A stretch of 64,000 bases of DNA, from positions 30,401 through 94,400 of the forward strand of contig JAJRUJ010000075.1 of assembly GCA_024277855.1 (NCBI GenBank), written 5' to 3'. Each line of letters starts with the position of its first letter. The stretch's first letter is position 1. Below, piece by piece: positions 1-64,000 of this stretch. The notes under the pieces were generated by a model, which saw nothing but the letters and a program-made list of their open reading frames with translations, searched no databases and was not told where the DNA came from. The translations under genes were made by a program, and so were the position numbers. The DNA comes from Candidatus Zixiibacteriota bacterium (GTDB taxonomy: Bacteria; Zixibacteria; MSB-5A5; WJJR01; JAJRUJ01).

Positions 1-152
1 GGACATTCCCGGCAGGAGCATTAACTCTCAATGACATTCAGTTTCGACTATCATCTCACGGATCGTCTATCCCGATCCCGGGAGGCAAGATGTAAGACTT
101 AAAGCCGGAAGTCAATTCCCCGACAGTTTGAAGGGAGGTTTGATTCGCCGGA

Positions 153-1268
153 TTAATCCAATTCCAACATACGTTCCAGGGAGAGGCGCGCCGAGTTCTT
201 GATCTTTTCGTCGACTAAAATTTCATTGGTTTGACCGAGAAAATCGAGGGTATAGGCCAGATCGGCCAGCGTCGTGCGGTACATATTCACACAAAGCGGG
301 CAGCCCTTGCCGGAAAGTTCGACAACCGTTTTGTCGGGGAAATCGTCAGCCAGTCGGGAAATCAGGTTCAGTTCGGTGCCGATGGCAATCGTCGATCCGG
401 CCGGTTGTTGATCCACAAAATTGACAATAAACGAGGTCGAACCGACTGCGTCGGCGCTCTGTACCACTTCGGGTATACATTCCGGATGAACAACGATTTT
501 CACACCGGGGAACCGCTCACGCATCCGGACCAGATGCTCCGGCCGGAAACTCGTGTGCACGTGACAATAACCCTTCCAGAGGATGATCCTGGTCTTGTCG
601 GTGATCTCCGGCGGAGTCGCCGAATGGGCGGGGTCGAAAGTCACAATCTGATTGTCGGGGATACCCATGCCGTGCGCAGTGTTATAACCGAGATTCTCAT
701 CGGGAAAGAAAAAAACCCGCTTCGCGCGGGCGAAAGCCCACTCAAACGCTTTTTGGGCATTCGAGGAGGTGCAAATCAAACCGCCATGGTCACCGACAAA
801 GGCCTTTAACGCCGCCGCAGAGTTCATATAGGAAATGGGAACGGTTTCGCCGTCGCCGGCAACGATTCCCCAGGCCCGCGTGACCGCATTCATCGGCGAC
901 ATGTCGGCCATTGGGCAGCCCGCGTAAAGATTGGGCAAAAAGACCTGCTGGTCGTCCCGACAAAGAATCCGCGCCGCTTCGGCCATAAAATGAACACCGC
1001 AAAAAACGATAAACCGGGCTTCTTTCTCCTCGGCCGCCTTACGCGAAAGGTAATACGAGTCACCGACGATATCGCCCAGGCGCACGATCTCTTTGCGCTG
1101 GTAGTGGTGGGTTAAAATGGTCAGTTTGCCCCCCAGCAACTGTTTGCGCTCTTTAATGGCGGCTTTCAAATCATCGGCCGCGCGGTTTTGATAGATCTTC
1201 GGCGCTGAATTGTACATGCTGAAATATCGCCCTTCTTGCCTCGGTTGCCCTCTGGTCAAGATACGCAA
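153..1268 (-). CDS. nadA: Quinolinate synthase NadA (actual start possibly ~1217, MYNSAPK...)
   Basis: Protein reads as NadA: LTHHYQRKEIVRLGDIVGDSYYLSRKA, FCGVHFMAEAARIL, conserved Cys, VHPEC, GKGCPLCVNMYRTTL. Confidence 0.95.
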   Translation of the reverse strand: MRILTRGQPRQEGRYFSMYNSAPKIYQNRAADDLKAAIKERKQLLGGKLTILTHHYQRKEIVRLGDIVGDSYYLSRKAAEEKEARFIVFCGVHFMAEAARILCRDDQQVFLPNLYAGCPMADMSPMNAVTRAWGIVAGDGETVPISYMNSAAALKAFVGDHGGLICTSSNAQKAFEWAFARAKRVFFFPDENLGYNTAHGMGIPDNQIVTFDPAHSATPPEITDKTRIILWKGYCHVHTSFRPEHLVRMRERFPGVKIVVHPECIPEVVQSADAVGSTSFIVNFVDQQPAGSTIAIGTELNLISRLADDFPDKTVVELSGKGCPLCVNMYRTTLADLAYTLDFLGQTNEILVDEKIKNSARLSLERMLELD

Positions 1269-1293
1269 CGATGATCGGCAATTTTGACAAAAC

Positions 1294-1683
1294 TCACCCG
1301 GTTTTGCCGGCCCGGTCGAGGGTCTTTTTGATCAGGGTTTCGGCGAATTGACTGCAGGTAATTTTGTTTTCCGGCAGGCCGCCGAGATGTGCGGCGACGG
1401 CCGCGTTTTTGATCTTGAGCGCTTCGCTAATTGTCTTACCCACCAGCAGTTCAGTCAACGCCGACGACGAAGCAATCGCCGCGCCGCAACCGTAAGTTTT
1501 GAACTGTGCCGCGATAATCCGATCGCCCTCGAGCTTGAGATAAAGTTTAATCAGGTCGCCGCAGGGACCGTTACGCACCAGCCCCACCGCATCGGCGTCA
1601 ACCAGCTCGCCGCAATTACGCGGATTCTGAAAATGGTCGAGGGCGAGTTCATTAAACCCGCCTGATTTAGTGGGTCTGTCCAT
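1294..1683 (-). CDS. NifU/IscU-like Fe-S cluster assembly scaffold
   Basis: DHFQNPRNCGEL, NGPCGDLIKLYL, YGCGAAIASSSALTELLVGKT motifs of the IscU/NifU N-terminal family. Confidence 0.9.
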   Translation of the reverse strand: MDRPTKSGGFNELALDHFQNPRNCGELVDADAVGLVRNGPCGDLIKLYLKLEGDRIIAAQFKTYGCGAAIASSSALTELLVGKTISEALKIKNAAVAAHLGGLPENKITCSQFAETLIKKTLDRAGKTG

Positions 1684-2069
1684 CGTTTGGCACCCGGGTC
1701 GAGCCGGTAAGATATATGCCGAATTCGATTTGTCAAACGAGTCCGGTAGTGAAAGTGATCCTCCCCTATACCCTGGCGTACGGTTGGGTGGGGATTGTCT
1801 GGCGCCCGCGTATCTTTTGCCATGGTTGCGGTGCGAACATTATCTGACTGCTTGACAATAGTGGATGATAAGTATATCAGTTTACCGGTTACGAAAAACA
1901 AACGGAAGGATTGATACTCAATGTATTGCCGTCGCAAAACCTGAATCCGGCTGATGGAGGCAGTTCAGTCTCCGCAGTCCCCAATCTGCAAGCTCCCCCT
2001 CGTCTTACGCTGAGCCGCTTTCGCGGGTCGGTGGGGAGAGCCTGTCGACAACCGTGAAAGGGGCTATTC

Positions 2070-3350
2070 ATGTCCACCAGTTATCGCCCGATGTGGGAAA
2101 AACTCGGTCTCGATCTCGAGGCACATGATGCATTACTTGCCATGCTCGGTCGTGCCTACCAGGATATTTTTCTTTCGCAACCGGGTCGACCCGACGGGAT
2201 GGCATATTTTGATTTTGTGGTGAGTGAAGTACACGGCCAACGAATCAAAGAACTTATCGAGGCCCAGGAACAAGGTCGCAAAGTGATCGGGGCGTTCTGT
2301 GTATTTGTCCCCGAGGAGTTGGTCCTGGCCCTGGACGGCATCCTGGTTGGGCTATGCACCGGCGCGGAGTTTGCCGGTGATGATGTGGAAAAATATCTCC
2401 CCCGTAATGTCTGTGCCCTGATTAAAAGTGCCTTCGGCTTTGCGCTGGCCGATGTTTGCCCGTACATCAAAGCCAGTGATATGATTGTGGGCGAAAATAC
2501 CTGTGACGGGAAAAAGAAATCATACGAGATCCTCGGTAATCTTGTCGAGAATCTATATGTGATGGATCTCCCGCAAACCAAGCAGACACAGGGCCGGGAG
2601 TTGCTCAAGGCCGAATATCGGCGCTTCATGGTGCGGCTTGAAGAACTCACCGGTAAACGGATCACCGCCGCAAAACTCAAAGAGGCGATCTGCACGGTCA
2701 ATGCCAAGCGCAAGGCGGTCCAACGACTCGCGGCACTGCGTTCGGCCGACCCGGCCCCGATCTCCGGTTTGGATGCCTTGTTGATCAACCAAATCTATTT
2801 CTATGACGACCCGGTTCGTTTCACCGAGTCGGCCAACACAATTTGTGACGAGTTGGAAAACAGGATTGCCGACAAGGCGGGTATCGCTCCGAAAAATACC
2901 CCCCGTATTCTCATCTCCGGTTGCCCGATGGCGGTGCCCAATTGGAAAGTACCGGCAATTGTTGAAAACACCAATGCCGTTATTGTCGGGGAGGAATCCT
3001 GTGTCGGCGAGCGGGGCACGCGCAATCTGACCAGCGATTGCGGTACGACGGTCGAAGACCTGCTGGACAATATCGTTGAGCGTTATTTCCAGATTGATTG
3101 TGCGGTATTTACGCCGAACCAATCCCGGTTGGATCATCTTGAACAAATGGCCGAGGCGTATCGGGCCGACGGGGTTATTCACTATTGCCTGCAATTTTGT
3201 CACCCGTACCAGATTGAGGCCGGCCCGGTCGAGAATGCTCTGGAGGAAGCCGGTATTCCAACATTGAGAATCGACACCGATTATGGTCAGGAAGATGTCG
3301 AGCAAATCAGAACCAGGGTCGAGGCCTTTGTCGAACGGATTGGCGGGTAA
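2070..3350 (+). CDS. 2-hydroxyacyl-CoA dehydratase family protein, probably a double-cubane-cluster (DCCP/YjiM-like) reductase component
   Basis: HgdB/FldB-type sequence with conserved Cys (GAFCVFVPEEL, GLCTGAEF, ADVCPYIKASD, GENTCDGKKKSYE, GEESCVGER, YCLQFCHPYQIE); single-subunit arrangement followed directly by an activase gene. Confidence 0.85.
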   Translation: MSTSYRPMWEKLGLDLEAHDALLAMLGRAYQDIFLSQPGRPDGMAYFDFVVSEVHGQRIKELIEAQEQGRKVIGAFCVFVPEELVLALDGILVGLCTGAEFAGDDVEKYLPRNVCALIKSAFGFALADVCPYIKASDMIVGENTCDGKKKSYEILGNLVENLYVMDLPQTKQTQGRELLKAEYRRFMVRLEELTGKRITAAKLKEAICTVNAKRKAVQRLAALRSADPAPISGLDALLINQIYFYDDPVRFTESANTICDELENRIADKAGIAPKNTPRILISGCPMAVPNWKVPAIVENTNAVIVGEESCVGERGTRNLTSDCGTTVEDLLDNIVERYFQIDCAVFTPNQSRLDHLEQMAEAYRADGVIHYCLQFCHPYQIEAGPVENALEEAGIPTLRIDTDYGQEDVEQIRTRVEAFVERIGG

Positions 3351-3352
3351 TC

Positions 3353-4240
3353 ATGCGATATGCCGGTCTCGACATCGGCTCCCGGACGATCAAGCTTGTT
3401 GTACGGGAGCAAGGCGAAATTACCCTGGATCGGGTGGTCGATGCCATCGTCAGCCCGCTGGATGTTTGTCGCAATCTTCTCGATGGGTTGGCGTATGACC
3501 GTCTTGTTGTTTCCGGATATGGTCGCCACCTGTTCAGTAGTTACTGGGACTGCGACGTGATTACCGAGATTAAGGCGGTTGCGCTGGGAGTGCGTTGCCA
3601 GCGATCAACAACTCGGACAATTGTTGACATTGGTGGTCAGGATACAAAGACGATCGCGCTCGATGATTCGGGCGCGGTCAGAAAATTTGCGATGAACGAC
3701 CGTTGTGCGGCGGGCACCGGACGGTTTCTTGAAGTTATGGCCACCGCCTTATCATTTTCACGCGAGGATTTTATTCTGGCCGCATTGTCGGCCGAAAGGG
3801 CCGCCACCGTGAATGCGATGTGTACGGTCTTTGCCGAATCCGAGGTCATCTCGCAGGTTGCCCGCGGCTTCCCGCCGGCCGAAATCGCCCTGGGTATCCA
3901 TCGGGCCATTGCCGGTCGGACTGTTGCTTTAATGAAAACCATGCCGATCGAGGACGATATTGTATTCGTGGGCGGTGGTGCGCTCAATCCCTGCTTGCAC
4001 CGACTTATCGGAGAGCAATTCAATTCCGCCGTGTGGATACCCGCGCGTCCGCAATCGGTGACCGCGTTAGGGTGTGCATTATATGCCGAGAGTTTATCGT
4101 CCCGCTTGAAAGAGCCGGGACGCGATCAAATACAGCGCCATCGCACCCAGCAGGCCCTCGAAAAGGATCAGGAACAACTTCGCCGGCATCCGGAAGAGAA
4201 TACGTTTGCCAATCAGCGTCCCGCCGACAACACAGACTGA
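3353..4240 (+). CDS. Acyl-CoA dehydratase activase (HgdC/BcrAD/BadFG ATPase family)
   Basis: LDIGSRTIKLVV, DIGGQDTKTIAL, NDRCAAGTGRFLE, FAESEVISQVARG, FVGGGALN: activase motifs; 2 bp after the previous ORF. Confidence 0.92.
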   Translation: MRYAGLDIGSRTIKLVVREQGEITLDRVVDAIVSPLDVCRNLLDGLAYDRLVVSGYGRHLFSSYWDCDVITEIKAVALGVRCQRSTTRTIVDIGGQDTKTIALDDSGAVRKFAMNDRCAAGTGRFLEVMATALSFSREDFILAALSAERAATVNAMCTVFAESEVISQVARGFPPAEIALGIHRAIAGRTVALMKTMPIEDDIVFVGGGALNPCLHRLIGEQFNSAVWIPARPQSVTALGCALYAESLSSRLKEPGRDQIQRHRTQQALEKDQEQLRRHPEENTFANQRPADNTD

Positions 4241-4834
4241 CAATCCCAGCAGGAGTGGCCAATTCGCCCCAAAATTAAATCCAAGCGAAATGAACGCCGG
4301 GATTTTGAGCAGATGCCCCCAGGCCAGGCAGACCGCCTGGGTGCCGATAATTTCCTCTTTGGTAAATTCATCCCGCAGAAAAAACGGTGCGCCCAATGGG
4401 CCGGTCGCCCCGACAAAAATACCCAGGAAACCGATGCCTACCCCGGCGAAAGGGTACAGCCACAACGGCAGATTGTGCAGGCGCGGCGCTTTCCGCCGCC
4501 AAAACAGAAACAGCAGGATCAAGACTCCGACCGCCGGGCGAAACCAGCCCATCTTTTCCCCGGACCAGACCCGGGTCGCCAGCAGTACGCCGATAACCAT
4601 CGTCGGCGCCAGCGCAAGAACATATTTCCACCGCATGTACCGGCGCATCGTGATTGAGCGGGTGCCGGTCGAGACCATTTGGATTGCTCCGTGTAATGGC
4701 ACGACCATTGCGGCGGGTAACATTGCCGCCATAATCGAAATGAGCGTCACCCCGCCGGCCATCCCCAGCACACCGGAGATCGCCGCGGTAATCAGCGCGG
4801 CAACCAGCAGGACGATTGTTTCAGTAAGACCCAT
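4094..4834 (-). CDS. TauE/SafE family sulfite exporter-like membrane permease
   Basis: Multi-TM protein: GLTETIVLLVAALITAAISGVLGMAGGVTLISIMAAMLP...; GTQAVCLAWGHLLKIPAFISLGF; TauE-like topology. Confidence 0.85.
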   Translation of the reverse strand: MGLTETIVLLVAALITAAISGVLGMAGGVTLISIMAAMLPAAMVVPLHGAIQMVSTGTRSITMRRYMRWKYVLALAPTMVIGVLLATRVWSGEKMGWFRPAVGVLILLFLFWRRKAPRLHNLPLWLYPFAGVGIGFLGIFVGATGPLGAPFFLRDEFTKEEIIGTQAVCLAWGHLLKIPAFISLGFNFGANWPLLLGLSVCVVGGTLIGKRILFRMPAKLFLILFEGLLGAMALYLIASRLFQAGR

Positions 4835-4888
4835 CTTCTCAAAATAGTCTAATCAAAGCCGTATTGCCTCCTTTGTCCTGACACAAAA

Positions 4889-4913
4889 AAGCCCGGCCGA
4901 ATCGGCCGGGCTT
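4889..4913. terminator. Bidirectional intrinsic terminator-like hairpin
   Basis: AAGCCCGGCCGA-A-TCGGCCGGGCTT perfect stem preceded by an A-run; lies between tauE-like and ppdK (3' end of the minus-strand ppdK). Confidence 0.75.
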
Positions 4914-4940
4914 GGTAAGCATCGAAATGTCAGCTTCAGA

Positions 4941-7835
4941 CTATCGGGAATCCGAACCTTTTAATCCTTTATCTTTGGCTTTTAGAACTGCCTGGGCCGC
5001 CGCGAGACGGGCAATCGGCACCCGGTAGGGCGAACAGCTCACATAATCCAACCCGATTTTGTGGCAGAATTCAATCGTCGTTGGGTCGCCGCCATGTTCA
5101 CCGCAAATCCCGGTTTTGAGTTTTTTGCGGGTGGCGCGGCCTTTCGTCACCGCCATTTCCACCAGTTGCCCCACCCCGGCTTCATCAAGCGTTACAAACG
5201 GGTCGGCAGGGAGAATACCCTTCTCGACATAATAGCCGAGGAATTTCCCGGCATCATCGCGCGAAAACCCCATCGTCATCTGGGTCAGGTCGTTGGTGCC
5301 AAAACTGAAGAAATCCGCCTGCTCGGCCACCTGGTCGGCGGTGAGGGCCGCGCGCGGCACCTCGATCATTGTTCCGATCAGGTAATCGAGTTTCACCTTA
5401 TATTTTTTAATCATTGCCGTGGCGACTTGCTCGACCAACTGTCGCTGATTTTCCAACTCTTTTACCGAGCCGACCAGCGGGATCATTACTTCCGGCCGGA
5501 CTTTCTCACCGTTGCGGGTGAGTTCGCAGGCCGCGGCAAAAATCGCTTTGGCCTGCATCTCGGTAATCTCGGGGAAAGTAATCCCCAACCGGCAGCCCCG
5601 ATGTCCGAGCATGGGGTTGGCCTCGTGTAACTCCTCCAGCCGTTGCAGGATATGCTCGTTTTTCTTGATCTTTTCTTTGATCTCGAGCGATTCTTCGTAC
5701 CCCGCCTCGGCTTCCTGGGCGGTGAGTTCCTCGATCTCTTTTTTGACTGTCTCCCGGTCGGGAAGGAACTCATGCAACGGTGGATCAAGCGTCCGGATCG
5801 TTACCGGCCGGCCGGCCATTGCTTTGAAGATGCCCTTAAAATCAGCTTTCTGGTACGGCATTAATTTTTGTAACGCCACTTGACGCTCCTCGACCGAATC
5901 GGCCAGGATCATCCGTTGCATGTGCGCCAGCCGTTCTTTGACAAAAAACATATGCTCGGTACGGCAGAGGCCGATTCCCTCCGCGCCGAACTTGACTGCC
6001 TGCACAGCATCGGCCGGGGTGTCGGCGTTGGTTCGCACACCGAGTTTCCGCGTCTTGTCGGCCCACGACATAAAGGTGGCGAATTCGCCGGAAAGTTCCG
6101 GTTCAATGGTGGGCACTTCGCCAACCATTACTTCGCCGGTCGAACCATTCAAACTGATTATATCGCGTTCCCGGATCACCGTTGAGCCCACCGTAAAATT
6201 CTTCTTGGCCATGTTGACCCGCAGACTCTCGGTCCCGGCCACGCAGCATTTCCCCATCCCCCGCGCCACCACCGCCGCATGCGAGGTCATCCCGCCGCGC
6301 GCGGTGAGAATACCGACCGCCGCGGCCATCCCGTGGATATCATCCGGGTTGGTTTCCTGCCGCACCAGGATCACTTTGGTTCCTTTGGCCGCGCGTTTGA
6401 CCGCGTCATCCGCCGTAAAAACCACCTGACCCGACGCGGCGCCCGGAGAGGCGGCCAGACCATGGGCAATGACCAGCGCATCGGCGGCGGGATCGATCCG
6501 GGGATGCAGCAATTGGTCAAGGTCTTCCGGGGCCAGACGCATCAGCGCCTCTTCTTTGGTGATCAGTTTTTCTTTGACCATGTCCACCGCGATCTTCACT
6601 GCCGCCTGGACCGTGCGCTTGCCGGTCCGGGTTTGCAACATAAACAGCTCGCCGTCCTGGACGGTAAACTCAAAATCCTGCATATCCTTATAGTGCTTTT
6701 CGAGCCGCGTGGTAATGTTGATTAGTTTTTTGAATACCTTGGGCATTTCCACGCCCAATTGCGTAATCGGCTTCGGCGTGCGGATCCCCGCGACCACATC
6801 TTCACCCTGCGAATTATCCAGGTATTCACCGTAAAACTGCTTTTCTCCGGTTGACGGGTTCCGGGTAAAACCGACGCCGCTTCCCGAGGTCGGCCCCATG
6901 TTGCCGAAGACCATTGTTTGCACGTTGACCGCCGTGCCGAGTCCCCGCGGGATATTATTGAGTTTACGATAGGTGATTGCGCGCGGATTATTCCATGATT
7001 TGAAGACAGCGTCACGCGCCATTTCCAACTGCACATATGGGTCGTCGGGGAGCGCTTCGCCGGAGCGGCGGCGGATCAACCGCTTGAAATCAGAGATAAT
7101 CGCCTTGAGATCGTCGATCGGCAGCGAGGTGTCTTTTTTGACCCGCCGGGCCTCTTTTTTCCTGGTCAGGATTTTCTCGAATGCTTCTTTGTCGATGCCC
7201 ATCACCACATTGCCGAACATCTGGATAAACCGACGATACGAATCATAGGCAAATCGCTCATTGTTCGTCCGGGCGATCATCCCCTTGAGTGTCTTATCGT
7301 TCAGGCCGAGATTGAGTACGGTGTCCATCATTCCCGGCATGGAAAATTTTGCGCCCGAGCGCACTGAAACCAACAGCTGATTTTCCGGGTCGCCAAACGT
7401 CTGCCCGGTTAACTTTTCCAGGCGGACGATATATTCGTTGATCTGCGCCTTGATCTCACGCGGGATGCGCATGCCATTCTCATAAAACAACGTGCAGACG
7501 TCGGTGGAGATAGTGAAGCCCGGAGGAACGTTCAACTTGGCTTTGGTCATCTGGGCAAGACCGGCGCCTTTGCCGCCCAGGATATCTTTCATCCCACCAT
7601 CACCCTCGGCCTTCCCGCCGCCGAAGAAATACAAATACTGCCCCTCCAGTTTAACCTTCTTCTTTGTCGCCTTGGTCCTGGCGGGAGCTTTTTTCTTCGG
7701 TGCGTCGGTTTTTTTCTTCATTGATGTTTTTGTCTTCTTTGGTTTAGCCGTGGCTTTGGTTTTGGCTTTTTTCGTGCCGACCTTCTTCGCGGGTGTCTTG
7801 GTTTTCTTGGTAGATTTTTTCTTGGCCTTGGGCAT
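4941..7835 (-). CDS. ppdK: Pyruvate, phosphate dikinase with N-terminal Lys/Ala/Pro/Thr-rich extension
   Basis: PPDK motifs: GGKGAGLAQM, TARGGMTSHAAVVARGMGKCCVAG, EGIGLCRTEHMF, MLGHRGCRLGI, SFGTNDLTQMT, GICGEHGGDP. First ~63 aa are a low-complexity Lys-rich tail. Confidence 0.96.
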   Translation of the reverse strand: MPKAKKKSTKKTKTPAKKVGTKKAKTKATAKPKKTKTSMKKKTDAPKKKAPARTKATKKKVKLEGQYLYFFGGGKAEGDGGMKDILGGKGAGLAQMTKAKLNVPPGFTISTDVCTLFYENGMRIPREIKAQINEYIVRLEKLTGQTFGDPENQLLVSVRSGAKFSMPGMMDTVLNLGLNDKTLKGMIARTNNERFAYDSYRRFIQMFGNVVMGIDKEAFEKILTRKKEARRVKKDTSLPIDDLKAIISDFKRLIRRRSGEALPDDPYVQLEMARDAVFKSWNNPRAITYRKLNNIPRGLGTAVNVQTMVFGNMGPTSGSGVGFTRNPSTGEKQFYGEYLDNSQGEDVVAGIRTPKPITQLGVEMPKVFKKLINITTRLEKHYKDMQDFEFTVQDGELFMLQTRTGKRTVQAAVKIAVDMVKEKLITKEEALMRLAPEDLDQLLHPRIDPAADALVIAHGLAASPGAASGQVVFTADDAVKRAAKGTKVILVRQETNPDDIHGMAAAVGILTARGGMTSHAAVVARGMGKCCVAGTESLRVNMAKKNFTVGSTVIRERDIISLNGSTGEVMVGEVPTIEPELSGEFATFMSWADKTRKLGVRTNADTPADAVQAVKFGAEGIGLCRTEHMFFVKERLAHMQRMILADSVEERQVALQKLMPYQKADFKGIFKAMAGRPVTIRTLDPPLHEFLPDRETVKKEIEELTAQEAEAGYEESLEIKEKIKKNEHILQRLEELHEANPMLGHRGCRLGITFPEITEMQAKAIFAAACELTRNGEKVRPEVMIPLVGSVKELENQRQLVEQVATAMIKKYKVKLDYLIGTMIEVPRAALTADQVAEQADFFSFGTNDLTQMTMGFSRDDAGKFLGYYVEKGILPADPFVTLDEAGVGQLVEMAVTKGRATRKKLKTGICGEHGGDPTTIEFCHKIGLDYVSCSPYRVPIARLAAAQAVLKAKDKGLKGSDSR

Positions 7836-7890
7836 ATGCCCTCCTCACCTATCTCCGCAATAAATATTATTCACCGAGGGATATTATTCT

Positions 7891-8065
7891 TTATCCGGGA
7901 GTCCGGAGCGCAGAGCTGGGTTGGGGCCGGATCGGCAAGCTGAAAGGGCTGTGATCGTACTGGCGCGAATCTTTGGTAAACGTGTTGTCTCCCCGGCCTG
8001 TCCGGAGGGCAGACGCGAGACATGGCCCTCAGCGAGCTTCCATCTCTGCGCCGGGCTAAGGACGA
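7891..8065 (-). ncRNA. Candidate structured RNA / 5' leader upstream of ppdK (family not recognised)
   Basis: Nested complementary segments: 7900-7919 pairs with 8040-8057 (AGTCCGG..CGCAGAG..TGG with CCA..CTCTGCG..CCGGGCT), and 7939-7949 pairs with 8025-8033, plus an inner GTCT..AGAC hairpin at 7987-8014. No ORF of note. Confidence 0.4.
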
Positions 8066-8350
8066 TCACATGGTAAACAACCGCTCTCCGGCGATAATTT
8101 TCTCCAGCATTCTGATGGTTTTCTCAACCGGCGCATGCATGAGATCGTGCGTGTTGAATGTCCCTTTGTAGGGGGACTGTGGCATGGCGGCTAATTCTTT
8201 GCGTCGTCTGGCCGCGGCGCCGAGCGCCTTTTTGGCGACAGATCCCGTCACTTTTGTTTTTTCACTTCTGGTGGTCGTTGTCTTCTTCTTGGGGGAAGAC
8301 GAAGTTCTGGCGGTGGAATTTGCTTTCGTCTTCTTCTTTTTGTCTTTCAC
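8066..8350 (-). CDS. Small Lys-rich protein of unknown function (GTG start at 8350 preferred over the longer ORF to 8449)
   Basis: GGAGGT Shine-Dalgarno just upstream of the GTG (acggaggtggctGTGAAAGAC); MKDKKKKTKANSTARTSSSPKKKTTTT... followed by a less biased C-terminus (YKGTFNTHDLMHAPVEKTIRMLEKIIAGERLFTM). Confidence 0.6.
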   Translation of the reverse strand: MKDKKKKTKANSTARTSSSPKKKTTTTRSEKTKVTGSVAKKALGAAARRRKELAAMPQSPYKGTFNTHDLMHAPVEKTIRMLEKIIAGERLFTM

Positions 8351-9050
8351 AGCCACCTCCGTGGGCAGTAGAGGGTCTCCTGACCGGCCTCTCTTTCCCT
8401 TGAAATCAGCATAACGATAAATAATATAAAAAGTTACGTGAAAACTCAAGGGCGAGTTTCGAAACCATCCTATTTAGTTAAGCGACCGTATGATTTTCAT
8501 AGCGTTAGGAAAATCAACAGATGTGCCAAACCCCTCTCTTCGTGGTTAAAGTTCTCGACTCCCTTAACTCAATACAACAACGTGGGTTAGGAGAACTGTT
8601 CTGCCAATGATCGCTGTGATATCAATATCCCCTCATCCCTCTGTGAGGCCCATTTCCCCAACCTGGTCTGCCGAATACGGCAAAAAATGCAGTCATAATC
8701 GCAGCTAACCGGTATCGACAAGCCCCCCTCTCGACCGTTGCTTCAAGTTCCCCTGCCACTATAGTATACAGCTTTTTTGACAAGATGTCTCCAGAAAATT
8801 GCAATTTGTGCTATTTTTCTCTTGCCGGGTTGGCTGGGGGGCTGGAAGGACCGGCAGTCCGGGAAAAAACCGACGTCGATAGTGTAAATCCGAGGATTTA
8901 AGAACCGGTCAGTACTGTAGGAAATGGCGGGCTTGCGGATTGTCGGGTGAGAAAAACGGTAGAATATGCGTCGATGATTACAAATGCCGCACTCTGCATG
9001 CCTGTCCGGGTGCCGATTCCCGGACAGACACGCAAATGCGAGCCGGTAAT

Positions 9051-9284
9051 TTACTCGCCGTCGTCACCGATTGATTCATTGGGGCAGCCGTCCATCGCCT
9101 CTTTACAGGCCTCGAGTTCCTCGTCGTTTTCCGGCTGCTTATAGACGTACGCATGGTCTTCATCGTCATCCATTTTGAAATTGTCCTCGGCTACCGTGAT
9201 ACAAACTTGGCAGGCATCACAGGTTGAATCCACATAGAATTTTCCGGGGACATTTTCCGGTTGCTTGTCCTCGCGGTCGGCCAT
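9051..9284 (-). CDS. Small single-cluster ferredoxin ([3Fe-4S]/[4Fe-4S] type)
   Basis: FYVDSTCDACQVCITVAEDNF...CKEAMDGCPNESI; SD ggaggtgag upstream. Confidence 0.9.
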   Translation of the reverse strand: MADREDKQPENVPGKFYVDSTCDACQVCITVAEDNFKMDDDEDHAYVYKQPENDEELEACKEAMDGCPNESIGDDGE

Positions 9285-9580
9285 GGTGTCTCACCTCCAT
9301 CGTACCGGCTGTCTCCGGCCGGGCTGGCCGGTACAGCGGACTTTCGATTGTAGAGTACATGTTTCCTTGTTGGTTTCTTCAGTTTAACTTCCCGAAAACC
9401 GTCGCATTTGGCTCAATAAGAGCCGCTAAACTCCGTTATTCGGGTTACATCGTCACCTACATACGCAGTTTGGCGGCGAGTGATGGTCAAATTAGGCCGG
9501 GCGATATCATTGTTTGTCGATATCTCGACCGATTTACCGGTTCGTCATGCGGGTCTTGTGTTTATTAACCAAAAACGGAT

Positions 9581-10861
9581 CTATATTCGAATGATCGTCT
9601 CGTTGCGTCCCGCGCCGGTGGAGACAATACCCACTTTCGCCCCGGCAAATTCTTCGATAAACGATAGATATTTTTGTGCAGTGGCCGGCAGGTCCTCATA
9701 GCGTGTACAGCCGCTGGTGGGTGTGCCGCGCCAGCCCGGCAGGGTGGTATATACCGGCGTAAACGATTCCAATTTAAACATATCCGGCGGCATATGCTCA
9801 ATCGTTTCGCTCCCGGAAGTGTAAGCGGTACACACGGGGATTCCGGCGAAATCGTCGAGGACGTCCAGTTTGGTAATTGCCAAATAATCCAGGCCGTTGA
9901 CGCGGACCGCATACCGCAGGGCGACCAGGTCCAGCCAGCCGCAGCGGCGCGGCCGCCCCGTAGTCGTGCCGAATTCATGGCCCGCCCGGCGCAGCCGCTC
10001 GCCGATTTCATCGTCCAATTCGGTCGGGAACGGCCCGTTACCCACCCGGGTGGCATAGGCCTTGGACACCCCGATATACTCATCTACCACTTTCGGTGAA
10101 ATCCCAAGCCCCGTAAACGCCCCACCGACTGTATTATTCGACGAGGTGCAGTACGGGTAGGTACCGAAATCGATATCCAGTAAAATCCCCTGCGCGCCTT
10201 CCAGCAGGATCGTCTTGCCGGCACGCCAGGCCTGGTCGAGCATCAGCGAGGCATCGGCCAGCATCGGCCGCAGCCGCTCGGAGAGTTGCAAAGCGTCAGC
10301 GACGATTTTTTCGGTGGTCAGTCCGGCCGCGGTGATCGCGTTATCGGTGCGATTGTTGATGTCGTCGACATTGACCTTGACGCGCCGGGTCAGGATTTCC
10401 CGGTCAAGCAGACAGGAGGCCCGAATTCCCTGTCGTGATATTTTGTCGGCGTAACTCGGCCCGATACCGCGCATGGTGGTGCCGATTGCCCCGACGCCGA
10501 GTCGTTGTTCATTGCTCTTTTCCAAAATTTTGTGATACGGCATGACCAGATGAGCCGACATTGAGACTTTGATTCGGCTCTCCAATGAAATCCCGCGTTT
10601 GGCGAGAGCGTCAATCTCCGCGAAAAGCTGGGGCAGGTCGAGCACCATCCCGTTGCCGATCACGCAGGTGATATGCGGATGTAAGACGCCGGTGGGGATC
10701 AGATGCAACGCGAATGTTTCATTCCCGATTTTAACCGTATGTCCGGCATTGGCCCCGCCGGAATACCGCGCGACGATGTCGGCCTGTTCGCTCAGGACAT
10801 CGACGATCTTTCCCTTGCCCTCATCGCCCCATTGGGCGCCGACTACACAGCGGTTGGCCAT
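9581..10861 (-). CDS. purA: Adenylosuccinate synthetase
   Basis: VVGAQWGDEGKGKIVDVL, GGANAGHT, IGTTMRGIGPSYADK, EGAQGILLDIDFGTYPYCTSSN, GWLDLVALRYA. Confidence 0.97.
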   Translation of the reverse strand: MANRCVVGAQWGDEGKGKIVDVLSEQADIVARYSGGANAGHTVKIGNETFALHLIPTGVLHPHITCVIGNGMVLDLPQLFAEIDALAKRGISLESRIKVSMSAHLVMPYHKILEKSNEQRLGVGAIGTTMRGIGPSYADKISRQGIRASCLLDREILTRRVKVNVDDINNRTDNAITAAGLTTEKIVADALQLSERLRPMLADASLMLDQAWRAGKTILLEGAQGILLDIDFGTYPYCTSSNNTVGGAFTGLGISPKVVDEYIGVSKAYATRVGNGPFPTELDDEIGERLRRAGHEFGTTTGRPRRCGWLDLVALRYAVRVNGLDYLAITKLDVLDDFAGIPVCTAYTSGSETIEHMPPDMFKLESFTPVYTTLPGWRGTPTSGCTRYEDLPATAQKYLSFIEEFAGAKVGIVSTGAGRNETIIRI

Positions 10862-10877
10862 GCGTTTTCCCCCGACA

Positions 10878-11444
10878 TCAAGTATTAGTTCTTATCCAGC
10901 TTAACACTTCGTTTTTTCCGATTTTCTTTGTGGCCGAGAACCAAACCGGTTTTGGGCCGTTGGTCAAAATCGAGGTGAATTCGCGCAACGACTTCTGCCG
11001 GCCGTTACCGGAAAGTTTATCCGCCTTGGTCAGCACCGGTAAATATGGCCGCCCCCATCGGCGTAGCCAGGCCCACCAGGCAAGATCCACCGCATCGGGT
11101 TTCCGCCGGCAGTCGAACAGGCAAACCAGTGCCTGGGGAATGTCGGGCCGGGCCAGATAGGCCTCGGTTAATTTTGACCAGGCATCCCGCTGGGTTTTCG
11201 ATACTTTGGCAAAGCCATATCCCGGCAGGTCGACAAAATAGTATTTCTCGTCGAGTAAAAACAAGTTCAGACAGCGGGTTTTGCCGGGTGTGCCGGATAC
11301 CTTGGCGAGTTTTTTCCGGCCGGTGAGGATGTTGAGCATCGTCGATTTGCCCACATTCGACCGGCCGGCAAACGCGATCTGCGGCCGGCCGTCGGACGGC
11401 ATCTCTTTCAGATCGTAGATCCCTTTGACGAATACCGCTTCCAT
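10878..11444 (-). CDS. engB: Ribosome biogenesis GTPase EngB/YihA/YsxC
   Basis: QIAFAGRSNVGKSTMLNILTGRKKLAKVSGTPGKTRCLN, VDLPGYGFAKV, LTKADKL. Confidence 0.95.
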   Translation of the reverse strand: MEAVFVKGIYDLKEMPSDGRPQIAFAGRSNVGKSTMLNILTGRKKLAKVSGTPGKTRCLNLFLLDEKYYFVDLPGYGFAKVSKTQRDAWSKLTEAYLARPDIPQALVCLFDCRRKPDAVDLAWWAWLRRWGRPYLPVLTKADKLSGNGRQKSLREFTSILTNGPKPVWFSATKKIGKNEVLSWIRTNT

Positions 11445-11523
11445 CGGTCGTTCTATCCGGTATCAGACTCGCATCTCATTCCCGGTCACACCACACCATT
11501 GTGCGGGCAGGCCCACTGGGTGA

Positions 11524-12804
11524 TCAGGCGGACTTTTTGGATTGTCTCTTGGCGTATTTGATTTTCGGCGGTCCCTCGCCGTGAACGACGTCAGCGGTAA
11601 CCACTACGCGGACAACATTGGCTTTCGACGGGATGTCGTACATGATATCCAGCATCGTCCGTTCCAGAATCGAGCGCAGACCGCGCGCACCCGTTTTATA
11701 TTTCCGGGCCTTCTCGACGACAACCTCCAGCGCCTCATCGGTAAATTCGAGGTCGACATCTTCCATCTTCAACAGTGTTTGATACTGTTTAAGCACCGCG
11801 TTTTCCGGCTTGGTCAGGATGGTCAAAAGGGCGTCTTTGTCAAGGTCTTCCAGCGCCGCGGCTACCGGCAGCCGTCCGACCAACTCGGGAATCAGCCCGT
11901 AACTGAGCAGGTCTTCGGCCTCGACCTGCGTCAGAATTTCCGCATCGGATAAATTTGTCGTTTGGGTGGCTTCCGTGTTGAAACCGACATGTTTTTTGCC
12001 CAGCCGCCGCTTGATGATCTTATCCAGCCCGACAAACGCCCCGCCGCAAATAAAAAGAATGTTGCGGGTGTCCAGTTTGATGTACGATTGCTCGGGGTGT
12101 TTGCGGCCGCCTTTAGGCGGGACATTGGCCACGGTTCCTTCCAGGATTTTCAACAATGCCTGCTGTACCCCTTCGCCGGAAACATCGCGGGTAATCGAGG
12201 GGTTGGCGTCTTTGCGGGCAATTTTATCCAACTCATCGATATAAATAATCCCCCGCTCGGCACGTTTCTGCTGGTAGTCGGCGGACTGCAGCAGCCGCAC
12301 CAGAATATTTTCCACATCTTCACCGACATACCCCGCCTCGGTGAGCACCGTAGCATCGGCAATACAAAACGGGACTTTCAACATCCGCGCCAGGGTCTGG
12401 GCGATCAGGGTTTTACCCGTGCCCGTCGAACCCAACAGGAGAATATTCGATTTATCCAACTCGATTTTCTCCTGCCACTCGGGGAAGAAAACCCGCTTGT
12501 AGTGATTATAGACCGCCACCGACACGGTCTTTTTGGCCTGTTGTTGACCGATCACGTGCCGGTCCAGGAAGGCGGTGATTTCGACCGGTGTGGGGAGTTT
12601 TTCCTTATTCAGGTCTTCAGCCGGTTCACTCTGGTCGGGAATTTGCAGAAGTTCGTAGCAGGTCGTGACACATTCGTCGCAGATCAATGCGCCAAGACCG
12701 GAAAACATTTTCCGGGCTTTGGCCGGCTCGCGACCGCAAAACGAACAGCGGTCCTTGAAAAACGCATCTTTGTCGACCGGCTTGCGCGGCTTTTTCCCCG
12801 CCAT
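11524..12804 (-). CDS. clpX: ATP-dependent Clp protease ATP-binding subunit ClpX (start MAGKKPRK...)
   Basis: N-terminal zinc-binding domain [27 protein letters not shown], Walker [29 protein letters not shown], Walker [11 protein letters not shown]. Confidence 0.97.
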
Positions 12805-12892
12805 GGAGCTTTCCTTTCCTGAGACTGCACATACAAAGGGCCGGAAATCATTCCGGCCCGATGGTTCTTTTATGCAAGTCAATATACGCCGA

Positions 12893-13489
12893 TTAAGATT
12901 CCGGCGAAACCTTCTTTTCATACACCTTGTCGATTATGCCATACTCCTTGGCATGCTCGGCGGACATAAAGAAGTTGCGGTCGGTGTCTTTTTCCACGGT
13001 GGCCAGGTCCTGTCCGGTATGCTTGACCAGGATCTTGTTCAACTGGTCTTTAAGCTCAAGCAATTCCTTGGCGTGGATTTCGATGTCCGAAACCTGTCCC
13101 TGGACCCCGCCCCACGGCTGGTGAATCATCACCCGGGCATTGGCCAGTGCCGCACGTTTCCCCTCGGCACCGGCGGTCAGCAGGATTGCACCCATCGAAG
13201 CGGCCATCCCCACGCAGGTTGTGGCGACATTCGCTTTGATAAATTGCATCGTATCGTAAATTGCCAGCCCGGCCGTAACCGACCCGCCGGGGGAATTGAT
13301 ATACAAAAAGATATCTTTTTCCGGGTCCTCGGCCTCCAGAAACAACAACTGGGCGACAATCAGGTTGGCGACATTGTCGTCGATTGGGCTGCCCAAAAAG
13401 ATGATCCGGTCTTTTAACAACCGCGAATAGATATCATAAGCCCGTTCGGCGCGGCCGGTTTGCTCGACGACCATCGGGATCAACGGCAT
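12893..13489 (-). CDS. clpP: ATP-dependent Clp protease proteolytic subunit ClpP
   Basis: [71 protein letters not shown]. Confidence 0.98.
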
Positions 13490-13516
13490 GTATGTTCTCC
13501 TTTACCTTTGTGTCGC

Positions 13517-14809
13517 TTACGGTTTGACGATCCGCGAGGTGAGCGTCCGTTGCTCATCCTCGGTCTCGGCATTGTCGATCAGAAAATCCAGCACCTTCTG
13601 TTCCAGTAACTCGGCGCGGACTTTCTCATCGTCCATCGGTTCCTGTTTACCTGTATCGGACTGTCGACGCGATTCCTCGAACACTTTCCTGATTGCGGCC
13701 AATTCATCGCTGGAGACCGAGATATTTTCGGCCTTGGCGACTTCGTGCATGATAAAATCCCAGCGGAACTGCTCTTCGGCCATCGGCTGGAATTCGGCCC
13801 GGACTTTTTCTTCGTCGAGCGGCTGACCGTCCGGGCTGCCGAAGGTCTTAAGTCGATCGACAACCGACTGCAAATATTCGTCTATTAAAGCAGGCGGCAC
13901 CTCGAATTTATTATTCTCGACTACGGCCTTGCGGACCTGTTCGGTCAGGTCCTTGCGGCTGTCCTGCTGGACCTTGCGCTCCAAGTCGAGGCGCACCTTA
14001 CCGCGAAGATCGTCAAGCCCCTCGAACGGTCCCAGACTCTTGGCGAACTCATCATCCACCGCCGGGAGTTTTTTCTCCCGGATCGATTTGACCCAGGCGC
14101 GATAGCGTACGGTATTCCCGGCAAAATCCGGCTGGGGATGATTAGGCGGGTAGGTTACCTCAATTTCTTTTCCTTCGCCGATTTTCATCTGGGGCAGGTC
14201 TTTGAAAAATTCCGGCGCACAGCGGTCTTCGGCCAAATCGATGACCTGGTCGGTGAATTTCTCCGTTTTGAGCCGGTTAAATTTATCGCTGATTTTCTGC
14301 AGGTCGCAGACAACCACATCCCCGGTCTGTACCGGCCGGGTCACGTCAATCTGCTCGGCCTTAACCTCCCGAAACTGGTCGATCGTACGGTCAACGTCCT
14401 CGTCGGTAACTTCATATACCTGCCGCTTCAAATTCAGCCCTTTGTAATCGGTAATTTCGACTTCGGGGCGGACAGTGATTTCGACTTTGAACGTGAACGG
14501 CTGGTTCTTCTCAAAAACAACGTCGCTGATCGCCGGGTCGCCCAAGGGGGTCAACTTGTTCTCTTTAACCGCGTGTTCGTAAGCGCCGGGCAGGAGTTGT
14601 TCGAGAGTTTCCTGACGGATTTGCGAACCATAGCGGGCGCGCACCATTTCAATCGGCGCTTTCCCCTGTCGAAATCCGGGAATTTCGGCCTGTTTTTTAT
14701 ACCCCTGGGTCACGGTGGCAAATGTCTCGTCGACGACCGTGCTGGGAACCTCGACTTCCAGCACCCGCACCCAGCCTTCTTTTTCGGTGATCTTAACCTG
14801 TGTTTCCAT
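13517..14809 (-). CDS. tig: Trigger factor (start METQVKITEKEG...)
   Basis: VPGFRQGKAP-type motif (IPGFRQGKAPIEMVRARYG), PPNHPQPDFAGNTVRYRAWVKSIREKKLPAVDDEFAKSLG; tig-clpP-clpX order. Confidence 0.93.
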   Translation of the reverse strand: METQVKITEKEGWVRVLEVEVPSTVVDETFATVTQGYKKQAEIPGFRQGKAPIEMVRARYGSQIRQETLEQLLPGAYEHAVKENKLTPLGDPAISDVVFEKNQPFTFKVEITVRPEVEITDYKGLNLKRQVYEVTDEDVDRTIDQFREVKAEQIDVTRPVQTGDVVVCDLQKISDKFNRLKTEKFTDQVIDLAEDRCAPEFFKDLPQMKIGEGKEIEVTYPPNHPQPDFAGNTVRYRAWVKSIREKKLPAVDDEFAKSLGPFEGLDDLRGKVRLDLERKVQQDSRKDLTEQVRKAVVENNKFEVPPALIDEYLQSVVDRLKTFGSPDGQPLDEEKVRAEFQPMAEEQFRWDFIMHEVAKAENISVSSDELAAIRKVFEESRRQSDTGKQEPMDDEKVRAELLEQKVLDFLIDNAETEDEQRTLTSRIVKP

Positions 14810-14954
14810 TACGTTGTGCTCCCGCCCGCCGGGCGTTTCCGAGCCGCCTGATCTTCCCGTCATCGCCGAAGTATGCGGTGTGACGGTTTTCTCACAATAT
14901 GTTTAGCTTACGCCTGTATCATCGGTCCGCTTGACAAAACCCTTGCGTCAAAAT

Positions 14955-15035
14955 GCGAAAGGGGGGATTTGAACCCCCATGGGTTACCCCACTGGATCCT
15001 AAGTCCAGCGCGTCTGCCAATTCCGCCACTTTCGC
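14955..15035 (-). tRNA. tRNA-Leu (anticodon TAG)
   Basis: Reverse complement GCGAAAGTGGCGGAATTGGCAGACGCGCTGGA-CTTAGGA-TCCAG...GGGGGTTCAAATCCCCC..CTTTCGC; 7-bp acceptor stem, anticodon loop CTTAGGA, T-loop TTCAAAT; no encoded CCA. Confidence 0.93.
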
Positions 15036-15130
15036 GCCCTTTAATTTACGCCGGCGCCAGACGCCGGCATGCCCCGGCAGGCAACACCCTCCGGGGCAAC
15101 AGGGGAATCAACAGAAACTCCGATTCTCGG

Positions 15131-16420
15131 TCAAGCGATATGTGGCGATGATTCACGGGATTGGGTCGACAGATATCGGCCCACCACGCCTGTCAGCAGT
15201 ACCCCGCCAAAAAATACGTACGACACCGGCCATGTAATTCCCTTTGCTGCCAGGGGGAAGATATCGAAATAATTGCTAATGAGAATGAATGATACGGTTG
15301 CGGGGATAAGCAGCGAACCGGAATAGTTTCGCTCACTGTCGGTAAATTCGCGATAGAGCCAGACAAAGACGAACAACGCCGGGGCAAAATGATGCTCCCA
15401 GGCAATTGGCGAGATCAATGTTGTGACCAGCCAGGCGAACCCGAATATTCCCACCGTGAACCCTGTCTGCCGTCGCATTCGCCAGGCCAGAATCATTGCC
15501 CCGAAATAGGTTAACCCGCCCGCGATGATCGTCCAGCTCTGTACCAGCGTTGATTGCGGTGCAATGCCGAACTGGTCAATCGGTGTGGCCAAAAACATCC
15601 GATTGAACAATCCATTAAACGATTGATTCGGATAATAAGCATAGCCCGACGATATCGCCGGGATCATCCTGGTCAGGTAATCGAGATGGTTTCCGATTCC
15701 GGCATAGACTACGGAAATCGCCAGTAGAATGCCCCCGGTGCCCAAGGCCCAGAATACCATCTTTCGCGAACTCCAGAACATCAGCGGCAGGATGAGCACG
15801 AGCTGTGGTTTGACCGCCATTGCTACAGCCAGGGCAATTCCGGCCGGGCCGGGCTTCTCTCTTTGGAGTCCCACCCAGCAAAACCCCAGGAGGCAGGTCA
15901 CCGGCAAGGTCGCCTGGTTTAACTGCACCGCTCTCAGCAGGGGATAAAAACAAATCACCGCGACAGCCAATCCCAGGGAATGCCGCCACGACAGTCTTGT
16001 CCGGTATGACAAAAATGACATGAGCAACAGGTACACCAAACCGTAAAAAATCCGATTGAACAGGGAGATTCCCCGGAACATATTTTCGCGCTCAAGACCG
16101 ATAAACGGTCGATACATCAACGCGGCGATCGGCGGATAAATAAATGCCGGGCCGCCGGTCATTGCCGGGTCATACAAACGCGCACGCGAATCCTTTGCCA
16201 GCGCCCCGGCCGCCCTGATACTCGGCCAGGGATCACTGAAATGCTGCAAATTGAATTCCATCACCGATCGCATCGCCTGCAGCCGGGTATCTGCGTACGG
16301 TGATTGCGAGACCTGGAATATCGAGAGCCCAACCCCCAACAGGCAAGCCAGCAAACTCAGCCTCAGCGCATATCGGGAGACGGGGCGTGATATGGTGCCG
16401 ACGCGCATGGTGTCCTTCAT
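15131..16420 (-). CDS. Polytopic membrane protein, GT87-like (DUF2029) glycosyltransferase family
   Basis: Many TM segments; FIYPPIAALMYRPF, AVAMAVKPQLVLILPLMF, ISPIAWEHHFAPAL motifs typical of GT87 mannosyltransferase-like proteins. Confidence 0.7.
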   Translation of the reverse strand: MKDTMRVGTISRPVSRYALRLSLLACLLGVGLSIFQVSQSPYADTRLQAMRSVMEFNLQHFSDPWPSIRAAGALAKDSRARLYDPAMTGGPAFIYPPIAALMYRPFIGLERENMFRGISLFNRIFYGLVYLLLMSFLSYRTRLSWRHSLGLAVAVICFYPLLRAVQLNQATLPVTCLLGFCWVGLQREKPGPAGIALAVAMAVKPQLVLILPLMFWSSRKMVFWALGTGGILLAISVVYAGIGNHLDYLTRMIPAISSGYAYYPNQSFNGLFNRMFLATPIDQFGIAPQSTLVQSWTIIAGGLTYFGAMILAWRMRRQTGFTVGIFGFAWLVTTLISPIAWEHHFAPALFVFVWLYREFTDSERNYSGSLLIPATVSFILISNYFDIFPLAAKGITWPVSYVFFGGVLLTGVVGRYLSTQSRESSPHIA

Positions 16421-16702
16421 ACCATTAATCTATATCGATCTGCCCGGCGCGCTGACAATTTCCCCGCCGTTTTCAGTCTGGCCCGTAGTCTGCCCGAGGA
16501 ATTGACAGGGGGGGAGTACAAACAAGACTTAATTTGTTATCAAACAATCAATAACGGGTCAGGCAACTATTGCCATCCCGGTTGGTTTTGGACAAAAATC
16601 GGTTGTCTGGCGAGGTAAAATAACTATATTGGAAGGTTTGTAGAAGTGCCGGACGCACAACATATTAGTCGGGCCTAACCCAAAGGTGACAGACGAACAA
16701 TT

Positions 16703-18553
16703 ATGGTAAAGAATTTAAAACCCGAAGACATCAATGTCATCCTCGCGACCGACTGCGGGTCGACCACCACCAAAGCGGTCCTGATCGAAAAACGCGACGG
16801 TGAGTATCGCCTGATCGTACGCGGCGAGGCCCCCACCACGGTTGAAGCGCCTTTTGAAGATGTGACGATGGGTGTGCTCAACGCGGTGGGTGAAGTCGAA
16901 GAAATCTCCGGTCGCAAACTGCTGGATGATGACGGCAGGATCATCAGTCCGGCCAACGGCACCACCGGTACCGACATTTACATTTCGACGTCGTCGGCCG
17001 GGGGCGGTTTGCAGATGATGGTGGCCGGGGTGGTTCGTTCAATGACCGCCGAATCGGCCGAGCGCGCCGCGTTGGGCGCCGGTTCAATCGTGATGGACGT
17101 TATCGCTTCCAACGATAAGCGGCTGCCCCACGAACAGATCGAACGCATCCGTCTCCTCCGCCCCGATATGATCCTACTCTCCGGCGGTATCGACGGTGGT
17201 ACTACTACGCATGTTGTCGAAATCGCCGAATTGATTTCCGCCGCCGATCCCCGGCCGCGACTTGGTTCGGGTTACAAACTGCCCGTAATCTATGCCGGGA
17301 ACGTCGAGGCCCGCCCGGCGATTACCGAGGCGCTCGCGGATAAAACCGACCTCTCGATTGTCGACAACCTCCGGCCGGTTCTCGAACGGGAAAACCTGTT
17401 GCCCGCCCGCGAAAAAATCCACGATCTGTTTATGGAACATGTGATGGCCCAGGCCCCGGGATACTCCAGATTGATGTCCTGGGCCGATGCGCCGATTATG
17501 CCGACTCCCGGCGCGGTAGGCTCGATTATCAAGACCATTGCCGACCTCGAGGGAATCGAGGCGGTCGGCGTCGATATCGGCGGGGCGACCACCGATGTGT
17601 TTTCGGTCTTCCAGGGGGTCTTCAATCGGACCGTGTCGGCCAACCTCGGAATGAGTTATTCGGTCTCCAATGTTTTCGCCGAAGCCGGTGTGCCCAACGT
17701 GATGCGCTGGGTGCCGTTTGACATGGACGAACGCGACCTGCGCAACCGGGTCAAAAATAAAATGATCCGGCCCACCACTATTCCGCAATCGATGCAGGAG
17801 TTGGTTTTCGAGCAGGCCATTGCCAAGGAAGCCCTCCGCTTGGCCTTTATTCAGCATAAATCGTTTGCCACGATGCTTAAGGGTGTCCAGCAGCAGCGCA
17901 CGATTGCCGATGCTTTCGAGCAGACAACTTCCGGCGGAACCCTGGTCAACATGATGACTTTAAATATGTTGATCGGTTCGGGCGGCGTACTTTCCCACGC
18001 TCCCCGCCGCAACCAGGCGGCGCTGATGATGATCGACGCTTTCCAGCCCGAGGGAATCACCCGGCTGGCGGTCGACTCGATCTTCATGATGCCGCAGCTC
18101 GGTGTTTTAGCCGAGGTTCACCAGGCGGCGGCGACCGAAGTGTTCAATAAAGATTGTCTGATCCATCTTGGTACCTGTATCTGTCCGGTCGGCGCGTTGA
18201 AAAAGGGCACAGGCCCGGTGATGAATTATTCCATCGACCTGCCTGAAGGAACGCAGTCCGGCACACTCGAATACGGTCAGATGAAGATGTTTAAACTCGG
18301 CATGGATGAGAAAACCAGTCTCCCGCACGAGGTCAATGCGGTATTTGAACCCGAACGTAATTTTGACCTTGGCGCGGGCAAAGGGCATAAAATCGAAACA
18401 ACAATTTCCGGCGGGGTGGTCGGGATCATCCTCGACGGCCGCGGGCGGCCGTTCTCACCGCCGAAAGACAACGCGACACGCGTAGCCAAACTCAAAGAGT
18501 GGATGGCCGAGTTGGAAGTCTATCCGACCGAGGCGCTGGCAAAACTGACTTAG
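16703..18553 (+). CDS. Glutamate mutase-associated MutL/GlmL-like ATPase
   Basis: ILATDCGSTTTKAVLIEK, GGLQMMVAGVVRSMTAESAERAALGAGSIVMDV, VGVDIGGATTDVFSVF: GlmL/MutL family actin-like ATPase motifs. Confidence 0.88.
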   Translation: MVKNLKPEDINVILATDCGSTTTKAVLIEKRDGEYRLIVRGEAPTTVEAPFEDVTMGVLNAVGEVEEISGRKLLDDDGRIISPANGTTGTDIYISTSSAGGGLQMMVAGVVRSMTAESAERAALGAGSIVMDVIASNDKRLPHEQIERIRLLRPDMILLSGGIDGGTTTHVVEIAELISAADPRPRLGSGYKLPVIYAGNVEARPAITEALADKTDLSIVDNLRPVLERENLLPAREKIHDLFMEHVMAQAPGYSRLMSWADAPIMPTPGAVGSIIKTIADLEGIEAVGVDIGGATTDVFSVFQGVFNRTVSANLGMSYSVSNVFAEAGVPNVMRWVPFDMDERDLRNRVKNKMIRPTTIPQSMQELVFEQAIAKEALRLAFIQHKSFATMLKGVQQQRTIADAFEQTTSGGTLVNMMTLNMLIGSGGVLSHAPRRNQAALMMIDAFQPEGITRLAVDSIFMMPQLGVLAEVHQAAATEVFNKDCLIHLGTCICPVGALKKGTGPVMNYSIDLPEGTQSGTLEYGQMKMFKLGMDEKTSLPHEVNAVFEPERNFDLGAGKGHKIETTISGGVVGIILDGRGRPFSPPKDNATRVAKLKEWMAELEVYPTEALAKLT

Positions 18554-18599
18554 GAGTGATACTCCCAAAGAGCTTACGCTCGTAAATTAAGGTGGTAGG

Positions 18600-19871
18600 T
18601 TGGTGTCGGGAAATTATTTTGGGAAGTACCATATTTTCCGCGATCCCGTACATGGATTTATTGAGGTATACGACCGTGAACTGGACATCATCAATACTAA
18701 AGCGTTTCAGCGTTTAAGGAGGATCAAACAATTAGCCTTAACGCATTACGTCTATCACGGTGCTAACCATACGAGGTTTGGACATTCAATAGGAGTAATG
18801 GCGGTTTCGGATCGTATATTTCAGATTGTTACACACAAGGACAAATATAATAAAAAAGTATTGCATTGGACAAAAACACCTGTAGAAGTAAGAAAGAGAA
18901 GAGTGCTTCTTCGTTTGGTGGCTCTCTTACATGACGTTGGACACACACCATTTTCTCATGTTGGCGAAAAATTCCTGCCGGGTGGAATAAATCATGAAGA
19001 TTTCACAGCAAAAGTCATCAGGGAGGATGGTGAAATTGGGCAAATTATTGATGAAGTTGAGAAAAATGAGGGTGTAGGAAGAGAGGATTTGGCTCAGTTT
19101 TTTGAGGGTAGGAAGCCAGATCAATTAATTCAACAAATTTGTATGGGCCCTTTGGATGCTGATAAAATAGACTATTTACATCGAGATTCACTTTTCGCTG
19201 GAGTGCATTATGGGAAATTCGATTATGAGCGTCTTATCCATAAAATGTGTGTCGTACTCCACAAGGAGAATGGGGATCCGACAATAGCAGTAGAGGAGGG
19301 TGGGGAGCACGCAGCAGAGGCGATGATTATGGCAAGGTTTTCAATGTTTCAACAAGTGTATTTTAACCGTACAAGGAGGATTTACGATAAGCACTTACAA
19401 AATTTTATACATGAGACCTTGGAGGATGGGGCTTTCCCACGCGATGTGGAAGAATTCATGAAATTCGATGACGCCTATTTTGAAAGTCATTTTTCGCGGG
19501 CCAACAAAGGGGACGATCTTTCTTATTCTTTTAGAGCGCTGGCATTTAGAGAGCATTTTAAAGCTGTGAGACACACCGCAAAATACCCCGTGCCGATTGA
19601 AGTGAGACTCTTTCGAAAAAATTTTGAAGAATTAAAATCAAAGTATTCAGATTTAATTCTTGACGATGCAACTCAGGCACCTCACAATTGGGAAGAAGAG
19701 GACAAGGTCATTTTCATTGAGTTGAAAGATGGAAGCGACATAAAGGATTTGGAGAGCTTTGGAACATATTTGACTTCGATAAAACCGATAAGGAAACATA
19801 GAATATACTCACCGCCCGGCGAAACCTTTGCTAAAGTACAAAAGGAATGTGAGGCAAAGAAATGGAAGTGA
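18600..19871 (+). CDS. HD-domain phosphohydrolase, SAMHD1/YwfO-like (putative dNTPase); start TTG 18600 or GTG 18603
   Basis: H..HD..D signature: ANHTRFGHSIGVMAVS, RLVALLHDVGHTPFSHVGE, GPLDADKIDYLHRDSLFAGVHYGKFDYERLI. Visibly AT-richer than its neighbours. Confidence 0.88.
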   Translation: MVSGNYFGKYHIFRDPVHGFIEVYDRELDIINTKAFQRLRRIKQLALTHYVYHGANHTRFGHSIGVMAVSDRIFQIVTHKDKYNKKVLHWTKTPVEVRKRRVLLRLVALLHDVGHTPFSHVGEKFLPGGINHEDFTAKVIREDGEIGQIIDEVEKNEGVGREDLAQFFEGRKPDQLIQQICMGPLDADKIDYLHRDSLFAGVHYGKFDYERLIHKMCVVLHKENGDPTIAVEEGGEHAAEAMIMARFSMFQQVYFNRTRRIYDKHLQNFIHETLEDGAFPRDVEEFMKFDDAYFESHFSRANKGDDLSYSFRALAFREHFKAVRHTAKYPVPIEVRLFRKNFEELKSKYSDLILDDATQAPHNWEEEDKVIFIELKDGSDIKDLESFGTYLTSIKPIRKHRIYSPPGETFAKVQKECEAKKWK

Positions 19872-20416
19872 ATCTTGATCACCATAATATCGCTGAGCTA
19901 TCAATACTCCAGGTAATAGATGCTCTAGGAAGCCAAAAGGAGTATTTTGGCAAAATCATAACGCAGAAAACAGTTTATTTTCTTTCTCAGGTATTTGATG
20001 TGAATTTGCCTTATCCCTTTATATTCTATCATTATGGCCCATATTCGTTTGATTTACAACATGCTATCGACAAGCTTCAATTATTTGGTGCAATCGTGGT
20101 AAGTAGAGACCCAAATGGTATCGGTTATAGCTACAGTATCACTAAAGAAGGGAAAGAGCTGTTAAGTAAAGCCTCTTTAGAAGAAGAAGTATTGAAGGCG
20201 ATAAAAAAGGCCACTGAATTTGTTGGCGATAAGACTCCCACTCAACTTGAGTTGTTGTCAACAATCCACTTCGCAAATAGTACGCACAAACCGGAAAACG
20301 TTCAAATCCTTGTGGAAACCGTCAAGTATCTAAAACCAAAATTTGCCAAGGATTATATCGAAGAACAGATTGAATTCTTGAAAGCAAATAAAATGATCCA
20401 AGAAAGTTTGAGTTAG
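19862..20416 (+). CDS. YwgA-like protein (partner of the HD phosphohydrolase)
   Basis: Overlaps the HD gene by 10 bp; KIITQKTVYFLSQVFDVNLPYPFIFYHYGPYSFDLQHAIDKL..GYSYSITKEGKELL resembles YwgA-type proteins. Confidence 0.6.
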   Translation: MEVNLDHHNIAELSILQVIDALGSQKEYFGKIITQKTVYFLSQVFDVNLPYPFIFYHYGPYSFDLQHAIDKLQLFGAIVVSRDPNGIGYSYSITKEGKELLSKASLEEEVLKAIKKATEFVGDKTPTQLELLSTIHFANSTHKPENVQILVETVKYLKPKFAKDYIEEQIEFLKANKMIQESLS

Positions 20417-20417
20417 C

Positions 20418-21539
20418 ATGGCACATGCATATACCCCCGGTCTGAAAGTGACCGAAAACTATCTGGTGACCAAGGAACGAATCCTGCCGCTGAAAGGCGA
20501 GGTCATCGTCAAAGTCGGCGACATGGTTGAACCAGATGACGTCGTCGCGCAAACTTATCTGCCGGGTCCGGTCGAACCGCTGAATGTCGCCAACAAGCTC
20601 AGCGTCCCGCCGGAGGATGTGAACGACCTGATGCTGAAAAAAGAAGGTGACCAGGTCAAAAAAGGCGAAGTGATCGCCTTGTCGAAGGCCTTCTTTGGTC
20701 TGCTCAAAAGCACCGCTGCTTCGCCAATCGACGGGTCGATTGAAAACATCTCCTCGGTCACCGGCCAGGTGTTGATGCGGGGCCAGCCGGTGCCCGTACA
20801 AGTGAAGGCCTATCTTAAAGGTGAAGTTGTTAAGGTGTTCGAAAAAGAGGGCGTCGCGGTACGGACCTGGGGTTCGTTTATCCAGGGGATTTTCGGTATC
20901 GGCGGCGAGACGCACGGCGAAATCATGGGTGTCTGTGCCGATAATTTCGAGATCCTTTCCGCGGACAAAATCACCGATGCCTGTAAAGACAAAATCATCT
21001 TTGGCGGTTCGGTCGTGACTGCCGATGCGCTGAACAAGGCGATCAAAGTCGGCGCCCGCGGGATTGTGGTCGGCGGCTTTAACGACCAGGACTTGCGCAA
21101 TTTCCTCGGTTACGATCTCGGCGTGGCGATTACCGGCAACGAAGACAAAGGTATCACGCTGGTGGTCACTGAGGGTTTCGGCGAAATCAACATGGCCCAG
21201 AAAACATTCGAATTACTCAAGAAAAATGAGGGTAAGCTGGCCTGTATCAACGGCGCCACCCAGATTCGCGCCGGGGTCATCCGGCCGGAAGTGGTCATCC
21301 CGCTGGAAAAAACCGGCGACGAGTACGCCGCAGGCGAAATACTTGGCCTCACGGTTTGCTCTCCGGTGCGGGTCATCCGCCAGCCGTATTTTGGCAAACT
21401 CGGTACCGTCACCGAGCTCCCGCCGGAGTTGCGGGTACTGGAATCCGGCTCAAAAGCCCGTGTCCTCGAGGTTGAGTTCCCCGACAAGGAACGCGCAATT
21501 ATTCCCCGCGCCAATGTCGAGATGATCGAAGAAATTTGA
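20418..21539 (+). CDS. Conserved protein with barrel/KOW-like motifs, probable ancestral operon partner of the glmL-like gene; function unknown
   Basis: Long ORF with housekeeping-like codon usage; repeated barrel-like segments (GEVIVKVGDMVEPDDVVAQ, KKGEVIALSK, SPIDGSIENISSVTGQVLMRGQP) and a KOW-like C-terminus (PYFGKLGTVTELPPELRVLESGSKARVLEVEF). Confidence 0.75.
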   Translation: MAHAYTPGLKVTENYLVTKERILPLKGEVIVKVGDMVEPDDVVAQTYLPGPVEPLNVANKLSVPPEDVNDLMLKKEGDQVKKGEVIALSKAFFGLLKSTAASPIDGSIENISSVTGQVLMRGQPVPVQVKAYLKGEVVKVFEKEGVAVRTWGSFIQGIFGIGGETHGEIMGVCADNFEILSADKITDACKDKIIFGGSVVTADALNKAIKVGARGIVVGGFNDQDLRNFLGYDLGVAITGNEDKGITLVVTEGFGEINMAQKTFELLKKNEGKLACINGATQIRAGVIRPEVVIPLEKTGDEYAAGEILGLTVCSPVRVIRQPYFGKLGTVTELPPELRVLESGSKARVLEVEFPDKERAIIPRANVEMIEEI

Positions 21540-21563
21540 TTCTCGATTGAAATTGTAGTTTTC

Positions 21564-21597
21564 AAGCCGCTCCGGAATCCGGGGCGGCTTTTTGTTG
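21564..21597 (+). terminator. Intrinsic terminator after the KOW/barrel gene
   Basis: AAGCCGCTCCGGAATCCGGGGCGGCTTTTTG hairpin + T-tract. Confidence 0.85.
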
Positions 21598-21672
21598 TTC
21601 GGTGACGCTTCCGATACAGCACAAAAAAAAGTGATTAGAAAGTGATTGCCTCAGACCTCACGAAAATTGAGT

Positions 21673-21709
21673 TTGACCTTTGCGGGGAATATTTGATATC
21701 ATGACTTGT
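21673..21709 (+). promoter_or_regulatory. Putative sigma70-like promoter and palindrome upstream of the methyltransferase
   Basis: TTGACC (21673-21678) - 18 bp - TATCAT (21697-21702); the palindrome TGATATCA (21694-21701) overlaps the -10; ATG at 21728. Confidence 0.45.
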
Positions 21710-21727
21710 TAAAGGCGAGGTCCGGTC

Positions 21728-22951
21728 ATGGGAAATCAAATCCTGATTAGAAATGTGCCTGATCACATTAAGAAACGAATTGACCGTGAACGGCAGAGTT
21801 TACTTATGTCCCAACAAGAATACCTTCTTAAACTCTTGGAAGATTCGACGGAGTCGCCTCAATTCCCCCTTTTTGATGATACCAAGGAGTTTGGAAGATT
21901 AGAATTGCCCAATACACCCTTCACTTTCGTCGATTTATTCGCTGGCATTGGGGGTTTCCGGATTGGGTTCGAGCGAGTGGGGGGGCGGTGTATATACTCT
22001 GTGGAATGGGACAAATATGCCCAGAAAACTTACAAAGCATGGTTCGGTGAGGTGCCGCATGGTGATATCCGCAAGATCAGGCCTGCAGACATCCCCGACC
22101 ATGACATCATGCTTGCAGGTTTCCCCTGTCAGCCGTTTTCACTAGCCGGTGTTTCGAAGAAGAAAAGTCTGGGCAGGGAGCACGGTTTCAAAGATAAAAC
22201 CCAAGGTACACTGTTTTTTCACTTGGCAACCATCGCTCAAATTAAGCGCCCCCCGATTCTGGTCCTCGAGAACGTCCGGAATCTCCTCTCCCATGACAAG
22301 GGCCACACATGGGAGGTTATTAAATCCACATTGGAGGAGCTGGATTATAAGGTGCATCACAAGGTAATTGACGGTGCAGACTACGTGCCCCAGCATCGAA
22401 AACGTGTTTTTATTGTCTGTTTTGACGTCCGGATTTTCGGAAAGAGACCACCATTCAGTTTCCCGAGTCCTCCAACTCATAAACCGCCCAAGTTCAAAAA
22501 AATTCTCGAACGAAATCCCGACAGAAAGTATACACTCTCTGACCACCTTTGGCAATATTTGCAGGATTATGCCAGATCGCATCGGGAACGGGGAAATGGA
22601 TTTGGTTTTGGGATCGCTGATCCGAACGGGCGATCGAGGACACTGAGCGCGAGATATTACAAGGATGGGTCAGAGATTCTCATCGCTCAAAATGGTGGTA
22701 GGAATCCGAGGAGGATGACGCCACGAGAGGCAGCAAGACTTATGGGATTTGACGATTCACTGCCTATTGTGGTTTCGGACACACAGGCCTATCGCCAGTT
22801 CGGAAATGCTGTAATACCCATTGTCACAGAGGCTATTGCGAAGCAAGTCGTTAGAGTAATGGCATGGCAGATCACGAGAAATGGAAACGGTTGCCTTCTC
22901 AAGAGCGGGAAGACAAGAACTACCCGTAAAGCAGTTCTTAGGACGGATTGA
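21728..22951 (+). CDS. DNA (cytosine-5) methyltransferase, EcoRII/Dcm-like, with N-terminal RHH-like segment
   Basis: FVDLFAGIGGFRIGFE, AGFPCQPFSLAG, LENVRNLLSHDKGHT, DYVPQHRKRVFIV, RRMTPREAARLMGF, YRQFGNAV; N-term NQILIRNVPDHIKKRIDRERQSLLMSQQEYLLKLLED. Confidence 0.95.
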   Translation: MGNQILIRNVPDHIKKRIDRERQSLLMSQQEYLLKLLEDSTESPQFPLFDDTKEFGRLELPNTPFTFVDLFAGIGGFRIGFERVGGRCIYSVEWDKYAQKTYKAWFGEVPHGDIRKIRPADIPDHDIMLAGFPCQPFSLAGVSKKKSLGREHGFKDKTQGTLFFHLATIAQIKRPPILVLENVRNLLSHDKGHTWEVIKSTLEELDYKVHHKVIDGADYVPQHRKRVFIVCFDVRIFGKRPPFSFPSPPTHKPPKFKKILERNPDRKYTLSDHLWQYLQDYARSHRERGNGFGFGIADPNGRSRTLSARYYKDGSEILIAQNGGRNPRRMTPREAARLMGFDDSLPIVVSDTQAYRQFGNAVIPIVTEAIAKQVVRVMAWQITRNGNGCLLKSGKTRTTRKAVLRTD

Positions 22952-24117
22952 CTATGCCTTCACTAACTTCCGAACGTGCCATAGCTGATGCGTTAACGCA
23001 TGGCAGGGCACTACTGAAATTCATCTCACCGAACAACGTGGGCTTGACCGGCAGTCATGAATGTGGATACTATCTACCCAAATCTGCTTGGAAGCTATAT
23101 ACACCATACCCACCAACCAAAGGTAGGAACGACGATCACAATGTTGAAATCCTCTGGCCAGATGGGCGAGTGACAGAATCAATAATCAAGTGGTATGGTG
23201 CTGCAAAGAGTGAATACCGCCTCACCCGTTTTGGAAGAGATTTCCCGTGGCTGACCGCAGATAACGTCGGTGATCTGCTTGTCTTGATCCCCACGGGGCA
23301 CAGAAGTTTGACTGCGCACGTTCTAGATCTGGATGATGACATAGCAGACATTCAGGCTGCCCTCGGCGTAGAGATCATCGGGAGTTGGGGAATCTATGAG
23401 GGCGATAGGGAGGTTGCCCTGGAAAGTGAGGACGAATGCGTCGAGAAACGTTTCAGATCTTACGCCGGATCAGTTGAGGGTTTCCCCAGTACCAATGCAC
23501 TCTCCGGTGAAACGCTCAGCGTTCTCAAAGATTGCTTCACGGATTTTGGTGCTATGCCTGCGGATAATCAGATTCTGGATCTCGTCAAAGCCGAATATGC
23601 TCTGTTCAGACTTGTTGAACGTCGTCTGTGCGAAAGCAGCGTTTCACGACTGTTCAAATCGGTTGATGACTTCCTGCGGACTGCTGCCACCATTATGAAC
23701 CGGAGGAAATCGCGCGCAGGCCGTGCTTTGGAGAACCACGTGGAACACGTGCTGCGTGATTTTGAGATTCCCTTCGATGTGAGGCCAAAAGTCGACGGAA
23801 GGCCGGATTTTATCATCCCGAGCAAAGAGGCATACGATGATGAATCTTTTCCCGTTGAGCAGTTGTTTATGGTGGGTGTGAAGACAACATGCAAAGACAG
23901 ATGGCGTCAGGTTCTGAATGAAGCGAAGAGGATTCCGTGCAAGCATCTCTTGACAATTCAGCCCGGAATCTCCAAGGCGCAACTTCATGAGATGAAAGAT
24001 TCGAATATGAAGTTGATCGTACCTAAGCCATTGCAAGAAAAGTACCCAGCGGGAAGTGGCATTTCCATGTTCACCGTGGAAGAGTTCATCAGTACTGTCC
24101 GGAAAAAGCTGGAGTGA
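22948..24117 (+). CDS. EcoRII-type type II restriction endonuclease (probable ATG start 22954)
   Basis: C-terminal EcoRII catalytic region: RAGRALENHVEHVL...RPDFIIPSKEAYDDESFPVEQLFMVGVKTTCKDRWRQVLNEAKRI; directly follows the MTase. Confidence 0.92.
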   Translation: MTMPSLTSERAIADALTHGRALLKFISPNNVGLTGSHECGYYLPKSAWKLYTPYPPTKGRNDDHNVEILWPDGRVTESIIKWYGAAKSEYRLTRFGRDFPWLTADNVGDLLVLIPTGHRSLTAHVLDLDDDIADIQAALGVEIIGSWGIYEGDREVALESEDECVEKRFRSYAGSVEGFPSTNALSGETLSVLKDCFTDFGAMPADNQILDLVKAEYALFRLVERRLCESSVSRLFKSVDDFLRTAATIMNRRKSRAGRALENHVEHVLRDFEIPFDVRPKVDGRPDFIIPSKEAYDDESFPVEQLFMVGVKTTCKDRWRQVLNEAKRIPCKHLLTIQPGISKAQLHEMKDSNMKLIVPKPLQEKYPAGSGISMFTVEEFISTVRKKLE

Positions 24118-24120
24118 CTC

Positions 24121-24534
24121 GTGGTTGATGTACATACTCCAGAGCAGAGGCGCCGCAACATGGCAGCCATAAGATCCAAGGACACGAAGCCAGAGATGAT
24201 CGTTAGAAGACTCGTTCACTCATTGGGTTTTCGATACAGATTGCACCGCAAAAATCTTCCCGGCAAACCCGATCTGGTCCTGCCGCGATTGAAAACGGTG
24301 ATTTTTGTAAATGGGTGCTATTGGCATATGCATAGCTGTCGTTTCGGAAGAGTTTATCCCAAGACTAATGCCATTTTTTGGCAGAAGAAGCGACGCGAAA
24401 ATGTTCTCCGAGATCGGAGAAATCGCACTAAATTGAAAAGGCTCGGTTGGCGTGTTTTGACTATTTGGGAATGTCAACTTAAGAATAAAGACCGACTTCA
24501 AGAACGCTTAAATTCGTATTTGTCAGATCTCTAA
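24121..24534 (+). CDS. vsr: Very short patch repair endonuclease Vsr
   Basis: MAAIRSKDTKPEMIVRRLVHSLGFRYRLHRKNLPGKPDLVLPRLKTVIFVNGCYWHMHSC..., WECQLKN. Confidence 0.96.
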   Translation: MVDVHTPEQRRRNMAAIRSKDTKPEMIVRRLVHSLGFRYRLHRKNLPGKPDLVLPRLKTVIFVNGCYWHMHSCRFGRVYPKTNAIFWQKKRRENVLRDRRNRTKLKRLGWRVLTIWECQLKNKDRLQERLNSYLSDL

Positions 24535-24777
24535 TGGCTTGTTAGATCTAAACGAACTAAACTCCTCATTCATCATGTCTTGGATAGGCAAACTATCGAT
24601 TACTCCATCGGGGATTCCCGTCGATTTGTCCTCGCAATCATTGACCTGCTCCCGCCGATACATATCTTATGAGGGAGATAGTCGTATATCGGTTGATATA
24701 TGATGAGTCGACCGGCAGATCAGCCCGTCAGATGGGCCGCCGTCGAGTACCCACGTTATCGGTGTCCGGAGAACAAC

Positions 24778-27651
24778 ATGAAAAATCTCGCCAAAATAAT
24801 GATCGCGCTGGTTCTGGTTTCGCTGGTGGCCTGCCTGGGCGGCCGGGAATATTCCACTTCGAAGACGAATAATTTCTATACGCGAGTCGCTTACTACATG
24901 GAGCACAATAACGGCAAAATACCCAAGGTCCAGCGCCGGCCCAATGACTGGTTTTATGTCCAACGGGCCTGGCCTTACGACGAAATACCCGTTGAAGCCC
25001 GCTTGCAGGCGGCCGCGGTAGCGCGGGATAAATATCAGATCTCTGGATTGGCCAAAGCGCAAACTGCCTGGCTGGAGGCCGGACCATCCAATATTCCCGG
25101 GCGGATCACCGATCTGGCCATCCACCCGGCTTATCCGGGTACACTCTACGCCGCGTCCGCCGCGGGCGGAGTTTTCAAATCGACCGATCATGGGACATCG
25201 TGGAGTGCGATTTTCGACCAAACCGATGTCCAGTCGATCGGGGCGATCGCCATTCACCCGGACAACCCGAATATCCTGTATGTTGGTACCGGCGAGGCCA
25301 ATTCCTCCGGCGATTCATACGAGGGCACCGGCGTTTACAAGACCATCGACGGCGGCGTGATCTGGGATTGGGTCGGCCTGCCGAACAGTTACCATATTGG
25401 CCGCATTATCATCGATCCCCTCCGGCCCGAATCGGTCTACGTGGCCGTGGCCGGCAAGCTCTTCGGCACCAATCCCGACCGGGGTCTTTACCGTTCCGAA
25501 GACGGCGGCTCGACCTGGGATCAATTGTTGTATATTTCCGATTCGACCGCCTGTATCGACGTTGCCCTCCATCCCTCGACCGGCACCATGCTGGCGGCGA
25601 TGTGGGAGCGGTGGCGCAATCCCCGTGAACGGCGGGTCGGTGGAATCACCAGCGGACTCTACCGTTCCGAGGATTTCGGCGGCACCTGGAGTCTGGCCAC
25701 TATCGGCCTGCCGCCGCAATCGGCCGACCTCGGGCGGATCGGCGTAACCATCGATCCCGAATCGAGCACGGCCTACGCCTTGATCGTCGATCATCCCGGA
25801 GATCTGATCGGCCTGTACAAAAGCGCGAATCTCGGTTTGTCCTGGACGCAAACCACCGATGCCGATCTCAACGGCATGACCGGCGGTTTCGGTTGGTATT
25901 TCGGCCAGGTGCGCGTGGCGCCGGGAAACCCGGACATTGTTTACGCTCTCGGTGTGAATATGTTCAAATCCACCGACGGGGGTAATTCATGGGATTATGC
26001 CGATGCGGGTATCCATGTCGATAATCACGCACTCTATATTCTTCCGGACGATCCCGACCTGATTTATAACGGCTGTGACGGTGGCGTCAATTATTCAGCA
26101 AATGGCGGCGATAGCTGGACCACCTATCACGATATGGCCAATACGCAGTTTTATGCGATTACTATCGACCCCCATGACCCCGACCGGCTCTACGGCGGCA
26201 CGCAGGACAACGGCACGATGCGCACGCTGACCGGCGCCACTGACGATTGGAATGAAATCAATGGCGGCGACGGGTTCTATGTCATTGTCGATCATACTGT
26301 CCAGAGTACCATCTATGCCGAATATCAGTGGGGCTGGTTCCGCAAATCGACCAACGGCGGCTCGAGCTTTACAACCGAACTCGACGGGATGGATTACAAC
26401 ATCGAGCGCCATAACTGGAACACGCCTTTTGTCATGGATCCCTCGGATCATAACACGCTCTATTACGGTTCGCATCTGCTCTACCGTACGACCAGTGCCG
26501 CCGGTTACTGGACTGCAATCTCCGGCGATTTGACCGACGGTGCCGATCCGGGCAACCTGACCTTCGGCACGATTACCACGATCGACGTTGCCGCCTCTGA
26601 TGGCGATGTCATCTATGTCGGTACCGACGACGCCAATGTCTGGGTGACCACCGACGGCGGTGATAATTGGCAAGACATCTCGGCAACACTCCCCGAGCGG
26701 TATGTCACCCGGGTCACCGTCGATCCGCGTGATGCCGCCACCGCCTATGTGACATTTTCCGGCTATAAAGAAAGCAGTTATCTGCCTCATATTTTTCGCA
26801 CCGTCGATTATGGCCAAAACTGGGCCGACATCACCGGCGATCTTCCGGAGGCCCCGGTCAACGACATTATTGTCGACCAGGATGCCGACTCCGCGTTATT
26901 TATCGGGACTGACTTTGGCGTATTTTATACCGTCGATCTCGGACAGACCTGGAATCCTCTGGGTACCGGGATGCCGATCGCGGCCGTCCACGATCTGGCT
27001 TTTGATTCGACGACACGGACACTGGTTGCCGGCACTCACGGTCGTTCAATGTACCGAACGACGATCGATTGTCTTGATCCCAATGATAATGACGGTGACG
27101 GTATCGGCGACCTGTGCGACGATGACGATGATAACGACGGCGTGCTCGATGTTGATGACAACTGTCCGTTAGTCGAAAATACCGACCAGGAAAACAACGA
27201 CGGTGATGAGTGGGGCGATCTATGTGACGACGACGACGACAACGACGGAGTACTCGATGTTGATGATAACTGTCCGTTGATCGTAAACGCCAATCAGGCC
27301 GACGGCGACGGTGACGACTACGGCGACTTGTGTGATAATTGTCCGACCGTCTTCAATCCCGCACAGGCCGACAGTAATTCCGACGGCATCGGCGATGCCT
27401 GCGACGTCGTTTGTGACTGCGTCGATTTTTGCGATCTGAATAGCGACAGCGCGATCAATCCGGTCGACGTCGTTTTCATTGTCAACTACGTTTACAAGAA
27501 TATCGATCAGCGTACGGTCCTGCCGGATTGTCCGAACGAAAATGGGGATTGGAATTGCGATGTCAGTGTCAATCCGGTCGATGTCGTGTTGTATGTGAAT
27601 TATGTCTATAAGAACGCGCCCAATCCACCGTGCGACCCTTGTGGACTGTGA
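24778..27651 (+). CDS. Secreted BNR/VPS10-like beta-propeller lipoprotein with thrombospondin type-3 repeats and C-terminal dockerin-like module
   Basis: Lipobox-type signal [19 protein letters not shown]; repeated S-x-D-x-G-x-x-W BNR motifs; TSP3 repeats [18 protein letters not shown]; dockerin [21 protein letters not shown] ... CDPCGL. Confidence 0.85.
27115..27330 (+). repeat. Tandem 108-bp coding repeat (two TSP3-type copies)
   Basis: [19 protein letters not shown]... occurs twice, units 27115-27222 and 27223-27330. Confidence 0.85.
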
Positions 27652-27677
27652 TTCCGCACTTCCATTTTAAGATTTCG

Positions 27678-27705
27678 ACCGCCCCGAAACCGGGGCGGTT
27701 TTTTG
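27678..27705 (+). terminator. Intrinsic terminator after the BNR-dockerin gene
   Basis: ACCGCCCCGAAACCGGGGCGGTTTTTTG. Confidence 0.9.
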
Positions 27706-27933
27706 TTGGTCGAAATCTATAGTCGATCACTAACCGCCTCTCTTATCGTCGATTAGAGGCTTTCAAGTTTGGTATTTATGTATTAAATAGGATAAATCAT
27801 TGCGAAAAAACAGTAAGCAACTTGTTATAGAATTGTCTGTAAAAAGATATAAGAATTTCTGATTGCTATATCTCATCACCAGAACCGGGACGCTGTAAGC
27901 TGCCCGGGACCGGAAACCGAGCAGGGAGACACC

Positions 27934-28944
27934 ATGCGAGCAATAGTATCGATGATCTGTGCACTTGTTTCTATTATGACGGCAACCGCCACCTACGCCA
28001 TCAAACCACCGAAAATTGTTGAACTGACCGACGGGACGACTTCAGTGTATAACGTCGAATGGTCACCGGACGGTCAAAAATTGGCTATTCTTGCAGCCGA
28101 TGGTGTCCTCTTGTTTGAAGTGAAAGCCGCTCCTTTGCTAACACGCAAAGTAAATATCCAGGCGAAAAATATTAAGTGGCTCTCGAGTAATCACTTGATT
28201 GGAATCGTCATGGAAAAAATGGAAGGTGAGCGCTTCCGTCAACTCGTGAAGACTTACAAAATCGGTATAGATGGTTCGGCCGTGCTCGTATGTGAGTCTT
28301 CCACTTCGTCCCCCTTGGTTCCGTTCCAGACTTCAAAGGGAAGGGTATGGTATGATTCAGCGGGTGTTGTTACAACTGTACAGCACCTTCCAACAATGGC
28401 ACGAGGAATTATTATCCCCGAATACAAACTTGCCAATCATTATCCACAGAGGTGGAGCGGAGGAAGGCCGGAATTCGACGACGAATTCGTATGGCTTGTA
28501 ACTATCGATGGCTCGGTAAGCAAACTACTTAACAATAAAGATAAGTTTTGGAATGTTCGCTTTTCTGGTAATGGAGAAATAGTCGTCGGCCATACGACTA
28601 AACGTGAGGTTGTAGCTATGGATTTTGAGGGGCATGAGTTATGTCGAATAGCCAGCCTTCCAAAGTCGACCGTCGATCCATATAGTCCCTGGGTGTCAGA
28701 TCCAGATTTGTCACCGGATGGGGAAAAACTACTTTTTGTGCGAGGATGGGACGATGATGAAAAACAAGAGACGCACCGATCTTCAATTTATCTTCGCGAT
28801 CTTCCCTCGGGTGAGGAGATGGAAATACTGACACCGGGATGTCGGCTGGTATCCAACCCACGCTTTAATGCATCTGGGGACAGGGCGGCATTTGTTGGCG
28901 ACGGTAAATCCTATCTGCTCATTTTTGATTCCCAATTGAAGTGA
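27934..28944 (+). CDS. Secreted WD40/TolB-like beta-propeller protein
   Basis: Signal peptide MRAIVSMICALVSIMTATATYA; repeats VYNVEWSPDGQKLAIL, DPDLSPDGEKLLFVRGWD, NPRFNASGDRAAFVGDGKSYLLIFD. Confidence 0.7.
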   Translation: MRAIVSMICALVSIMTATATYAIKPPKIVELTDGTTSVYNVEWSPDGQKLAILAADGVLLFEVKAAPLLTRKVNIQAKNIKWLSSNHLIGIVMEKMEGERFRQLVKTYKIGIDGSAVLVCESSTSSPLVPFQTSKGRVWYDSAGVVTTVQHLPTMARGIIIPEYKLANHYPQRWSGGRPEFDDEFVWLVTIDGSVSKLLNNKDKFWNVRFSGNGEIVVGHTTKREVVAMDFEGHELCRIASLPKSTVDPYSPWVSDPDLSPDGEKLLFVRGWDDDEKQETHRSSIYLRDLPSGEEMEILTPGCRLVSNPRFNASGDRAAFVGDGKSYLLIFDSQLK

Positions 28945-28958
28945 TAGGAGGTGTTTGT

Positions 28959-29639
28959 ATGCTAAGCGTGTCTGAGTCGTTGCCTGCCGATGCGGCTGCG
29001 GACACGGCGGCAGCCGATTCGACCGATATTCTGGGCATTTCCCACCCGGTCATCACCGAGCCGGATAAAAAGATCTACCATACCGATTTTGCGGACGGGC
29101 AGATTGTCACCTTCTATCATTCACAGCATGTAGAACTCTATGGCCTGCGTTGTGCAAACTGCCACCATGATGAAAATTGCAGTCACTGTCATGATCTCGA
29201 CCGGCAGGCGTCCGACCGGCTGGCGGCGCAACCGGCAGATACCGCGGATGATCCGCACGTCAATTGCAATCTCTGTCATGCCGCCGATGACTGCGGTAAA
29301 TGTCACGACACACAGGAAAACCCGGCGTTTCCCCATGCATTGACCGGCTGGAAGTTGGGCCGGTTCCACCAACGACTCGATTGTCGGGCGTGCCATCCGT
29401 CGGGGAAACCGATCGGACGGCTGGAGAATCGCTGTGCGGGCTGCCACGCCGGTTGGGCTCAGGACAATTTTCAGCATGCGGTTACCGGCTTGCAGCTCGA
29501 CAAAATCCACCGTGAGGCGGCGTGCGATGATTGTCATTGGGACAACCAGTACACGAAGGCGCCGGATTGTTCGGGGTGTCACGACGATGATCGCTCCGGA
29601 CGCAAGACGCCGCCGGGCAGGTACGTCAATCAGCGGTGA
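28959..29639 (+). CDS. Octaheme c-type cytochrome lacking an evident signal peptide (ORF extends to 28941 via GTG)
   Basis: Eight CxxCH motifs: CANCH, CSHCH, CNLCH, CGKCH, CRACH, CAGCH, CDDCH, CSGCH; SD taggaggtg precedes ATG 28959; N-terminus MLSVSESLPADAAADTAAADSTDILG. Confidence 0.85.
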   Translation: MLSVSESLPADAAADTAAADSTDILGISHPVITEPDKKIYHTDFADGQIVTFYHSQHVELYGLRCANCHHDENCSHCHDLDRQASDRLAAQPADTADDPHVNCNLCHAADDCGKCHDTQENPAFPHALTGWKLGRFHQRLDCRACHPSGKPIGRLENRCAGCHAGWAQDNFQHAVTGLQLDKIHREAACDDCHWDNQYTKAPDCSGCHDDDRSGRKTPPGRYVNQR

Positions 29640-29741
29640 ACCGCCTCTGGATAAGGGCCTGGTGGGCGGGAGTGTCGAAATCCCCGCTCCCCCGCGTTTT
29701 TCGGTTGCCTTTTCCCGACCCGGGATGTTAATTGACCGCCG

Positions 29742-31085
29742 ATGTTTAGTCACCGGGACACGGGTATAGCTACCCGCACTGCAACGATTCTGTTGACCAC
29801 GGCAGTTTTTCTTGTTTTTGTCCCCGCCGTTTTCGCCCAGGCCGATATTGCCGTTCCCGACACACTGGTCGCCGATTCGACGACCGTCGCGGTCATTCCA
29901 CCGGCCCCGGTTACCAATCTGGCAGTTAAAGATGCCCCGAATGACCATGGCCATGCCTTCAGGTTGACCTGGACAAAATCCGCCGATGACATGGCCGGCC
30001 GTAATAATGTCCTGATGTATCGGGTGTTGCGTACTCCCGCCTGGCGGGGACCGTTTACCGAACCCGAAGGGCAGGGGCCTGAATGGCGCAATGAAGCGGG
30101 CACCTGGTGGCACCTGATTAAAGGTGAGTTTGACACACTGGGTAATGTCCCGGCAGGGTCGGAGTCTTATAAAAACACCGGAGGCAAGTACCGGGAAAAC
30201 AGCGATTTTTCACCGGACCATGTCGGCTTTTTTTTCAAGGTTTTGACCATTGCGGCAGATGGTTCGGTCTCCGAATCGGCGTTGTTTGGCCCGGTTGAAT
30301 CATCCGGCCAGTGGTACGACTTTGGCAAAACCTGGATTTTGATCGCCGTAATTCTTTTCACCATAGTGATGTTGACGATGGTCGACCTTGCCCGTAAAGG
30401 CAGAGAGCTGTTTATCCGGCCGCTGGCCGGCATTAATGCAGTCGACGAGGCCATCGGCCGCGCCACCGAAATGGGCCGGCCGATCCTTTATGTCTTGGGC
30501 TTGGGCGCCCCCGACGAGATCGCCACGATCGCCTCATTTACCATCCTTTCCCGCGTGGCCAAAAAAGTAGCCGAATATCAGACCGAATTGCTGGTTCCCT
30601 GTTACGACCCGATCGTGATGACCATTGCGCAGGAGACAGTCAAACAGTCATACATCGACGCCGGACGCATGGATGATTATCAGGAGGACCAGGTCTATTA
30701 CGTTACGCAAAACCAGTTTGCCTATGTCGCCGCGGTCAACGGCACGATGTTGCGGCGGCAGACGGCAACGAATTTCTATCTTGGCGTTTTCTATGCCGAA
30801 TCACTGATCCTGGCCGAAACCGGATCGCTGGCCGGATCGATCCAGATTTCCGGGACCGACCGGGTGACGCAGATTCCATTTTTCGTTGTGGCGTGTGACT
30901 ACACTCTGATCGGTGAGGAACTTTACGCGGCCTCGGCCTACCTGGGGCGCGAACCGGTATTGCTGGGCACATTGAAAGCCCAGGATTATGTCAAGGGTAT
31001 TCTCCTGGTGTTGATGGTGATCGGGATCATTGGCGGGATCTTTAACTGGACCTGGTTGACTAATTTATTTGTGTTGAATCTTTAA
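29742..31085 (+). CDS. Membrane protein with FnIII-like N-terminal domain (DUF6754-like); function unknown
   Basis: Signal/TM segments, PAPVTNLAVKDAPNDHGHAFRLTWTKSADD (FnIII-like), TM WILIAVILFTIVMLTMV, followed by a soluble domain and C-terminal TMs. Confidence 0.7.
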   Translation: MFSHRDTGIATRTATILLTTAVFLVFVPAVFAQADIAVPDTLVADSTTVAVIPPAPVTNLAVKDAPNDHGHAFRLTWTKSADDMAGRNNVLMYRVLRTPAWRGPFTEPEGQGPEWRNEAGTWWHLIKGEFDTLGNVPAGSESYKNTGGKYRENSDFSPDHVGFFFKVLTIAADGSVSESALFGPVESSGQWYDFGKTWILIAVILFTIVMLTMVDLARKGRELFIRPLAGINAVDEAIGRATEMGRPILYVLGLGAPDEIATIASFTILSRVAKKVAEYQTELLVPCYDPIVMTIAQETVKQSYIDAGRMDDYQEDQVYYVTQNQFAYVAAVNGTMLRRQTATNFYLGVFYAESLILAETGSLAGSIQISGTDRVTQIPFFVVACDYTLIGEELYAASAYLGREPVLLGTLKAQDYVKGILLVLMVIGIIGGIFNWTWLTNLFVLNL

Positions 31086-31094
31086 GGTGCGAAG

Positions 31095-31721
31095 ATGAAG
31101 CGGCAAGTGCCATTGATGATTATTTTTGTTTGCGGGGTTTTTATGGCTCTGCAATTCTTCGTGCCGCACGAGAAATCCGAGTATTTGTATGAATTTGTCG
31201 CCCTCGATTGGCCCCCGATTATCGGGGTTTTTGCGATGATGCTCGGTGTGCTTTCCCTGACCCGGGTCAGCGTAACCAAGATTAAGCGCAAATCGGACGG
31301 CTGGGGGTATTCGATTGTCACCTTGTTGGGCCTGTTTGCCATGAGTGCCTTTGGGATTGTCGGCTATTATTACCCGCCGATGATGACCGCTTTTGACTGG
31401 CAGTTCAACAATGTGATGATCCCGATTTCCGCCACGATGTTCTCGCTTTTGGCCTTTTATATCGCCTCGGCGGCCTATCGCGCGTTCCGCGCGCGCTCGG
31501 TGTTGGCCACGATCCTGTTGGTGGCGGCGATTATTGTCATGATCCGGTTTTTCCCTCTGGGACCGATGACCGGCGCAGTCGGCAAGCTCTCCGACTGGAT
31601 TTTAAATGTGCCGAACCTGGCCGCGAAGCGGGCAATATTGATCGGTGTCGGGCTGGGTATTGTTTCTACCGCCCTCAAAGTCATTTTGGGTATCGAGCGG
31701 TCCTATCTGGGGAAAGATTGA
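31095..31721 (+). CDS. Polytopic membrane protein, unknown function (operon member)
   Basis: 208 aa with at least five hydrophobic segments; 9 bp after the previous gene. Confidence 0.7.
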   Translation: MKRQVPLMIIFVCGVFMALQFFVPHEKSEYLYEFVALDWPPIIGVFAMMLGVLSLTRVSVTKIKRKSDGWGYSIVTLLGLFAMSAFGIVGYYYPPMMTAFDWQFNNVMIPISATMFSLLAFYIASAAYRAFRARSVLATILLVAAIIVMIRFFPLGPMTGAVGKLSDWILNVPNLAAKRAILIGVGLGIVSTALKVILGIERSYLGKD

Positions 31722-31740
31722 TCGCGAACGGAAATCACTC

Positions 31741-32607
31741 ATGGCAACACAGGAAAAACAGAGCATATTCGAGAAGATGTTTGCCATCGATCGGCGCTGG
31801 GTCTACCTGTTCTTATTGCTGGCGGTGGTTGTCTCGGTGATCGCCAAACCCGTGATACCCATCCCGATTTCCAAAGAGGCCCGCAGCATCTATGATTTTA
31901 TGAATAGTCTGGAAAAGGGCGATTATATTCACCTCGCGATGGATTACGACCCCTCCACGCTGGCCGAGCTTCATCCGATGACCCGTGCCGTCCTGAAACA
32001 GTGTTTTGAGAAGGGTATCAAAGTCATTATCACCTCCCTGCATCAAAACGGGCCGGGGATGGCGGCTGCGGCAATCGATACGGCCTGCCAGCGGCATTTC
32101 GAACTCACGGGGTATCGGCCACAGAGCGGTGTCGATTATGTTTTTCTGGGTTACAAACCGTATCCGGGCCTGATCATTCTGGGGATGGGCCAGAACTATC
32201 GGATTCCGTTCCCCAATGATTACTATAATGTCCCGCTGGATTCGCTGCCGATGATGGATGGAATTCGCAATTACGACAATATCAAGGCAATTATCAACAT
32301 CTCCGGAACTTCGGCAACCGACTGGTGGATTTCTTACGGCAATGGCCGCTACCAGGTGCCGCTGGCTATCGGGGTGACCGGCGTAATGGCCACCGATTAT
32401 TACCCGTATCTGCAAACCGGCCAAATTTTCGGCATCCTGGGTGGGTTGCAGGGAGCCGCCGAATATGAAACACTGGTCGGTACGCCCGGCAAGGCCGTCG
32501 CGGGGATGAGCGTGCAGGTGGTTGCGCACACAATTATCATTATTTTCATTATTATTGGGAATATCGGCTATTTTGCCACCCGCAAGAAGAAAGAGACCGG
32601 GTTGTAG
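31741..32607 (+). CDS. Membrane-anchored protein with N- and C-terminal TM helices around a soluble domain; unknown function
   Basis: MATQEKQSIFEKMFAIDRRWVYLFLLLAVVVSVIA ... soluble alpha/beta-like domain ... VVAHTIIIIFIIIGNIGYFATRKKKETGL. Confidence 0.7.
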   Translation: MATQEKQSIFEKMFAIDRRWVYLFLLLAVVVSVIAKPVIPIPISKEARSIYDFMNSLEKGDYIHLAMDYDPSTLAELHPMTRAVLKQCFEKGIKVIITSLHQNGPGMAAAAIDTACQRHFELTGYRPQSGVDYVFLGYKPYPGLIILGMGQNYRIPFPNDYYNVPLDSLPMMDGIRNYDNIKAIINISGTSATDWWISYGNGRYQVPLAIGVTGVMATDYYPYLQTGQIFGILGGLQGAAEYETLVGTPGKAVAGMSVQVVAHTIIIIFIIIGNIGYFATRKKKETGL

Positions 32608-32610
32608 ACG

Positions 32611-33252
32611 ATGGATTTCGGTACTGGCCTATCAACTACTGTCGCGGCTGTCCTGACGCTGTGTATTTTCTCGTTTCTCTACAAGGACAATCCGTTCTAT
32701 AAATTTGCCGAGCACCTCGTGGTTGGCGTCTCGGCCGGTTACTGGGTGGCCATCCTCTACATTAATGTGGTCATTCCCAACATCTGGCAGAAACTGGCGA
32801 TGGGTAAGTGGTGGTATGTATTCCCCACGCTCCTCGGCATCCTGATGTGGGCCCGGTTGTCGAAACGGTATGCCTGGGTCTCGCGCTATCCGCTGGCGTT
32901 CTATCTGGGGATCGCGACCGGTGTGGCTATTCCGTTAGAGATGAAAGCCAAGGTGATCGAACAACTGTTCGGCACCGTCCAATCGTTTGTTGCGTTACAC
33001 GATGGGACCGCCGACTTTGCCACGGTCGTCAATACCGTCCTCATTGCTATTGGGATTATCTCCAGTTTGATCTATTTTTTCTTCTCTAAAGAGCACAAAG
33101 GCGTCACCGGCGGTGTGGCCAAAATCGGCATCTGGACTTTGATGGTCGGCTTCGGTGCCTCATTCGGCTACACGGTCATGGCGCGTATTTCACTGTTAAT
33201 TGAGCGCATCCAGTTCTTAATCGACGGTTGGCTCCTCAACATCTTCTCCTGA
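32611..33252 (+). CDS. Polytopic membrane protein, unknown function (operon member)
   Basis: 213 aa hydrophobic protein, 3 bp after the previous gene. Confidence 0.7.
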   Translation: MDFGTGLSTTVAAVLTLCIFSFLYKDNPFYKFAEHLVVGVSAGYWVAILYINVVIPNIWQKLAMGKWWYVFPTLLGILMWARLSKRYAWVSRYPLAFYLGIATGVAIPLEMKAKVIEQLFGTVQSFVALHDGTADFATVVNTVLIAIGIISSLIYFFFSKEHKGVTGGVAKIGIWTLMVGFGASFGYTVMARISLLIERIQFLIDGWLLNIFS

Positions 33253-33343
33253 TCTCGCCGGAGTTTCCGGGGCGCTCGCTCTGCGCACCGTTTTTCCATT
33301 TGCGAATGGTACGAGTTTTTTGAGTCTACGGCCGCCCGCGCCA

Positions 33344-33371
33344 CAAAAAAGCCCGCCGGTAAGGGCGGGCC
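33344..33371 (-). terminator. Intrinsic terminator for the minus-strand ERCC4/HhH locus
   Basis: Plus strand AAAAAAGCCCGCCGGTAAGGGCGGGC = hairpin followed by a T-run on the minus strand. Confidence 0.8.
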
Positions 33372-33403
33372 TCAAAGAATGTCGCCGGGTTCTTTTTTGC
33401 AGA

Positions 33404-34084
33404 TCACTTCTTGTGGTTGTACTCCTGGTCGAAAACCGCGACGATTTTCTGGGCTTTTTTCGGGCCGATCCCTTCCACTTTGGTCAGGTCTGTAGTGGTT
33501 GCCGAGAAGAGGGTGCGGAGGTTGCCGTACATCTGCAGGATCGATTTGGCCATGGCGGGACCGACATCGGGCAGCAATTGCACGATGTAGGCCTGTAGTT
33601 CTTCCGGAGTTTTGGGCTTTGGCCCATGGTCGCCGGCAGTTGCCGGTATTGGATCGGGTACCGACACCTGGTAACCCAGACCGAATTGGGTCTGGTTGGC
33701 CATGATAAACAGCAGTTCAGCCGATTAGGTTTCGTCGGCGGCAAAGAGGATCGGGATCCGGTTCAGACAGGCGATGTAAGAAATCGCGCCCCGAATTGCA
33801 CCGCCGGATGCATGCTTATTGCCCTTCAGCCCCTTGCCTTCAATGAGCAACAATGGTTCGGCATAGGTTTTTTTAAATTCCAGCAACTGGCGAAAAAGCG
33901 CCTTTTCGGCCGTCAATTTGGCGAATTCATCCGAACTCATCCGCTCGACAGCGACCGCGTCAGAGATCAGGAAACTGCCACTGCGTAAATTGGCATATTC
34001 CAGGTTCACCGTCTTTTTTTCAAGATGCTTAAGGACCCGGGAATCCCGCTCTTTGTTGTCGACAATAATCGTCAAATTCTTCAC
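33404..34084 (-). pseudogene. XPF/ERCC4-like nuclease + helix-hairpin-helix protein interrupted by one in-frame TAA at 33725-33727
   Basis: ORF 34084-33725 = ERCC4 nuclease (DNKERDSRVLKHLE...AVERMSSDEFAKL...LLLIEGKG); ORF 33703-33404 = (HhH)2 (LLPDVGPAMAKSILQMYGNLRTLFSATTTDLTKVEGIGPKKAQKIV). Both in the same frame; the joint reads ADET-*-SAELLFIMANQTQ. Confidence 0.8.
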
Positions 34085-34469
34085 TTTTCTTCAACTCCTT
34101 CTGTCCTGCCGCAAGCGGGTAACTTTCAAATCTAAATGCCCGTCCGGGTGTTTGCCCCGCAGATATATTTCTCGCCGCCTGATTCTGCCCCAACGACGCT
34201 ATTTTTCATATTCACCCGACCGTTGCCGGCCGGTCAGTTCATGCACTTTCCCCGCATGCTCAAAGCCAAGGACAGAGATGCGAATGTACAGAGATCAAAT
34301 ATCAACTACGCGCACTCCTAATTAAACATCAGACAAAATGTGCGCAATAGTTTCTTACACTTTTTTTAAAACAAAGTTGTTTTTTGTCACGGGCAGGCGG
34401 ATGTCCGTCTGTCTGTTATACGCCGATTGAACCGCTGATTATGTCAATTTCGACCAACAAGAAACAAAG

Positions 34470-35738
34470 TTACGTTTTTCGCTCTTTTTTTCGCGCGGCA
34501 GGAAACAGCACGTTGTTGAGTATCAATCGGTAACCGGGTGAATTCTTGTGCAAAGCAAGATCGGTGGGCGGGTCGTGTAAAAAGTGCTTATAGTCCTCAG
34601 GATCATGTCCCCCATAGAAAGTAAAGGTCCCCTTGCCGTAATTGCCGTGAAGATAGCGTACTTCCGCTTCCGCCTCGTTTTCGGCCAGGATGGTCAGGTG
34701 ACTCTTAAGCAGGGACTTGCGAAATGCCGTCGTCTGACCCATGAATCCGTCGACGACCGGTACATGGCATTGTACCAACATGGTCGGTACCGGGTCCAAT
34801 TTCGCGGAAAAATCAAAGAGCGTGAAATAATCTCCCTTGGCCCCAAACTGGCTGGAACGCCGGTCGGGGGAAGTGTCGATATTACCGTGGGAATATGCAA
34901 ATGGATCGACGTTGACCTCAAAATTCTCGAAAGCCAGTGTCTTTTGATAATCCAATTTCTCCTGGCAATCCGGGTCAATCGGATCGCCGTCGAATTCGGC
35001 AGGGGCAATGTCTGTGTTTTCTGCCGCGAGGGCGATGTCCAGGGTCTCAGTTGCCGAGCACATCGCAAATAGAAATCCGCCGCCGGCCACATAATCTCTG
35101 ATCGTGCGTGCTACGGCTTTTTTCTCTTCGGATACTTTCTGATACCCCAATCGGCGGGCCGTTGCCTCCGAAATCGCCTGTTCCTGCTTGTACCAAAGGG
35201 TATGGCGGTACGAAGCATAGAATTTTCCATATTGCCCGGTGAAATCTTCATGGTGCAGGTGAACCCAGTCGTACTCCTCCAGTTCGCCGCCGAGAACTTC
35301 TTCGTCCCAAAGCGTCGTGTAAGGAATCTGCGCGTAGGTCAACGCCAAAGTCACTGCGTCGTCCCATGGTTGTTTGTTTGGCGGAGTATAGATCGCAATT
35401 GAGGGTGCCTTTTCCAGGAGGACGACTTCCATATTCTCGCGTTCGATCCGGGCATAGATCGCCTCGGCCGCTGTTTCATCGATTACCTCATAGCGGACAC
35501 CGCGTACCGTGCAACTGTCGATAATCCCCGGGATCGGCGGAGACAGAAACGACCCGCCACGGTAATTGAGCAGCCACTCTACATTAGTGCCCATAGTCAA
35601 TGCCCAATAGGCAATCCCATACGCCTTGAGATGGTCGGTTTGCGTGAGATCCATTGGAATTAACACCCGTTCGGCCCGGACGGCCTGGCCGCCGACCAAC
35701 AGGATAATTACTATCATCGGCATAAATAGTTTGCGCAT
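34470..35738 (-). CDS. Secreted protein of the family often annotated 'asparagine synthetase B' in Bacteroidetes (GATase-like fold); true function uncertain
   Basis: Signal peptide MRKLFMPMIVIILLVGGQAVRA; MDLTQTDHLKAYGIAYWAL, DWVHLHHEDFTGQYGKF, FLFAMCSATETLDIALA. Confidence 0.65.
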   Translation of the reverse strand: MRKLFMPMIVIILLVGGQAVRAERVLIPMDLTQTDHLKAYGIAYWALTMGTNVEWLLNYRGGSFLSPPIPGIIDSCTVRGVRYEVIDETAAEAIYARIERENMEVVLLEKAPSIAIYTPPNKQPWDDAVTLALTYAQIPYTTLWDEEVLGGELEEYDWVHLHHEDFTGQYGKFYASYRHTLWYKQEQAISEATARRLGYQKVSEEKKAVARTIRDYVAGGGFLFAMCSATETLDIALAAENTDIAPAEFDGDPIDPDCQEKLDYQKTLAFENFEVNVDPFAYSHGNIDTSPDRRSSQFGAKGDYFTLFDFSAKLDPVPTMLVQCHVPVVDGFMGQTTAFRKSLLKSHLTILAENEAEAEVRYLHGNYGKGTFTFYGGHDPEDYKHFLHDPPTDLALHKNSPGYRLILNNVLFPAARKKERKT

Positions 35739-35832
35739 CGGTCAACTTTCCTGGTTCGCTCCGGGAGGGCTATGCTCGTCGGATGCGTAGTTCTTTATAC
35801 GCAGAATCCGCCGAACTGGTGTCAAAACAAAA

Positions 35833-37353
35833 TCATTCGATACCGGTCAACCGGTCGGCCCCGGTCGGCAAATAATCTGTCAGGCCCAGCGCCGTGCCGG
35901 CGGTCAGTTTTGCCTCGCTGGGCGGGATAATCTTGGTGATATAAGCCGGGTACTCACCGGTGGCCAGATCTTTGGCATTCAGGGCCATTCTAACCGGCGC
36001 GGTGGGCGATGACGATTGGTCAATGATTTGTACTTCCGGCCGGTAAAGGTCTTCCAGATCGTTGGCGCAGACCACCGCCTGTTGCCCGGTCGACAGGCGG
36101 ACTATCGTGCCGACGGGGAAGATGCCCAATAAATGGACAAACGCCCGCAGGACCAGTGGGTCATAACGGGTGCCGCTCTGTTGCAGCAAACGGCGCAGGG
36201 CTTCATCCGGCGAAATCTGGTATTTCTTGTATACCCGGCCCGAGGTCATCGCATCGTACGAATCGGCTATTGCGACAATTCGAGAAAACAAGTTAGGATC
36301 ACGGGATTCCGGTGTCTCCGGATATCCGCCGCCGTCGATATTTAAGTGGTGTTCGTAGGCGACAATTACTCCCCGCGTGTTGTGTTCGTCGGTCGCCGGC
36401 ATCGCCGCCAGGGTCAACGCCCCCAGGATCGGATGTTGCCGAATGGCCTTCCAGTCGTCTTCATTAAATTCCGCTTTTTTGCTGATCAAATCCTGTGGCA
36501 ATTTGATTTTTCCGGCGTCATGAAAGAGCGCGGCGTACCCCAATTGCGAGACGCGGCGTTTGTCCAGGCCGAGACGCAGACCCAGGGCAATCGAATAGAC
36601 ACAGACGTTGGTCGAATGGGCATACGTGTAATCGTCGAAATCTTTAATCGCCGCAAATTCCAACAGCGATGTTTCATCACGCACGATATGGTCGATCAAA
36701 TCGTGGATAACCCGCTGGGCCTTGGCGGTGTGGAAAGTTTTGGTGTTTTCGATGCGCTTGGTGAATTCTTCCAACAGGTCTGCCGTGCGGAAATATGTCG
36801 TCCCTGCGCGTTGCCGCTGTTGGTGCTTATTTTCCAGGATATCATCGTCGGTGGACAGGCGATTGGCGATTTTGGGGGCGAGACGATAGATACCAATTTC
36901 GGTCAGTTGAAACTCTTCCCAGCTTGCTTGCAGTAATTCGAACGGGTCATTGGCCTGGCGGTCGAGATGGGCCAGGACGAAGACCGCTTTATCCAGTTGT
37001 CCCGCTTCCGGGACGTAACCAAACTCCAGGCGGCCGAGTTTCAATTCGTCGAAAAGTCGGGCCAGTTCGTGGTCCTGCGCAAATTCCGGGCTGCCATAGC
37101 GCAGCCGAATTTTATCGACAAAAAAATGGTCGTTGTAATAATCAATCCGCAGCGATCCAAAGTGTTCGAGATAATCGTGTAACAGCGTACCGAATTTATC
37201 GGCCCTGGCCCGGTAACCCCGGTTGTTCGCCTCGTAGACCATCGCGGCTTTGATCGTGCTGTAAAGCGCCTGGAGTACCTTGCGGCCCAGCCACAGTTGT
37301 TCCTCGTCAATGGTTGGTGACGCGGCGGTAGCCGGCTCGGGTTTTTTGTCCAT
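35833..37353 (-). CDS. HD-GYP domain protein (putative c-di-GMP phosphodiesterase)
   Basis: HSTNVCVYSIALGLRLGLDKRRVSQLGYAALFHDAGKIKLPQDLI..., HHLNIDGGGYPE, IVAIADSYDAMTSGRVYKK. Confidence 0.9.
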   Translation of the reverse strand: MDKKPEPATAASPTIDEEQLWLGRKVLQALYSTIKAAMVYEANNRGYRARADKFGTLLHDYLEHFGSLRIDYYNDHFFVDKIRLRYGSPEFAQDHELARLFDELKLGRLEFGYVPEAGQLDKAVFVLAHLDRQANDPFELLQASWEEFQLTEIGIYRLAPKIANRLSTDDDILENKHQQRQRAGTTYFRTADLLEEFTKRIENTKTFHTAKAQRVIHDLIDHIVRDETSLLEFAAIKDFDDYTYAHSTNVCVYSIALGLRLGLDKRRVSQLGYAALFHDAGKIKLPQDLISKKAEFNEDDWKAIRQHPILGALTLAAMPATDEHNTRGVIVAYEHHLNIDGGGYPETPESRDPNLFSRIVAIADSYDAMTSGRVYKKYQISPDEALRRLLQQSGTRYDPLVLRAFVHLLGIFPVGTIVRLSTGQQAVVCANDLEDLYRPEVQIIDQSSSPTAPVRMALNAKDLATGEYPAYITKIIPPSEAKLTAGTALGLTDYLPTGADRLTGIE

Positions 37354-39149
37354 TAGATCGTCTCCTCCGGGAGACCATCCGGTCGGTCGGAGTTGTTGGC
37401 GCGAGAATGAAGCGCCTGCTCAGCCGCGGCGCGCAGCGCCGGGCTTCCCTTTCTGCGCAACCGCTCCAGTACCTCTGTTATTGAACCGGAGGGAATATCT
37501 CCCAGGGCATACACGGCATTAATCTGCAATTGCTCCCAGCGGGAACGTCGGAAAATCTTCTTTTTATTGATAATCCGCATCAAGTGTGTCAGCGAGCGAA
37601 TTCCGCCCGCGCGGGCGTATGCGGCCAACAGCTCTCTTTGCAGCCGGGGCTCGAGAAGGGTCAACCGCGAATCCTGTATTCGTTCCTCCAGTACGGTATA
37701 CACCTCGGGAGTCGGCAGCGGGGCGACCGCCTTGAGGGCCTGAATTTGTAAACCCGGGTCGGGGTCATCGATGAAATCCATCAAGACCGCGTCCGCCTCC
37801 GGACACTTTAACCTGCCCAATGAGCGCAGCGCTTCCAGCCGCACACGAGCGTCGTTGTGTTTTGCGGCCTTCTTTAAAAAAGTGACCGCTCGCGGGCGAT
37901 TGATCCGGCCCAAAACTAATGCCACGTTGCGCACGACATACCAGCGCTTGTCGTACACATAATTGCCGACCAGGTCGACGGCTTCATCGCCCCGACCGCC
38001 CAGCAGACCGTAGACCATCTTGCGAGCGGCATGATGATGCAGTTCGCCGAGCATGGCGGTGACATTACCCAGAGCGGTGCGATCGAGATATTCAAGATAA
38101 GAGCGAAACGGCGCCAGGTCCGTTTGCGGATTTTCATTCAGAAATGTTGCCATCCGGGAGAGATATCGGCGATTACCGGCCTGCAAGATACCCTTGTTTG
38201 CCGCCTCGGCGAGATTCGGGTTTTTGTCGCCCTGCCGGGTCCAGGTAAAGAGTTTTTTCAAAATTTCCGGTGCGACAGCCCATTTGTCCTCATCGATCAT
38301 CAGGTCAAACTGATAGCCCATAACCTGGATGATTTCCGAAACCCTCTGCTGCGAGGTCTCCCCCTGCATGATCTCCTCGAGGATCTTGAGGGCCTCGGTT
38401 TGGCCGTCACACTCGGCGTCACGAGTAGTCAGTTCGACCAACTCCTGCGCATCCTGTTTATCCAGGGCGACTTCCCCGTCGAAAATTTCGCTTATCTGCC
38501 GATACCGTTCTTGTTGCACTCCTTTGTATCCGTGCGGATTGTTTTCCTGGTTGTCTTCGGTCGACTCCTCCTCCTGCTCGTCGATCTCCACGGTGGAAAA
38601 AAATAGATGGTTGGTCCGGCTATAATCGGCCAAACCCGGCGCGCGAGTCAGTTCGCCATCGGCAACCCGATCAATCACCCGGTAGTAGACCGACCGAATA
38701 CTCAATTCCCAGAGTGCATTGGAAATATCCAATGATTCGCCGGTACGTGCGAGCATCTTGACGAATACATCGAGGAATTCATTGGACTCAGCAGCGGTCA
38801 ACGTCGGGAGGAATCCGATTTCGCGAACCCCGTCACGGAAGAGGACATAAGCCGGGTTCGTATCGGAGGGTTCGTCTTCCCAGACAATCTGTCCTTCAAA
38901 ATAAAATCCGCGTTCACTGGTTACCAACAACAAAGGAGAGTGTATTTTTAACAATTCCCGGGCCGCGCGAAAAAATTCACCGCGAAACTGGTCGGGCAGC
39001 GGGTTTGATGGCGGGTAGAGCAGAAGGGTGTGGATTGTCTTGATGAACAACTTGATAAATTCACGGACCGACTGCACGAGCGGATCATCGGGGGTGACCA
39101 CCAGACTCCCCGATTCATTCAACTCTGCATATTCAGTATGCTCTACCAT
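37353..39149 (-). CDS. HEAT-repeat protein translationally coupled to the HD-GYP gene
   Basis: Repeats DKRWYVVRNVALVLGRINRPRAVTFLKKAAKHNDARVRLEALRSLGRLKCPEADAVLMDFIDDPDPGLQIQALKAV; TAATG overlap with the downstream start. Confidence 0.85.
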   Translation of the reverse strand: MVEHTEYAELNESGSLVVTPDDPLVQSVREFIKLFIKTIHTLLLYPPSNPLPDQFRGEFFRAARELLKIHSPLLLVTSERGFYFEGQIVWEDEPSDTNPAYVLFRDGVREIGFLPTLTAAESNEFLDVFVKMLARTGESLDISNALWELSIRSVYYRVIDRVADGELTRAPGLADYSRTNHLFFSTVEIDEQEEESTEDNQENNPHGYKGVQQERYRQISEIFDGEVALDKQDAQELVELTTRDAECDGQTEALKILEEIMQGETSQQRVSEIIQVMGYQFDLMIDEDKWAVAPEILKKLFTWTRQGDKNPNLAEAANKGILQAGNRRYLSRMATFLNENPQTDLAPFRSYLEYLDRTALGNVTAMLGELHHHAARKMVYGLLGGRGDEAVDLVGNYVYDKRWYVVRNVALVLGRINRPRAVTFLKKAAKHNDARVRLEALRSLGRLKCPEADAVLMDFIDDPDPGLQIQALKAVAPLPTPEVYTVLEERIQDSRLTLLEPRLQRELLAAYARAGGIRSLTHLMRIINKKKIFRRSRWEQLQINAVYALGDIPSGSITEVLERLRRKGSPALRAAAEQALHSRANNSDRPDGLPEETI

Positions 39150-39250
39150 GGGCCGAATTCCTCAAAGCTTATCATTATAGTATTATATCGGTAACTAATT
39201 GGAGTGGGTTAACTTCCCGATCAGGCTGAGCCGGGGAGTTGGCGTCGGAC

Positions 39251-39281
39251 AAAAAAATCCCCGCTCGATCTCGAGCGGGGA
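39251..39281 (-). terminator. Intrinsic terminator-like hairpin (minus strand)
   Basis: AAAAAAATCCCCGCTCGATCTCGAGCGGGGA on the plus strand; just downstream of the minus-strand M28 gene. Confidence 0.8.
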
Positions 39282-39353
39282 GTCGATCATTTATGGGCGA
39301 TCAAGGCATCGGTGATCGTCATATCTCTATGAGATCACGATAATTATCCGTAA

Positions 39354-42185
39354 TTACTCTCCACACGGGTCGCACGGTCCCGGAGCAGGGTAACGATAAA
39401 CAAAGTTGACCATTTTCACAACGTCACTCAGGGCTACGATACCGTCACAATCGAAATCGCCGCGATTGACCACCGGACAGGTCGGATCACTTTGCGGAGC
39501 CGGGCCGGTTTGTCGCAGCACATAATTAACCAGATAGACTACATCGACTGCGTCGATTTGCCCGTTTTCCACACAATCCCCGATTGTGCCGCAATCGCAC
39601 ACCCCGATCCCGAACCATTCGGCAACTGCCTCGACTACGGCGTGGGCATCGGCGTCCTTCAGATAGTAAAAGGGGGTACTGAGAAAGACAAATTTATGGC
39701 CGCCGTTGTCGCGGCGCACCCCGATGATCTCACCGGTATGAGCGCCGGATTCACTGTCGAATCGGGAAATAATCTCGCCGGTTCCATCGGTACCCAGGGT
39801 GCCGATCCAGCCCATTTTCCCTTCCCAAACTGCGAATACTTTGTCCGGGTCAAGCGCCGCGCCGGGGAAGGCGCCTTCGCCAATCATCCCTTGGTAATCC
39901 ACGTCGAAGACTTCATCGACCCGGTTAATCCCGGCCAGGTCATAGAGCAGGTTCCCCGGACCGAGGTCCTGATGAGAGCTGAGGCCCGCATATTCGAACG
40001 CAGTCCGCCAACCGGCCTGCATCATATTGGTGTTGTGATCCAAAAACCAGCGAAGTCGTTCTATTTCCACGTCATCCCAGGCCCGCCCGGCGTTATGGTC
40101 GCCGATCCAGAAAATGGCCTCGTATTGCCCGATGATCGATTTGCTCAGGGGAGCGACCAAGTGGTCATAAAAATAATACGATGTTTCATACCCGTCAAAC
40201 GCCGCCGCAAGGAAAGCCTGCATTTGTTCGGCGGTCGGGTTACCCGCGCCCGGCGGCGTGGTATTGATGATGAGAATCCCCTGGTCAAAGGTCGCCGCTG
40301 CCGCATTGACCGGTTCGGAATTTTCGCTCACATTGCCGTCGAGGTCCACCGCGGTGATCACATATTCATACATCACGCCGGCTTCGACATCGGTGTCGCT
40401 ATAGTCCAGTCCGGTATAATTATCCACCAACAACGAGTAGACCCCCGGTTCGGTGCCCCGATAAATCTGGTAATGGCTGAAATCCAATTCCCGGTTTGCC
40501 GCCCACGATAATGTTACCTGCCACTCCTCGGTTTCGGCGGTGACCATCCCCGGCGCGCGGGGAATCTCCCACGGGGTCCCGGTGAACTCCGGCCGCAAGA
40601 TCGATTCGTTGCCATCTTCATCAATGGCGGTCATTGTGAGGTAATATTTGGTGCCCTCGGTCAATCCGCCAATCGTCTCATTCGACGACGAACCGCCCGG
40701 CACGAATTGCGAATAGGGATAAACACCTGTGGTGAATCCCCAGTACACCTGGTAGCCGGTGATCTCCGGATCGGCCAGGGCCGGCCATTGCAGTTGTAAC
40801 GACTGTCCGTCGCCAACATCAAAAGCAACGGCGTCATCGATCGTCGACGGATATGCGCTGACCGCATAGACCAGCCCGGCGGCCATTTTGATCACTTCAG
40901 TCATATAGGGGAAATTCATCCGGGAGGTCAGATCCAACTCGGTATGCCAGCCGTCCCAGTTAAAATCACTCTCATCGATGTAGGCCGTGACAAAGCCATA
41001 CTCATGAAACGGCACATGATCAGAACCGCTGCCCGCCGGGACAACTTCCGGATACAGCCCGGTATACTGGTTGGCCAGGTCTGCCATCAGCTCCAGGTAA
41101 GGTCGCGAGGTATTATAGTACCCGCAGTTGATATTCGGGTAATCGTCCTGGGTGAATCCGATCATGTCCATGTTCAACATCAACTCCACGTCCGCACCGA
41201 TGTAAGACAGGTAGTCGGCGAAATACCAGGACCCGACCAGGCCGTTTTCCTCGGAATCGAACGGGACAAAAATGATGGTTTTCTTTGTCGGTACATCCGC
41301 GAGTACGCGCGCGATTTCCAGGATGCCGACCGTACCCGAGCCGTTATCGTCCGATCCCGGCGCATAAACCCATGGGTCGTTGCCGTCATAGACAATCGAA
41401 TCGAAATGTCCGCCGATCACGATCACCTTGTCCGGTTCGACTGTCCCTTCCTTAACACAGACAACATTGTACGCGGTGCCCGATGCGCCGTAGCGGTTAT
41501 CTCCACACCAAAAATCTAAAAGTGAGATTTCGGTGTAGCCAAAATCGGTGAACTTACTAACCAGCCAGTCGCGCGCCGCGCGGTTGGAATCGGAGAGGGT
41601 CAGGCGGGTCCGGAAATTTTCCAGCCGTGTATTGTACGAATAAATACTGTCCAGGATAACGGCGGCCACCACCGCATCCATAATCGGGTCGGAGGCGCTT
41701 AGACGCGGGGCCGGTGAAGAAACGCTCGGGGCGAACCAAGTCAGCGGTAATTCGCGTTTCTTGATTTCGACCGGGTTGAAACCCGATTGGCGATATAATC
41801 CATAATCGACCGGACCGGCGGCCTTGTACAAGGCCTGTCGTCCGACTTCACCGAGCCGTTCGAACCCGGCCACGGGGATTTTACGCGAGACGATGGTCTC
41901 AATCGAGCCCAAATAATATGGCGAGCTGAACGGGTGGTCGTCGACAATCTCAAATGGAATACCGGCATTCCGCATCGCCGAGATTTCGGTTATGGTCAAT
42001 TCCGCAAAAAACACATTTTCCAATCGAAAAAAAGGTTGAATCTTCAATGCCTTGGCCGCGAGAAAATCCTCATGATCCTGCAGATCGATCCGCGCAATTA
42101 CCGTATTATTTGCCGCAGATGCCGGTATTGATAACAGCAGACACAGGCTTAACCCGATGAAAATCCGCATTGCACTCGTTTTCAT
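39354..42185 (-). CDS. Secreted M28 family metallopeptidase with FnIII and C-terminal dockerin-like module (start MKTSAMRIF...)
   Basis: KVIVIGGHFDSIVYDGNDPWVYAPGSDDNGSGTVGILEIARVLAD, FVPFDSEENGLVGSWYFADYL, SGSDHVPFHEYGF; FnIII repeats; CDCGTIGDCVENGQIDAVDVVYLVNYV...CDPCGE. Confidence 0.9.
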   Translation of the reverse strand: MKTSAMRIFIGLSLCLLLSIPASAANNTVIARIDLQDHEDFLAAKALKIQPFFRLENVFFAELTITEISAMRNAGIPFEIVDDHPFSSPYYLGSIETIVSRKIPVAGFERLGEVGRQALYKAAGPVDYGLYRQSGFNPVEIKKRELPLTWFAPSVSSPAPRLSASDPIMDAVVAAVILDSIYSYNTRLENFRTRLTLSDSNRAARDWLVSKFTDFGYTEISLLDFWCGDNRYGASGTAYNVVCVKEGTVEPDKVIVIGGHFDSIVYDGNDPWVYAPGSDDNGSGTVGILEIARVLADVPTKKTIIFVPFDSEENGLVGSWYFADYLSYIGADVELMLNMDMIGFTQDDYPNINCGYYNTSRPYLELMADLANQYTGLYPEVVPAGSGSDHVPFHEYGFVTAYIDESDFNWDGWHTELDLTSRMNFPYMTEVIKMAAGLVYAVSAYPSTIDDAVAFDVGDGQSLQLQWPALADPEITGYQVYWGFTTGVYPYSQFVPGGSSSNETIGGLTEGTKYYLTMTAIDEDGNESILRPEFTGTPWEIPRAPGMVTAETEEWQVTLSWAANRELDFSHYQIYRGTEPGVYSLLVDNYTGLDYSDTDVEAGVMYEYVITAVDLDGNVSENSEPVNAAAATFDQGILIINTTPPGAGNPTAEQMQAFLAAAFDGYETSYYFYDHLVAPLSKSIIGQYEAIFWIGDHNAGRAWDDVEIERLRWFLDHNTNMMQAGWRTAFEYAGLSSHQDLGPGNLLYDLAGINRVDEVFDVDYQGMIGEGAFPGAALDPDKVFAVWEGKMGWIGTLGTDGTGEIISRFDSESGAHTGEIIGVRRDNGGHKFVFLSTPFYYLKDADAHAVVEAVAEWFGIGVCDCGTIGDCVENGQIDAVDVVYLVNYVLRQTGPAPQSDPTCPVVNRGDFDCDGIVALSDVVKMVNFVYRYPAPGPCDPCGE

Positions 42186-42445
42186 ACCACCCCTCCGCCA
42201 TAAATGCCGTGCCCCGGTCAGCAGGCACAATCTATTGTTGTACAGTTCATTGTATTTGTTACGTGTTTTCGGCGTCTTTGTTTCGCGCCGGCGTCGCGGG
42301 TATTTCGTGTGTAATAATTACACGCGGAACGATCCCTGTCTAAAACTCATCTGACATATTTGTTTAATATAGTCGATAGCGCTGATAATCAAAAGAACTC
42401 TTCCCCAATTTCGGTAATGATCAGGTCGAAAAAATCGCGTTACAT

Positions 42446-45292
42446 TCAATTGTCACACGGATTACACGGTCCGAGCGCCGGTGATCGATATACATAATTG
42501 ACCAATTTGACGATATCGGCGATGTTTGTCACACCATCGCAATCGAAATCACCACGATTAACCACTGGGCAGGTAAGGTCGTTTTGAGGCGGCTTCCCGG
42601 ATTGGCGCAACACGTAACCGACCAGATAGACCACATCTGCCGGGCCGATCCGGCCGTCACCGGTACAATCACCGATTCGAGTGCAATCACAAGGGATGGG
42701 CCGGCCAAACCAACCGAGTACGGAGGCGACAATATTACGCGCCCCATCATCTTTCAGATAATAAAATGGGGTGCTCAGGAAAACGAATTTGCTTTGGCCG
42801 TTCTTGCGACGAACACCGATGATCTCGTCACTGTACGCACCAGATTCACTATCGAATCGCGCGATGATTTCGCCGGTCGTATCGACTCCGAAAGTGCCGA
42901 TCCAGCCCATTTTCCCCGACCAGGCCTCGTACACTTTCGCCGGGTCCAGGGAGGCGTCGGGGAAATCGTTCTCCCCGACCAAACCGGCATAATCAATTTC
43001 GTAGACTTCGGTAAAATGGTCAATTCCCGCCAAATCATAGAGCAAATTCCCCGGGTTGAGTTGCGCATCAGGTTTCAGCCCGGCCAGTTCAAAAGCCACT
43101 CGCCAGCCGGCAATGGCCAGAGCGGTATTATACCGGCTATACCACCGCAGCGCTTCCTCGGTGGCGTCATTCCACAATCGGCCGGCGCTGTAGTCGCCAA
43201 TCCAGAAAACAACTTCGTACCGTCCAAGGAGCGACTTGCTCAATGGGTCATCCAGATAATCGTAATAGATATAGGACGTATTAAACCCCGCAAATATCGC
43301 GGCGAAGAAAGCCTCTTTCTCTGCGATTGTCGGGTTTCCCGGGTCGGGTGGAGTGGCGTCGATGATCAATATTCCTTGATCGAACGTTGCCGCTGTAGCG
43401 CCCACTGCCGCGGAATACTCACTGGTATTTCCGTCGCTGTCCACCGCCACGATGACATATTCGTAGTAAATGCCGCCTTCAACCGCGGAGTCGATATAGG
43501 CGGTCTGAAGATAATTGTCCGCCAGCAGCATAAAATTACCCGGTACGGTGCGGCGAAATATCTGGTAATGGCTGAAATCCAACTCGGTATTGGCTATCCA
43601 CCTGATTGAAATCTGCCATTTCCCGGTTTAAGCGACTACTCCGGACGGGGGGAGAGGTGTCCTGCGCGGCGTTCCGGATATCTCCGGCCGGGCAATCGAT
43701 TCGTTTCCGGCAAGGTCGACACCGATAACCGCGGCATAGTATTGCATGCCATTATCGAGACCTTCCAGAATGAATGCCGATGTGGAGTAGTCCCCAACAA
43801 AGAGGGTATCGCTGTATCTCCCGCTTACGGTGCCGTAATAAATGCGATACCCGATGATGTCCGGATCGGCTCGCGGGATCCATGATACGCGCAGCGAATG
43901 GCCGTCGCCGATATCCCCAACTTCAGAGTCGTCGATGGTTGCCGGCATCTCACTGATTCCGTAAACTGTCGCCAGGCTCATTTTGGTCACTTCAGTCAGG
44001 TAGGCAAAGTCCATTGCCGAGGTTAGGTCCTCCGCGGTATACCATCCCGGATTATATCCATATTCGGTGACGTAGGTTGCACGATAGCCGTATTCGCGGA
44101 AGGGGGTGAAGTTATTAGTCCGCTGGATGTCATTGGTAAATTCCGGATACAGCGCTGAATACCGGGTTGCCATTTCGCCCATAAAATACAGGTGTGAGGT
44201 ACTCGGAAGATCGTAACCGAAATAGACACCGTCATATGCATTGTTGGTATAACCGATCATATCCAGATCGAGCATGAATTCGAGGTCGATACCGTTATCA
44301 TACAAATATTCTGCGTAGTGCCGCGCCCCGACCGCCCGATATATCCCTGCATCGAAGGCCGCGAAGATAATAGTTTTTTTTGTTGGTGTATCTACCAGAA
44401 TCCGGGCGCACTCCAGGACGGCTGCTACGCCCGAGCCATTATCGTCGGCGCCGGGGGCGGCCAAGCCATCACCGGACCAGGTATCGAAATGGGCGCCAAT
44501 AACGACAACTTTGTCGGGTTCGACAGTCCCCTCCTTAATACAAATCACGTTGGCGCTGATGCCGTCCCCAAAATCATCATTGTAATCCGGAAATTTCTGA
44601 ATAGAGATATCCTCGTAGCCGAACTCCACAAATTTTTGCTGGATCCATTCCCGTGCTGCGAGGTTTGAATCGGTCATTGCATACCGCGTTTGAAAGGCCT
44701 CCAACCGACTAACGAAAGAAAAGAGGCTGTCCTGATTGACTTCCGCGACTAACAACTCCAATGCGTGATCCAACACAAAATGGTTCGCGCTGGTTGATGA
44801 TTGGTCACCGGCCAGCCAAGTCAGCGGTTTTTCCCGTGTAGTAGATTCCAGGGGAATGAAGCCGGATTGACGCAGGGATTTACGATCAATCGGTCGCAGA
44901 GATTTGTAGATCGCCCGGTCGCCGACTTCGGTCAATCGCTCAATATCGATTGGGGGGGCTTTGCGGGAGACAATCGACTCAATCGGCCCGACCAAATCCA
45001 GGGCATCCGATGGCGCATCGTCGATGATTCGGCAGGAGACACCGCCGTTTTGCAGGGTCTTCAACTCAGTGGTGGAAAGCAACGCGAAAAAAACGTTTTG
45101 TAATCTAAAAAATGGTCGGAGGTCCAAACCCCGGGCTAACGCAAAATCCGTTTGTCTTTGCAGGTCAATCTGCGCGACCACTCGGTTGCCGTCGGCCGAC
45201 ACCGACGACGAAAGCGTCGCCCCCAACACCATACCGATCCACACTGCACGAACAACACACTTCCACATCCCGACCTCCGGTGTTCGCGCCAC
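42446..45292 (-). pseudogene. Tandem paralogue of the M28-FnIII-dockerin peptidase, interrupted by an in-frame TAA at 43628-43630
   Basis: ORF 45292-43628 (signal + M28: VVVIGAHFDTWSGDGLAAPGADDNGSGVAAVLECARIL) and ORF 43582-42446 (FnIII + dockerin) lie in the same frame; joint PSGVVA-*-TGKWQISIRWIANTELDFSHYQI aligns with APGMVTAETEEWQVTLSWAANRELDFSHYQI of the intact paralogue. Confidence 0.85.
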
Positions 45293-45372
45293 ATTTCTTC
45301 ACCGAAACCGTTGTCCGATCGTGTTGAAAATACCCCGCCCGCCAGGTAATGTGGCCTGACGACACAACCCGG

Positions 45373-46908
45373 TTATGGCGCGCAGGGATCACAGAATTCC
45401 GGCGCAAACCCTCGGTAAAAGAAATTGATCAATTTGACGATATCAACTAGGTTGGTCACGCCGTCACAATTGACATCGCCGCGATTAGGCAGCGCACAAT
45501 CGGGATCGGTTGGCGGTATCGGGCCGCCGTGGAACATATACTGAATCAAATAGATCAGGTCACCCACCGTGGCGCCGACACCGTCACCGTTGATATCAAG
45601 CGTCCGGTCGCAGCCGCAAAGGACCATCCCACCGTCAAAAAACTCCTGGATATTTTGACTTGCCGCCTTCAACAGTGAGACGGATTCGAGCCGGTCGTTT
45701 CCTTGTGCCACAATTACCGCCAGCCAGAATTCCACGGAGTCGCCCGCGAGCATATTCAGTGGGCCGCTGGAACACATGAACCGACGGTCGGACGGGTTGC
45801 TGTCCAGCCAGCCGGTGCCCAGTATCGGATCACCCGAAACCATAAAGGTCGTCGGCATCGTCGTCGTTGGGTCGATAATCGGTACGCCGCCGCTTTTGGC
45901 GTCGAGCCCCTGCAAATACCAGTAACTCTCTTGGGGGGTGTTCGGATCAGTACCATTGATATACATCATCGAAGCGGTCATCGGAAACAGGCCCAGCGTA
46001 GCCGGGCCGCTTAACAAGTCAAATCCCACAGCCGGCGGGTTCGATCCGTAAACAGCATCATCGTTGTCGGCATTATAGCAATACACCAGACCCAGAACAC
46101 TATCGCAGCCGACAAAATCGTCGTTTGCCCCGCCCAGATCCGGGTCGGCCCAAAAGCCGACATACATGCCTGAGAAATCCAGACCACTTTTATTATATAG
46201 CTCGTAGTGCATGAATATCGTCCGACCCAGATCGCCCGGCTGATCGAAAGCAAATGTTGTCTGCCGGATTTCCACCCCAAGCCCTTCAGCCGTGGCTTGG
46301 TAATTACTATGGTGAGCATCATCGGCGTCATTGAAAGCACTCCAGAGGGTCTGGTCGCCGGTAATCAGCGGATTGCCGGTCGGATCGACCGGGGCTCCGT
46401 CCACTGCCGGCCAGTTATGGTAGTCGTCCCATTTTTCTTCCATTGACGGGTCACCGATCGGGCGGGAACCAGCGTAAAAGCCGCTGTTCAGCAACTCACG
46501 GTAAATTTTATAGACCTTAAAGGCATTGTTATCCGGCTGGTGCTGCCCCGCCGACATTGGTCCCGGGACAAACGTATTATCATACTCGGCAACGCTAATC
46601 CGCAACTCTGAATCAACTATTGCCCCCAGCCACAGGCCGGCGGCATAGAACACCGTTTGATTTGACGACCTTGGAAAGTATAGGCCGTCTGCTTTACCGA
46701 ACATCGAGCCAGCGTCATAAGCGAAAGAACCAACATTGGTCACAAACATTAACAAATCGTTCGCGTCAACCCATGCCTGGAAATCGAGCCCCGCCGGTGC
46801 GGTTGATTTCGCCAGTCCCGCCCGGTTTTGACGCGGCCCGGCGGTAAGAGCCAAAGACCCCCAAAGCAAAGTGATAATGCAGACCGAAATCCCGATGTTC
46901 CTTTTCAA
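45373..46908 (-). CDS. Secreted protein of unknown function with C-terminal dockerin-like module
   Basis: Signal peptide MKRNIGISVCIITLLWGSLALTAG; dockerin INGDGVGATVGDLIYLIQYMF...NRGDVNCDGVTNLVDIVKLINFFYRGFAPEFCDPCAP. Confidence 0.8.
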   Translation of the reverse strand: MKRNIGISVCIITLLWGSLALTAGPRQNRAGLAKSTAPAGLDFQAWVDANDLLMFVTNVGSFAYDAGSMFGKADGLYFPRSSNQTVFYAAGLWLGAIVDSELRISVAEYDNTFVPGPMSAGQHQPDNNAFKVYKIYRELLNSGFYAGSRPIGDPSMEEKWDDYHNWPAVDGAPVDPTGNPLITGDQTLWSAFNDADDAHHSNYQATAEGLGVEIRQTTFAFDQPGDLGRTIFMHYELYNKSGLDFSGMYVGFWADPDLGGANDDFVGCDSVLGLVYCYNADNDDAVYGSNPPAVGFDLLSGPATLGLFPMTASMMYINGTDPNTPQESYWYLQGLDAKSGGVPIIDPTTTMPTTFMVSGDPILGTGWLDSNPSDRRFMCSSGPLNMLAGDSVEFWLAVIVAQGNDRLESVSLLKAASQNIQEFFDGGMVLCGCDRTLDINGDGVGATVGDLIYLIQYMFHGGPIPPTDPDCALPNRGDVNCDGVTNLVDIVKLINFFYRGFAPEFCDPCAP

Positions 46909-47734
46909 TCAGCAACCTCCCCGTAGTGTCCTGAATAATCCTCCAGCGAATCGGCAATGGTCGGCAGGCCTCAGACAGACCGGTCAACCAATCGTTTTCG
47001 ACAACTCAATTGGCCCAGGTAACGTAACATACAATTCAGCGGCCCCGACTATTCCCGCCTACTCGGCGAATCCGATGGAAAAGATCGGCAGTGAAAACAC
47101 TGTGATTTTGCGCGATGACCGATTGGCCGTATTTTCTCCCCGGGTCGTCGTCGTCTGCGATTGACCGATCAATGATGGTGTTGACAGGCAGAATATTCCA
47201 TACCGCCGCCAAACCAGGTAAAATGCAAGTAACTCTTTGTTCTATAAAGCAATATAGCGATTTTTTGCGAAAAGCCAAGCGATATCCATGAATACTCAAG
47301 ACAGGACTCCCCACAGAAATTGACACCAGCCGGGCCACCGGAGTATGATCGACCGACTGCCAGATTGTGACACCATGCCGCGGCAGTTCCCAGTACCCGT
47401 CATCTGTTGGTGAAAGAGCAAGGATGATGCCGAGGCGCAGGACAATGAGTTTGGTGCAGTAACCAAATGTGATCCAATACGTTATATCTTCGCGCACTCC
47501 TGTTCTTTTTTGCAGCGCACAGGAATTGGGCTAAAGCTGCACAGGATCGCGCCGTTGACATCTCTCGCCGGAGGTCCTATCAAATTTATTTTCGGATTTA
47601 GCGGGATTTGATTTATCGGCCACGATCCGGCCGGGCGCACCGTATTAACGGTCTGTGCGACGTTTCACTTGACGAAGCGGGGCAAAGGAGTATATTGCAC
47701 AATTTGTGAATAGACAGTAATGGACAGGTGACAG

Positions 47735-47884
47735 ATGAAAAGAACATTTCAGCCTTCGAACAGAAAACGCGCCAACGAACACGGCTTTCGGAAGCGCATG
47801 TCGACGGCCAGTGGTCGTGCGGTCCTCCGGCGTCGTCGGGCCAAAGGGCGCAAGCGCCTCACCGTCAGCATTGCCTCCAAATAA
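47735..47884 (+). CDS. rpmH: 50S ribosomal protein L34 (missing from the ORF track because it is short)
   Basis: Translation [49 protein letters not shown]. Confidence 0.98.
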
Positions 47885-47908
47885 TCGTGACCGTAATCTG
47901 AGCGCCGC

Positions 47909-48301
47909 ATGATGAGTCCGGCAGCGAATTGTCGATGGCCCCGGGCAGTGCGATTAAGCCGTAACGAAGATATTCGCCGTACTATTCGTCGCGGCCGTTG
48001 TTTCCCGGGGGACGGGTTTCGGTTTTTTTTCTGGCCGCAACCACCTTCGTGTAGTGTCCGCTTTGCCATCAGTGTACGCAAGAAAGTCGGCAATGCCTGT
48101 AAGCGAAACCGCGAACGCCGGCAATTCCGTGAGGCCTTGCGTATCTCGCGCAGATTATGGCCCCGTCAGGGCTGGGGAGTTGTCGTGATCGACCGTCCGT
48201 CCGCCTCGTTCCTGACTTGGAGCAAACGGCAGGAAACCATCGGTAAACTGCTTGCGCAGGTTGCTCGCACGTTAGCCAACCAGACAAAGCGGATCGGATG
48301 A
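47909..48301 (+). CDS. rnpA: Ribonuclease P protein component
   Basis: RLSRNEDIRRTIRRGR...RFAISVRKKVGNACKRNRERRQFREALR; position after rpmH. Confidence 0.95.
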   Translation: MMSPAANCRWPRAVRLSRNEDIRRTIRRGRCFPGDGFRFFFWPQPPSCSVRFAISVRKKVGNACKRNRERRQFREALRISRRLWPRQGWGVVVIDRPSASFLTWSKRQETIGKLLAQVARTLANQTKRIG

Positions 48302-48525
48302 AGATATTGCAAAAAATTATCGTGGTGATCGCTGTCGCGGCGATCAGGGTTTATCAGGCCTCGAGGAATTTTTTTCTGCCACAAACCTGTCGCTTCTGTC
48401 CCACGTGTTCGGAATATGCGGTCGATGCGTTGCGCAAGTATGGCCCGGCGCAGGGCTTATGGAAATCAGTCAAAAGGATTTGCCGCTGTCACCCTTTTCA
48501 TCCCGGTGGTTATGATCCGGCTTGA
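48298..48525 (+). CDS. yidD: Membrane protein insertion efficiency factor YidD
   Basis: IRVYQASRNFFLPQTCRFCPTCSEYAVDALRKYGPAQGLWKSVKRICRCHPFHPGGYDP. Confidence 0.97.
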   Translation: MKILQKIIVVIAVAAIRVYQASRNFFLPQTCRFCPTCSEYAVDALRKYGPAQGLWKSVKRICRCHPFHPGGYDPA

Positions 48526-48609
48526 ATAGCGGGAAAACTTTAGGGTAGGTATGACAGACAGCGATCAGACGTACACCGATTCAGGTGCGAACACATCCGG
48601 GGAGTAAGC

Positions 48610-50310
48610 ATGGAGTCGAACGAAAACCGTCCATTTGATTTTCGTATGTTACTGGCGTTCGCCTTGATGTTCGCCATCATTACCGCCTATTCGATGTATT
48701 TCCAGCCGAAGCCGGAAGAAAAGCCCCCCGCCGCCCCGACGCAGAGCGAAACCATACCGGCCGATCGTGATACTTTTCCGTCGGCAGTCCGCGAACCCGG
48801 CTCAATCCAGGCGGCGGCTGATTCTCTCATTGCAATTCCCGGCCCCGACTCGACAATCTCCGCCGATACCATCCGGGTGGAGACACCGTTATATACCGCC
48901 GAGTTTTCGACTCTTGGCGCCGATTTGGTTTCCTATCATCTCAATGACTACTATTATATCACCGATAGCACGACTGACCGACCCATTTCATTGTTGACCA
49001 AAGGCGCGAAATCGGCCCTCCGCTTTGAATTCTGGGGCAAACCGCTCCAATTATGGAACCGTGGATTCACCAGCGACCAGGCCGCCGTTGTCCTGACGAA
49101 GAACGAAGATTCAACTTCTTTGGTTTTTACCTGGCAATATGATCAAGAGTATGAAATTAAGAAGACGTATATTTTCTTTCCCGATAAGTACTCGTTCGAT
49201 ATCGTTCTCTCCATCCCGCAGGGCTTTCCCCTGACCGTCGACCGGGAATACACTTTTGGCTGGGACCCCGGCCTGGGCCCGTCGGAATTGCGCGAAGAGG
49301 ATATCAAAAAAATGGCCGCGGTGGCGATGCTGGGTCAGGATATCGAAGAAATCGAGGAGATTGATGACGCAGATCGCCCCAAACGATTTGGCGGTTTAGT
49401 GAAATGGGCGGGCGTTCACACGAAATATTTTGCCAATATAATTATCCCGGATAACGTTGAACCACAAGAGTTTATCGCCGATCGACATTTTGGTACGATC
49501 ATGGTTAAGGATAAACAGTTCAAGATACCCTATTTTTCGTCGCGTTTTGCCGTTCCGGTTTTAACCGGCCAGCAAATCGAACATCGGTATTCGGTATATA
49601 TGGGGCCGCTGGACTATTTTGTGGTGAAGGGATACGGAGATGGGCTCGAAGGGCTAATCAGTCTGGGGTGGCGGTATATCATCCGCCCATTTGCGATCTT
49701 TGTCCTCTGGAGTTTCGACAAACTCTACACCTATGTCCCTAATTATGGTTTTGTCATTATCCTTTTTGGTTTTTTGGTCAAACTGTTGTTCCATCCTCTG
49801 ACCAAGAAAAGTATGGCCTCGATGCAGCGGATGAAGGATATGTCCCCGAAGCTGCAGAAATTGAAAGAAAAATATAAAGACGATCCGCAGCGGCTGAACC
49901 GGGAAACAATGAAGATGTACAAGGAAACCGGTTTCAACCCGGTCTCCGGCTGCCTGCCCCTGCTGGCCCAGATGCCGGTCTTTTACGCCTTGTACCAGGT
50001 GTTGCGTAACACCATCCAAATGCGCGGCGCTGACTTTATCTTCCAAATTACCGACTTATCGCAGAAAGATCCGCTATATATCCTGCCGATCATTATGACC
50101 ATTTCGTTTTTCTGGCAGCAGAAGATGACGTCAACCGACCCGAAACAGAAAGCGTTGGTTTATGTCATGCCGTTGATGTTCGGCTTTTTGTTTATGAACT
50201 CTCCAGCCGGCTTGACGCTCTACTGGACGGTCTACAACGTTTTCTCGGTGATCGAGCAGTATATTATCAAGCGGGCAGGTAAGAAAGATGAACCAGCCCC
50301 GGCCACTTGA
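48610..50310 (+). CDS. yidC: Membrane protein insertase YidC
   Basis: NYGFVIILFGFLVKLLFHPLTKKSMASMQRMKDMSPKLQKLKEKYKDDPQRLNRETMKMYKETGFNPVSGCLPLLAQMPVFYALYQVL. Confidence 0.98.
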   Translation: MESNENRPFDFRMLLAFALMFAIITAYSMYFQPKPEEKPPAAPTQSETIPADRDTFPSAVREPGSIQAAADSLIAIPGPDSTISADTIRVETPLYTAEFSTLGADLVSYHLNDYYYITDSTTDRPISLLTKGAKSALRFEFWGKPLQLWNRGFTSDQAAVVLTKNEDSTSLVFTWQYDQEYEIKKTYIFFPDKYSFDIVLSIPQGFPLTVDREYTFGWDPGLGPSELREEDIKKMAAVAMLGQDIEEIEEIDDADRPKRFGGLVKWAGVHTKYFANIIIPDNVEPQEFIADRHFGTIMVKDKQFKIPYFSSRFAVPVLTGQQIEHRYSVYMGPLDYFVVKGYGDGLEGLISLGWRYIIRPFAIFVLWSFDKLYTYVPNYGFVIILFGFLVKLLFHPLTKKSMASMQRMKDMSPKLQKLKEKYKDDPQRLNRETMKMYKETGFNPVSGCLPLLAQMPVFYALYQVLRNTIQMRGADFIFQITDLSQKDPLYILPIIMTISFFWQQKMTSTDPKQKALVYVMPLMFGFLFMNSPAGLTLYWTVYNVFSVIEQYIIKRAGKKDEPAPAT

Positions 50311-51703
50311 TGTTTTCGGTGATCCCGGTCATCCCGACACAATTTGCGGTATTGCCACCCCGCTCGGTCGCGGGGGGATCGGGATCATCCGTCTCTCCGG
50401 TCCGCGGGCCATGCCTCTCGCCGAAAAAGTGTTTCACGGGAAACATGCATCGCTTTCCGGCTTGTCGCACAGGGTGTTATACGGAAACTTTTGTGATCCC
50501 GGCAGCGATATTGCACTCGATGAAATCCTTCTCACACCTTTCAAACAACCGAATTCATATACCGGAGAGGATGTTGTCGAGTTTAGTTTTCATGGTTCAC
50601 CGACTATTCTCCGTCGTGCCCTGGAGATCCTGATCGCGGGGGGCGCCCGTCTGGCTCAGCCGGGGGAATTCACCTTTCGTGCTTTTTACCACGGTCGGAT
50701 AGATCTTACTCAAGCCGAGGCCGTGGCGGATTTGGTGGATGCCAAATCCGAGCAATCAGCACAGGCGGCTTTTCAGCAGCTCCAGGGTACGCTGAAGAAC
50801 CGAATCCAGACTCTTCGCGCCGATTTGATTGAAGGGCTTGGCTGGCTGGAGATGTCGGCAGATTTCGTCGAAGAAGATCTCGAATTTAAAAAAGTCGAGG
50901 AAATTGGCGAGCGGATTAATTCGATTGCACAGCAAATCTCAGTACTCAGCAAAGCATATCAGCGGAGTAGGATCGTCCGCGACGGGCTGGTCATCACGAT
51001 TATCGGCGCGCCCAACGCCGGCAAATCAAGCTTGTTTAACTACCTGCTGGCCCGCGAGCGGTCAATCGTAACCTCGACTCCGGGAACCACCCGCGATACA
51101 ATCGATGAGTTCGTCAACCTGGGCGGCTATCCCGTCCGCTTCGTCGATACCGCAGGGATCAGGAAAACAGCCGAAACTGTCGAGACAATCGGGATTGATC
51201 GGACAATCAACCAACTCTCCGAAAGTGATTTGATTTTCTGGGTGGTGGATGGTTCAGTCGGCCTTACTGAGGATGATTACGAAACCCATCAACTGATTGC
51301 CGACCGTCCGGCAATTGCTTTAATCAACAAGGCAGATATCGCCACCGGACAGCAAATCGATCATTGCCGAAGGTCGGTCGATCTGGCAGATGTTATTGTC
51401 ATATCGGCGGCTACCGGCAAGGGAATTGATCAACTGATCGATTGGTTGACCACCAATCACCTGAATTTCGCCACCGACCGTCGGATTGCGCCATTTTTAA
51501 TTAATCAGCGTCATCTGATTGCCCTGGAGGCCGCCCGGGAGCATCTTGCGCTTGCCGATCGTGCCCTGGTCAAGAAAGAATCATATGAATTTGTCGCTTT
51601 TGATCTGCGAAAAGCTGCCGAATGTCTCGGTGAAATCACCGGAGAAACAACGCCTGATGATATTTTATCGCAAATTTTCGCAAATTTTTGTATCGGAAAA
51701 TAA
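50288..51703 (+). CDS. mnmE: tRNA uridine-5-carboxymethylaminomethyl modification GTPase MnmE
   Basis: DTICGIATPLGRGGIGIIRLSG, GAPNAGKSSLFNYLLARERSIVTSTPGTTRDTIDE, C-terminal FCIGK. Confidence 0.97.
   Translation: MNQPRPLDVFGDPGHPDTICGIATPLGRGGIGIIRLSGPRAMPLAEKVFHGKHASLSGLSHRVLYGNFCDPGSDIALDEILLTPFKQPNSYTGEDVVEFSFHGSPTILRRALEILIAGGARLAQPGEFTFRAFYHGRIDLTQAEAVADLVDAKSEQSAQAAFQQLQGTLKNRIQTLRADLIEGLGWLEMSADFVEEDLEFKKVEEIGERINSIAQQISVLSKAYQRSRIVRDGLVITIIGAPNAGKSSLFNYLLARERSIVTSTPGTTRDTIDEFVNLGGYPVRFVDTAGIRKTAETVETIGIDRTINQLSESDLIFWVVDGSVGLTEDDYETHQLIADRPAIALINKADIATGQQIDHCRRSVDLADVIVISAATGKGIDQLIDWLTTNHLNFATDRRIAPFLINQRHLIALEAAREHLALADRALVKKESYEFVAFDLRKAAECLGEITGETTPDDILSQIFANFCIGK
50430..50445. 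promoter_or_regulatory. parS-like site inside mnmE (one mismatch)
   Basis: TGTTTCACGGGAAACA vs consensus TGTTNCACGTGAAACA. Confidence 0.5.
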
Positions 51704-51765
51704 TCTCCGCCCGAATTCCACCCGCATTTGCGAAACTCCATACATTCGCGTATGTTCATTAAGCC

Positions 51766-53637
51766 ATGAGTGAGGTTTTCGACATTGCCGTTATCGGCGG
51801 GGGGCACGCCGGAGTTGAGGCGGTCATTGCCGCTTCGCGGATGGGAGCGTCGGTAGCTCTGGTCACCACCGATGTTACCGCTATCGGGCGGATGTCCTGC
51901 AATCCGGCGATTGGCGGGCTGGCCAAGGGACACCTGGTCAAGGAAATCGATGCCCTCGGCGGAGAAATGGGTGTCCTTGCCGACCGAGCGGGGATCCAGT
52001 TTAAAGTCCTCAATAAACGCAAAGGTCCGGCAGTGTGGTCCTCCCGCGCGCAGACCGACAGAAAATTGTACGAAGCATACGTACGTGAGGCAGTTGAATT
52101 GCTGCCCAACACCAGAATAATCGAAGATTCGGTGGTGGATATTAAAGTCGAGCATGGCCGGCTTACTCGTATTATTACCAAGTCAGGGTCGGTCATAAAA
52201 GTCCAATCGGCCATTTTGGCCGGCGGAACTTTTCTCAATGCAATTATCCATACCGGTTCGGTTTCCACCCCGGCCGGGCGGGTCGGCGAACAACCCGTGA
52301 TCGGCCTGTCTGATAAACTGGCCGCGCTTGGTTTCACTGTCGGCCGTCTGAAAACCGGTACGCCGCCACGGGTCGACGGCAAGACCATTGATTTCTCGCT
52401 GATGACTGTTCAGCCCGGCGATAACCCGCCGAGGCCGTTTTCGACCCGTTCGAATGGAAATATCCGCAATCAGGCCGAATGTTGGCTGACCAATACCAAT
52501 GAGGCCTGTCATCAGATAATTAAACAGAATATTGATCGGTCGCCGCTTTTTAACGGTCAGATTAAAGGTGTCGGCCCCCGATATTGTCCCTCAATTGAGG
52601 ATAAAGTTGTCAAATTCGCTGAAAAACCGAGTCATCAACTATTCCTCGAACCTGAGGGCCTTGATACCGATCAACTCTACGTCAATGGGTTTTCCTCAAG
52701 TTTGCCGGAGGATGTCCAGTTGGCCGCATTGCGGGCGGTCCCGGGCATGGGGGACGTCGCCTTTGTGCGACCCGGCTATGCGGTTGAATATGATTATTTC
52801 CCACCGACCCAGCTCAAGCCGACCCTGGAAACAAAACTAATCGAAAACCTGTATTTTGCCGGGCAAATTAACGGCACTTCGGGTTACGAAGAGGCCGCCG
52901 CACAGGGCTTGATGGCCGCGATCAATGCCGTGAACAAGTTGCGCGATAAGCCGGCATTTATTCTTGACCGTTCCGAGGCATATATCGGCGTGATGATCGA
53001 TGATCTGGTGACCCGTGGGGTAGACGAGCCATATCGTATGTTTACCTCGCGTGCGGAGCACCGGCTGCATCTGCGCGAGGATAACGCAGATCAGCGCTTG
53101 ACCGAGTATGGCTATCGTTGCGGGCTGGTTCCCGAAGAGCGTTATCTGGCATTTGGTGAAAAGTATCGCCGGGTAACCGATGAGAAAAATCGACTGGGTG
53201 AGCAACGCGTGCCCACCATAAGTATCCCTTTAAAATATAAGAGCTTACGGAAAAGAGGGGCGGTCTCTCTCTCCCACCTCTTGCGTATCCCTGAGATTCA
53301 TTATCAAGACCTCGGCGAAATTGATCACACATTTACTCCAATTGAGGGGGTTATCGGGGAATCGGTTGAGATACAAATTAAATACGAGGGGTATATCGAA
53401 CGACAGTTAGCAGAAATCGAGCGTTTCAAACGCAATGAGTCGATCAGGATTCCCGCAGGTTTTATTTATGGCGAAATGCCCGGACTGCGCACAGAAGCCC
53501 GGGAGAAATTTTCTCGGATCCGTCCGCTCAACCTGGGGCAGGCGGCACGGATACCGGGGATTACCGGAGCGGATGTCTCCCTCCTGATGGTATATCTCCG
53601 GGCCAGCGGCCGAATCGGACCAAAATCCCGAATCTGA
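51766..53637 (+). CDS. mnmG: tRNA uridine 5-carboxymethylaminomethyl modification enzyme MnmG (GidA)
   Basis: DIAVIGGGHAGVEAVIAASRMG, SCNPAIGGLAKGHLVKEIDALGGEMG, GQINGTSGYEEAAAQGLMAAINA. Confidence 0.98.
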   Translation: MSEVFDIAVIGGGHAGVEAVIAASRMGASVALVTTDVTAIGRMSCNPAIGGLAKGHLVKEIDALGGEMGVLADRAGIQFKVLNKRKGPAVWSSRAQTDRKLYEAYVREAVELLPNTRIIEDSVVDIKVEHGRLTRIITKSGSVIKVQSAILAGGTFLNAIIHTGSVSTPAGRVGEQPVIGLSDKLAALGFTVGRLKTGTPPRVDGKTIDFSLMTVQPGDNPPRPFSTRSNGNIRNQAECWLTNTNEACHQIIKQNIDRSPLFNGQIKGVGPRYCPSIEDKVVKFAEKPSHQLFLEPEGLDTDQLYVNGFSSSLPEDVQLAALRAVPGMGDVAFVRPGYAVEYDYFPPTQLKPTLETKLIENLYFAGQINGTSGYEEAAAQGLMAAINAVNKLRDKPAFILDRSEAYIGVMIDDLVTRGVDEPYRMFTSRAEHRLHLREDNADQRLTEYGYRCGLVPEERYLAFGEKYRRVTDEKNRLGEQRVPTISIPLKYKSLRKRGAVSLSHLLRIPEIHYQDLGEIDHTFTPIEGVIGESVEIQIKYEGYIERQLAEIERFKRNESIRIPAGFIYGEMPGLRTEAREKFSRIRPLNLGQAARIPGITGADVSLLMVYLRASGRIGPKSRI

Positions 53638-53650
53638 CAAGCGCTACAGA

Positions 53651-54337
53651 TTGTTTCACGTGAAACATCCATTTACCCAAAAGCAGGAAGAGTTTCTGGT
53701 GCAGTTCTGCACTGACTACGCGAGCGTTGATTTCGACACCCTGCTGGATCGCTCCTCGCTATACATCCGGGAGTTGGTCAAGTCCAATCAGGCAGTCCAT
53801 CTGATCTCCCGCGCCGGTGATGCACCGGTCCTGGCCGCCGAGCTTTTTGTTACTTCCCTGCCGATCCTCAAATTCCTGCCTCAGGATAGAGGGGTGACAT
53901 TGATTGATATCGGTTCGGGCGGTGGTTTTCCGGCAATTCCATTGAAGTTGGCCCGTCCGGATCTGCCGTGCGTGTTACTGGAATCGCGGGGGCGGAAATG
54001 CCTCTTTCTCGAATCGGTTGTCCGTCGACTCGAACTTCCCGAGATCAAAATCGTCAATTCGCGTTTCGAAAATTATGTCCCTGCCACAGATTGCGCTGCA
54101 ATTACCGTTACCTCCCGCGCCGGGCCACCGCTTCAGAGTATTTTGCCCTGGGCGGCCAAGTTACCCGGCCTTACCCAGGTTATCGTGTTCGATACGGCCT
54201 CTGCCGGTTTGGAGGAGGGCATCGCTTCCGATTCTCATGGTTTTTATCTCGATACCAAGCTGGATATTGGCTCATCAGCGGAAATTCATGATCTACGGCT
54301 ATTGGTATTGAAATTGAAATTAACTAAATCCTCCTGA
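53651..54337 (+). CDS. rsmG: 16S rRNA (guanine-527-N7)-methyltransferase RsmG (TTG start)
   Basis: IDIGSGGGFPAIPLKLARPDLPCVLLESRGRKCLFLESVVRRLEL; starts MFHVKH (encoded by parS). Confidence 0.93.
   Translation: MFHVKHPFTQKQEEFLVQFCTDYASVDFDTLLDRSSLYIRELVKSNQAVHLISRAGDAPVLAAELFVTSLPILKFLPQDRGVTLIDIGSGGGFPAIPLKLARPDLPCVLLESRGRKCLFLESVVRRLELPEIKIVNSRFENYVPATDCAAITVTSRAGPPLQSILPWAAKLPGLTQVIVFDTASAGLEEGIASDSHGFYLDTKLDIGSSAEIHDLRLLVLKLKLTKSS
53652..53667. promoter_or_regulatory. parS: Perfect parS centromere site
   Basis: TGTTTCACGTGAAACA, exact match to the 16-bp palindromic consensus, overlapping the first codons of rsmG and close to parAB. Confidence 0.95.
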
Positions 54338-54421
54338 TTACCAAATATTTACTTGCACAATTACATTTTTGTTGATTTCTTGCTTTTTCAAGCAAAAGTA
54401 CCTGAAATACTGCATACGAAA

Positions 54422-55195
54422 ATGGACCAGACAGCCAAAGCAAAGATTGTCGCGATTGTAAACCAGAAAGGCGGCGTGGGCAAAACCACCACCGCGGTCA
54501 ATCTGGCGACCTGTCTGGCGATGGCCGGCAAACGAACCCTGCTGGTCGATCTGGACCCTCAGGCAAATACGACAAGTTTTATCGGGATTGATAAGGCGAA
54601 GATCAAGGGCTCGACATATGAGCTTCTCTCCGGCCAGAATCCAATATTGGATATTATTGTCGACACACAAGTTGAGGGACTTCAATTGGTGCCGTCTCAT
54701 CTGCGCCTGGTCGGCGCCGAAATCGAATTGATCAATGTCGAACGTCGTGAATTTTTGTTACAGGCGGCATTGAACAGGGTACGTGATCGGTATGAATATA
54801 TTCTCATCGATTGCCCGCCTTCGCTTAATCTGCTGACTATCAATGCATTAACGGCAAGTGATTCGGTTTTGATCCCGATGCAGTGTGAGTATTTTGCCAT
54901 GGAGGGTCTTGGGTTGCTGATGCACACAATCACCATGATTCGTGAGAAGCTTAACCCGTCCCTGACCATCGAGGGCGTTGTGTTGACGATGTATGACACG
55001 CGTCTCCGGTTGACCAAACAAGTCGAAGATGAAGTGCGGAAATTTTTCGCGGATAAAGTCTATCAAACCGTAATCAACCGTAATGTTCGTTTATCCGAGG
55101 CCCCCAGTTTCGGCAAGCCGATCGTCCTGTACGATATGCTCTCGACCGGAGCTGAGAACTATATCAGACTGGCAAAGGAAGTGTTGGCGTCGTGA
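54422..55195 (+). CDS. parA: Chromosome partitioning ATPase ParA/Soj
   Basis: IVAIVNQKGGVGKTTTAVNLATCLAMAGKRTLLVDLDPQANTTSFIG. Confidence 0.97.
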   Translation: MDQTAKAKIVAIVNQKGGVGKTTTAVNLATCLAMAGKRTLLVDLDPQANTTSFIGIDKAKIKGSTYELLSGQNPILDIIVDTQVEGLQLVPSHLRLVGAEIELINVERREFLLQAALNRVRDRYEYILIDCPPSLNLLTINALTASDSVLIPMQCEYFAMEGLGLLMHTITMIREKLNPSLTIEGVVLTMYDTRLRLTKQVEDEVRKFFADKVYQTVINRNVRLSEAPSFGKPIVLYDMLSTGAENYIRLAKEVLAS

Positions 55196-56040
55196 ACAAC
55201 AAAATTGCGTTAGGACGAGGACTCGAAGCCCTGATTCCAGGCGGGGCCACACCAGCGGCGGCCAAAGGCACGTCGATCTTGCAACTGGACCTGGATCGTG
55301 TTGTCCCGAACCCGTACCAGCCGCGATTGAATTTCGATCCGGAGAAGCTTAAGGAGCTGGCCGATTCGATTCGCGAGAAAGGCGTGATCCAGCCGATCCT
55401 GGTCAGGACGGCCGACGATAGTTATCAAATCATTGCCGGTGAACGGCGTTGGAAAGCCGCACGGATTGCCGGTTTGGAAAAAATCCCCGCGATGCTTGCC
55501 GATGATCTCACCGATGACGAGCAATTGCAAATTGCCTTGATCGAAAATATCCAGCGTGAGGATTTGAATCCAATCGACGAGGCGCAGGCCTATCGCAAAC
55601 TTTCCGAGCGGTTTGGTCTGACGCAGCAGTTGATTGCCCAGAAAGTCGGCAAAGACCGTACGTCGGTGGCCAATATCCTGCGCCTGCTGGGATTGCCCGA
55701 GGAAATCAAAGACAAAATATCATCGGGAAAAATAACGGCCGGTCATGCGCGCGCGCTCCTCGCCCTGGATTCAGCGACCGACCAGATTCGCCTTTGTCGG
55801 CGGGTGGTCAACGAAGGTCTTTCGGTGCGTAAGACCGAAGAGTTGATTTACGGCCGCAAAAAACGCGTGTCCCGTTCAATCAGCCGTTCGGCCGAAATCG
55901 AATCGCTCGAAAACCGCCTGCGTCAGCGTCTGGGGACCGCGGTACGCATCAGCGAACGTCGGCAAAAGGGCAAGATTACGATCGAATACTATTCGCATGA
56001 CGATCTCAATCGCATTCTCGGTTTGATCAACCTGCAGTAG
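55192..56040 (+). CDS. parB: Chromosome partitioning protein ParB/Spo0J
   Basis: GLEALIPG, NPYQPRLNFDPEKLKELADSIREKGVIQPILVR, IIAGERRWKAARIAGL, ALIENIQREDLNPIDEAQAY, KVGKDRTSVANILRLL. Confidence 0.98.
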   Translation: MNNKIALGRGLEALIPGGATPAAAKGTSILQLDLDRVVPNPYQPRLNFDPEKLKELADSIREKGVIQPILVRTADDSYQIIAGERRWKAARIAGLEKIPAMLADDLTDDEQLQIALIENIQREDLNPIDEAQAYRKLSERFGLTQQLIAQKVGKDRTSVANILRLLGLPEEIKDKISSGKITAGHARALLALDSATDQIRLCRRVVNEGLSVRKTEELIYGRKKRVSRSISRSAEIESLENRLRQRLGTAVRISERRQKGKITIEYYSHDDLNRILGLINLQ

Positions 56041-56050
56041 TTCGGGAGGA

Positions 56051-56941
56051 TTGTCGGCGATGGGCCGCGAGAAGCGCGTCAATGTACTGGTCGTTTACGA
56101 CCAGTCTGAACGAAGTTACCAGTGGTCGCTGTCGATTTTCACGTTGCGGGTGATTTTTGGCGGAGTCGTTGCGGCGATCCTGCTTTCGCTGACCGCAGCA
56201 GTGCTGGCCTGGGTATTGATCGGGCAAAACCACCGTCTGGCCGAGTTGTCCGCCGAAAACCAGCGGCTGACTGTCTACTCACTGGAGATAAATCAACTCA
56301 AGGAAGAACTTAATCTCCACCGCGACTTTACTCGCCGGATCTGCGAGTTGATCGGTGTCAAGTTCCCTGATTCTTCATTTGGCACAATCGCCGAAATGGC
56401 TCTGCCGGCACTTCCACCCGAATTACTCGACTCGACGGTATCACCCGGCCGACCGGTGCGCAGTATGATGCAGTTGGTCAGCGAGGCCCCTTTGCCCAGC
56501 CAGCTTGAGGCCGATGCCGACAATCTGCCGCGTGGCGTGCCGATGCGGGGACGGGCATCACGCGGGTATAATCCCGACCAGCAAAATCTTTCACTCCGGC
56601 ATTTTGGACTGGATATCGCGGGACGAGAGGGTTCACCGGTTTTTGTGACCGCGGCGGGCGTCGTTGAATTTGTCGGCTGGGATGAAGCGTTGGGGAATAT
56701 GATTACGGTCGATCACCAGAATGGGTACAAAACGATTTACGGCCACAACAGCGTGGTGATGTGCAAGCAGGGTGACCGGGTTAAGTTTGGCGATATCATC
56801 TGCTTGTCGGGCAACACCGGGGTGTCGTCCGCCCCGCATCTGCACTATGAAATCCGCCTGCGCGACCAGCCGGTCGATCCACTCTGGTTTGTCCTCGCCG
56901 ATTCGACGGCAAAAAATCCCAAACAGACGACTGCCCAATAA
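56051..56941 (+). CDS. M23 family metallopeptidase (membrane-anchored, LytM-type)
   Basis: N-terminal TM; HFGLDIAGREGSPVFVTAAGVVEFVGWDEALGNMITVDHQNGYKTIYGHNSVVMCKQGDRVKFGDIICLSGNTGVSSAPHLHYEIR. Confidence 0.92.
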   Translation: MSAMGREKRVNVLVVYDQSERSYQWSLSIFTLRVIFGGVVAAILLSLTAAVLAWVLIGQNHRLAELSAENQRLTVYSLEINQLKEELNLHRDFTRRICELIGVKFPDSSFGTIAEMALPALPPELLDSTVSPGRPVRSMMQLVSEAPLPSQLEADADNLPRGVPMRGRASRGYNPDQQNLSLRHFGLDIAGREGSPVFVTAAGVVEFVGWDEALGNMITVDHQNGYKTIYGHNSVVMCKQGDRVKFGDIICLSGNTGVSSAPHLHYEIRLRDQPVDPLWFVLADSTAKNPKQTTAQ

Positions 56942-56995
56942 CTCTTCATTGATTGGCTGCACCGGGAATTGGATGCAGTTAAACGCCGATTATTT

Positions 56996-57523
56996 TCAGT
57001 CGAAAAGATCGCCTTCGCGCGGAGGTTTTGGGGGTTTACGCATTGCCTCGGGCACAGGCGGCAGTTCGTCGGCTTGGAAACAAGGCCCGGCGACGACGGC
57101 GTCGAGGAGTTTCGTCTGTGCGGGGTAGCCTTCGATTGTCGCTTCCAACACCCAAAGCAGTTCGAGTAGTTCAGTCGTAAACTGACCGGTCCAATGTTCA
57201 GGACGGATATCATCGAGTGGAGAGGACTTTTTACCCGCGCCTTTTTTCATGCGATATTTCAGCCAGGATTGAACGACTTTCAGTTATATCTCGAAGCTTC
57301 TTTTGATTCTCCCCTGACGTGGACAGAAGTCTTTCCCAGCGTGTCACGAGAATGGCTGGACCTTCAGCCACAGGCCAAGTGCGCGAGCACTCTCGACGAT
57401 GAACTTTTCAAATGGGGCACGCAATTGTTCTTCCGGCTCGCCAGGAGTCAAGAGGGCCATCTTCTCCCTAACGGATTGGGCGAATTCTTGCAGAGCAGTC
57501 AGTATCGGATTACCCTTGGCCAT
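56996..57523 (-). pseudogene. Remnant of a type ISP-like restriction-modification enzyme (N- and C-terminal ends only, centre deleted)
   Basis: 57523-57344: MAKGNPILTALQEFAQSVREKMALLTPGEPEEQLRAPFEKFIVESARALGLWLKVQPFS*; ~57283-56996: LKVVQSWLKYRMKKGAGKKSSPLDDIRPEHWTGQFTTELLELLWVLEATIEGYPAQTKLLDAVVAGPCFQADELPPVPEAMRKPP; stops between. Confidence 0.65.
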
Positions 57524-57579
57524 ACCAGAGGATTCATATCGACGTACTTATTGTCAATCACATATTTACAGCATCTCGC

Positions 57580-59103
57580 CTAATATGCTTTGGCGAAGAT
57601 GACTCGTTTTTTGCTCGGTGCGCCGCAGATGATGCACTTGCCGTTTTCCTCTTCAGCGTCCAGCGGGATACAGCGGATCGTCACTTTCAAATTCTCGGTC
57701 GGCCACGCTTCACATTCGGGCTTACCGCACCAGTGAGCCGAGGCAAATCCCCCGTGGATTTCCGGTTTTTCCGTGTTTTTCGGCGTGAAAAACTTGATAA
57801 ACTTGTCTTTGGTGTCGAACCGCAATGTGTGAGCGCGGCGGAAATCTTTCGCCCGGTCAAATAGACCCTGTTGAATTTCCTCCAATATCTGGGGCACGAT
57901 GAAAACGAACTCTTCGCGTGGAACCGCCTTGCGGTCTTTGGGGCCTTTGTCGCGGCGTCCATAGAAGACCTTGTCTTCGGTAAACTCGCGCATTCCGATC
58001 TCGATGCGGATCGGCACGCCTTTCTTGATCCAGCCCCAGGTCTTTTCACCGCCGCGTTTTTCGGAGGCATCAATCTGCACCGCAATCGGCCGACCGGCGA
58101 ACTCCTGTTTGCCGATCTCGGTTTCCAGCCGTCGGCAATATTCAAGCACGTCTTTGTCCTGGTCCTCACCGCGCAGGACCGGCAGGATCACCACGTGCAG
58201 CGGCGCGATTTTCGGCGGTAACACCAGCCCGTCATCGTCGGAATGGGTCATAATCAAGGCCCCGATCAGCCGGGTGGAAACGCCCCAGGATGTCGTATGC
58301 GCATATTCCAATTCACCGGTGCGGGAGGAAAACTGAATTTCAGAGGCGCGGGCGAAGCTTTGTCCGAGATAGTGCGATGTTCCCGCCTGGAGGGCCTTGC
58401 GGTCCTGCATCATCGCCTCGATACAGAAGGTATTATTCGCCCCCGGAAACCGTTCGCCCGGTGTTTTTTCGCCACGGATCACCGGGATCGCCGCGAAATT
58501 CTCCGCAAAATCGGCATAGACCCCCAACATCCGGATTGTTTCGGCCCAGGCATCGTCGCGGGTTTCGTGCACAGTGTGGCCTTCCTGCCACAAAAATTCG
58601 GTCGTGCGCAGGAACATCCGAGTGCGCATTTCCCAGCGGACGATATTCGCCCACTGGTTGATCAAAAGCGGCAGGTCGCGGTACGATTGTACCCACTTGG
58701 AAAACATTGCGCCGATAATTGTCTCCGAGGTCGGCCGCACAACCAGTGGTTCATCCAGCTTGCCGCCGGGTACCAGGCGGCCGTCCGGCCCGACTTCCAG
58801 CCGATGATGGGTGACCACCGCGCATTCCTTGGCGAACCCCTCCACATGCTCGGCCTCTTTTTCCAAAAAACTTAACGGGATAAACAGCGGAAAGTAGGCG
58901 TTCTGGTGGCCGGTGGCTTTGAACATCTTGTCGAGTTCGCGCTGGATATTTTCCCAGATCGCATATCCCCAGGGTTTGATCACCATGCAACCGCGCACCG
59001 GTGAGTTCTCGGCCAGCTCGGCCGCAATAATCACCTGTTGATACCATTCCGGATAATCTTCTTGTCGAGTCGGTGTGATCGCCGTTTTCTGGCCCTTTCC
59101 CAT
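57580..59103 (-). CDS. proS: Prolyl-tRNA synthetase, archaeal/eukaryal-like type (start MGKGQKTAITP...)
   Basis: QEDYPEWYQQVIIAAELAENSPVRGCMVIKPWGYAIWENIQRELD, VVRPTSETIIGAMFSKWVQSYRDLPLLINQWANIVRWEMRTRMFLRTTEFLWQEGHTVHET. Confidence 0.95.
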   Translation of the reverse strand: MGKGQKTAITPTRQEDYPEWYQQVIIAAELAENSPVRGCMVIKPWGYAIWENIQRELDKMFKATGHQNAYFPLFIPLSFLEKEAEHVEGFAKECAVVTHHRLEVGPDGRLVPGGKLDEPLVVRPTSETIIGAMFSKWVQSYRDLPLLINQWANIVRWEMRTRMFLRTTEFLWQEGHTVHETRDDAWAETIRMLGVYADFAENFAAIPVIRGEKTPGERFPGANNTFCIEAMMQDRKALQAGTSHYLGQSFARASEIQFSSRTGELEYAHTTSWGVSTRLIGALIMTHSDDDGLVLPPKIAPLHVVILPVLRGEDQDKDVLEYCRRLETEIGKQEFAGRPIAVQIDASEKRGGEKTWGWIKKGVPIRIEIGMREFTEDKVFYGRRDKGPKDRKAVPREEFVFIVPQILEEIQQGLFDRAKDFRRAHTLRFDTKDKFIKFFTPKNTEKPEIHGGFASAHWCGKPECEAWPTENLKVTIRCIPLDAEEENGKCIICGAPSKKRVIFAKAY

Positions 59104-59422
59104 GGTGCCGCTTTCCTTTCTACCGATTACAATGCCGTCAGGCGTTCCCGCGGATTGTCCTGCAAATCTTACGACCGGCAAAGCCGTCGTCTCGATCAGC
59201 CGGAAAGTAAGGAAAACCGACGGGTAAATGCAACGACGGGCTTGCCTTCGAGCCGATTTTACCGGTTTGCCCGACGGCAGACTTTGACAGCAGGCCATTG
59301 TTTTTTCTTCGGTTGTGCGACACTTTATTGGTCAACGGTCCGTATGATGAGTTGAAATTATGGATGAACCGGGTTGGTGGATGTAAGGAAAGCAAACCCA
59401 TACATATCATGAGGGGAGTTGT

Positions 59423-61291
59423 ATGAAACGTCGTGTGGTAATTCTGTTGATTGCCGGTCTTTGGCTGGTATCACTGGGTACGGCCGGGGCACAGTCGGGA
59501 AACATTCCCCAGCGCTCCGAGATTCCCGCCAAATATCAATGGCGGCTGTCTGACATTGTGGCCGACAGCCTGGTTTGGGAAGCCGAATATGCCCAGGTTA
59601 AGGAGGGCATCCCGAAAATCGCCGCCTACCAAGGCCGGTTGGCCGAATCGGGCGAAACGCTGTTGGCCTGCCTGAAATTGATTGGCGAAATCTGGACGAT
59701 CAACGACCGTCTGTATGTCTACTCGAATATGAAAAAAGATGAGGACACCCGAGTCGCCGAGTACCAGGAACTCTCGTCGCGTGCGGAAGCGTTGAATTCG
59801 GAAGTGGCACAGGCGGTCTCTTTCGTCGGGCCGGAAATCCTGGCCGCCGACGAGACTCTCATTCGCAAATATGTCGCCCAGACTCCCGGGCTGGAGGTCT
59901 ACGCCCACTATGTCGACGATCTATTGCGCCGGAAAAAACACGTGCTCTCCCCCGATAAAGAGGCGCTGTTGGCGATGGCCGGCGATGTGACGCGCGGCCC
60001 GATTACGGTTTTTTCGATGATTGACAATGCCGATTTAAAGTACGGCACGATAATCGATGAACAGGGCAAGGAAGTCCAGCTGACCAAACAACGGTATTCA
60101 CGTTTTCTCGAATCAACTGACCGGCGAGTTCGGCGCGACGCGGCGAAAACGTTCAACAGCGCCTACCTTACTTACGAAAACACCCTGGGGGCGAATCTCG
60201 CGACGCAAATGAAATGCGACCTGTTCTATGCCAAAGCCCGCAAATACAACACCTGTCTCGAACGGGCGCTGGATGATTACAATATCCCGTCGGCTGTTTA
60301 CGAAAACCTGATCGCCGCGGCCAACGACAACCTGGAACCGTTACATCGCTATAACGCGCTGGTGAAAAAAGTCCATGGCCTTGACACGCTGTACAAGTAC
60401 GATCTCAATGTTCCGCTGGTCACTACCGACGCCAAATTCCCTTACGATGATGCAGTCGAAACCGTAACCCGGGCACTCAAGCCGCTGGGTCAGAAATATG
60501 TCGATGTTGCTCATGATGGGATGATCGGCGGCGGGTGGATCGATGTCTATGAAACCGCCGGCAAAACCTCGGGCGGGTACAACTGGGGGTCGTACGGCAC
60601 CAATCCCTATATCCTCCTGAATTATTCGGACAAGATCGAGGATGTTTTCACGCTCGCCCATGAAATGGGTCACGCGATGCACCACTACTACTCGACGCGG
60701 AAACAACCGTATGCCTACAGCGATCCGGTGACTTTCACCGCCGAAGTGGCCTCGATAACCAATGAGATGTTGCTGCTGGATTATCTGTTGAAAAACACCA
60801 AAGATCCCGAACTAAAGAAGTATGTCCTCAACAAGCAGATCAGCAGTTTCATCGGGACTTTTTATACGCAGTGTATGTTTTCCGAGTACGAACACGGCCT
60901 GCACCAAAAAGTCGAAGCCGGCGGGGGCCTCTCGGCCGAAGGTATGCGACGGATGTACCGTAAGATTTTCCAGAAGTATAACGGTCCCGCCCTGACGATG
61001 ACCGAACTGGACGACCTGGGTGCGTTGCGGGTCTACCATTATTACCGCAACTACTATGTTTACCAGTATGCAACCTCGATCGCCGCGGCCACGGCAATTG
61101 CCGACCGGATTATCAATAAGGAAAAGGGCGCTGTCGAGGATTACCTGGCATTTCTGGCCTCCGGATCGTCGGATTACCCAATTGCCCTGTTGCAGAAGGC
61201 GGGGGTTGATATGACGTCCGTCGAGCCGATCAACCGGGCGATCAATCGTTTTGATAAACTGGTCACCGAGTTTGAAAAACTGCTGGATTAG
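59423..61291 (+). CDS. Oligoendopeptidase F-like M3 metallopeptidase with signal peptide
   Basis: Signal MKRRVVILLIAGLWLVSLGTAGAQ; FTLAHEMGHAMHHYYSTRKQPYAYSDPVTFTAEVASITNEMLLLDYLL. Confidence 0.92.
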   Translation: MKRRVVILLIAGLWLVSLGTAGAQSGNIPQRSEIPAKYQWRLSDIVADSLVWEAEYAQVKEGIPKIAAYQGRLAESGETLLACLKLIGEIWTINDRLYVYSNMKKDEDTRVAEYQELSSRAEALNSEVAQAVSFVGPEILAADETLIRKYVAQTPGLEVYAHYVDDLLRRKKHVLSPDKEALLAMAGDVTRGPITVFSMIDNADLKYGTIIDEQGKEVQLTKQRYSRFLESTDRRVRRDAAKTFNSAYLTYENTLGANLATQMKCDLFYAKARKYNTCLERALDDYNIPSAVYENLIAAANDNLEPLHRYNALVKKVHGLDTLYKYDLNVPLVTTDAKFPYDDAVETVTRALKPLGQKYVDVAHDGMIGGGWIDVYETAGKTSGGYNWGSYGTNPYILLNYSDKIEDVFTLAHEMGHAMHHYYSTRKQPYAYSDPVTFTAEVASITNEMLLLDYLLKNTKDPELKKYVLNKQISSFIGTFYTQCMFSEYEHGLHQKVEAGGGLSAEGMRRMYRKIFQKYNGPALTMTELDDLGALRVYHYYRNYYVYQYATSIAAATAIADRIINKEKGAVEDYLAFLASGSSDYPIALLQKAGVDMTSVEPINRAINRFDKLVTEFEKLLD

Positions 61292-61319
61292 TCGCAAGCT
61301 GTTCACTCGATACGAAATC

Positions 61320-61368
61320 AGCCCCTCATTTTCTCCCCCTATTTTGGAGAAAAGAGGGGCTTTGTTTA
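61320..61368 (+). terminator. Intrinsic terminator after the M3 peptidase
   Basis: AGCCCCTCATTTTCTCCCCCTATTTTGGAGAAAAGAGGGGCTTTGTTT: long imperfect hairpin followed by T-rich sequence. Confidence 0.75.
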
Positions 61369-61672
61369 TTGCCGGCAACCGGCGACCCGCACGATCACGT
61401 TGTTGGACAACCTGTTGGGCGACATTGAAAAGGCGGAGGTTTTTTCGGATCATGTGCGACGGGACGAAAATAAAAAACCATGAATTTGTCGTTGTCCCTT
61501 GACAAACGATTTGGGGTCGACGATATTTTAGCCGGAAAATAGTAACCGTAGTGTTGTAGCTATTGAGGAATTCAGTTCTGACAGTGCAAGATCGCGCGTC
61601 ATCGTTTTGTCGTTGCGGCGTCCCCCATCAAATCTTATTTACACGTTAGTCGCAGAAAGGTTGGGTCTTTTC

Positions 61673-61879
61673 ATGCCCAGAGGTACGGTCAAGTGGTTTA
61701 ACGACCAAAAAGGTTTTGGCTTTATCTCCCGCGAAGGTGAAAGTGATGTGTTTGTGCATCATACCGGAATTGCGGGTGATGGTTTTAAGTCGCTACAGGA
61801 AGGCGAAGAGGTTGAATTCGAAATAACGCAGGGCCCGAAAGGTGACCAGGCAATTAACGTGACTCGCGTGCAAGCATAA
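61673..61879 (+). CDS. Cold shock protein (CspA family), copy 1
   Basis: [33 protein letters not shown]. Confidence 0.96.
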
Positions 61880-62008
61880 ATCCAGATAATAAAACACAGA
61901 TTCGAGCAGATCAATCCGGAGTGTCCGTTGGCGGTTTTTTGCGTCGCGACGGCGGGTGTTCCACAGGTTTAATGCCGTCAGGTGTTTAAGGAAAGGTCAG
62001 GGTGAGGT

Positions 62009-62215
62009 ATGCCCAGGGGAACAGTCAAGTGGTTTAACGACCAAAAAGGTTTTGGTTTTATCTCCCTCGAGGGTGGAAGTGATGTGTTTGTGCATCATAC
62101 CGGTATTTCGGGAGAGGGATTCAAATCCCTGCAGGAAGGCGAAGAAGTGGAGTTTGAGATAACCCAGGGCCCGAAAGGCGACCAGGCGATTAACGTGACT
62201 CGTGTCCAGTCCTGA
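62009..62215 (+). CDS. Cold shock protein (CspA family), copy 2
   Basis: [33 protein letters not shown]. Confidence 0.96.
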
Positions 62216-62344
62216 GTAAAAGTCCAGGAAGACCCTGAAAAGACTGGATGAGGTAAGCATCTTCGGCCGCCGGCGATGACGCTGGCGACCAGGTGTTTCC
62301 GGTGATCTCTGGAGAAATCGTCTTGAGAAAGGACGGGGTGGATT

Positions 62345-62548
62345 ATGCCCAGAGGCACGGTTAAGTGGTTCAACGACCAAAAAGGCTTCGGTTTCATCTC
62401 GCGTGAGGATGGGGATGACGTCTTCGTCCATTACTCCGGTATCGCGGGGGACGAGGGATTTCGTACTCTCAAAGAGGGCGAGGAAGTCGAGTTTGAAATA
62501 ACACAAGGCCCGAAAGGTGACCAGGCGATCAACGTGACCCGGGCCTAA
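62345..62548 (+). CDS. Cold shock protein (CspA family), copy 3
   Basis: [33 protein letters not shown]. Confidence 0.96.
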
Positions 62549-62705
62549 AGCAACAATCAACCACGGGCCGGGTATTGCGGCGAACGAAAAAATAGGAAAC
62601 ATTGGCCGCGACGATCGACATCGTCGCGGCTATTATTATGCGAACATCTCTCCATGCCCCCCGTCGGTCGGACCGGGCAGATCTCTTTTTTGACGACAAT
62701 CTGAA

Positions 62706-63617
62706 TTACGGCAGGATGTCACGCAAGGCGCTGTCAAGATGGGGGTATTTGAATTTGTAGCCCAATTCGCCCACCCGCGTGGGCGCCACCCGCTGTCCCT
62801 GTAAAAGCAGGTCGGCTACATCCCCCAGGGCCAGTCGTAGAAATAATGCCGGGACCGGGACAAAAGACGGTCGCCCCAGCACTTTGCCCAATGTCCGGGC
62901 AAATTGCCTATTGGTCACCGGGTTTGGGGCCGTGCCGTTGAGCGGTCCCTCGGCCCGGGGGTTCTCCAGCGCCAGCAAGATAATCCCGATCAGATCGTCC
63001 AGATGAATCCACGAGACCCATTGCCGACCGGAGCCCAATGGCCCACCAAGAAATAGTGTAAAGGGGGTCGCCAATTTCGCCAACGCCCCCCCGCCGGGTC
63101 CGAGGACAACCCCGATGCGTACGCGAACCGTGCGAACGTTTTCGGTATCGTCATCCTCGGCTTCCTCCTCGGCCGCCAAACTGACTTCGGCTAAGAAACC
63201 CTCACCGGGCGGGGAATTTTCATCAAGTTTCTCGTCCCCCCGGTTGCCGTAATAGCCGATGGCGGAAGCATTGACAAAGACATCCGGGCGATGATCGGCC
63301 CGCCGGATCGCCTTGATAATCCCTGCTGTCGAATCGATCCTGCTTTTGAGAATGCGTTCCTTCTGCGCCTCGTTCCAACGACGGCCGATTATCGGCTCGC
63401 CGGCCAGATTAACCACGCCATCGTAGCTCTCGAGCAATTCCCCCCACTCGGGAGCATATTCCGGGGTCCAGGGAACTGCCTTGACCGCATCCCCAAAACG
63501 TCTGCGCACCAATTTTGGTCGACGCGAGAGCGCGAGGACTTCATCGCCACGCCGCAACAATTCACCGACCAATGCGCGACCAATGAATCCTGTCGGACCT
63601 GAAACGACTACTCTCAC
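62706..63617 (-). CDS. TIGR01777-type NAD-dependent epimerase/dehydratase (SDR) (GTG start)
   Basis: VVVSGPTGFIGRALVGELLRRGDEVLALSR, YDGVVNLAGEPIIGRRWNEAQKERILKSRIDST, NASAIGYYGNRGDE, PLNGTAPNPVTNRQFARTLGKVLGRP. Confidence 0.92.
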   Translation of the reverse strand: MRVVVSGPTGFIGRALVGELLRRGDEVLALSRRPKLVRRRFGDAVKAVPWTPEYAPEWGELLESYDGVVNLAGEPIIGRRWNEAQKERILKSRIDSTAGIIKAIRRADHRPDVFVNASAIGYYGNRGDEKLDENSPPGEGFLAEVSLAAEEEAEDDDTENVRTVRVRIGVVLGPGGGALAKLATPFTLFLGGPLGSGRQWVSWIHLDDLIGIILLALENPRAEGPLNGTAPNPVTNRQFARTLGKVLGRPSFVPVPALFLRLALGDVADLLLQGQRVAPTRVGELGYKFKYPHLDSALRDILP

Positions 63618-63910
63618 CCGGCACCATTCCGTTTACGGGGATCTTACGTTTCACTTGATTTACTACATTATATACCAAATTCTGATTGGGGAAATATATT
63701 TCGTCCAAATTCGTCTAAAGCAGCCGAACCCCCCTCTGGTTATTAGTTTATGAGGAAACAGCCCCACAAAACCCAAAAAAATCAACGAAAATTAGAATTT
63801 TGCCCCAAAATCATCCTTGCATTTCTGACAAAAGGCCACATTTTATAAGAAAGGTAAAGGCAATACCAGCAGTATTACGTCAATCAACAACTTAACCAAT
63901 TTATTGTAAC

Positions 63911-63948
63911 GGCCGCCGAGGTTATGCCGGTACCTGGCGGCCTTTTTT
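63911..63948 (+). terminator. Strong intrinsic terminator with no upstream annotated plus-strand gene
   Basis: GGCCGCCGAGGTTATGCCGGTACCTGGCGGCC + TTTTTT. Confidence 0.8.
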
Positions 63949-64000
63949 ATTGTGGTATTACTTTCCTGCCCATCTGCAAATGGCACGAATGAGCACCAAA

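What the first reader, a model, noticed from the sequence alone, without database searches (positions are those of the whole stretch)
18600..20416. HD phosphohydrolase (SAMHD1/YwfO-like) + YwgA-like two-gene cassette inserted into a glmL/KOW-protein gene pair
Seen: a visibly AT-richer, tightly overlapping gene pair (10-bp overlap) sits between a GC-rich GlmL-like gene (stop 18553) and a GC-rich barrel/KOW gene whose ATG (20418) starts 1 nt after the YwgA-like stop. Gene 1 carries the full HD signature; gene 2 resembles YwgA (YHYGPYS core, winged-helix-like C-terminus). Established (from memory): SAMHD1-like HD enzymes are dNTPases, dNTP depletion is a known anti-phage strategy, and ywfO and ywgA are neighbours in Bacillus. 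Inference: a mobile effector + partner/regulator module, possibly defensive, lying about 1.3 kb from an EcoRII-type RM island. This is the best candidate here for an under-described system.
Basis: partly seen in the sequence, partly recalled or inferred. Interest (0 to 1): 0.6.

Follow-up and report, generated by a model that had tools for sequence, protein, structure and literature searches.

The report
Roaming dNTPase and antitoxin-like gene pair
Two overlapping genes, a predicted DNA-building-block destroyer and a partner shaped like the inhibitory half of a known antitoxin, travel together across bacteria and archaea, often beside phage-defence genes, and are probably an under-described immune or toxin-antitoxin-like module.

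Summary
Gene 1 (18600-19871) is an HD dNTPase of the EF1143/YwfO/SAMHD1 kind with all catalytic residues. Gene 2 (19862-20416) is YwgA-like; its profile matches and predicted fold are those of the C-terminal, toxin-binding domain of the antitoxin DarG. The pair is an AT-rich insert: in the same-family relative glmL and the next gene lie 47 bp apart with nothing between. It is a real two-gene unit: 22 loci in 20 of 133 genomes of this class and 42 of 80 GTDB loci carry it, in both gene orders, with strongly correlated divergence. In Bacilli it sits in fixed, housekeeping-like synteny; elsewhere its neighbourhood is never conserved and it can lie inside or against Hma, BREX, DISARM-like and type IIG systems. 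Two cassettes at this same site in other families carry a box that in one of those genomes also precedes lexA and dinB; the window copy has none. The three same-site copies form one clade, so 'recent mobile insertion' is only one reading. No PADLOC model and no paper found describes the pair. Best reading: a dNTP-depleting effector held in check by a DarG-CTD-like partner. Anti-phage effect, dNTPase activity and contact of the two proteins remain unproven.

The parts
18600..19871 (+). Gene 1: HD-domain dNTP triphosphohydrolase (EF1143/YwfO/SAMHD1-like), TTG start; metal ligands H62, H111-D112, D191 and catalytic H120/H132 present
19862..20416 (+). Gene 2: YwgA-like protein with the fold of the DarG C-terminal (toxin-binding) domain
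18554..18599 (+). 46-bp spacer between glmL-like stop and gene 1, holding two short inverted repeats (GGAGT-gat-ACTCC, GAGC-ttac-GCTC); no LexA-type box
16703..18553 (+). Left flank: MutL/GlmL-like gene, present in 58 of 58 relatives searched
20418..21539 (+). Right flank: conserved gene (barrel-sandwich-like), directly after glmL in relatives with an empty site
21728..24534 (+). Adjacent but separate EcoRII-type restriction-modification island (C5 methylase, EcoRII endonuclease, Vsr), absent at that place from the same-family relative

Best explanation
The pair is a self-contained effector-plus-restrainer module. Gene 1 is a SAMHD1/EF1143-type enzyme that breaks dNTPs down and so can stop DNA replication. 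Gene 2 is a small protein of the DarG C-terminal-domain fold that binds gene 1 and holds it inactive, or tunes it, as DarG holds DarT. When a phage or DNA damage disturbs the cell (through relief of the restraint or, in two relatives, probable release from LexA), dNTPs are depleted and replication of phage or cell stalls. Outside Bacilli the pair roams and is used as a stand-alone or add-on defence or toxin-antitoxin-like module; in Bacilli it has settled into core dNTP control. Shown here: families, fold, linkage, patchiness, defence neighbours, and a lexA/dinB-type box on two cassettes. Inferred: enzymatic activity of this copy, binding, inhibition, and anti-phage effect.
For: Gene 1 matches solved dNTPases (2hek E 3e-49; EF1143 2o6i E 4.5e-41; SAMHD1 about 1e-19) with aligned H/HD/D metal ligands; those residues and the SAMHD1-type catalytic histidines are invariant in 15 family members. 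EF1143 is a dGTP-activated homotetrameric dNTPase (PMC8177086). Gene 2 matches DarG profiles only over their C-terminal part (PADLOC 3.2e-15, positions 163-326 of 329; NCBIfam 2.3e-13); its model (pLDDT 94) matches the DarG chains of the DarTG complex 7yk3 and nothing else well (E 5e-5, prob 1.00, TM 0.67). Linkage: 22 class loci with adjacent pairs, 18 HD-first and 4 partner-first, plus one partner-first locus cut by a contig end; 42 of 80 GTDB loci, all directly downstream on the same strand. Distance-matrix correlation r 0.825 for 48 non-Bacilli pairs against a permuted maximum of 0.24. Context: HmaA-[HD-YwgA]-HmaB in L138 and L161, PglX-PglZ in L182, type IIG enzymes in L145 and L155, DrmD-like in L146; at least 11 of 91 neighbours match PADLOC against 1 of 103 control genes (p about 0.001). 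Conserved neighbours: Bacilli 101 of 127, other phyla 0 of 86, this class 0 of 131. Box TTGACA-N2-TGCAC-N4-GTGCA precedes the cassettes of G035 and G053; in G035 it also precedes lexA and dinB.
Against: No experiment. The fused HD-YwgA model has high local confidence (pLDDT 93) but pTM 0.75 and no interface score, so contact is not shown. Within the window's own class the excess of defence neighbours is weak (4-8 of 101; p 0.02-0.18). The window copy lacks the LexA-type box and may be read from the glmL promoter. In Bacilli the pair looks like core metabolism. The PADLOC control was drawn from the class, not from the phyla of the wider set.
Confidence: 0.57

Rival explanations
1. Housekeeping dNTP homeostasis: gene 1 trims dNTP pools and gene 2 is its regulatory subunit; the pair is a metabolic accessory with no immune role, and its patchiness reflects loss and transfer.
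For: In Bacilli the pair is vertically inherited and sits in conserved synteny. EF1143-type enzymes regulate dNTP pools.
Against: In this class the pair is in only 20 of 133 genomes and never in a conserved neighbourhood; it is nested inside Hma and BREX loci elsewhere.
Confidence: 0.22
2. Toxin-antitoxin stabilisation or stress module: gene 1 is a growth-arresting toxin, gene 2 its antitoxin, kept by addiction or used in the DNA-damage response rather than against phage.
For: DarG antitoxin-domain fold, gene overlap, lexA/dinB-type box on two cassettes; other toxin-antitoxin-like cargo (MNT-HEPN, HEPN_Cthe2314) at the same site in relatives.
Against: The toxin-first order is unlike most type II systems; toxicity is untested; embedding within Hma and BREX loci points to defence.
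Confidence: 0.15
3. Gene 2 is a DNA-binding repressor of the cassette, not a protein inhibitor of gene 1.
For: Weak fold resemblance of part of gene 2 to MarR-type winged helices; palindromes lie upstream of a few cassettes.
Against: MarR hits are weak (E 0.2 or worse, TM mostly 0.2-0.3) against E 5e-5 and TM 0.67 for DarG. The G035 palindrome also sits before lexA and dinB, so LexA explains it. No palindrome is shared by the other cassettes.
Confidence: 0.06

Closest known systems
EF1143 / YwfO bacterial SAMHD1-like dNTPases (PDB 2o6i, 3irh, 4lrl)
   Same: Same HD family over the catalytic and associated regions; metal ligands and catalytic residues present
   Different: EF1143 was characterised as a single protein; here the enzyme is tied to a DarG-CTD-like partner and, outside Bacilli, lives in shifting contexts
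DarTG toxin-antitoxin (DarG C-terminal domain, PDB 7yk3)
   Same: Gene 2 has the fold and sequence signature of the DarG domain that neutralises DarT
   Different: No DarT ADP-ribosyltransferase and no DarG macrodomain; the partner enzyme is an HD dNTPase
Clover (CloA dGTPase + CloB nucleotidyltransferase; PMC12265719)
   Same: Two-gene unit of an HD dNTPase and a restraining partner
   Different: CloB makes an inhibitory nucleotide; gene 2 here is not a nucleotidyltransferase but a DarG-CTD-like protein
Single-gene anti-phage dGTPases (PADLOC dGTPase, NF041026)
   Same: HD dNTP hydrolase, dNTP-depletion logic
   Different: Gene 1 reaches only 44.7 bits against a 152-bit cut-off for the dGTPase subfamily and 31 against 400 for the anti-phage model; it has a dedicated partner

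Membership tests
EF1143/SAMHD1-like HD dNTPases | HD-superfamily metal ligands H..HD..D and SAMHD1-type catalytic histidines | tested here: met
   Alignment to 2hek and 2o6i; residues invariant in 15 family members
EF1143/SAMHD1-like HD dNTPases | dNTP triphosphohydrolase activity, dGTP-activated tetramer | not testable with these tools
   Activity known for EF1143 (PMC8177086), not for this copy
Canonical dGTPase (TIGR01353) and anti-phage dGTPase (NF041026) | Score over the curated cut-off | tested here: not met
   44.7 of 152 bits; 30.8 of 400 bits
DarTG toxin-antitoxin | DarG C-terminal domain fold | tested here: met
DarTG toxin-antitoxin | DarT toxin and DarG macrodomain in the locus | tested here: not met
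   Gene 2 (184 aa) aligns only to the C-terminal half of DarG; the neighbour is an HD enzyme
Clover | Pol-beta nucleotidyltransferase partner (CloB) | tested here: not met
   No nucleotidyltransferase match for gene 2
Panacea (SocA/PanA) antitoxins | Pfam Panacea domain match | tested here: not met
   No such hit at E up to 1; only MC2 at 0.13
Anti-phage defence module | Enrichment beside known defence genes | tested here: met
   Across other phyla; weak within the window's class
Anti-phage defence module | Protection against phage | not testable with these tools
   Needs phage challenge
SOS-regulated gene | LexA box in the promoter of the window copy | tested here: not met
   Absent upstream of the window copy; a box shared with lexA and dinB precedes the G035 cassette, and the same box the G053 one

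The most novel reading that the evidence does not exclude
A new two-gene immune module in which a SAMHD1-type dNTPase is locked by a DarG-CTD-like, possibly nucleic-acid-mimicking, protein and released by DNA damage or phage replication. It is used alone or slotted inside Hma and BREX loci and has been domesticated in Bacilli as ywfO-ywgA. The DarG-CTD fold would then be a general effector lock reused across immune systems.
Probability: 0.3. Interest if true: 0.8.

Novelty: new variant of a known kind. Interest (0 to 1): 0.6.

Why it matters
It ties the bacterial relatives of the human antiviral enzyme SAMHD1 to an antitoxin-type partner. It gives a concrete testable role to the uncharacterised YwgA family, including in Bacillus. 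It also points to dNTP depletion as an add-on to BREX and Hma, and links at least two copies to a probable SOS box.

Tried and rejected
Phage records: no protein match to gene 2. Plasmids: 27 distant HD matches, none over 60% identity; of five regions opened, four were annotated and showed other HD gene sets. The complex was attempted by reading natural in-frame Bacilli pairs through the stop as one chain: confident domains but no interface measure. PDB 9mr6 was first thought to be CloA; it is a fungal SAMHD1. General palindromes before all cassettes: 5 of 134 against 2.4 expected, so only the lexA/dinB-type boxes and one GAAC-N4-GTTC box just behind a sigma-70-like promoter in Clostridium L135 were kept. 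Papers naming YwgA in a relevant sense: none found. Direct repeats flanking the insert were not tested systematically.

Full report
OBSERVATION. The pair is AT-rich (GC 0.40 and 0.37; GC3 0.38 and 0.37) between genes of GC 0.57 and 0.56 (GC3 0.70 and 0.68). The left neighbour is a MutL/GlmL-family protein below the GlmL equivalog cut-off. The right neighbour has no KOW match. An EcoRII-type restriction-modification island follows at 21728-24534.

THE SITE. glmL is in all 58 relatives searched. Among 49 fetched sites, 18 have glmL and the right-hand gene 42-175 bp apart, including the same-family genome G001 (47 bp), so the pair is an insert relative to these. Nineteen sites hold 0.5-1 kb, five hold more, and in seven the right-hand gene was not found. 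Cargo includes a conserved membrane protein, a glycosyltransferase, an MNT-HEPN pair, HEPN_Cthe2314-like proteins and a dGTPase-like gene. G035 carries HD+YwgA at this exact site; G053 carries the HD gene there, its contig ending just after. The three HDs form one clade (SH-aLRT 99, quick tree). Their identities (42, 43, 49%) follow glmL's (79, 78, 86%). Close kin of G035 and of the window lack the cassette. Old residence with many losses, or repeated same-site gain, both fit.

THE PAIR. Gene 1 matches Aquifex O67745 (2hek, 3e-49), EF1143 (2o6i, 4.5e-41) and SAMHD1; H62, H111, D112, H120, H132 and D191 are invariant. The family is dNTPase by the EF1143 biochemistry reviewed in PMC8177086. Gene 2 is hit by DarG models only over their C-terminal half, with weaker hits to PDC-M19A and LmuC. 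Its model (65 sequences, pLDDT 94, pTM 0.89) matches the DarG chains of the M. tuberculosis DarTG complex (E 5e-5, prob 1.00, TM 0.67) and nothing else well. That DarG domain keeps DarT inhibited by ssDNA mimicry according to the title of Deep et al. 2023, cited in PMC12170906.

LINKAGE. In 133 class genomes, 22 loci in 20 genomes have adjacent HD and YwgA-like genes; 18 are HD first, while a clade of longer HDs has the partner first. HD hits without a partner are divergent types or end at a contig edge. In an HD-led scan of GTDB genomes, 42 of 80 loci have the partner, always next downstream on the same strand. They span Bacillota, Planctomycetota, Verrucomicrobiota, Armatimonadota, Spirochaetota, Chloroflexota, Thermodesulfobacteriota, Nitrospirota and the archaeon Methanothrix. 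Nine of 30 IMG/VR loci have it too. HD and partner distances correlate (r 0.94 for all 71; 0.825 for 48 non-Bacilli; permuted maximum 0.33 and 0.24). The pair is AT-richer than its surroundings in 43 of 44 loci, by 8.4 points on average, so AT-richness is a property of the module and not by itself proof of recent transfer.

TWO LIFESTYLES. In Bacilli the tree follows taxonomy and 101 of 127 neighbouring proteins recur beside at least a quarter of the other loci. In other phyla this is 0 of 86, and in the window's class 0 of 131. Outside Bacilli the pair lies between HmaA and HmaB (L138 Desulfacinum; L161 Planctomycetota), behind an HmaA fragment (L144), behind PglX-PglZ (L182, Clostridium), against a type IIG enzyme (L145), near another (L155), and near a DrmD-like helicase (L146). 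At least 11 of 91 neighbours match PADLOC at 1e-8 to 1e-10 against 1 of 103 control genes. Within the window's class the excess is weak.

REGULATION. The promoters of the G035 and G053 cassettes hold TTGACA-N2-TGCAC-N4-GTGCA. This occurs perfectly four times in G035: before lexA, before dinB (pol IV), before the cassette, and at a fourth place at a contig start; in the related G040 the palindrome precedes lexA, dinB and a helicase (gene names from reading the translations). These cassettes are therefore probably under LexA. lexA itself was not found in the incomplete G053 assembly. A Clostridium pair (L135) has AGAACAAATGTTCT just behind a TTGACA/TATAAT promoter. The window genome's own boxes are of the GAAC-N4-GTTC kind, and none lies upstream of the window pair.

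MECHANISM AND LIMITS. The most economical model is a dNTPase effector restrained by a DarG-CTD-like partner. A one-chain model built from natural in-frame Bacilli pairs gave confident domains (EF1143 fold, TM to target about 0.9) but pTM 0.75 and no interface score, so contact is unproven. Clover (PMC12265719) shows that a two-gene dNTPase plus restrainer can be anti-phage, with a chemically different restrainer. No PADLOC or Pfam model covers gene 2 over its cut-off, and no relevant paper naming YwgA was found; subscription literature could not be searched.

Noticed in passing
L276 and L269 (G035, G053), L271, L268, L289, L293: TGCAC-N4-GTGCA appears to be the LexA box of one part of this class (before lexA and dinB), whereas the window's genome uses GAAC-N4-GTTC-like boxes.
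   Followed up: partly
window 16703-21539 and L039-L087: The gap between the glmL-like gene and its right neighbour is a recurrent insertion spot, with cargo including MNT-HEPN, HEPN_Cthe2314-like, dGTPase-like, glycosyltransferase and HD-YwgA genes.
   Followed up: partly
window 21728-24534: EcoRII-type island (methylase, EcoRII, Vsr) lies between the right-hand gene and a thrombospondin-repeat-like gene; absent at that place in G001.
   Followed up: partly
L265 (Rhizobium plasmid), L266 (Roseibium plasmid): Recurrent set of radical SAM, 3'-5' exonuclease, AAA ATPase and HD protein on plasmids; in Rhizobium next to VapC and an ABC-three-component system.
   Followed up: no
L222-L236 (IMG/VR contigs): A distinct clade of ~510-aa HD proteins on viral contigs without a YwgA-like neighbour.
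   Followed up: no
L067 (G042:C579): HD-YwgA pair about 3 kb beyond the right-hand gene of the glmL pair, with the HD frame broken by one stop.
   Followed up: no
window 18554-18599: Two adjacent short inverted repeats between the glmL-like stop and gene 1.
   Followed up: no
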